Below are positions 1-32,552 of a stretch of 32,552 bases of DNA, piece after piece. The notes below the pieces were generated by a model. The model saw only the letters and a list, made by a program, of their open reading frames with translations, was not told where the DNA came from and made no database searches. The DNA is taken from assembly GCA_024641735.1 (NCBI GenBank), contig JAHECN010000014.1, forward strand, positions 1 to 32,552. Direction: 5' to 3'. A program made the translations under genes and the position numbers. This DNA comes from Gemmatimonadota bacterium. Its GTDB lineage: Bacteria > Gemmatimonadota > Gemmatimonadetes > Gemmatimonadales > GWC2-71-9. Position 1 is the stretch's first letter. Every line of letters begins with the position of its first letter.

Positions 1-930
1 CCGATTTCGGCGCAGGCCGTCTACAACATGCCGATCGGCAGTGCGCTGTCGTTCATGGTCGGCGCCGGCCCGAGCTACACCATGCTTTCGCGCGGGATCG
101 ATGAGAGCTACCTCGGCGCGAGCGGCTTGGTTGGCCTCCGGTTGAAGCCGATGAGCTGGCTCAACCTCCGCGCTGAAACGATGATGGATTACATCCCGAG
201 CGGCTTCGGCGATGAGTCGAACACCTACCTTGGCCATCAGGTCGGTGCCTCGATCCTCTTCGGCAATGGCGGCTGCGATCACGCAACCGACATGATCGGC
301 ATTTCGCCGATGAGCGCCAATCTGCAGCCGGGTGGCTCGCAGACCTTCACGGCCGACGCGACGTACTGCGGCAAGCCGGACGCAGTGGTGTACCGCGTCA
401 GTGGCCCAGGCTCGGTCGACTCGCTGACCGGCCGGTACACCGCCGCTGGCGAAGGCACCGCGCAGGTCACTGCCTACTCCATGAAGGGCAAGTTGATGTC
501 GACCGCCAACGTGACCGTGCGCGCTCCTGCGCCGCCACCGCCGCCGCCGGCTCCGGCCCCCGCGCCGCCACCGCCGCCAGCCAAGCCGGTCTACTCGTTC
601 GCGCTCCAGATGGTCCACTTCAAGTTCGATCGCTCGGACCTGACCAAGGGCGGGATGGATACGTTGAACGTTGTCGCCGCGACCCTCAAGGAGCACGCGG
701 AGGTCAAGGTTGACGTCGTCGGCCACACCGACTGGATCAGCACCAACGCCTACAACATGAAGTTGTCGCAGGCGCGTGCCGAGACCGTCAAGAAGTACCT
801 GATGTCACAGGGCGTCGCCGCCGACCGGATCTCGGTCAAGTGGCGTGGTGAGGAAGAGCCGATTGCGGACAACAAGACCGCAGCAGGCCGCGCACAGAAC
901 CGCCGTGTGGAGATCAAGGGCGGGAATTAA
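1..930 (+). CDS. OmpA family outer-membrane protein, 5' end cut by the window
   Basis: The frame is open from base 1, so the ATG at 28 is probably internal and the N-terminus lies outside. The first ~90 visible residues look like the end of a beta-barrel domain, with alternating hydrophobic strands and a closing GASILFG strand. An Ig-like segment follows (bases ~300-520), then a proline/alanine-rich linker (~525-590), then a complete OmpA C-terminal domain (~592-927). That domain keeps the GHTD and LSQARAE motifs, whose Asp and Arg bind peptidoglycan diaminopimelate in this family, and the closing GRAQNRRVEI. The protein should tether the outer membrane to the cell wall. A strong hairpin follows the stop. 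Confidence 0.9.
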   Translation, partial: PISAQAVYNMPIGSALSFMVGAGPSYTMLSRGIDESYLGASGLVGLRLKPMSWLNLRAETMMDYIPSGFGDESNTYLGHQVGASILFGNGGCDHATDMIGISPMSANLQPGGSQTFTADATYCGKPDAVVYRVSGPGSVDSLTGRYTAAGEGTAQVTAYSMKGKLMSTANVTVRAPAPPPPPPAPAPAPPPPPAKPVYSFALQMVHFKFDRSDLTKGGMDTLNVVAATLKEHAEVKVDVVGHTDWISTNAYNMKLSQARAETVKKYLMSQGVAADRISVKWRGEEEPIADNKTAAGRAQNRRVEIKGGN

Positions 931-953
931 GTCTCCGCCTCAAGATTGCTAGC

Positions 954-993
954 ACAAGAAACGCCCCGGGAACATTCCCGGGGCGTTTCTTGT
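954..993. terminator. Perfect hairpin between convergent genes
   Basis: A near-continuous inverted repeat of about 17-19 bp closes on a tiny loop around 971-976. The arms begin with A-rich and end with T-rich sequence (CAAGAAACG / CGTTTCTTG), so it can act as an intrinsic terminator in both directions. It lies 24 bp after the OmpA stop and before the end of the converging transporter gene. Confidence 0.85.
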
Positions 994-1001
994 TGAGGGG
1001 C

Positions 1002-1068
1002 GAGTCGTTGGTCGTGAGTCGTTGGAGGATGCACTCTCACGACTCACGACTCGCTTCTCACGACTCGC
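1002..1068. repeat. Inverted heptamer-repeat element, family A
   Basis: The left arm (1002-1026) is built of degenerate 7-bp units GTCGTTG/GTCGTGA. The right arm (1034-1068) carries the complementary units ACGACTC and variants. An exact 12-bp stem forms between 1011-1022 and 1039-1050. The right arm runs into the AI-2E gene and supplies its stop codon and last codons. The 20-mer at 1031-1050 recurs identically at 28358-28377. Confidence 0.75.
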
Positions 1069-2059
1069 TCGGGAGGTACTCCCGCCGATACATCGTCAAC
1101 AACTCGAAGAAGTAGGACAGTGCGAGCGGTCCGACGAGCAGACCCAGAATCCCGAGGTAGCTGACACCGGCGACGGCGCCGATCAGCGTGATCAGAGGAT
1201 GCACTTGCGCGTAGCGATTGGACACGACCGGGCGGATCACGTTGTCGACATTCGCCACCAGAATCGCCCCGTAGAGCACCAAACCAATCGCCGCGGCAGC
1301 GTGACCATCGGTATAGAGCACGATCGCACCGGGACCCCAGATCAGCCCGCTCCCGACGACCGGGAGGATCGAGAAGATGACCGTGACGACACCCCAGAAG
1401 ACCGGGTCACCCAGACCGACGACCCAGAAGCCGGCACCCACCATCGCGCCCTGCGCCACTGCGGAGAGCCCGGTGCCGATGATGGTGCTCTTCGTCACCG
1501 CGACGAATCGCTCGCGCAGGATCTCGACATTCTCGTCGGAGAAGGGGATGTAGGGACGCAGGCCTCGCCACGCCGACTGTGGATCCATCAGCAGGTAGTA
1601 GAGGCCGAAGAAGGTGAACAACAAGTTGATCGTGATGCGTGTGGCAGTGCCGAGCAGCGCAATCGCGCCGCTTCCAAGCATCTGGGCCGCCTTCGCACCG
1701 ACCGCCTGCACCTCAGGGCCGATCGCGAAGCCGGCTATGGTCAGCGTGGAGAGCTGCCCGAGAATCGGCGAGTTCGCGATCCCCTGCGCCGCTCCCTGCG
1801 CTCGGCCCACCAACAGGGAGACCGCCCACGAGAGTGGCAGCACGATCAGGACGAGGGCCAGCACGATGATCAACACGCTCGCCAGCGAGCGGCTGCGCAC
1901 GCGCGGAACGAGTCGTTCGTGCAGCCCGCCAAAGACGACGTAGAGCACCGGTGCTCCGAGCAGACCCGAGGCGTAGGGCGCCATCGCGATCGCGATCGCG
2001 ATGCCGAGGACGACGACCAACCAAGCCGCGCGCTGATGATGTGTATCGAAGAGGCTCAT
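1058..2059 (-). CDS. AI-2E/PerM family transporter
   Basis: This 333-residue membrane protein has a polytopic pattern typical of the AI-2E (PerM/YdiK) family: two N-terminal helices, a third near LASVLIIVLALVLIVLPLSWAV, a loop region, and a C-terminal cluster with SILPVVGSGLIWGPGAI and LIGAVAGVSYLGILGLLVGPLALSYF. Family members include autoinducer-2 exporters and sodium/proton antiporters, so the substrate cannot be assigned. The ATG at 2059 is preferred over an in-frame TTG at 2098: it has no Shine-Dalgarno but a TACCCT box lies six bases before it, suggesting a leaderless mRNA. It is divergent from the MacB-type permease. Its 3' end is made of heptamer repeat. Confidence 0.85.
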   Translation of the reverse strand: MSLFDTHHQRAAWLVVVLGIAIAIAMAPYASGLLGAPVLYVVFGGLHERLVPRVRSRSLASVLIIVLALVLIVLPLSWAVSLLVGRAQGAAQGIANSPILGQLSTLTIAGFAIGPEVQAVGAKAAQMLGSGAIALLGTATRITINLLFTFFGLYYLLMDPQSAWRGLRPYIPFSDENVEILRERFVAVTKSTIIGTGLSAVAQGAMVGAGFWVVGLGDPVFWGVVTVIFSILPVVGSGLIWGPGAIVLYTDGHAAAAIGLVLYGAILVANVDNVIRPVVSNRYAQVHPLITLIGAVAGVSYLGILGLLVGPLALSYFFELLTMYRREYLPSES

Positions 2060-2065
2060 GGCTGA

Positions 2066-2071
2066 AGGGTA
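2066..2071 (-). promoter_or_regulatory. Putative -10 box for a leaderless AI-2E transporter mRNA
   Basis: On the minus strand TACCCT is followed by exactly six bases and then the ATG at 2059. That puts the expected transcription start on or next to the A of the start codon. No Shine-Dalgarno is seen. No convincing -35 box is visible, so this is a positional inference. Confidence 0.35.
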
Positions 2072-2115
2072 TCGGCCAGACGGCGTAGGCGCCACCAATC
2101 GGGTGATGTTCCGTG

Positions 2116-3372
2116 ATGAAACTCCGACACCCGCCGCCCCGTCATACCCCCATGCTCCGACACGCCGCCACCATCGGGATACGCTCCCTCGCCGGAAATC
2201 CCCTCCGGACCTTCCTCTCGACGCTTGGCGTGATCATCGGCACCGCTGCGTTGGTTGCCGTCATCGCCCTCGGGGACGGGGTCGAGAAATACGCGCGTGA
2301 GCAGATCGCCGCCCGCACGGACCTGCAGACCTTCTCGGTCAGCTCCGAAACGAGTCGGCGACTCGATGGGCTTCGGCTGCCTCGGGCGGACACCGTCCAC
2401 CTGAACGACTCCCTCGTCGCGGACCTCCAGCGGGAACTCGGGCCTGGCGTGACGGTGTCTCGGAGCCTGATGGGCGGGACCTTCGTGACAGGCCTACCGG
2501 GGGATTCTCTCCGCGGTGCGATGATCTCGGCAATGACCGGGCCCGCTGCCATCCCGCCTGACTCCGTACTGGTTGCTGGGCGCTTCCTGACCGAGGCAGA
2601 AGCATCGGGTGCCGAGGCGTTCGCTGTTGTGAGCGCCGACCTGGCAAAGCTGCTCGGCGACGCACCGACGGCGGTCGGAGCCACCATCCTGTTGGCCGGA
2701 ACCCCCTTCACCGTGATCGGCGTGGCGGGGACGGTGCACCCGGCGGGCGAGCAGCAGATGGGCGTGCAGGTACCCATCGGCGCCTACAATGTCGCCGTTC
2801 CCCCCCGTCTCCAGATGCCGCCAACGGTGACGGGAACGGCCATGTCGATCGAGGCCATGACAGCTGGCGTGGCGAAGGCACGCGCTTGGGCGGCTCGCGT
2901 TGGAGGGGACGGACTCACCGTCAGCAATCGCAGCGACATCTTGGTCGAAGTGGAGCGCGGGATGCTGATCGCCAAGTTGTTGATGGGCTCAATCACCGGC
3001 ATTTCGCTGTTGGTCGGCGGGATCGGGATCATGAATGTCCTGCTCGCCGCCGTCGTGGAGCGGACGCGCGAGATCGGCATTCGCCGAGCCACGGGTGCGC
3101 AGCGTCGCGACATTGTGGCCCAATTTCTGGCGGAGTCAATTGTGATCACCGGCGCAGGAAGCCTGATCGGATTGATTCTCGGGGTGGCCGGCGCCTTCGG
3201 GGTGGCGGCGATGATGGCGGCGCAGAGCGACGCGCCGGTGAAGGCCGCATTCACCCTCGGCCCGATCATCGTGGCCGCCTCGTCCGCCGTGATCATCGGA
3301 CTCGTCTTCGGGATCTACCCGGCACTCAAAGCGTCGCGGCTTTCCCCGATCGACGCGATGCGGACGGAATAG
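2116..3372 (+). CDS. MacB/FtsX-type ABC transporter permease without adjacent ATPase
   Basis: A 418-residue permease of the MacB type. It starts with a NPLRTFLSTLGVIIG helix, continues with a periplasmic core domain (residues ~50-275) and ends with the FtsX-like block of three helices. That block contains GGIGIMNVLLAAVVERTREIGIRRATGA, the coupling region for the ATPase. The four-helix design matches exporters of lipoproteins, peptides or macrolides. No ATP-binding protein flanks it directly; the nearest is the YbbA-like protein at 4119, which has its own partner. Other possible starts are GTG 2113 and ATG 2152; none has a clear ribosome-binding site. It converges on the esterase gene with a 4-bp gap. 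Confidence 0.85.
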   Translation: MKLRHPPPRHTPMLRHAATIGIRSLAGNPLRTFLSTLGVIIGTAALVAVIALGDGVEKYAREQIAARTDLQTFSVSSETSRRLDGLRLPRADTVHLNDSLVADLQRELGPGVTVSRSLMGGTFVTGLPGDSLRGAMISAMTGPAAIPPDSVLVAGRFLTEAEASGAEAFAVVSADLAKLLGDAPTAVGATILLAGTPFTVIGVAGTVHPAGEQQMGVQVPIGAYNVAVPPRLQMPPTVTGTAMSIEAMTAGVAKARAWAARVGGDGLTVSNRSDILVEVERGMLIAKLLMGSITGISLLVGGIGIMNVLLAAVVERTREIGIRRATGAQRRDIVAQFLAESIVITGAGSLIGLILGVAGAFGVAAMMAAQSDAPVKAAFTLGPIIVAASSAVIIGLVFGIYPALKASRLSPIDAMRTE

Positions 3373-3376
3373 CCCC

Positions 3377-4087
3377 TCAACTCCCCGCGAGCGTGCGCAG
3401 GATCGGCTCCAGCGCACGCCAGACATTTCTGGCCACCCGCCGGGAGCCAGCAGCGTTCGGATGGATCCCATCGGCCTGATTGAGGGATTCGACGCCCGCC
3501 ACCCCATCGAGCAGAAACGGAAGGAAGTGCGCATCGTGGCGCGCGGCCATCTCGGGGAAGACCGCGCGGAACTGATCCCCGTATCGGCGGCCAAGATTGG
3601 GAAGCGCCTCCATGCCAGCGACGATCAGTACCGGACGTGGGGTGAGCGCCGAGGCTTGGGTGAGAATGGCATCCAAATTGGCACGGAGGGAGTCGACCGA
3701 TTGCCCCCGGAGCCCATCATTGGCGCCCGTCTCAACCATGAGCACCGCCACGGGGCCCTGCCCGAAGAGCCAATCGGTCCGACGCCGGGCGCCTGCAGAG
3801 GTCTCGCCGCTCACCCCGGCATTGACCACCCGGAACGGGAGTCCGGCCGAATCGATCTTGAGTTGGACAAGGCTCGACCACGCCTGGGCCGGGTCCAGAC
3901 CATACCCGGCGGTGATGGACGTGCCGAGCAACAGGATGGTCCCCTTCTCGGCAACCGGAATCGGAGCGGCGACTGCGCTATTCTTCTGGGTTGCTGCCGC
4001 CGAGTCGGTGGCCTCCGGACGACTGCACGCGGCACCGACGATCGTCATCACGGCGAGCCAGACACGTGCCCGTATTCTGTTGTTCAT
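3377..4087 (-). CDS. TesA-like SGNH/GDSL arylesterase lipoprotein
   Basis: A 236-residue SGNH hydrolase. A short hydrophobic leader ends at Cys21 (IVGAAC), suggesting lipoprotein processing, although the -3 residue is not classical. Block I is GTSITAGYG with Ser57 as nucleophile; Thr replaces the usual Asp of GDS, a common variant. Block II is NAGVSGETSAG, block III is GAND with Asn123, and block V is DGIHP with Asp206 and His209. This is the TesA family of multifunctional acyl esterase/lysophospholipase. The ATG at 4087 is chosen because the cleavable leader begins there; the frame extends upstream. It is divergent, 31 bp away, from an ABC ATPase-permease pair as in E. coli tesA-ybbA-ybbP. 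Confidence 0.88.
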   Translation of the reverse strand: MNNRIRARVWLAVMTIVGAACSRPEATDSAAATQKNSAVAAPIPVAEKGTILLLGTSITAGYGLDPAQAWSSLVQLKIDSAGLPFRVVNAGVSGETSAGARRRTDWLFGQGPVAVLMVETGANDGLRGQSVDSLRANLDAILTQASALTPRPVLIVAGMEALPNLGRRYGDQFRAVFPEMAARHDAHFLPFLLDGVAGVESLNQADGIHPNAAGSRRVARNVWRALEPILRTLAGS

Positions 4088-4118
4088 CACCTGACACTGC
4101 CCCCTTCGGAGTTCTTTC

Positions 4119-4790
4119 ATGCTGACGTGCGAAGCCCTCGGACATGCATACCCTTCTGGCGGCGCCTCGCTCGACGTGCTCAAGGATATCAACTTTCACC
4201 TCGAGGATGGCGACTTTCTCGCGATCGTCGGTCCTTCCGGTAGCGGCAAGACGACCCTGCTCGGGCTCCTCGCTGGACTCGACCGGCCAAGCCATGGCCG
4301 GGTGCTGCTTGACGGGGTCGACCTCGGTGCACTGGGAGAGGACGAACGCGCCAAGCTTCGGCGCACCAAGGTCGGCTTCATCTTCCAGTCGTTTCAGTTG
4401 ATCCCAACGCTGACCGCGCAGGAGAACGTCCAGGTCCCCATGGAACTCGCCGGTGCGGATGACGCGGCGGAACGCGCCGAGGCGCTGCTCACGCGCGTGG
4501 GACTGGGGGCACGCGGCCACCATTACCCGAGCCAACTCTCCGGTGGCGAGCAGCAGCGCGTGGCCGTGGCGCGGGCATTCTCGACGCGTCCCAAGATTCT
4601 CTTCGCGGATGAACCCACGGGCAACCTCGACGCCGCCAACGGCGATACCGTCGTCGAACTGATGACATCTCTGAACGAAGAGTTCGGGACGACGCTCGTC
4701 CTCGTCACGCACGACCTCGAACTCGCCGCGCTCGCGCGCCGCACGATCCGCCTCGCGGATGGTGTGATCGTCTCGGACAGCGCCGCATGA
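4119..4790 (+). CDS. ybbA: ABC transporter ATP-binding protein, YbbA/LolD type
   Basis: A 223-residue nucleotide-binding domain with all key motifs: Walker A GPSGSGKTT (residues 38-46), Q-loop FIFQSFQLIP, signature LSGGEQQRVAVARA (from 140), Walker B LFADEPTGNLD with catalytic Glu165, and H-loop His198. It belongs to the MacB/LolD/YbbA group that powers mechanotransmission-type exporters. A GGAG ribosome-binding site precedes the ATG. Its stop overlaps the permease start as ATGA (4787-4790), so the pair is translationally coupled. The YbbA name rests on the partner's size and the divergent TesA-like gene. A TATTCT box at 4073-4078 could be its -10. Confidence 0.9.
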   Translation: MLTCEALGHAYPSGGASLDVLKDINFHLEDGDFLAIVGPSGSGKTTLLGLLAGLDRPSHGRVLLDGVDLGALGEDERAKLRRTKVGFIFQSFQLIPTLTAQENVQVPMELAGADDAAERAEALLTRVGLGARGHHYPSQLSGGEQQRVAVARAFSTRPKILFADEPTGNLDAANGDTVVELMTSLNEEFGTTLVLVTHDLELAALARRTIRLADGVIVSDSAA

Positions 4791-7411
4791 CCTCTGCCGC
4801 CTTTGTCCTCCGGCTCGCCGCGCGTGAAGCCCGCGCGGCACGTCGACGGCTCCTGCTCCTCACCGCGTCCGTGACGGCCGGTGTGGCCGCACTGGTGGCG
4901 ATCAATTCCTTCACCGACAACCTCACTGTCTCGGTAGCGGAACAGGCGCAGGAACTCCTCGGCGCCGATCTTTCCTTCACCGGCCGGAAACCGATCGCGG
5001 AGATTCCGCTCGCAGCGAAATGGGTCGACTCGCTCGCGGCGCTCCCAGGCGCGAAGATCGCGCGGGCCGTCAACTTCGCGGCGATGGCATATCTCCCCTC
5101 GACAGGGAATGCGCGGCTCGTCCAGCTGCGGAGTGCCGATCAGGGCTGGCCGTTCTACGGTACCATCGAGACATCGCCCGCCGGTCTCTGGCAGACGCTG
5201 CAGCAAGGCGGCGCACTCGTTGATCCGTCCTTGCTCACCATCCTCGGTGCCAAGGTTGGCGATACCCTGTCGCTCGGTGAGGGACGTTTTCCGATTCTCG
5301 GCACCGTGGTGAACATCCCCGGCGACGTCGGACTGCAGATGGCGTTCGGTGCGCGGGTCTTCATCGCGAATTCTGCCCTGGAATCGACGGGCCTCCTCGG
5401 CTTCGGGGCACGCGTCGAGCATGAGGCGTTTCTCAAACTCCCCACGGCAACCGATCCGCAAGCGATCGCCAAGATTGCCCGCCCGGAACTTCGAGCGGAA
5501 CGCGTCCGCGTACGGACCGTCGCGGATGACCGCGACAATCTCACCAACGCCCTGACGCGGCTCGGTAACTACCTCGGCCTCGTGGCACTCGCCGCGCTGC
5601 TGCTCGGCGGACTCGGAGTCGCCAGCGCGGTGCATGTCTTCATTCGGCAGCGCCTCGACAGTATCGCCGTGCTCCGTTGTCTCGGCGCCACGTCCGGCCA
5701 GATTTTCGCGATCTACCTGCTGCAGGCGATCGGCATGGGGCTCCTGGGCTCGGCACTCGGCGCGCTCCTTGGTGTCGGACTGCAGCAGGCCATGCCACTC
5801 GTCCTCTCGGAGTTCATTCCCGTCAGCGTCCGCGTGCTCCCCTCTGCCAGTGCGATTGCAATCGGCATGGGACTCGGCATTTGGACTGCAGCGGTCTTCG
5901 CGCTGATGCCGCTCCTCGGGGTTCGTCAGATCTCGCCGCTCGCCACGCTGCGCCGGAATGTGAATCCGACCCGGACTCCGTGGGACGTGGCCCGAATCGC
6001 CGCCGCAACCGCCTTGGTGGTGAGCGTCGTGGGGCTCGCTGCCGTGCAGGTGGGCTCCCTCCGGCAGGGCGCGTGGTTCGCGGCCGCGATCGGCGTCGCA
6101 CTGCTCATCCTCTGGCTTGCGTCGCTGGCGTTGATGGCCGCGGCCAAGCGCTTCACGCCCAGTAGCTGGCCCTATCTGTGGCGTCAGGGACTCGCGAATT
6201 TGCACCGCCCGGCCAACCAGACGGTCACGGTGGTGCTCGCGCTGGGCTTCGGCGCGTTCCTCCTCACGACACTCTTCACGGCACAACACAATTTGTTGCG
6301 TGATTTGAAGCTCGACGGTGGCGGGGAGTCTGGCCGACCGAACCTGGTGATGTTCGACATCCAACCGGATCAACGCGCACTCGTCACGGAAACGCTCGCC
6401 GCTGAAGGCGTGGTCACGCCGGCGTTCGAACCGATCGTCCCGATGCGCATCACCATGGTGAAAGGCACCCCGGTCAAGGATCTGCTCGCGCGTGGCGGCG
6501 AGACACCCGCCGACAGCGGTGTCGACACCGCTGCTGCACCGGCCGAGCGCGGTCGGCGCGGCGGTGGTGGGCTGTGGGCGCTTCGACGGGAGTACCGTTC
6601 GACCTATCGCGCCGACCTGCGCGACGCAGAGAAGCTCACCAGCGGCAAGTGGTTCGATCCGGCAGAGACGGGGGATGGCACATCAGACAGCACGGCGGTC
6701 GCCATCTCGATGGAGGCCGATCTCGCGGACGAACTCGAGGTGAAAATTGGCGACCTGCTCGTCTGGGATATCCAGGGTGTCGAGGTCCATAGCGTCCTGC
6801 GTTCGCTCCGGCAGGTGAACTGGGCGCGCTTTGAGCCGAATTTCTTTGTCGTCTTCGCGCCGGGCGCCCTCGAACGTGCCCCCCACTCACTGGTCACGCT
6901 GGCCCGGGTCGGCGACACCCCGACGCGGGGTCGGATTCAGGGTCAGCTCGCCGCGCGCGCGGCCAATATCACCTCGGTCGATCTGGGCGACGTCCAACGG
7001 GCGTTGGAGTCGGTGGTGGATCGGATCATTCTGGCGATCCGCTTCATGGCGCTCTTTTCCCTCGCGACCGGCACCGTAGTGCTGGTCGGTGCCATCGCCA
7101 CTTCGCGGTGGCAGCGGGTCCGGGAGGGCACCCTGCTCCGGACGCTCGGCGCCACCCGGCGTCAGGTCCTGCATATTCTCAGTGTCGAGTACGCCGCCCT
7201 GGGCCTGGGGGCGGCGGTCGTGGCTGCCGCGCTGGCTGGGATTGCCGGGTGGGCCCTTGCGCGATTCGTATTTGAGGCTCGTTTTAGCCTGCCAATTCTT
7301 CCGATGCTTGCGTTGGCCGCCGGCCTGGTGACCCTCACCACGCTCGTCGGGCTGTGGAATTCCTTCGATGTGCTCGAGCGGCCACCGCTCGAAGTCTTGC
7401 GCGCTGAATAA
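4787..7411 (+). CDS. ybbP: Large FtsX-family ABC permease, YbbP type
   Basis: An 874-residue permease, in the size range of E. coli YbbP. It has an N-terminal helix (LLLLTASVTAGVAALVAINSF), a periplasmic domain, an FtsX helix block around residues 255-375, further central helices near 400-450, a second large periplasmic domain, and a second FtsX block at the C-terminus (LATGTVVLVGAIATSRWQR onward). Two FtsX modules in one chain let a single protein form the full permease with YbbA. A short Gly/Arg-rich stretch near residue 590 lies in the second periplasmic domain. The substrate is unknown; a link to lipid or lysophospholipid handling is suggested only by the adjacent TesA-like enzyme. Confidence 0.88.
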   Translation: MTSAAFVLRLAAREARAARRRLLLLTASVTAGVAALVAINSFTDNLTVSVAEQAQELLGADLSFTGRKPIAEIPLAAKWVDSLAALPGAKIARAVNFAAMAYLPSTGNARLVQLRSADQGWPFYGTIETSPAGLWQTLQQGGALVDPSLLTILGAKVGDTLSLGEGRFPILGTVVNIPGDVGLQMAFGARVFIANSALESTGLLGFGARVEHEAFLKLPTATDPQAIAKIARPELRAERVRVRTVADDRDNLTNALTRLGNYLGLVALAALLLGGLGVASAVHVFIRQRLDSIAVLRCLGATSGQIFAIYLLQAIGMGLLGSALGALLGVGLQQAMPLVLSEFIPVSVRVLPSASAIAIGMGLGIWTAAVFALMPLLGVRQISPLATLRRNVNPTRTPWDVARIAAATALVVSVVGLAAVQVGSLRQGAWFAAAIGVALLILWLASLALMAAAKRFTPSSWPYLWRQGLANLHRPANQTVTVVLALGFGAFLLTTLFTAQHNLLRDLKLDGGGESGRPNLVMFDIQPDQRALVTETLAAEGVVTPAFEPIVPMRITMVKGTPVKDLLARGGETPADSGVDTAAAPAERGRRGGGGLWALRREYRSTYRADLRDAEKLTSGKWFDPAETGDGTSDSTAVAISMEADLADELEVKIGDLLVWDIQGVEVHSVLRSLRQVNWARFEPNFFVVFAPGALERAPHSLVTLARVGDTPTRGRIQGQLAARAANITSVDLGDVQRALESVVDRIILAIRFMALFSLATGTVVLVGAIATSRWQRVREGTLLRTLGATRRQVLHILSVEYAALGLGAAVVAAALAGIAGWALARFVFEARFSLPILPMLALAAGLVTLTTLVGLWNSFDVLERPPLEVLRAE

Positions 7412-7445
7412 GGTGCGTGTCACCCAAAGCAGGAGAAGACCTTTC

Positions 7446-9941
7446 GTGACCCTCCATCGTCCCTCTCTGGCCACCCTTGGCGCCGTCGTGCTCTTGGCGT
7501 CCGGATGCGCCAAGTCCGCGGCACCAGCGACCAAGCCGACCCCGCGTCCGGCTGGCGCCGCCGCCACGACCCCAGGTGATTCTGCCGCACGTCCGGGTGG
7601 CGCCGCCGCCGCGAAGACTGGCCCGAAAGCCTACAAGGACGTGATCACCGCCAAGGCGAAGAGTGATTCCGGCGTCTTCACGGTGCATCAGGTCGGTGAC
7701 AAGTGGTTCTACGAGATTCCCCGCGCGATGCTGAACCGGGAGTTCATTGTGGTCTCGCGCATTGCGCAGACCGCGAGCGGCATTGGCTACGGTGGGAGCG
7801 AGAACGGAACAAATGTCGTCCGCTGGGTCCGCAACGGGGACAAGGTCTACCTCCGTCAGGTCTCCTTCAGCACCGTCGCCGACAGCACCAAGCCGATCGC
7901 GCTCGCGGTCCGCAATTCGAACTTCGAGCCGATCGTCTTCGGCTTTGACGTGCAGGCCTACGGCCCCGACTCGACCACAGTCATCGATGTCACCCCGCTC
8001 TACACCGGTGACGTCGCAATGCTTGGGTTGTCGTCCGGCGCGAAGACGGCGTACCAGGTCCGCCGCCTCGATCCGTCGCGCACCTTCATGGAGGGGATGC
8101 ATTCCTTCCCGCGCAACATCGAGACGCGCGCCGTGTTGACCTACGACGCGGGCGCGCCGCCGTCGAATCGTTCCAGCGGGTCAATCTCACTCGTGATGAA
8201 CCACTCGATGCTGCTCCTCCCCGAGAAGCCGATGATGGGCCGTCTCGCTGACGATCGCGTCAGCTATTTCGGCGTGCAGCAGACCGACTATGGTCGCGAG
8301 GAAGACCGCGTCATCCGGCGGCGCTTCATCTCGCGCTGGCGCTTGGAGCCCAAGGACACGGCCGCGTTCCTGCGCGGCGAACTCGTGGAGCCGGTCAAGC
8401 AGATCGTGTACTACATCGATCCCGCGACACCGACCAAGTGGGTGCCGTATCTGATTCAGGGCATCAATGACTGGCAGGTCGCCTTCGAGGCGGCCGGATT
8501 CAAGAACGCGATTGTCGGCAAGATGGCGCCGACTCCCGCAGAAGACCCGGAATTCTCGGTGGACGATGCCCGCTATGCCGTCATCCGCTACCTCGCGTCC
8601 GACATCGAGAACGCCTCGGGTCCGCACGTTCCGGATCCGCGCAGCGGCGAGATCCTCGAGTCCCACGTGCAGTGGTACCACAACGTCATGAACCTGCTGC
8701 GCAATTGGTATCTGATCCAGACGGCCGCCATCAACCCGTCCGCGCAGATGGTGGACTTCGATGACAAGGTGATGGGCGAATTGATCCGATTCGTCTCCTC
8801 GCACGAGGTCGGTCACACACTTGGCTTGCCGCACAACATGAAGGCGTCGTCCTCCTATCCGGTGGACTCGCTCCGCTCCCCGACTTTCACGGCCAAGTAT
8901 GCGACCGCGCCGTCCATCATGGACTACGCCCGCTTCAACTACGTGGCGCAGCCCGGCGACGGTGCCGTGGCGATGAACCCGAAGGTTGGCGTGTACGACA
9001 AGTACTCGATCGCCTGGGGCTACCGCCCGATCATCGGCGCCAAGACGCCGGATGACGAGAAGGCGACGCTCGACCAGTGGATCAAGCAGAACGAGGGCGA
9101 TCCGATGTATCGCTTTGGCGATCCATCTGGTACCGATCCCGGCGCGCAGACCGAAGACCTCGGCGATGATGGCGTCAAGGCGAGCACGTACGGCATCGCG
9201 AACTTGAAGCGGATCATGCCGAAGCTGATGGATTGGAGCTACGAGAAGGGCGCGGACTACAGCCAACTGCGCGAGCTCTATGGTCAGGTCGGCAGTCAGT
9301 GGCAGCGCTATATGGGGCATGTGCTGACGATTGTTGGCGGCGTGGACTACACCCGCAAGAACATGGATCAGACCGGCGGACTCTACACCCCGGTCCCCGA
9401 GGCCAAGCAGCGCGAAGCGGTGAAGTTCCTCACCGAACAGGCGCTGATGACGCCGACCTGGATGATTGACGAAGCCATCTTCGACCGGATCGGTGTCCTG
9501 GGAGCGACGGACCGGATCAAGGGCTTGATGACCGGGACCATGAGCTCCCTGATCTCGACCTCACGGTTGAACCGCTTGGCTGAACTGGAGGCCCTCGGGA
9601 CCGGCACCTATACGCCGGCCGAACTGCTCGCCGATGTCCGCGCAGGCGTGTGGACCGAGTTGAGCACCGGGCGGAACCCCGATCCGTACCGCCGCACCTT
9701 GCAGCGCGTCTGGATTGAGCGCCTCGGCGCGATCCTCAATCCGGCTGAACCGGCCGTGCCGGCAGCGGCCGCCGCCGCTGCTGCCATCACCCAGTCCGAC
9801 CTGCAGGCCTTGGCCCGGATTGAGCTGACGACGGTTCGTGCACGCCTCCTCGCCGCAGCTGGTCGTGGCGATGCGATCACCCGCGCCCATTACGCGGATG
9901 CCGCGGTACGCATCAAGGATGCGTTGGAGCCGAAGAAGTAG
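7446..9941 (+). CDS. Zinc-dependent metalloprotease lipoprotein (DUF5117/DUF4953 type)
   Basis: GTG at 7446 is chosen because AGGAG lies ten bases upstream (7431-7435) and a lipoprotein signal follows at once: LATLGAVVLLASGC with lipidated Cys21. The mature protein has an Ala/Pro-rich spacer, a long N-terminal domain, and the zinc motif HEVGHTLGLPHN at residues 453-464 (two His, catalytic Glu, third His). The total is 831 residues. It matches the large secreted zinc-dependent metalloproteases described by DUF5117/DUF5118/DUF4953, common in Gemmatimonadota and Bacteroidota. Natural substrates are unknown. An eight-alanine tract near residue 775 looks like a linker. A heptamer-repeat element follows its stop by one base. 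Confidence 0.9.
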   Translation: MTLHRPSLATLGAVVLLASGCAKSAAPATKPTPRPAGAAATTPGDSAARPGGAAAAKTGPKAYKDVITAKAKSDSGVFTVHQVGDKWFYEIPRAMLNREFIVVSRIAQTASGIGYGGSENGTNVVRWVRNGDKVYLRQVSFSTVADSTKPIALAVRNSNFEPIVFGFDVQAYGPDSTTVIDVTPLYTGDVAMLGLSSGAKTAYQVRRLDPSRTFMEGMHSFPRNIETRAVLTYDAGAPPSNRSSGSISLVMNHSMLLLPEKPMMGRLADDRVSYFGVQQTDYGREEDRVIRRRFISRWRLEPKDTAAFLRGELVEPVKQIVYYIDPATPTKWVPYLIQGINDWQVAFEAAGFKNAIVGKMAPTPAEDPEFSVDDARYAVIRYLASDIENASGPHVPDPRSGEILESHVQWYHNVMNLLRNWYLIQTAAINPSAQMVDFDDKVMGELIRFVSSHEVGHTLGLPHNMKASSSYPVDSLRSPTFTAKYATAPSIMDYARFNYVAQPGDGAVAMNPKVGVYDKYSIAWGYRPIIGAKTPDDEKATLDQWIKQNEGDPMYRFGDPSGTDPGAQTEDLGDDGVKASTYGIANLKRIMPKLMDWSYEKGADYSQLRELYGQVGSQWQRYMGHVLTIVGGVDYTRKNMDQTGGLYTPVPEAKQREAVKFLTEQALMTPTWMIDEAIFDRIGVLGATDRIKGLMTGTMSSLISTSRLNRLAELEALGTGTYTPAELLADVRAGVWTELSTGRNPDPYRRTLQRVWIERLGAILNPAEPAVPAAAAAAAAITQSDLQALARIELTTVRARLLAAAGRGDAITRAHYADAAVRIKDALEPKK

Positions 9942-9942
9942 A

Positions 9943-10088
9943 AGAGAACAGAGAACAGAGAACAGAGAACGGAGAACAGAGAGCGGGGGACAGGTGAGGG
10001 GTGAGGGGTACGGGGGCGAATCCCCCCAGAGCCTCCCCGGATCCCGGCCCCCGTTCGCTGTTCTCCGTTCTCTGCTCTCCGCTTTCCG
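9943..10088. repeat. Inverted heptamer-repeat element, family B
   Basis: The left arm (9943-9987) holds six units of GAGAACA or close variants in perfect 7-bp register. The right arm (about 10051-10088) holds the complementary TGTTCTC-type units. The spacer also has a 7-bp rhythm (GGGGTGA, GGGGTAC) and an inner GGGGG/CCCCC hairpin around 10010-10026. It fills most of the 220-bp gap between the metalloprotease and fabI genes. A related single arm is at 12143-12169. Confidence 0.75.
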
Positions 10089-10161
10089 TTTCCCCGCCAC
10101 CCCCCGTTCCGCCTCACCTCCCATTACTTTTCCCGCGAACCTTTCGGGAGTAGTGTGGACG

Positions 10162-11073
10162 ATGATACCGATTGATCTCTCGGGAAAACGGGCCTTTGTC
10201 GCGGGTGTCGCGGACGATGGCGGTTTCGGATTCGCAATCGCCAAGGCGCTCGCCGAGGCTGGCGCCTCGGTCTGTATCGGGACGTGGCCCCCTGCCCTGG
10301 GGATCTTCGAGACCCTGCTCGAGCGCGGCAAGATTGCCGAATCGCTCAAATTCCCCCGCGGTGGCTCGATGACCTTCGAGCGGGTCTACCCGCTCGATGC
10401 AGCCTATGACACCATGGCTGAGGTCCCCGCCGAGGTCCGCGAGAGCAAGCGCTATCGCGATCGGGGGGACTTCACCATCGCCGGGCTGGTCGCGTCCCTC
10501 CAGAAGGATTTCGGTGAGCGGCCGCTCGATATCGTGGTCCACTCGCTCGCGAATGGCCCGGAAGTGCGGAAGCCGCTGATCGAGACCTCGCGTCGTGGCT
10601 ACCTCGACGCGATTTCCATCTCCGCCTACAGCAACGTCGCGTTCGTCCGCGAGTTCACGCCGCTGATGCGTCCGGGTGGCTCCTTCCTCTCGCTCAGCTA
10701 TCTGGCCGGTCAGCGGGTTGTGCCGGGCTATGGCGGCGGGATGTCGACGGCGAAGGCCGCTTTGGAATCGGACACCCGGACCCTCGCCTTCGAAGCCGGG
10801 CGGCGGCACCAGTTGCGCGTCAACACGATCTCGGCGGGCCCCTACGCGTCACGCGCCGCCAGCGCAATCGGCTACATCCGCACCATGCTCCGGTACTACA
10901 AGGAAAACTCGGCGATGATCCGCCATCTTGATGCCGAGGATGTGGCGTACATGGCCGCCTTCCTCTCCTCGCCGATGGCGGCGGGGATCACCGGGAGCAC
11001 GGTCTACGTGGATAACGGCTACCACGCGATGGGAATGCCGCAGCTCACGCCTGACGCGGACGATCCGGGATGA
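10162..11073 (+). CDS. fabI: Enoyl-[acyl-carrier-protein] reductase, plant/chlamydial-type FabI
   Basis: A 303-residue NAD(P)-binding Rossmann enzyme that performs the last reduction of fatty-acid elongation in the cytoplasm. It carries the glycine-rich FVAGVADDGGFGFAIAKALAEAGA start, the active-site Tyr180, and the Tyr190-x7-Lys198 pair in PGYGGGMSTAK. The extra residue in that motif relative to E. coli FabI, the VYPLDAAYDTMAEVPAEV insertion before the cofactor pocket, and the VDNGYHAMGM ending match the chloroplast-type group. ATG 10162 has GGGAG 11 bases upstream. A TAGTGT box five bases upstream could instead make it leaderless. Its stop overlaps the DUF423 gene as ATGA. Confidence 0.93.
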   Translation: MIPIDLSGKRAFVAGVADDGGFGFAIAKALAEAGASVCIGTWPPALGIFETLLERGKIAESLKFPRGGSMTFERVYPLDAAYDTMAEVPAEVRESKRYRDRGDFTIAGLVASLQKDFGERPLDIVVHSLANGPEVRKPLIETSRRGYLDAISISAYSNVAFVREFTPLMRPGGSFLSLSYLAGQRVVPGYGGGMSTAKAALESDTRTLAFEAGRRHQLRVNTISAGPYASRAASAIGYIRTMLRYYKENSAMIRHLDAEDVAYMAAFLSSPMAAGITGSTVYVDNGYHAMGMPQLTPDADDPG

Positions 11074-11438
11074 GCGGTCGGTTGGCCGCCACCCTGGGGG
11101 CAGTCTTCGCCGGGGTGGCGGTGGCGTTGGGCGCCTTCGGGGCGCACCTGCTCCGCGCCAAGCTCGAGCCACGTGACCTCGAGATCTTCGAGACCGCGGT
11201 CCGTTACCAGATGTACCATGCGTTCGCCCTCATTGCCGTCGGCTGGCTCGCCTCGCGCCAAGCGCCCGGCACCAGTGCTGCCGGTTGGGCATTCGTGGTG
11301 GGAATCTTGTTGTTCTGTGGCTCTCTCTACGTCATGGTGGCGACGGGACAGCGCTGGCTCGGGGCCGTGACGCCCTTGGGCGGCGTCGCCTTCCTCACCG
11401 GCTGGCTTCTCCTCGCGCGGGCCGCCTGGAAGAGCTGA
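11070..11438 (+). CDS. DUF423 family small membrane protein
   Basis: A 122-residue protein with four predicted membrane helices. It shows the DUF423 (YgdD) signatures GAFGAHLL, YQMYHAFALIAVGWLA, LFCGSLYVMVATG and TPLGGVAFLTGWLLLA. The family function is unknown. The ATG overlaps the fabI stop as ATGA (11070-11073), so it is very likely co-translated with the enoyl reductase. Confidence 0.9.
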   Translation: MSGRLAATLGAVFAGVAVALGAFGAHLLRAKLEPRDLEIFETAVRYQMYHAFALIAVGWLASRQAPGTSAAGWAFVVGILLFCGSLYVMVATGQRWLGAVTPLGGVAFLTGWLLLARAAWKS

Positions 11439-11474
11439 GCGGTACCTGACGGCCCAGCGGTTCCGGAGTACGTC

Positions 11475-12089
11475 ATGGATATCCCAAAACGCTACGACAC
11501 CTTGCTGCAGGCCATCGATCGATGGTTCGCCCGAGGCATCACCGAGGCCGGCGACGGAGTCGTCCCCTGCCGCACTGGCTGCACCGCCTGTTGCCATGGC
11601 CCTTTTGATATCTCCCCCGCCGACGCGGCCATGGTGGCCGAGGCGATCCGCGACCTCCCTGAGGATGTGCGTACTGGAGTCGTGGGCCGCGCCAACGCCC
11701 AGCTCGCAACGTATATCGCCGCCATTGAGGGGTGGGGTGCTCCATGGGACGTCGACGCCCTCTCGGAGGACGCCTTCGACGCCCTGTGCCTGGCACTCGC
11801 CGAGGAGCCTTGCCCTGCGCTTGGAGAGGAAGGCGGCTGCCTGATCTACGAGAGCCGTCCCGCGACCTGCCGCATGACCGGCCTCGGCATGCTCACGCAT
11901 TCTGGCGAGCTCTTGGAGAACGTCTGCCCCATTCAGGAGGCGTTTCCGGAGTACGCTGCGTTGCCACCGACGCTCTTCGACTTGCATCGCTTCGAAGCGC
12001 TGAGCGAGCAGTTCGAGTTTGGGGCCACGCAACAGGGGTGGCTGACGACGACGATTGCTGGAGTGGCCGGGGGCCTCGACCAGCAATAA
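11475..12089 (+). CDS. YkgJ family cysteine cluster protein
   Basis: A 204-residue protein with the CxxxCxxCC cluster CRTGCTACCHG (residues ~33-42) and downstream cysteines in GGCLIYESRPATCRMTGLG and NVCPIQ. This spacing defines the YkgJ family, thought to bind zinc or an iron-sulfur cluster; its biochemical role is not established. GGAG seven bases before the ATG supports the start. It follows the DUF423 gene by 36 bp and is probably in the same transcript as fabI. It ends before a strong bidirectional hairpin. Confidence 0.88.
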   Translation: MDIPKRYDTLLQAIDRWFARGITEAGDGVVPCRTGCTACCHGPFDISPADAAMVAEAIRDLPEDVRTGVVGRANAQLATYIAAIEGWGAPWDVDALSEDAFDALCLALAEEPCPALGEEGGCLIYESRPATCRMTGLGMLTHSGELLENVCPIQEAFPEYAALPPTLFDLHRFEALSEQFEFGATQQGWLTTTIAGVAGGLDQQ

Positions 12090-12112
12090 CCCACCACGCA
12101 CCCCGCAAAACA

Positions 12113-12142
12113 AACGGCCGACCCCTCACAGGGTCGGCCGTT
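12113..12142. terminator. Bidirectional terminator hairpin between ykgJ-like gene and ctaF
   Basis: A perfect 12-bp stem (AACGGCCGACCC with its complement) closes on a 6-base loop at 12125-12130. On the minus strand it is followed by TGTTTTG, a good U-tract for ending the cta operon. On the plus strand it is followed by TTCTCT. Confidence 0.85.
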
Positions 12143-12169
12143 CTCTGTGCTCTGCTCTCCGTTCTCTGT
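12143..12169. repeat. Single-arm heptamer repeat, family B
   Basis: About four 7-bp units of the TTCTCTG type directly abut the terminator hairpin and run to the ctaF stop codon. CTCTGCTCTCCG is shared with the right arm of the element at 10051-10088. No opposite arm is present. Confidence 0.6.
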
Positions 12170-12544
12170 CTACCAGGGCACGTCAGCCCAGAACAATCCC
12201 CGCGTGTAGGCGAAGAGAATGATCATCGCGACAATCACCACGCTCGCGATCACCAGGGAGAATCCGAAGACCCAGGAGAGCGGCTTGATGTCCTGCTTCA
12301 GGTGCATGTAGAACATCGCCACGAACCAGAACTTCATGGCGGAAAGAATCAGCAGGATCTCGACGAACCACGGCTCAAGCGCGGCGGTCAGGCCTCCTGC
12401 GGCATGGGACAATTCACCATAGCTCACCTCGTACAGCAACACTTCAAGCGCCGTGAGCGCGAAGAGAATCACCGCGATCTGGACGTACTTGCCCGCGCTG
12501 GTGTGCGAATGCCCATCCTGGGCAGCGTTGTCATGTGCGGACAT
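12170..12544 (-). CDS. ctaF: Cytochrome c oxidase subunit IV family protein
   Basis: A 124-residue protein with a His-rich polar N-terminus and three membrane helices (IAVILFALTALEVLLY, FVEILLILSAMKFWFVAMFYMHL, VFGFSLVIASVVIVAMIILFAY). The AMKFWFVAMFYMHLK signature is typical of bacterial oxidase subunit IV (CtaF/CyoD-like), which aids assembly or stability of the binuclear centre. It is last in the cta operon, starting 2 bp after the ctaE stop, and is followed by a terminator. Confidence 0.9.
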   Translation of the reverse strand: MSAHDNAAQDGHSHTSAGKYVQIAVILFALTALEVLLYEVSYGELSHAAGGLTAALEPWFVEILLILSAMKFWFVAMFYMHLKQDIKPLSWVFGFSLVIASVVIVAMIILFAYTRGLFWADVPW

Positions 12545-12546
12545 GC

Positions 12547-13158
12547 TCAGGACCTCAGGCTCATGAGGTAAACCACCGGGAAGATGATGATCCAGACGAC
12601 GTCAACGAAGTGCCAGTACAGCGCGGCCAACTCCAGGTTGAGCGCCTTGGCAGGCGGCATCCGACCCTTCAGCGCATCCTTGAACACCGTCATCAGCCAC
12701 AAGGTGCCGATCGCGACGTGCGTGCCGTGGAAGCCGGTCAGGGTGTAGAACGACGTCCCAAACAGGTTGGTGGTGTAACCCAACCCGAGGTGGTAGAAGT
12801 GGTTGAACTCGTAGACCTGCATCCCGAGGAAGAACAGGCCGCACATGATGGTAGCGCCGAGCCAGCCGAGCAGCTTCTTGCGGTTCCCTTCCTGGGCACC
12901 GTTCAGCGCCATCACCACGAAGAACGACGAGAAGAGCAGCACCGCGGTGCCCGCCGTCACGAGCGGAACCTCGAAGATGTCCTTCGGTCCGGGACCCTTG
13001 GCGTGCGTGTCCTTGTAGATCAGATAGGTCGAGATCAGGGTGGCGAAGAAGAGGCACTCGGACCCGATGAAGGTCCAGATCGCCAGCTTCCGGTTGTCCA
13101 CCGGAAGCGAGGTGTGATGCGCCGCGTGGGCGTCGTCGTGTGCGAGCGTCGAACTCAT
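12547..13158 (-). CDS. ctaE: Cytochrome c oxidase subunit III
   Basis: A 203-residue protein with five membrane helices and the subunit III signatures WTFIGSECLFFATLISTYLIY, FYTLTGFHGTHVAIGTLWL and ALYWHFVDVVWIIIFPVVYL. The five-helix form, lacking the first two helices of the mitochondrial subunit, is common where subunit I carries extra C-terminal helices, as it does here. The ATG at 13158 starts the conserved region 13 bp after the ctaD stop; a 23-codon in-frame extension overlaps ctaD and is unlikely to be used. Confidence 0.93.
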   Translation of the reverse strand: MSSTLAHDDAHAAHHTSLPVDNRKLAIWTFIGSECLFFATLISTYLIYKDTHAKGPGPKDIFEVPLVTAGTAVLLFSSFFVVMALNGAQEGNRKKLLGWLGATIMCGLFFLGMQVYEFNHFYHLGLGYTTNLFGTSFYTLTGFHGTHVAIGTLWLMTVFKDALKGRMPPAKALNLELAALYWHFVDVVWIIIFPVVYLMSLRS

Positions 13159-13171
13159 AGTCGGCGCGTCC

Positions 13172-15025
13172 TCAGTGGTGGGTCGCGTTGGCATCAGGCG
13201 GCTCGTAAGCCCACTTGAAGATGCCAACGGTCGTCAGAAGGAAACCGGCGATGGTGATCGGCCCGAACGGGAACGCATACGTGTGCGGCACCATGAAGCC
13301 GATGAAGAAGATCAGAATGCCGATTGCCACAATCAGCGGCCACCAGGACGGGCCGGGGAGGTGAATCCCCTTGCCATCCGAAAGCGCCGGCTCGGGCAGC
13401 GTGCGCACACCAGCCGCGCGCTTCTGTGCCCAGAGGTCATCACGGTCGGTCACGATCGGCTCGTCCGTGAAGTTCCATTCCTGCGGCGGCGACGGAATCG
13501 ACCACTCGAGGGTCGCACCACCCCACGGATCGGCCGGCGCGGGCTCGCCGCGACGGGCAGAGACCCACATGTTGTACATGAAGACGAGAATGGAAATCGC
13601 CAGCAAGAATGCGCCGGCCGTCGCCATCATGTTGTACACCTCGAAGCCGAGACCCGCCGGGTACGCGTAGATCCGGCGCGGCATGCCAAGCAACCCGGCG
13701 AAGTGCATCGGGAAGAAGGTCAGGTTGAAGCCCGCGAGCATCAGCCAGAAGTGCACCTTGCCGATCGACTCGCTGAGCATCGTGCCGAACATCTTCGGCC
13801 ACCAATAGTATGCACCGGCCGTCAGGGCGAAGATCGACCCGCCGAACAACACGTAGTGGAAGTGCGCCACGACGAAGTAGGTGTCCGTCTGCTGCAAGTC
13901 CGCCGGTGCCACCGAGTGCATCACGCCCGACAAGCCGCCGATGATGAACATCGCGATGAAGCCGAGCGCGAAGAGCATCGGGGTCCGCAGCTGCAGCGAG
14001 CCACCCCAGGTCGTGCCGATCCAGTTGAAGATCTTCACGCCCGTCGGGACCGCGATCAACATCGTGGCCAGTGAGAAGAAGGTGTCCGCCAGCGGGCCCA
14101 TGCCCGTTGCGAACATGTGGTGCGACCAGACCCCGAAGCCGAGGAAGGCGATGAAGGCCATGGAGAAGACCATGGCGCTGTAGCCAAAGAGCGGCTTGCG
14201 GGAGAAGACCGGCAGGATCTCGGAGACGATACCGAAGGCCGGCAGGATCAGGATGTACACCTCGGGATGGCCGAAGAGCCAGAAGAGGTGCTGCCAGAGC
14301 AAGGGATCGCCACCGCCGCCCACGGAGAAGAACGACGCGCCGAACGTCCGGTCCACCATCAACATGATCAAGGCGACCGTGATGATCGGGAACGAGAGCA
14401 GCACCAGCACCTGAGTGATCAGCGTCGACCAGACGAACATCGGCATCCGCATCAGCGTCATGCCGCGGGCGCGCATGTTCAGGATCGTCGTGAAGAAGTT
14501 GACACCGGCCGCCAGCGAGGCGATGCCGAGGATCTGCAGGCCGATGACCCAGAAATCCATGTTCAACCCCGGCGAGTACTGCCGGGACGAGAGCGGGGCG
14601 TAGCCGAACCAGCCGCCATTCGGTGCCGCGTTCAGCAGGAACGAGGCATTCATGAACAGGCCACCCAGCAGGAAGACCCAGAGCGACATGGCATTGAGTC
14701 GCGGGAAGGCCACGTCCCGCGCACCAATCAGCAGCGGGATGAAGAAGTTGAAGAACATCGCGCTAAGCGGCATGACCCCGAGGAAGATCATCGTCGTGCC
14801 GTGCATCGTGAACAGCTGATTGTAGAACTCCGGGGAGACCAGCGTCCCGTTCGGTCCCATCAACTGGGTCCGGATGATCAGCGCTTCGATGCCGCCCAAC
14901 AGGAAGAAGATGAACGCCGACGCCCCGTACAGGATGCCGATCTTCTTGTGGTCAACCGTGGTCAGCCACTCTACCAGCGTGCTGCGCTTCGCCGGGTGTG
15001 CCTGATCGAGAGTTGTGGTTGTCAT
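13172..15025 (-). CDS. ctaD: Cytochrome c oxidase subunit I (A1-type haem-copper oxidase)
   Basis: A 617-residue subunit I with all metal ligands. His75 and His390 bind the low-spin haem, His253, His302 and His303 bind CuB, and His388 binds the high-spin haem; Tyr257 forms the His-Tyr cross-link. GHPEVY with Glu255 marks the A1 subfamily and its D proton channel, with Asp104 at the channel mouth. Lys331 marks the K channel. About 100 C-terminal residues form two extra helices (WWPLIVAIGILIFFIGFMV and PITIAGFLLTTVGIFKWAY), as in the ~620-residue CtaD of Bacillus. This subunit reduces oxygen and pumps protons. Confidence 0.97.
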   Translation of the reverse strand: MTTTTLDQAHPAKRSTLVEWLTTVDHKKIGILYGASAFIFFLLGGIEALIIRTQLMGPNGTLVSPEFYNQLFTMHGTTMIFLGVMPLSAMFFNFFIPLLIGARDVAFPRLNAMSLWVFLLGGLFMNASFLLNAAPNGGWFGYAPLSSRQYSPGLNMDFWVIGLQILGIASLAAGVNFFTTILNMRARGMTLMRMPMFVWSTLITQVLVLLSFPIITVALIMLMVDRTFGASFFSVGGGGDPLLWQHLFWLFGHPEVYILILPAFGIVSEILPVFSRKPLFGYSAMVFSMAFIAFLGFGVWSHHMFATGMGPLADTFFSLATMLIAVPTGVKIFNWIGTTWGGSLQLRTPMLFALGFIAMFIIGGLSGVMHSVAPADLQQTDTYFVVAHFHYVLFGGSIFALTAGAYYWWPKMFGTMLSESIGKVHFWLMLAGFNLTFFPMHFAGLLGMPRRIYAYPAGLGFEVYNMMATAGAFLLAISILVFMYNMWVSARRGEPAPADPWGGATLEWSIPSPPQEWNFTDEPIVTDRDDLWAQKRAAGVRTLPEPALSDGKGIHLPGPSWWPLIVAIGILIFFIGFMVPHTYAFPFGPITIAGFLLTTVGIFKWAYEPPDANATHH

Positions 15026-15045
15026 ATGGATTCTGTTCCCCCGGC

Positions 15046-16146
15046 CTACTGCTTGGTCCGGAGGTACGCGACCAGCGCGTCGACCTCCGCATCGGTCATC
15101 TCAGGCACCACCATCAACACGCCCTGCTTGACCAGCTGCGGCGTCTTGATCCAGCGATGCAGATTCTCATCGGTATTTTCCAGCCACCCTGAGGCGATCA
15201 TGCGACGCGCGCCGATCCCGGAGAGGTTCGGGCCGGTCATCCCCTTCATCGGCGTCATCGCGCTGAGCGAGTGACACCCGATGCAACCCTTCGTCAGGAA
15301 GAGCTTCTCGCCCTCGGCGACCTGTGCCGGGATCATGGCCAGCGTGGCCGAGTCCGTCACCGGCGTCATCGGAAGCCCCGACGGATTCAACGTGCTGTCC
15401 GCCTGACGCGTGGCGACCCACGCCGTGAAGTCCTCCGGCGAGGCGACCACGGTGTAGAAGTCCATCCGGCCGTGCTGCAGACCACAGAACTCGGCGCAGG
15501 CCCCCGGGAACGCTCCCGTCGCGTTGGCGGTGAACCAGAGACGCGTCTCGCGGTTCGGGAAGACATCGCGCTTGCCGGCAAACTGTGGCACCCAGAACGA
15601 GTGGACCACGTCGACGGTCTTCATGCGGAGGTCAACCGTCCGCCCCATCGGCACATGCATCTCACCGGCCGTCGTGATGCCGTACTCGGGGTAGCGGAAT
15701 TCCCACCACCACTGATGGCCAATCACTTCGACCTTGAGCGGCGCCTGCCCATCCGGGGAGGTGGCCGGAACCTTGCCCGTCTCCAGGATCGTCTTCACCG
15801 TCGGAACAGCCACCAGGGCGAGCACCAACGCCGGAATCACCGTCCAGATGATTTCGACCGTCGTGCTGCCATGGACCTGGGCCACCTCGGGGTCATCCGG
15901 CTTGCCGCGGAAGCGGAAGATGGCCCAGAGCAACGCGCCTTCCACGAGAATGAAGACGCCCGTGGCCAGATACACGGTGATCCGGAACAGCCGGTCCACC
16001 ATCTCGGCGTAGTCACCCTTGGGGTCCAAGGTCGACTGAGGATAGGGGCCGTCACCAATGCACCCACTGATAGCCAGCACGCAAAACGCGCCCAGCAACA
16101 GGAGGGGGTAAGGCCGCCGCGTGAGATTGCGCAGGGGTCGGATCAA
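15046..16146 (-). CDS. ctaC: Cytochrome c oxidase subunit II fused to cytochrome c (caa3 type), lipoprotein
   Basis: Read from TTG 16146 this is a 366-residue protein. It has a basic N-terminus, a lipoprotein signal ending at Cys29 (LAISGC), two membrane helices, and a cupredoxin domain. The CuA site is complete: His182, Cys217, Cys221, His225 and Met228 in CAEFCGLQHGRM. The C-terminal ~90 residues are a class I cytochrome c with CIGCH (288-292) and a likely Met350 ligand, so the enzyme accepts electrons through its own tethered haem. The start is uncertain: GTG 16212 is in frame, and TTG has only AGG eight bases upstream. It leads the ctaCDEF operon, 20 bp before ctaD. Confidence 0.9.
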   Translation of the reverse strand: MIRPLRNLTRRPYPLLLLGAFCVLAISGCIGDGPYPQSTLDPKGDYAEMVDRLFRITVYLATGVFILVEGALLWAIFRFRGKPDDPEVAQVHGSTTVEIIWTVIPALVLALVAVPTVKTILETGKVPATSPDGQAPLKVEVIGHQWWWEFRYPEYGITTAGEMHVPMGRTVDLRMKTVDVVHSFWVPQFAGKRDVFPNRETRLWFTANATGAFPGACAEFCGLQHGRMDFYTVVASPEDFTAWVATRQADSTLNPSGLPMTPVTDSATLAMIPAQVAEGEKLFLTKGCIGCHSLSAMTPMKGMTGPNLSGIGARRMIASGWLENTDENLHRWIKTPQLVKQGVLMVVPEMTDAEVDALVAYLRTKQ

Positions 16147-16253
16147 AGGTGAATCCTGAATTCGGGTCCGAGCGAGGTGAAAGCGGTCAGGTGACCGGAG
16201 TGAATCACGCACAGAATACCTGCGTTGCACCGCGGAATCAAGCGATTCCGGCC

Positions 16254-16922
16254 CTACCAACGCTCCAGCGGAAGGTCATATGGTGCCGGATCGGGCACCT
16301 CAAACGAGAAGTGCCACCACTCGTTCACATAGTTGGTGAACCCTTCCGCTTCCATGGCCGCCACGAGACGTCGCCGCCGCACCGCGACCTCACCTGTTGC
16401 CGACGCCGTATGCGACCGCTCGGTGAATTCGTCGAACGGGGTCCCCATATCGAGTTCCTCCCCGGTCGTGAGGGAAATCAGGGTCAGATCGACCGCCACC
16501 CCCTGATTGTGTCGCGAACGGCGTGCGATATACCCCGCATCCAGCAAATCGGTGCGTCCCACCCGCTCACACCACGCCACCATGGCCAAGGTGGCACGGA
16601 CGGGCCGATAGCCGTCCCACACCTTCAGCCCCAGCCCCTCGGAGCGAAGGCGGCGTTGGACGCGAGACAGGGCGCTCGCGGCCTCACGCCGCAGCAGGAC
16701 GGTCGGGCGACCGTACCCCGAGAGCGGTGCACCGGTAAAGTTATTGGCGGTCGCGTACCGAACCTCTTGGACAATGCTCGGCTCCACGACGGCGAGCTCC
16801 GCCAACTGGCGCCGAGCAACGGAATCGGGCGCCACGGCCTGCGCCGCGGCGTTGGGCTGCGTCGCGGGCGCGGACGGTGCCGCGCAGGCCAGCACCAGAA
16901 CGAGCATTGGGGTCATCCGCAT
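16254..16922 (-). CDS. D-alanyl-D-alanine dipeptidase (VanX/DdpX, peptidase M15D)
   Basis: A 222-residue enzyme with a short hydrophobic leader ending in LVLAC (Cys13), a possible but unusually short lipoprotein signal. It has VanX family features: Arg107 in DGYRP, the zinc motif SRHNQGVAVD with His138 and Asp145, and EWWHFSF with catalytic Glu201 and ligand His204. It would hydrolyse D-Ala-D-Ala, probably periplasmic, in peptidoglycan recycling. There are no vanH, vanA or regulator genes, so glycopeptide resistance is not implied. ATG 16922 has GGAGG four bases away; ATG 16916 is an equally reasonable start. It lies upstream of ctaC on the same strand with a ~107-bp gap. Confidence 0.9.
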   Translation of the reverse strand: MRMTPMLVLVLACAAPSAPATQPNAAAQAVAPDSVARRQLAELAVVEPSIVQEVRYATANNFTGAPLSGYGRPTVLLRREAASALSRVQRRLRSEGLGLKVWDGYRPVRATLAMVAWCERVGRTDLLDAGYIARRSRHNQGVAVDLTLISLTTGEELDMGTPFDEFTERSHTASATGEVAVRRRRLVAAMEAEGFTNYVNEWWHFSFEVPDPAPYDLPLERW

Positions 16923-16973
16923 TGGCCCTCCGGGGGAGATCCACATCTGCTTACCCTTTCCATGGGAGGGAAG

Positions 16974-16979
16974 TATCTT
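16974..16979 (+). promoter_or_regulatory. Putative -10 box upstream of greA-like gene
   Basis: TATCTT lies within the 10-mer AGTATCTTTG, which recurs identically before the DEAD-box helicase gene (19518-19527). A TTACCC at 16951 lies 17 bp upstream as a weak -35. The predicted start of transcription falls at the ATG of the mini-ORF at 16985. Confidence 0.45.
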
Positions 16980-16984
16980 TGGAG

Positions 16985-17059
16985 ATGACGACGTGGTCCA
17001 CTCGGCAGTCCTGCCGGGTGGCCGGGTTCTATTACTGTCCGACGGGAAGTGACCCATGA
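16985..17059 (+). other. Candidate leader-peptide ORF coupled to greA-like gene
   Basis: An ATG five bases after the -10 box opens a 24-codon ORF (MTTWSTRQ... ending TGSDP). Its TGA stop overlaps the greA-like ATG as ATGA (17056-17059). No Shine-Dalgarno is well placed for it. The peptide resembles nothing I recognise. Support comes from position, matching junction type, and a parallel arrangement before the S15 peptidase gene. Confidence 0.35.
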
Positions 17060-17538
17060 TTCGCGAGATGCGGGAGAAGCTGGGCAAGGAGATCACGGAG
17101 CTCACCCATGAGCTGGCCGTGACCCTGCCGCAGGCCATCGCCACGGCCGTCGAAATGGGTGATCTCCGGGAAAACTCCGAGTACAAGTCGGCTCTTGAGC
17201 GCCAGCAGTTCGTGCAGGCTCGCCTGGGTCAGTTGCATCAGCGGCTCAATCAGTTGAGTCAGCTGGCGGAGTCGGAGGCCCCCCTCAACAAGGTCGGACT
17301 GGGTTCCCGGGTGAAGGTCGAGGATCTCGCCACCGGCGAGGTCGACGAGTACACCCTCGTCCTGGCCGAGATGATGGACCTCGATGCCGGTCACATCTCG
17401 TTGGCCTCCCCGCTCGGGCGCGCGCTGAAGGATCGCGAAATTGGCGAAGAGGTGACCCTGCAGTTGCCGACGATGCGGCGAAGCCTCCGCGTCCTGGAAC
17501 TTATCACGATTCACCAGACGATCGTCGTCGAAGGCTAG
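17056..17538 (+). CDS. GreA/GreB-type transcript cleavage factor
   Basis: A 160-residue protein with an N-terminal coiled-coil hairpin and a C-terminal FKBP-like globular domain, the Gre architecture. The tip of the coiled coil reads MGDLRENSEYKSA; Asp36 and Glu39, which hold the catalytic magnesium in the RNA polymerase secondary channel, are conserved, so cleavage activity is likely. The first helix is slightly shorter than in E. coli GreA. An in-frame TGA two codons upstream fixes ATG 17056 as the earliest start; GGGAAG lies about eight bases upstream. It may be a second Gre paralogue rather than the main GreA. Its stop shares a CTAG with the converging FKBP gene. Confidence 0.88.
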   Translation: MIREMREKLGKEITELTHELAVTLPQAIATAVEMGDLRENSEYKSALERQQFVQARLGQLHQRLNQLSQLAESEAPLNKVGLGSRVKVEDLATGEVDEYTLVLAEMMDLDAGHISLASPLGRALKDREIGEEVTLQLPTMRRSLRVLELITIHQTIVVEG

Positions 17539-18008
17539 TCCGGGAGCCGGTCCACGATGATGATGTCGAAGACCAGCGTGGAGCGCGGCGGAATCGGACC
17601 GCTCGCCTTGTCCCCATAGCCGAGGGCGGGGACGATGATCAACTGGCGTCGCCCGCCAACCCGCATCCCCAGCACCCCATCTTCCCATCCCGCGATCACC
17701 TTCCTCTCTCCGACCCGAAAGCGAATCGGCTCAACCGTGGACTCGGTGACCATCGTCCCGTCCGCAAGGAACCCCACGAAACGCACCGCAAGCTGATCCC
17801 CCACCCGAACGGATTCGCCGTTGCCAAGCGTCCGGTCATCGTAGTAGACCCCACCAGGCGTCGCTCGCAGCGAGTCATACCGGATATCGAGGGACGCGTC
17901 GAGGTCCAGCACAACGACTGGAAGCAGCTTGGCGCGGAAGAGGGAATCCTGGGCCTGCAGGGCACCAACCGACCCAACGAGCAGAGCGAGGGTGATCCAG
18001 TGCTTCAC
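17535..18008 (-). CDS. FKBP-type peptidyl-prolyl cis-trans isomerase, exported
   Basis: A 157-residue protein with a signal peptide (VKHWITLALLVGSVGALQAQ) and one FKBP domain: VRVGDQLAVRFVGFLADGTMV, FRVGERKVIAGWEDGVLGMRVGGRRQLIIVPALGYG, then IPPRSTLVFDIIIVDRL. These include the usual aromatic and VIAGW active-site residues. It should act on proline bonds of exported proteins. GTG 18008 is the start because it overlaps the TGA of the upstream DUF962 gene as GTGA, indicating translational coupling. The stop codon shares CTAG with the greA-like gene on the other strand. Confidence 0.9.
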   Translation of the reverse strand: MKHWITLALLVGSVGALQAQDSLFRAKLLPVVVLDLDASLDIRYDSLRATPGGVYYDDRTLGNGESVRVGDQLAVRFVGFLADGTMVTESTVEPIRFRVGERKVIAGWEDGVLGMRVGGRRQLIIVPALGYGDKASGPIPPRSTLVFDIIIVDRLPD

Positions 18009-18307
18009 GCGCGGCCCCGCATCTTGGCGACCCACCAGCGGAGACCTACCAGGAGAAAGCGCCGATCTTGAAAGAACTCCGGAGGCTTTCCCTCAAACGC
18101 ATGGCCGATGAACTGGAACAGCCACCCCACCAAGAACATTCCCACGGGCCAAGGCCAAAGCCCGGGGCGCACGAACGCCACCACCACCAACGGGATCGAC
18201 AGCGCAATCAAGGGAATCCCCAAGGTGTGGCAGACCCGATTGACCGGATGTTGGTGGCTCTCAGCGTACTGTGCGATCCAACTCTCCCACGAACGGCCTG
18301 CCAGCAT
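18005..18307 (-). CDS. DUF962/Mpo1-like small membrane protein
   Basis: A 100-residue protein with the family pattern: WIAQYAESHQHPVNRVCHTLGIPLIALSIPL, then a second hydrophobic segment and WLFQFIGHAFEGKPPEFF. Conserved His residues in the HxxPxNRxCH and GHxxEGxxP motifs are thought to bind Fe2+ in the yeast homologue Mpo1, a 2-hydroxy fatty acid dioxygenase. Bacterial function is untested. A strong GGAGGAGG lies just before the ATG. It is the first gene of a two-gene unit with the FKBP. Confidence 0.85.
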   Translation of the reverse strand: MLAGRSWESWIAQYAESHQHPVNRVCHTLGIPLIALSIPLVVVAFVRPGLWPWPVGMFLVGWLFQFIGHAFEGKPPEFFQDRRFLLVGLRWWVAKMRGRA

Positions 18308-18352
18308 GGTGCCTCCTCCGAATGGGTACTCCCTGCCCCGCCGTGCGGCCAG

Positions 18353-19450
18353 TTACGGCTTCGTTGGCCCGCCCACCGAGGCGCGGGCGATCTCCCGCAG
18401 GAGGGCGTCCGTTGGCGCCCCACCCGCATTCGCCAACACGGTGATCGAAAGCTCAGCCGCCGGCACCCAGGCGTTGGCTGTCGCGAAGCCGGGAATGCCG
18501 CCGCCATGCGTGATTACCTCCCACTCCCCCATCCGCGCACGCCCCAGCCCGAAGCCATACGCGAGTGCCCCGCTCTCTGCTGCTCCCTCGGGCGTGATCA
18601 TCCTCGTGTAGGATGCCTTCGAGACCACCTTCCCTTTGTGCAGCGCCCGATTCCAGCGGACCAGATCCCCGAGTGTCGAACAGATGGCGCCGGCCGCATA
18701 GGGTTGTGACATATCGAGGAAGACGCTGTTCTCCCATCCTTGCGGTGTTTTTTGATAGCCGTGTGCGCGCCGGGGAATGATCGGCCCGGTGAGACAGTTT
18801 TGGGTGTCTGTGAGCCCGAGTGGTTCGGCGAAGCGGGTCCGGATTTCATCGGCCCATGAGTGGCCGGTCATCTTTTCGATCAGCATGCCAAGCAGCACGT
18901 AGCCGGAATTGCTGTACTCCCACTTGGTCCCTGGTGGGAAGCGGAGTGGCTGGGACCCGGTGAGCGCCACCAAGGTGTCGGGCGTCATCTCCTCGCCGAA
19001 CCGGCGGAACCATGGGTCCCCCAGATCGGTATAGCTCGGGATGCCGGCCGTGTGATTGAGCAGCTGGCGGACCAGCACGCCACTCCAGGCGGCGGGTACC
19101 GTCGGCAGGTAGCGGCCTATCGGTGCGTCCAAATCGACCGCGCCGCTGTCGACCAACTGCATCACCGCGGCCGAGGTGAACTGCTTGGTCACCGACCCGA
19201 CGCGGTAGACCGAGCCAGCCGAGGCAGCCACCCCGTTCTCCAGGTCCGCGTTGCCCCAAGCCCGCAAGGTGATCGTGTCATTTCCCCGTACCACAGCGAT
19301 CGCCACACTCGGCGCCGCCTTGGACGCCACAAACGCCGCCCCAAGTGAGTCGACTGTTCGGCGAACACTCGCCACACTGGGGAGTGACTGCCCCAGGAGG
19401 ATGCCGGGAACGAGGAGGGCGAGCCAGAATTGCCGAATCGCATGACGCAT
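18353..19450 (-). CDS. Serine hydrolase of the beta-lactamase (class C-like) family
   Basis: A 365-residue secreted enzyme with a signal peptide (FWLALLVPGILLGQ). The class C/esterase motifs are present: SVTK with nucleophile Ser86 and Lys89, YSN at 179-181, and a C-terminal HGGGIPGF in place of KTG. The HxG variant favours an esterase or D-amino-acid peptidase over a true beta-lactamase. ATG 19450 has GGGAG five bases upstream. It is divergent from the DEAD-box helicase, with overlapping putative -10 boxes between them. The frame remains open far upstream across the helicase gene, which is a high-GC shadow. Confidence 0.9.
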   Translation of the reverse strand: MRHAIRQFWLALLVPGILLGQSLPSVASVRRTVDSLGAAFVASKAAPSVAIAVVRGNDTITLRAWGNADLENGVAASAGSVYRVGSVTKQFTSAAVMQLVDSGAVDLDAPIGRYLPTVPAAWSGVLVRQLLNHTAGIPSYTDLGDPWFRRFGEEMTPDTLVALTGSQPLRFPPGTKWEYSNSGYVLLGMLIEKMTGHSWADEIRTRFAEPLGLTDTQNCLTGPIIPRRAHGYQKTPQGWENSVFLDMSQPYAAGAICSTLGDLVRWNRALHKGKVVSKASYTRMITPEGAAESGALAYGFGLGRARMGEWEVITHGGGIPGFATANAWVPAAELSITVLANAGGAPTDALLREIARASVGGPTKP

Positions 19451-19515
19451 GGGATCTCCCAGGGGAGAGGAAACGTTGTCGAAGATGGGCCCGTCGCCCT
19501 CGCGGAGCCACCCGC

Positions 19516-19525
19516 AGAGTATCTT
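19516..19525. promoter_or_regulatory. Overlapping divergent -10 boxes between serine hydrolase and helicase
   Basis: On the plus strand TATCTT (19520-19525) lies six bases before the helicase ATG. On the minus strand TACTCT (19521-19516) would start the serine hydrolase transcript near 19509, giving a leader of about 58 bases with GGGAG near its end. The two boxes share the central TA pair. No clear -35 is seen on either side. Confidence 0.4.
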
Positions 19526-19531
19526 TGCGGG

Positions 19532-21166
19532 ATGACCACCTTTGCTGAACTCGGCCTTGCCGCCCCGCTCCTGGAAGCCTTGACTGCCCTCGGATACGAG
19601 GAACCGACTCCCATTCAGGCGGAGGCGATTCCTTCTCTGCTCGAGGGGAAGGACCTGCTCGGACAGGCCGCGACCGGCACCGGGAAGACAGCGGCGTTCG
19701 CGCTGCCACTCCTGCAACGCTTGGCCGGCACGCCCCCGGTGCCCCACAAGCCGGCGCTCCTCGTGCTGGTGCCAACGCGCGAACTCGCCATGCAAGTCGG
19801 TGAGGCCTTTCATCGGTATGGGCGCGCGCTCGGGACATCGGTCGTGCCGATCTACGGCGGCCAAGCGTTCGACCAGCAGATTCGGATTCTCCGACGCGGT
19901 GTGCACGTCGTCGCCGCCACGCCGGGCCGCGCGCTCGATCACATCCGCCGTGGCACGCTCGACCTGAGCGGACTCGCCGCCGTTGTACTGGACGAAGCCG
20001 ACGAAATGCTGGACATGGGATTCGCGGATGAACTTGAAAGCATTCTCGACGCCGCGCCCGCTGTCCGTCAGACCGCACTCTTCTCGGCGACGCTGCCTCC
20101 CCGCATCGCCAAGATCGCGGAACGTCACCTGAAGAATCCGGTGCGCCTCAACGTGGCACGCGCCGAAACGGTGGCCGGCGACGGACCGCTGGTGCGGCAA
20201 ACGGCCTACCTCGTCTCGCGAGGCCAGAAGGTCGCCGCACTCGGACGCATTCTCGATATCGAGGCGCCGACGCTGGCGCTGGTGTTCTGTCGCACCCGCA
20301 CCGAAGTGGACACGCTCACGGAAACGTTGGGTGGGCACGGCTATCGGGCGGAGGCGCTGCACGGCGGCATGACGCAGGATGCCCGCGATCGCGTGATGAA
20401 GCGGACCCGGAGCGGCGCCGTCGACCTCCTGGTGGCAACCGACGTCGCCGCGCGTGGACTCGACATTGATCAACTCTCCCACGTGGTGAACGCCAACGTA
20501 CCGGAATCTCCCGCGGCCTACGTGCACCGCATCGGCCGCACGGGGCGCGCCGGACGTGAAGGCGTCGCGATTACACTCGTCGAACCGAAGGAGCATCGCC
20601 TCCTGCGCAACATCGAGGCATCGACCAAGCAACGCATCACCATGGCGCAATTGCCGACCTTCCTCGATGTGCAGGCGAAGCGCCTTGGGCTCACCACCGC
20701 CGCCGTCGGCGAGGCGATTGTTGCCGGTGAGAGCGAGGCGTACCGGGTCGTAGTCGAGAGTCTGACCGAGACGCATGACCTGATGGAGATTGCGATGGCC
20801 GCGGTGCAGTTGGCACACGAACGTGGACCGGGCGCGGGCGCCAAGGAGGAAGAGAAGATCGACCTCACGCCACCGCGCGACCCCAAGGGGCTCCGGCGCG
20901 AGCGTCCGCCGCGGACCGCCGGTCTCGCGCGGATCTTCATCGGCGCCGGCCGCAAGATGAATGTCCGGCCCGGCGACATTGTCGGCGCGATCGTCAACGA
21001 GGCCAAGGTGGCGGCGAGTGAGATCGGGGCGATCGAAATCGCCGATCGCTTCTCGCTCGTGGAACTTCCCGAGGAGCACATTCAGCACGTGATCACCGCG
21101 CTCCGTGCGAGCACGATCAAGGGGAAGAAACTCACCGTCCGACGCGACCTCGCCGGGAAGCGCTAG
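19532..21166 (+). CDS. DEAD-box RNA helicase with DbpA-type RNA-binding domain
   Basis: A 544-residue helicase. It has the Q motif PTPIQAE, motif I AATGTGKT (46-53), PTRELA, DEAD at 154-157, SAT at 185-187, and the C-terminal helicase motifs ATDVAARGLDI and HRIGRTGRAG. After a charged linker, the last ~80 residues (ARIFIGAGRKMNVRPGDIVGAIVNEA onward) form a DbpA/CsdA C-terminal RNA-binding domain. It likely remodels rRNA or structured mRNA. The ATG has no Shine-Dalgarno and sits six bases after TATCTT, so a leaderless mRNA is proposed. It ends on a CTAG shared with the converging esterase gene. Confidence 0.95.
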   Translation: MTTFAELGLAAPLLEALTALGYEEPTPIQAEAIPSLLEGKDLLGQAATGTGKTAAFALPLLQRLAGTPPVPHKPALLVLVPTRELAMQVGEAFHRYGRALGTSVVPIYGGQAFDQQIRILRRGVHVVAATPGRALDHIRRGTLDLSGLAAVVLDEADEMLDMGFADELESILDAAPAVRQTALFSATLPPRIAKIAERHLKNPVRLNVARAETVAGDGPLVRQTAYLVSRGQKVAALGRILDIEAPTLALVFCRTRTEVDTLTETLGGHGYRAEALHGGMTQDARDRVMKRTRSGAVDLLVATDVAARGLDIDQLSHVVNANVPESPAAYVHRIGRTGRAGREGVAITLVEPKEHRLLRNIEASTKQRITMAQLPTFLDVQAKRLGLTTAAVGEAIVAGESEAYRVVVESLTETHDLMEIAMAAVQLAHERGPGAGAKEEEKIDLTPPRDPKGLRRERPPRTAGLARIFIGAGRKMNVRPGDIVGAIVNEAKVAASEIGAIEIADRFSLVELPEEHIQHVITALRASTIKGKKLTVRRDLAGKR

Positions 21167-22083
21167 GACCGGTTGATCCCGCGCGCGAACTCCATCACCG
21201 CGCGGCTCGCGTCATAGTTCTGCGTCGTCCGCCCGAAGAACTCCGGATTGGGCGGGTGTTCTGTCCCCGGCCAGGTGTGTCCCCCGCCACCGATCTCCAC
21301 GGTTCGCACACTGTTCCCATCATGACACTTCGTAAAGGTGCGGAGCGTGACACGCGTGCCGTCTCCGGCAACATCGGGCAGCGTGCTCGTCTGCCTCGAG
21401 CTCCCGCATGACGCGCGTGCCGCCCAGAACGCGGCGTCTTCCTCCAATGACAACAGCAGTCCATTGCCGGCGACCGGGAACGTGCCGTCTTCGGTGCCGA
21501 GCATCAGGAGTGCGGAAATGGGACGGAGTGGCTGGCACGTGTTGGCAATCGGACGGAGCATGGCACCCGCCACCGCCACGATCCCGGCGATCTCGTCCGA
21601 GGCCTCGCAGGCCAGACGGTGCACGAAGACGGCACCATTGGAGAGGCCGACCGCCACCACTCGGCGCGCATCCACCACCTGGGCGTCCTTCACCGCTGCG
21701 ATGATCGCCCGCACGTACGCGATGTCATACACCTGAAAGAGCTCTTCCGCCTCGCCGTTCACATCCCAGGTGCCGTAGTACGCCTCGGGGTAGACCACGA
21801 TCGCGCCCGCCAGATCTGCTGCGGCATTCAGCGCAGTCTGGCTTTCCAGGAGTTCAGCCGATTGACCATAGCCATGAAAGGCAAGAATCAGGGCGGCGGC
21901 GGGTCCGGGTGCCGGGCGATCCGGAATGTGCATCCGATACCACCGACGCACCGAGCCCACCTGCACCGACTCATAGGAATCGCTGGTGGTGTAGCTCACG
22001 GTGGTCCCGGTATCGCCGCAGCTTGCGAGGGAAAGCGTCGCGATGGCTGCCACCGCCCACACCCCGCGCTGTCGCGCCCTCAT
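21163..22083 (-). CDS. PHB depolymerase/LpqC-like esterase lipoprotein
   Basis: A 306-residue alpha/beta-hydrolase with a lipoprotein signal ending at Cys22 (TLSLASC). It has the oxyanion region LILAFHGYGQ, nucleophile Ser148 in GLSNG, Asp199 in MLGTEDGTFPV and His269 in GGGGHTWPG. These match the PHB-depolymerase/feruloyl-esterase-like LpqC family, which acts on polyester or acetylated polysaccharide substrates; the true substrate is unknown. The ATG overlaps the stop of a small membrane coiled-coil gene as ATGA (22080-22083), so the two are coupled. The stop shares CTAG with the helicase gene. Confidence 0.88.
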   Translation of the reverse strand: MRARQRGVWAVAAIATLSLASCGDTGTTVSYTTSDSYESVQVGSVRRWYRMHIPDRPAPGPAAALILAFHGYGQSAELLESQTALNAAADLAGAIVVYPEAYYGTWDVNGEAEELFQVYDIAYVRAIIAAVKDAQVVDARRVVAVGLSNGAVFVHRLACEASDEIAGIVAVAGAMLRPIANTCQPLRPISALLMLGTEDGTFPVAGNGLLLSLEEDAAFWAARASCGSSRQTSTLPDVAGDGTRVTLRTFTKCHDGNSVRTVEIGGGGHTWPGTEHPPNPEFFGRTTQNYDASRAVMEFARGINRS

Positions 22084-22316
22084 GGCCCGCGGCCCTCACC
22101 CAGCGTCAGCGCCTGTTCGGCGTCGGCGAGTCGCTCCGAGAGCGCGGTCATCCGGCGTTCGACGTCCGACAACTCGGCCAATCGGTCCTCAATGGTGTCG
22201 AGGGCGGCACGCTGCCGTTCCTCAAGTTGCCGCCGGTGCCGACTGAAGACGATGCCCGCACCAACGGCCCCGATGATCGTGGCGTTCAGGATGATCCAGA
22301 CGACGGTGCCGGTCAT
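22080..22316 (-). CDS. Small membrane-anchored coiled-coil protein
   Basis: A 78-residue protein with one N-terminal helix (VVWIILNATIIGAVGAGIVF), a basic stop-transfer RHRR, then a charged heptad-like coiled coil (LEERQRAALDTIEDRLAELSDVERRMTALSERLADAEQAL). I do not recognise a named family; the layout recalls PspB-like or LapA-like anchors but without their motifs. GGGAGGT lies just before ATG 22316, which is preferred over the upstream TTG. ATGA overlap with the esterase lipoprotein gene suggests joint expression. Confidence 0.7.
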   Translation of the reverse strand: MTGTVVWIILNATIIGAVGAGIVFSRHRRQLEERQRAALDTIEDRLAELSDVERRMTALSERLADAEQALTLGEGRGP

Positions 22317-22336
22317 GCCCACCTCCCTCGTGCGCC

Positions 22337-22364
22337 GTGACAATACTCCACCATATCGTATCTT
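22337..22364 (+). promoter_or_regulatory. Putative promoter of the S15 peptidase gene
   Basis: GTGACA (22337-22342, five of six matches to TTGACA) is followed by a 16-bp spacer and TATCTT (22359-22364). Six bases later GTG 22371 opens the leader ORF. This is the best -35/-10 pair in the window. Confidence 0.5.
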
Positions 22365-22370
22365 ATCTGG

Positions 22371-22430
22371 GTGAGCTCAACTCCTACATTACGTGGCACC
22401 AGCGCCCCCGTTTCAGCGAGAATGTCATGA
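22371..22430 (+). other. Candidate leader-peptide ORF coupled to S15 peptidase gene
   Basis: GTG six bases after the -10 box opens a 19-codon ORF (MSSTPTLRG...SARMS if initiated with fMet). Its TGA at 22428-22430 overlaps the peptidase ATG at 22427 as ATGA. This repeats the arrangement at the greA-like gene. It has no Shine-Dalgarno, as expected only if the mRNA is leaderless. Confidence 0.35.
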
Positions 22431-24304
22431 ACCTGTCTGCTCTGCGACTGACGCCGTGCCTCATCGCCCTGTCGCTCGCCCTCATGCCGGCGCCCGCGGC
22501 CGCGCAAACGACCGCCCGCAGCGTCCCCATCTTCGAGGGGGGCCAAGCCCAAGTCGTGCCGGGCTTCGCCGATTCGACGCAGTGGATTCGCCAACTCCTC
22601 TGGGTCGAAACCGAATTCGACTCCGACGGAGATGGCAAGCGCGATCGCGTCGTCGTCGACGTCACGCGGCAACGCCAGACCGATACGGAAGGACTCAAGG
22701 TGCCGGTCATCTACGAATCGTCGCCCTACTTTTCTGGCACCTCCGGTCCACGCGAATTCCTCTGGAACGTCAACCAGGAAGTTGGCGTGTCACCGCCGCC
22801 GCGGAAGTCCCAACCTGAGATTCCCTTCCGCGCCACCAAGGATCGCATTTCCAATTCCCTGGTCGCCACGTGGGTCCCGCGAGGCTTTGCCGTCGTCCAC
22901 TCGGAAGCGCCTGGCACAGGACTGTCACAGGGATGCCCGACGGTGGGCGGTCCACCTGAAGCGCTCGCCCCGAAGGCCGTGATCGACTGGCTCAACGGCC
23001 GCGCCAAGGGATTCACCACCGCGACCGGCTCCGAGGAGGTTGTCGCCAACTGGACCACAGGCAACGTCGGCATGACGGGGACCTCCTACAACGGCACCAT
23101 TCCGGTCGCGGCGGCAACCACCGGCGTGGCGGGCCTCAAGGCCATCATCCCCGTCGCGCCCAACACCTCGTACTGGCACTACTATCGCTCGCATGGCCTC
23201 GTCCGGCATCCTGGCGGCTGGCTCGGTGAGGATATCGACTTCCTGTACGACTATATCCACAGTGGTGACCCCGCGACGCGCGCTTACTGCAACACCACCT
23301 ATCGTGACGGCGTGATGGCGACCGGCCGCGATCGGACGAGTGGCGACTACAACGCCTTCTGGGCCGAGCGCGACCTGCTCACCAAGGTGAACGGGATTAC
23401 CGCGGCCACGTTGATGGCACACGCCTTCAACGACTGGAACGTGGTGCCCGAGCACAGCGTGCGGATCATCAACGCACTCAAGCAGCGCAAGGTTCCGCTG
23501 CAGATGTATTTCCACCAAGGGGGACACGGTGGGCCACCGCCGATGCCGCTGATGAATCGGTGGTTCACCCGCTATCTCTTCGACGTCGAGAATGGCGTCG
23601 AGAACGATCCGAAGGCGTTCATCGTCCGCGAGGGCGCCTCCCCACAATCTCCCACGCCCTACGCGGACTACCCCAATCCCACCGCCCAGGACGTGACATT
23701 GCGACTCGGCGCCGGAGGTCGGACCGCAGGCACCCTGTCGCTGAAGAACGGCACATCGGGACGCGAGACGCTGACTGATGACGTCACGTTCAGCGGAGCA
23801 GTGCTCGCACAGAACAATGATTCGCCAAATCGATTGATCTATGCCACCCCGATTCTCTCCGAACCCGTCCACCTGTCGGGTACTGCCACGATCAAGATCC
23901 GGCTTGCCACCAACCGGCAGGCCGCGAATCTCTCTGTCTGGCTGGTGGCCCTGCCGTGGACGGAGAACGCCAACAGCACCACGGCGCTGATCACGCGAGG
24001 ATGGGCAGACCCACAGAACTACAAGTCGCTGACCAAGGGTGGGGACTACCACGCGATGGAGCGGGGTGAGTATCTGCGCCCCGGACAGTTCGTGGACCTC
24101 ACCTTCGACTTGGAGCCGGACGATCAGATCATTCCCGCGGGCAAGCGGATCGGCCTGATGATCTTCTCGAGCGATCGTGATTTCACGCTGTGGCCGAAGC
24201 CCGGAACCGAACTCACCGTCGAACTCGGCAAAACAGAGATCATGCTGCCGGTGGTCGGAGGAAAGAAGGCGCTGGAGCGCGCCTTCTCGCCGACAGCGCC
24301 CTGA
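22427..24304 (+). CDS. Secreted Xaa-Pro dipeptidyl-peptidase/CocE-type S15 hydrolase
   Basis: A 625-residue protein with a signal peptide (CLIALSLALMPAPAAAQ). The alpha/beta-hydrolase core has nucleophile Ser220 in GTSYNG, Asp336 in AHAFNDWNV and His367 in HQGGHGG. A C-terminal jelly-roll domain follows (~430-610). This is the S15/CocE layout: X-Pro dipeptidyl-peptidases remove N-terminal Xaa-Pro, while CocE relatives cleave esters; the EFDSDGDGKRDRVVVDVTR start resembles X-Pro peptidases of Gram-negative secretomes. ATG 22427 directly begins the signal peptide. It is preceded by a promoter and a coupled mini-ORF, and converges on the PBP gene. Confidence 0.9.
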   Translation: MNLSALRLTPCLIALSLALMPAPAAAQTTARSVPIFEGGQAQVVPGFADSTQWIRQLLWVETEFDSDGDGKRDRVVVDVTRQRQTDTEGLKVPVIYESSPYFSGTSGPREFLWNVNQEVGVSPPPRKSQPEIPFRATKDRISNSLVATWVPRGFAVVHSEAPGTGLSQGCPTVGGPPEALAPKAVIDWLNGRAKGFTTATGSEEVVANWTTGNVGMTGTSYNGTIPVAAATTGVAGLKAIIPVAPNTSYWHYYRSHGLVRHPGGWLGEDIDFLYDYIHSGDPATRAYCNTTYRDGVMATGRDRTSGDYNAFWAERDLLTKVNGITAATLMAHAFNDWNVVPEHSVRIINALKQRKVPLQMYFHQGGHGGPPPMPLMNRWFTRYLFDVENGVENDPKAFIVREGASPQSPTPYADYPNPTAQDVTLRLGAGGRTAGTLSLKNGTSGRETLTDDVTFSGAVLAQNNDSPNRLIYATPILSEPVHLSGTATIKIRLATNRQAANLSVWLVALPWTENANSTTALITRGWADPQNYKSLTKGGDYHAMERGEYLRPGQFVDLTFDLEPDDQIIPAGKRIGLMIFSSDRDFTLWPKPGTELTVELGKTEIMLPVVGGKKALERAFSPTAP

Positions 24305-24324
24305 CGCTGAACACCGCGTGACCT

Positions 24325-24357
24325 GACGCCTCCGACGCACTCAGCGTCGGGGGCGTC
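24325..24357. terminator. Hairpin at the convergence of S15 peptidase and PBP genes
   Basis: Arms 24325-24337 and 24345-24357 pair over 13 bp with one G-T wobble around a 7-base loop. The right side overlaps the last codons of the minus-strand PBP gene. No clear T-tract follows, so termination strength is uncertain. Confidence 0.5.
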
Positions 24358-26482
24358 GTCGTTCCGACTGCCGCGACAGCAATCCTTCGAGGAATCGCTC
24401 CGCACGCTGTTGCACCGCATCACGCCACGCGTCCGGGACACCCCATGACGGCAGATCCAGCTCGACGCAGTCGTGCCCCTCTGGTTCGGTTCCTTCGAGA
24501 AAGACCTCGCTGCTGCCGCAGAAGACACTCCATTCGCCATCGCTTGACCCGACCTGCGCTTCCGTGATCCCGTCCGGCACCGGAAAATCGTCGTATTCCT
24601 CCCCCGAGAGGGCGGCATCCAGAAACTCTGCGACCATCGGCAGCGCGAGCGTCGCACCAGTCGACTGCAACGAGCGCCCATCGTCGTAGCCCACCCAGAC
24701 GCCAACCACCAAGGTCGGCGTATAGGCCACGAACCAGGCGTCTCGATAGTCACTGGATGTTCCAGTCTTCCCGGCAAGTCCGGTCGTCGCGACGCGTTGT
24801 TGCAAGGCGGTCCCTGTGCCGCGTGTGACGACTCCGTGCAGCGCAGACGTCACGAGATACGCCGCGGCAGGATCGGCCACGCGTATGACATGCGATGCAC
24901 CAACCGGCATCGGCGTCGCGCCCTGCGCCGACGATGCCAGTACGAATCGTGTCTCGGCGAGATTTCCTGATGCCGCCAGCACGCCATACGCCCTGACCAA
25001 CTCGAGCAAGCTCACTTCCGCGCTGCCGAGCGCCAGGCTTGGCACTTCGGGCATCGGTGCCTGAATGCCGAGCCGTGCCGCGGTGGACGCGATCCGCGCC
25101 GGACCGACGGCCATTCCGATCCGAACGAACGGAACATTCAGTGACTGCTCCATCGCCTGTCGCACCGTGACTGATCCGCGAAAGGACCCATCGTAGTTGC
25201 TCGGCTCCCAGGCATCACGTCCGCTCTGAAGTCGAAGTGGTGCATCCTCCACCACCGAGGCCAGCGTAAAGGCAGGTCGGTTGCCGTGATCACGCTCAAG
25301 CGCTGCGAGTGCGACGATCGGCTTGAATGCGCTCCCCGGCTGCCGCCGCGCCACCGTAGCGCGATTGAATTGCGACGCCCCGTAGTCTCGACCACCAATC
25401 AACGCCAACACCTCACCGTTCTGCGGATCGATCGCCACCATGGCGGCCTCGGCACTGCGCAGGTTCTGACGACCCAGACCGCGACCCACGGCGCGCTGCG
25501 CAATGCCCTGCAACCGGGTATCGAGTGTGGTGTAGATCGCCGCGCCGCGCGTGGGAGTCCCTCGTGGCAGTGTGCTGAGGACGGCATCACGGAAGTGGCG
25601 CGCATCGATGACAGCGGTCGAACGCGACCGCGTCGTCAGCCGACTGCGTTGCGCCTTCTCGGCCGCTGCGGGACTGATCCGCCCCTGTGCTGCCATCAAT
25701 TGGAGCACGAGGTCACGACGCGCCTTTGCATCCACCGGGTGCCGCGTCGGTGTGGTGCGGTTCGGCGCACGGATCATCCCGGCCAGCATCGCCGATTCCG
25801 CGAGCGAGAGTCGGCCGACCGGTTTTCCGAAATAGCCACGTGCTGCCGCGCCGACGCCATGCACCGCGCGCCCATCCATCTGCCCCAGATAGATCTCGTT
25901 CAAATAGGCCATCAGGATCGTGCGCTTGTCGTAACGCAGTTCGAGCGCGGCGGCCAAGGCCGCCTCCCGGAGCTTCCGCACCGGCGTCCGATCTGCCGTC
26001 AGGAACAGATTCTTTGCCAGCTGCTGGGAGATCGTGCTGCCACCTTGGGAGATGCCGCCGGCGCGCACGTTGGCGAGGAACGCGCCGCCAATGCGCTGCA
26101 CGTCAAATCCACTGTGCTCGTAGAAGCGCTGGTCTTCGACCGCCAGCACCGCGTCCACCAGTGCTTTCGGAATATCACGGAACGCGACCGGCTCTCGTGC
26201 CTCAAAGGCCGAACCCGGGAGCGCGGCAATCACCGTGGGTGCGGCACCCGAGTCGTCACTCCCCCACGCCACCGGGCGCGCGTACAGTGCCGTCGGCAGC
26301 CGCGCCTCCGCCGGGCCGATCTTCCCGCGGATGGCCGCCTCGGCGACGAGTGCTGTCCCGCCTACCAGGGTGACCCCCAGGAGGGAGCCAATCACTCTCC
26401 GACGCGTGATCCTTGTTCGGACGCTCGTGTACCATCCCATGAGTCGCGCGCGGATCGCTTCGGTCTGCATGGACTGGCTCAC
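24341..26482 (-). CDS. Bifunctional class A penicillin-binding protein, PBP1B-like
   Basis: A 713-residue protein with an N-terminal membrane anchor ([21 protein letters not shown]). The GT51 glycosyltransferase domain has catalytic Glu116 in [20 protein letters not shown], and [16 protein letters not shown]. The transpeptidase domain has Ser384 and Lys387 in SAFK, SLN at 447-449, and KTGT from 572. The NRFYARP-like N-terminus and [20 protein letters not shown] resemble PBP1B rather than PBP1A. It polymerises and cross-links peptidoglycan in the periplasm. GTG 26482 is used; ATG 26470 is possible, and neither has a good ribosome-binding site. The Arg-rich C-terminal tail is unusual. Confidence 0.93.
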
Positions 26483-26589
26483 GGGAAAGGGGACATCCCA
26501 CCCGACGCACGTCGCTCTGGTTTGGTTTCAGCGTGAAACGTTTGAAACGTCTGAGGTGGCGCCGCATAGATCAGAGGGGAGACGAGCGG

Positions 26590-26595
26590 TATTGT
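26590..26595 (+). promoter_or_regulatory. Putative -10 box of the BNR-propeller/ThiS operon
   Basis: TATTGT followed by TT places transcription start near 26602. The resulting 27-base leader carries GGGAG eight bases before ATG 26629. This gene therefore looks conventionally led, in contrast to the leaderless candidates. Confidence 0.35.
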
Positions 26596-26628
26596 TTCGG
26601 CATCCACATCAATTCGGGAGTCGCCCCA

Positions 26629-27744
26629 ATGAGCAGTGTTCGGGTGCTGGTCGGCACACGGAAAGGCGCATTCGTTCTCACTTCGGACGGGAAGCGCAAG
26701 GACTGGAAGGTGAGCGGCCCACATTTCCCGGGATGGGAGGTGTATCACGTGAAGGGGTCGCCACTGAACCCGAACCGGCTCTACGCGTCGCAGAGCAGTG
26801 GATGGTTCGGTCAGTTGATCCAACGTTCAGACGACGGTGGCGTCACCTGGGCACCCGTCGGCAATGATTTCGCCTATGCGAGCGTGCCGGGAACACACCA
26901 GTGGTACGATGGCACCCCACACCCGTGGGAATTCAAACGTGTCTGGCACCTCGAACCGTCGCTCACCGACCCGGAAACGGTATTCGCGGGAGTCGAAGAT
27001 GCGGCGCTGTTCAAGTCGACCGATGGCGGCGGGGCATGGCACGAGCTGAAGGGACTCCGCGAACATGGGTCTGGTGCACAATGGAATCCGGGTGCCGGGG
27101 GAATGTGTCTCCACACCATTCTGATTGACCCAACGGACGCGGATCGGATGTACATCGCCATCTCTGCAGCGGGCACCTTTCGCACGGTGGATGGTGGAAA
27201 GACATGGCAACCCATCAACACGGGATTGCGCTCCCCGCAGATTCCGGATGAGGACGCGGAGGTGGGGCATTGCGTGCATCGCATTGCCCTGCATCCCGCT
27301 CGACCCAAAGTGCTCTTCATGCAAAAACACTGGGACGTCATGCGCAGTGATGACGGCGGCGATTCGTGGCACGAGGTGAGCGGCAACTTGCCCACCGACT
27401 TTGGCTTTCCGATTGACGTGCACGCCCACGAGCCAGAGACCATCTACGTCGTTCCGATCAAGAGCGACGGCGAACACTATCCGCCTGAGGGGAAGCTCCG
27501 GGTCTATCGGAGCCGGACTGGTGGCAATGAGTGGGAGGCACTGACGAACGGGCTGCCGCAACAGGACTGCTACGTCAACGTGCTCCGCGACGCGATGGCG
27601 GTGGACTCGATGGATGAATGCGGGATCTACTTCGGAACGACTGGGGGTCAGGTGTACGCCTCTCCTGACGGCGGCGATCACTGGTCGGCGATCGTCCGCG
27701 ATCTGCCGGCAGTCCTCTCGGTGGAAGTGCAGACCCTCCGATGA
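26629..27744 (+). CDS. BNR/Asp-box beta-propeller protein (annotated elsewhere as exo-alpha-sialidase-like)
   Basis: A 371-residue protein without a signal peptide, so probably cytoplasmic. It has six Asp-box repeats (SxDxGxxW type): [45 protein letters not shown] and ASPDGGDHW, each closing a propeller blade. It lacks an RIP motif and the arginine triad of true sialidases, so sialic acid cleavage is not expected. ATG 26629 has a good GGGAG. The stop overlaps the start of a ThiS/MoaD-like gene as ATGA (27741-27744), which suggests that the two proteins work together. Confidence 0.85.
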
Positions 27745-28037
27745 TCCGAGTGGTCCTGCCTGCTCCCCTCTGTTCCCTCGCGGATGTCGCCAGGGAAGTG
27801 ACCTTGGAAGTCGTCGGCCCCCCAACCCACCGGGGGGTGCTCGACGCCGTCGAAGCGGCCTACCCGATGCTGCGCGGAACCCTTCGAGACCAAACCACCA
27901 AACAACGACGCCCCTTCATTCGTTTCTATGCCAATGAACGGGACCTGTCCCACGAGTCTCCCGACACACCACTTCCCCAGGAAGTGGTGGACGGAAAGGA
28001 GCCGTATCTCATTATTGGCGCCATGTCCGGCGGCTAA
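27741..28037 (+). CDS. MoaD/ThiS-like ubiquitin-fold protein with C-terminal Gly-Gly
   Basis: A 98-residue beta-grasp protein: a first strand [10 protein letters not shown], a helix around [23 protein letters not shown], and an exposed C-terminus AMSGG. The terminal Gly-Gly is what sulfur carriers need for adenylation by ThiF/MoeB-like enzymes and thiocarboxylation. No thiamine or molybdopterin gene is nearby. It is coupled to the Asp-box propeller, a partnership that recurs in other bacteria to my knowledge but lacks a defined function. Confidence 0.85.
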
Positions 28038-28068
28038 GGCGTCATCTTGACGGCGAAACACTTCGGGG

Positions 28069-28074
28069 TATATT
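28069..28074 (+). promoter_or_regulatory. Possible -10 box before the zinc-ribbon gene
   Basis: TATATT lies four bases before ATG 28079 and 40 bases before ATG 28115, which has GAGG upstream. It could drive either a near-leaderless or a conventional mRNA. Confidence 0.3.
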
Positions 28075-28078
28075 CGGT

Positions 28079-28309
28079 ATGCCAACCCGAACACACCCCG
28101 AAAGTGAGGCCGCCATGCTCATTTCCTTCCCGCTCCTCGAGGCGGCCAAGGCTCCTCCCAGGCACGCCGTGACCCCCCTCAACACCAGCCCAACCAGCCA
28201 CCCGCCCGAGCCGAAGGTGGGTATCCAGTGCCCAGAATGCGCCGGGCCCGTCGCCCTCAGTGCCAGGTGCCGGACCTGCGTGGCGTGTGGGTGGAGTCGG
28301 TGTAGCTAG
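28079..28309 (+). CDS. Small zinc-ribbon protein resembling the C-terminus of B12-dependent ribonucleotide reductase
   Basis: A 76-residue protein; a later start at ATG 28115 (GAGG six bases before) would give 64 residues. The N-terminal half is Pro/His-rich and probably disordered. The last 26 residues carry six cysteines: CPEC, then CRTCVACGWSRC. This closely resembles the zinc ribbon that ends class II ribonucleotide reductase NrdJ, whose cysteines re-reduce the active site, but the catalytic part is absent. It is either a free-standing ribbon protein or a remnant. It lies alone between the ThiS-like gene and a heptamer element. Confidence 0.6.
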   Translation: MPTRTHPESEAAMLISFPLLEAAKAPPRHAVTPLNTSPTSHPPEPKVGIQCPECAGPVALSARCRTCVACGWSRCS

Positions 28310-28318
28310 GGGTTGAAG

Positions 28319-28393
28319 GAGTCGTGAGTCGCGAGTCATGAGAGGAAGGTGTTTCGAGCACTCTCACGACTCACGACCAACGACTATCGACTC
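28319..28393. repeat. Inverted heptamer-repeat element, family A
   Basis: The left arm (28319-28341) has units GTCGTGA, GTCGCGA and GTCATGA. The right arm (28361-28393) has units CTCACGA, CCAACGA and CTATCGA, all in a 7-bp register. An exact 11-bp stem forms between 28321-28331 and 28367-28377. The 20-mer at 28358-28377 is identical to 1031-1050. It sits between convergent genes and may end transcription on both sides. Confidence 0.75.
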
Positions 28394-28398
28394 CTACA

Positions 28399-30402
28399 TT
28401 ACCTCCGCGTACACATCCCATCCAACGCCGGCCGCACCGGGGTGTTTCCGACGGCCACCGCCGCGTCCCGAATGAAGTTGACGATACGCGAATAGTGCGG
28501 ATAGTCGATGTACTGCGGCTCATCCGTCACCTGGTGATAGTCACCATGCAGACCGGTGAAGAAGAAGACGATCGGAATGCACTTCTCCGCATACCGCGCA
28601 TGATCACTACGGCCATACAGGTTGTTGTACCCGGGCCACTTGGTCACGCCATCGATGACCGTGCCGAGCGTCGGGTCGTCAAACCGATCATCGAGGATCA
28701 GCTTGTTCGGGCTGGTCTTGTTGGTGTTGTAGACCAGATCACCGAACTCCTTCGAGAGACGGTACGCGCCGAGAATACCGGTGTAGGTATCGCCACCGCC
28801 GATCACGTCTTCTGCACGCCCGCGTCCGATCATGTCGATGTTGATGTGCGCAGCGATCGAGTCCACCGGTACCGTCGGATTGGACGAGAACGCACGCGAG
28901 CCATACATGCCAGCCTCTTCCGCAGCGTGCCACACAAAGACCATGGAGCGCTTCGGCTTCACCGGCATCGCCTTGATCGCTTCGGCAATTTCCAACAGGC
29001 CCATCGAACCAGAGCCATCGTCGTCTGCGCCATTGCTGATCGAATCGATGCGCGCCGGACGAATTGCTCGGAGTGAATCCATGTTGATTGGCGCCATGGA
29101 GGCTGCCTGATCCGGCGAGAGCGGCAGCAGGTCGCCGGTGGACATCTGCGCCCGCAAACGCTGCTGTGATGCGGCACGCAAGGAGTCGTGGTCGACGCCG
29201 CCCTGACGATAGCCGACGTGGTCATTGTGTGCGCCAATCACGATGTACTGCCCGCGCAACTTCGGATCGGAGCCAGGGATGATGCCGACGACATTCCGCC
29301 CATAGTCGGTCCACTGCTCCACGAAGTCGAGCTTGGCCGAGACCGTGCCTCCCGTCGTCCCCAACGGCATCCCGGCGAGGATCTTTCCGCCGAAGAGCCG
29401 CTCTGCCGTCGCGACCGTCACACGGATCGCGGCCGCTGGCGCACCAGTCTCAGTCGCACCGGCACCCGGGGCACCGCCCCGTCCACCACCGGCACGTCCG
29501 CCGCCCGCGGCACCACGGCCGCCTGCCGCACCACGACCCGCCCGAGCGATCGAATCGGCCGTCGCGACCGAGTCATTCCAGGCACGGATCGTTGCCGGCG
29601 TCATACCAGCTGGCAGCTTCCCACCAATCACCGCGTTATCCCGCACGACTCCGATCACACCCTTCTGGTTGACGATCACGTCACCTGGGGTCACGGTGGT
29701 CTTCGCATCGGCAGCGGAGTAGACGGCGGCAGGTTCATTGATCGCCATGCGAGCAGCCATCGTGAGCGGATCGAGGTCGGCCGTCAGCACCGCGACCGCG
29801 CCGTCAAAACGTCCAGCGGCCGCTCCTCCACCGAAGCCTCCGCGTCCGCCACCACCACGGCCACCGAGCGCGGTTGCCGCCTGCGGACGTGCCGCCGAGA
29901 GCACGACCACCTTGCCGTTCGCCTGGGCAGCGCTGATCTGCTGCGTGGTGTCTCCTGCGATGCCGCCATAGATCACCGCCGCATTGGCAATGGTCTTCGG
30001 GGCTGCGGCGCCGGGGACCGGCTCAAAGTCGTAATGGAGGCGCAGTGCCGTGGCACCCGCCATCATCGTCGACTGTTCACTGTACTTGCGCTGCTTGTAT
30101 GGCAGCACTTGGAAGTACGTCCCGTTCTCGCCACCAGCCTGAATGCCGAGCTTCTTCAGTTCGTTCGCGATGTAGTTGGTCCCCTGCATGTTGCCTGGGC
30201 GACCGACCTGGCGACCCATCATCGAGTCGTCCGCGAAGATGTAGAGTCGGGTCATCAAGTCTGCCGGCGTAATCGCGGCAACGGTTGGCTGCGGAGTGTG
30301 CTTTTCCGGATAGCCGTACTGATTGACCTTTGCCTGCGCCGTGAGCGCGGCAGGAATGAGCAGCAGCGCAAGCGTCTGCGCCGACCGACGTGCAATGGAC
30401 AC
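28399..30402 (-). CDS. Secreted M28 family zinc peptidase with Gly/Arg-rich inserts
   Basis: A 667-residue enzyme starting at GTG 30402, where GGAG lies seven bases upstream and a signal peptide begins (ARRSAQTLALLLIPAALTAQ); the frame extends upstream to 30432. The two-zinc M28 ligands are visible: IGAHNDHVGY, NGADDDGSGS, the Glu-Glu pair of AAEEAGMYGS, NIDMIGRG and GLHGDYHQVTDE. A PA-like insert domain occupies about residues 120-370. It contains two Gly/Arg/Ala-rich low-complexity stretches, near 29840-29875 and 29455-29555. It is likely an aminopeptidase of the periplasm or exterior. Confidence 0.92.
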   Translation of the reverse strand: MSIARRSAQTLALLLIPAALTAQAKVNQYGYPEKHTPQPTVAAITPADLMTRLYIFADDSMMGRQVGRPGNMQGTNYIANELKKLGIQAGGENGTYFQVLPYKQRKYSEQSTMMAGATALRLHYDFEPVPGAAAPKTIANAAVIYGGIAGDTTQQISAAQANGKVVVLSAARPQAATALGGRGGGGRGGFGGGAAAGRFDGAVAVLTADLDPLTMAARMAINEPAAVYSAADAKTTVTPGDVIVNQKGVIGVVRDNAVIGGKLPAGMTPATIRAWNDSVATADSIARAGRGAAGGRGAAGGGRAGGGRGGAPGAGATETGAPAAAIRVTVATAERLFGGKILAGMPLGTTGGTVSAKLDFVEQWTDYGRNVVGIIPGSDPKLRGQYIVIGAHNDHVGYRQGGVDHDSLRAASQQRLRAQMSTGDLLPLSPDQAASMAPINMDSLRAIRPARIDSISNGADDDGSGSMGLLEIAEAIKAMPVKPKRSMVFVWHAAEEAGMYGSRAFSSNPTVPVDSIAAHINIDMIGRGRAEDVIGGGDTYTGILGAYRLSKEFGDLVYNTNKTSPNKLILDDRFDDPTLGTVIDGVTKWPGYNNLYGRSDHARYAEKCIPIVFFFTGLHGDYHQVTDEPQYIDYPHYSRIVNFIRDAAVAVGNTPVRPALDGMCTRR

Positions 30403-30483
30403 GCGAAAACTCCGGTGAGAATGGGGAATCACCTGCAGGGGGACTAAAAAGTGGTACGGGCAGGCGATCCCGCGGGTTGACGG

Positions 30484-31785
30484 CTAGCTGTGCGCCGCCG
30501 CGATCCCGGCCTTCTCGTTCACGCCGGCGAGGAGCACGCCACCAACCACGAAGAAGAGGATGACCGTTGCCACGCCCGCGCGCTGCGTGTTGAAGGTCTC
30601 GGTCATTACCCCGAGCAGCAGGGGGCCCATGAAGGCAGTCGCCTTGCCCGAGAAGGCAAAGAACCCGAAGAACTCCGACTGATGCTTTTCCGGGACGAAG
30701 CGCCCCATCAAGGAACGCGACGCCGACTGATTGGGGCCAACGAAGAGCCCAATCAGAATGCCAGCCACCCAGAACCACTGCCGATTCGGGGCCCAGACGG
30801 CGATCGTCGTGGCGATCGTGAGCGCCACGAGCGACCAGAGAATGGTCTGCTTACCGCCGATCTTGTCATCCACGAATCCGAAGAGAAAGGCACCAAGTCC
30901 TGACGCGACGTTCAGCGCGACGCCGAAGAGAATCACTTCGGAAAACGACATCCCGAAGGTGCCTGCCGCATAGATCCCGCCGAAGGCGAACACGGTCACA
31001 AGCCCGTCATTGAAGACCAGCCGCGCCACCAAGAACTTCACGATCTCCTTGTAGCGGCCGATGTCCCGTGCCGTCTGCGCCAGCTCGCCGAAGGCTGCCC
31101 GGATGGAAATCCCTGCGCCGGGAATCTTCTTCTCCGGCACGTTGCGGAAGAGGGGAATGGCAAAGAGCAAAAACCATCCTGCCACCAGCAGATTGGTCGC
31201 CCGGACATTCCATCCCGCCTCCGTGCTCATCCCGAACCAGGGCACCTCGGGCTGCACGAACGCGATCAGCGCGATGCCGAGACAGACCAATCCGCCCACG
31301 TAGCCGAGGCCCCAGCCATAGCCGGACACGCGGCCAATCCGTTCGGGGGACGCGATGTTCGGCAAGAACGCATTGTAGAAGACGTTACCGGCTTCGAACG
31401 CCACTTCGGCCACCACGAAGAGCACCAACGCGATGATCGCGGCGTGTTCCATGCCCGGTGCAATGAAGGCGAGGGCGATCGTCGCGAGCGCGCAGATGAT
31501 CGTGCTGATGGCGAGGAAGCGCTTCCGCGAACCACTGCGATCGGCGGCCGCGCCGAGCAACGGAGAAAGCAACGCCACGGTGATCGCACTGATCGCCACG
31601 GCTCGCGACCAGAGCGCGGTCCCGGTGTTTTCGTCGGGCGCCATTGCCTGCGTGAAGTAGGTCGCGTAGATGAAGGTGACCACAAGCGTGGTGAAGGCGG
31701 AGTTGGCCCAGTCGTACATTGCCCAGGACCAGATGACCTTCGGGACGTCACGTCCATTCGCTGCCGGCATCACGGAAGTCGTCAC
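30484..31785 (-). CDS. MFS transporter, UMF1 (Atg22-like) family
   Basis: A 433-residue protein with about twelve membrane helices. The N-terminal VIWSWAMYDWANSAFTTLVVTFIYATYF is the hallmark of the UMF1 family related to vacuolar amino-acid effluxer Atg22; GAAADRSGSRKRFL is the MFS loop between helices 2 and 3. Bacterial substrates are unknown. The GTG start overlaps the TGA of the upstream gene as GTGA (31782-31785), with GAGG six bases before it. It ends 81 bp before the M28 peptidase start on the same strand. Confidence 0.9.
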   Translation of the reverse strand: MTTSVMPAANGRDVPKVIWSWAMYDWANSAFTTLVVTFIYATYFTQAMAPDENTGTALWSRAVAISAITVALLSPLLGAAADRSGSRKRFLAISTIICALATIALAFIAPGMEHAAIIALVLFVVAEVAFEAGNVFYNAFLPNIASPERIGRVSGYGWGLGYVGGLVCLGIALIAFVQPEVPWFGMSTEAGWNVRATNLLVAGWFLLFAIPLFRNVPEKKIPGAGISIRAAFGELAQTARDIGRYKEIVKFLVARLVFNDGLVTVFAFGGIYAAGTFGMSFSEVILFGVALNVASGLGAFLFGFVDDKIGGKQTILWSLVALTIATTIAVWAPNRQWFWVAGILIGLFVGPNQSASRSLMGRFVPEKHQSEFFGFFAFSGKATAFMGPLLLGVMTETFNTQRAGVATVILFFVVGGVLLAGVNEKAGIAAAHS

Positions 31786-32552
31786 GCAGAACCTCGTGGA
31801 GCATGTTGAACGAAGAGTTGATCGAGTCGTTGTCCCAGGTCGTGCTGCAGCGTGCGGAGGGAAGCCACCAATCTACGGCGCGAACGGAGCAGGGCCCAGC
31901 GCCGTACGTCGGCAGACGCCCCGCGCCACCGTTCCCGAACCAGCAATCCTGCGAGGCCAACAATCGGCACGCCCACCAAGATCAGCAGCCCTACACCCGC
32001 CCCGTGCCAGAGCAACCCCACCATCGCAAGCCCCACCACCCACACCGTGTACAGCGCCGTACCGATCAACAGTTTCCAGGTGGATCGCGTGTCACTCTCG
32101 AGGGGAAATCGTCCAACCAGCATCCCTGTCAGGTGATACGGCAGCACGAACAGCAGCCATCCGGCGGCGGCCAAGGCGGCCCAGAGTGGCAGTACCAGCG
32201 GCAAGCGCCGTGTCGCCCAGTTCGCACTGCGTGACGCCCCGACATCCGCCACCAGGTCTGCCGGCCGTAGCTGCAGACGCGCCAGACGTCGCTGATGCAT
32301 CATCACGTCGCGCATGAGCTGGTTGCTCTCCGGCGTCGGCGCTCCTCGCACCTCGGCGAGAATCCGTGTCGCCTCTCCGAGCCGCGCCACACGCGCTGCG
32401 GGCTCCGGCTCGGCGCCCTGCTCCGCTTCCCAGATCTTCATCGCCGTATCGACGATCGGCGCATCTTCCCACTGCTCAAGATTGACGGTCTGTTGCCGGA
32501 GCGCCGCCGTGATCCGTTCGGTGAGGAGTCGGACCGCCTCGCCGTCCTGCAC
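31782..32552 (-). CDS. C-terminal part of a probable PlsC-like acyltransferase, cut by the window
   Basis: The frame is open to the window edge, so only the last 256 residues are visible. An amphipathic region (LTERITAALRQQTVNLEQWED...) is followed by membrane segments LPLVLPLWAALAAAGWLLFVLPYHLTG, DTRSTWKLLIGTALYTVWVVGLAMVGLLW and GLLILVGVPIVGLAGLLV, then a basic coil. This resembles the region after the acyltransferase core in long PlsC/GPAT-like proteins, where a PPYxL segment precedes a DxxSTxK helix. The catalytic HxxxxD would lie beyond the edge, so the assignment is tentative. It is translationally coupled to the MFS gene. Confidence 0.55.
   Translation of the reverse strand: MQDGEAVRLLTERITAALRQQTVNLEQWEDAPIVDTAMKIWEAEQGAEPEPAARVARLGEATRILAEVRGAPTPESNQLMRDVMMHQRRLARLQLRPADLVADVGASRSANWATRRLPLVLPLWAALAAAGWLLFVLPYHLTGMLVGRFPLESDTRSTWKLLIGTALYTVWVVGLAMVGLLWHGAGVGLLILVGVPIVGLAGLLVRERWRGASADVRRWALLRSRRRLVASLRTLQHDLGQRLDQLFVQHAPRGSA

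Follow-up and report, generated by a model that had tools for sequence, protein, structure and literature searches.

Tandem heptamers in intergenic DNA, the kind of repeat described here, are known from filamentous cyanobacteria as STRR heptanucleotide repeats, which to our knowledge have not been characterised as gene-end palindromes. Rehm et al. 2015 (PMC4692102) described G-rich heptamers (GGGAATC and GGGGA(C/T)T) from Xanthomonas and Nostoc and read them as G-quadruplexes; their study also mentions Calothrix heptanucleotides and cites a report of 2007 on an excess of heptamers in bacteria, for which polymerase slippage had been suggested. The GGGAATC repeats of Xanthomonas lie at gene ends, form inverted pairs and avoid divergent junctions (PMC4692102). 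This is the inverted form that the initial annotation of the DNA examined here had been unable to name. In marine Beggiatoaceae, TAACTGA direct repeats make up about 170 sets of heptamer arrays per genome (PMC4679880). They are intergenic like the arrays reported here, but lie mostly just upstream of start codons, are direct (with one indirect case) and use a single conserved word.

A targeted literature search found no paper on intergenic repeats of Gemmatimonadota. The arrays that we describe from this phylum resemble the little-studied Xanthomonas/Nostoc class in that they are dispersed, mostly intergenic 7-nt tandem units, with the purine-rich strand in sense orientation close past a stop codon and with inverted pairs in convergent orientation. 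Unlike that class, in which each lineage has one type of G-tract heptamer, they draw on several heptamers within one genome, most of them free of G-tracts, and their words differ between species at one and the same junction. Judged by these words, the arrays are a variant of the class rather than a G-quadruplex-type member, because the main heptamers lack GGG. REP/BIME elements with RAYT share the gene-end position, hairpins, species-specific sequence and dispersal; however, each of their arms is one short stem, whereas the arms here consist of tandem heptads without RAYT linkage. The hairpins of bidirectional intrinsic terminators, which also lie between gene ends, likewise begin with purines and finish with pyrimidines; in contrast to these, the arrays have no consistent T-run and coexist with canonical terminators rather than replacing them.

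Heptamer palindromes in the window and the source genome

The window, that is, the whole stretch of 32,552 nt that was analyzed, is part of a Gemmatimonadota draft genome of 245 contigs (the source genome) and carries the following features.

960–992, + strand: ordinary GC-rich terminator hairpin with a T-rich tail behind OmpA, apart from the heptads
1001–1026, + strand: purine (5′) arm of site 1, GCGAGTCGTTGGTCGTGAGTCGTTGG, degenerate GTCGTGA heptads
1031–1069, + strand: pyrimidine (3′) arm of site 1, CTCACGA heptads, the first 20 nt being the 20-mer common to site 2
1058–1060, − strand: stop codon (TGA) of the AI-2E transporter gene, belonging to a GTCGTGA unit
9943–10009, + strand: purine arm of a third element, AGAGAAC then GGTGAGG heptads, directly past the stop of a met-zincin gene
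10047–10094, + strand: pyrimidine arm of the third element, GTTCTCT/CCGTTCT heptads, upstream of the enoyl-ACP reductase gene
12138–12167, + strand: pyrimidine-only heptads (CCGTTCT type) that themselves form the tail following an ordinary terminator hairpin, with convergent genes on either side
28319–28344, + strand: purine arm of site 2, GAGTCGTGAGTCGCGAGTCATGAGAG, beginning 10 nt past the stop of the ORF at 28115–28309
28358–28393, + strand: pyrimidine arm of site 2, ending about 6 nt ahead of the M28 peptidase stop codon

Sites 1 (1001–1069) and 2 (28319–28393) had been singled out in the initial annotation as two inverted heptamer runs with a 20-mer in common, one of them supplying the stop codon of a gene, and all of this held. 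Both are of the GTCGTGA type, pairing of GTCGTGAGTCG with CGACTCACGAC forms an exact 11-bp stem in each, and the 20-mer GCACTCTCACGACTCACGAC (family D11) is identical at 1031–1050 and 28358–28377. The flanking genes converge at both sites, namely OmpA (28–930, +) and the AI-2E transporter (1058–2059, −) at site 1, and a small zinc-ribbon-like ORF (28115–28309, +) and the M28 peptidase (28399–30432, −) at site 2. The RNA folds of the two sites were more stable than 200 of 200 dinucleotide shuffles on each strand (z of −4.4 to −6.3), and z-scores of the window elements overall ranged from −4.4 to −8.1. Beyond these two sites, the window holds further members, the AGAGAAC palindrome at 9943–10094 and the pyrimidine-only array at 12138–12167. 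An Rfam scan of the window gave no covariance-model match at the gathering score. The ORF ahead of site 2 encodes 64 amino acids with CxxC-type cysteine pairs (CPEC, CRTC, CVAC) and is easily overlooked by gene callers; the simple custom caller used throughout this study missed at least this one. All named relatives of the M28 peptidase among the matches listed are Gemmatimonadota.

The initial annotation had made its claim depend on the 20-mer having relatives elsewhere in the genome. A whole-genome search located the 18-mer core at 76 places with at most 2 mismatches, compared to none for a reversed-pattern control; the outcome that would have refuted the claim, a 20-mer confined to the two sites, was not observed. 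The statistics come from 396 kb of the source genome, sampled in stretches from contigs of more than 20 kb. In this sample, a gapless self-match scan yielded 72 period-7 arrays scoring at least 12, compared to 0 to 5 for periods 4–6 and 8–13, and besides period 7 only its multiples 14 and 21 were raised. The sampled contigs were mostly picked for a family-A (GTCGTGA-type) match, which leaves the period comparison unaffected but may have made the array density somewhat high. For this reason, the roughly 370 clusters per genome obtained by extrapolation from the 53 counted in the sample are probably an overestimate. At least six different heptamers are in use; the units include GTCGTGA, GGAGAAC/AGAGAAC, AGGGAAC, GGTGAGG, GGATGAT, GGAGAGA, and GTCGTAG.

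In 29 paired family-A elements, the arms share a consensus, with the apex CTCTCACGACTCACGAC..., and the variant CCAACGAC is usually confined to one arm. Arm co-variation was absent, as pairing was no better within an element than between elements (16.9 versus 18.7), which indicates that family-A arms are drawn from a shared pool and not copied across each hairpin. The loops of these 29 elements have no common sequence apart from one heptad-like 11-mer; some loops hold an ordinary terminator or other palindromes. Within the loops of several heptad elements (L073 at about 1748–1771, L074 at about 6660–6680, and L013) lies a second dispersed palindrome, GGGGCGAGGCATGCCTCGCCCC, whose TACGAC flanks resemble the GTCGTAG heptad.

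Arm order and position at stop codons

The order of the arms is nearly invariant. Where neighbouring arrays differ in polarity, the purine arm comes first in 33 of 33 cases in the source genome and in 26 of 27 in its relatives (binomial p = 1e-16), i.e. in 59 of the 60 pairs holding both arm types, with loops of 3–117 nt. Position relative to stop codons, which the initial annotation had proposed to plot, is similarly constrained: 41 of 48 source-genome clusters (85%) lie at a correctly oriented stop codon, compared to 18% of length-matched intergenic intervals (p = 4e-24). The corresponding counts are 11/11 in G009, 10/13 in G004, 6/7 in G037, and 8/9 in G002 and G007 together; the 1/3 found in G001 is too small a sample to judge. 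Seven of the 48 clusters are away from any called stop, and for 3 of 53 the called genes on either side diverge.

Convergence of the flanking genes, inferred earlier from sites 1 and 2, is correct for these two but is not the rule, since most arrays lie between tandem genes directly past the upstream stop. In tandem gene pairs, 30 of 35 clusters are nearer to the upstream stop than to the next start, and 26 of 35 are within 25 nt of that stop; when placed at random, 15 on average and at most 23 fell within this distance (20,000 draws). The 7-bp period was rightly taken as non-coding; to call it incompatible with ordinary terminators was too strong, as some arrays bracket an ordinary terminator hairpin. 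A genome-wide, dispersed class of inverted heptad palindromes with a 7-bp grammar at gene 3′ ends can be considered real with near certainty.

Heptamer words in related genomes

The nearest relatives compared have about 60–65% protein identity. The period-7 excess is also present in G009, G004, and G001, and is weaker in G037, while essentially no period-7 arrays scoring at least 12 were found in G006, G043, G039, G041, and G010. The words differ even within the genus (GAGAGAC in G001, GAGACTA and GGATGAT in G004, GAGACGT and GAGAGGT in G009), and G037 of the same order uses AAGGATG/AAGGACG. Family A has matches in 18 of 200 genomes, with many copies only in the source genome, G037 and, as a variant, G009. 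In the same survey, the reversed control pattern, which corresponds to GAGTGCT heptads, had 110 matches in G164, a genome that seems to use yet another high-copy heptamer.

Orthologous intergenic regions were compared as had been suggested. At the AI-2E/OmpA junction, GAGAGAC heptads surround a terminator hairpin in G001, GGGTGAT is found in G002 and ACATCCA in G007, and there are no heptads in G003, G004, G005, and G009. Inspection by eye of the region ahead of the enoyl-ACP reductase gene revealed differing heptad-rich palindromes in the source genome, G001, and G009 and no heptad palindrome in G004 and G006. In G004, a GGGGAAG heptad palindrome of about 178 bp exactly fills the gap that separates the stops of two convergent genes; at the same junction, the stops are 4 bp apart in the source genome, and in G003 and G007 they overlap or are about as near to each other. 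As the sequences stand, this case would most simply be a gain without loss of coding sequence.

Inverted heptad pairs were also seen in more distant Gemmatimonadota (L150 at 1409–1515, L098 at 3125–3247, and L119 at 564–654) with the words CTAGTGC, GTGAGCG, and AGGGAAG, which suggests that the architecture may span the phylum. Long near-perfect palindromes of the GTCATCC(C/T)GAGCG..AGCGA type were observed in relatives, nested within heptad arms (L167 at about 16690–16765, L227 at about 16260–16340, and L236 at about 10140–10250).

A candidate 3′-end hairpin and its alternatives

On our preferred reading, the class consists of fast-turnover, satellite-like 3′-end palindromes, which probably form bidirectional hairpins at mRNA 3′ ends. 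The arrays would spread and renew themselves like satellites, by slippage in 7-bp steps and by arms being copied from one locus to another. Transcription of either flanking gene would read a purine arm before a pyrimidine arm, so that a long RNA hairpin would form directly past the stop codon from both sides. Such a hairpin could serve as a sequence-independent, bidirectional 3′-end element that blocks 3′-exonucleases as well as run-on transcription into the neighbour, a role that REP palindromes and bidirectional terminators play in other systems. The arrays agree with such a hairpin in their position, polarity and folding. Against it, three comparisons gave no sign of RNA-level selection, namely G-U versus A-C mismatches, arm co-variation within family A, and substitution for canonical terminators; the few clusters away from a called stop or between divergent genes do not fit it either. 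We tentatively put the probability that the arrays are such a functional element at about 0.45.

A distinct possibility is that the arrays are neutral satellite-like DNA, which arises by slippage and ectopic copying, survives where insertion is least harmful (between a stop and the next gene) and has no function for the host. Their patchy occurrence in same-genus genomes, with no arrays in G006 (220 kb examined) and the G005 stretch, the differing words at the AI-2E/OmpA junction, and the abundance of family A in the source genome and the distant G037, together with its near absence from most close relatives, are in line with such an origin. So are the results at the RNA level, where neither a pairing bias nor arm co-variation was detected: a preference for G-U on the sense strand was not apparent in tandem elements (33 G-U versus 30 A-C mismatches, p = 0.40). 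However, tolerance alone predicts neither the 59:1 purine-first order nor the tight abutment on stop codons in long intergenic gaps.

It is unlikely that the arrays are expanded terminators, that is, bidirectional intrinsic terminators whose A-rich and T-rich flanks were lengthened by 7-bp steps into heptad feet. Purine-first polarity is common to both, and arrays bracket an ordinary terminator stem at the G001 AI-2E/OmpA junction and at two source-genome loci (L068 at 5177–5274 and L077 at 14806–14915). Yet a strong hairpin is present in a minority of the loops (17 of 48 tested with z < −2), and where G004 has its stop-to-stop palindrome, the intergenic space of the relatives is too small to hold a terminator. 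Moreover, ordinary terminators are not enriched at arrays: a GC stem with a T-run directly after it, the hallmark of an intrinsic terminator, occurs in the source genome at 8 of 49 array-bearing ends (16%) compared to 22% of other ends, so the arrays neither replace nor need canonical terminators. The repeats may be terminators themselves, as suggested earlier, although canonical terminators are about as frequent at array-free ends.

We likewise assign a low probability to the idea that Gemmatimonadota species keep private heptamer words written by a common machinery, which would add 7-bp units to the 3′ ends of genes with the purine strand as the sense strand. If true, this would amount to a bacterial satellite or templated-addition system that conserves position and period but leaves the sequence free.

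It is very improbable that the arrays are mobile elements of the REP/RAYT or MITE type, in which the heptad arms would be the terminal inverted repeats on which a transposase acts. The copies are dispersed with inverted ends, and a Y1 transposase gene is present in the source genome, G001, G004, G005, and G007, but G009 and G037 bear arrays and have no Y1 transposase match. In a Y1 transposase search of 61 genomes, the three transposase loci inspected were all without heptads, so that the repeats do not flank the gene at these loci. Miniature elements in the MITE sense, which the initial annotation had considered, are not supported, in view of the 29 family-A elements, whose inverted ends enclose no shared body and whose loops are unrelated beyond heptad-like words, and of the lack of heptads next to the only Y1 transposase gene of the source genome. 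That RAYT-like gene (L276, G000:C209) has short flanking palindromes at about 1030–1160 and 1560–1640, GTCGCTAAAGCGAC and GTCGCTTCAGCGAC, which are unrelated to the heptads and look like its own REP sequences. Least probable of all is that the repeats form G-quadruplexes or bind a protein, which is what has been proposed for the Xanthomonas GGGAATC heptamers: repeat length, gene-end position, and inverted pairing agree with PMC4692102, but the main heptamers (GTCGTGA, GAGAGAC, GAGACTA, GAGACGT, and GGAGAAC) have no runs of three G, and no motif is common across species.

An excess of heptamers in bacteria has been known since 2007 without an established explanation, and its best-studied case has been read as G-quadruplexes. 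The Gemmatimonadota arrays match the Xanthomonas class except for the G-tracts; if both are one class, the G-quadruplex cannot be its general principle. Related species differ in heptamer sequence but agree in period, purine-first polarity, inverted pairing, and position at the stop codon, so that the general features (7 bp, gene end, palindrome) can be told apart from the incidental ones (sequence, G-tracts). With array-rich and array-free relatives in one phylum, it becomes possible to test how the 7-bp step arose and whether the arrays have a function at 3′ ends.
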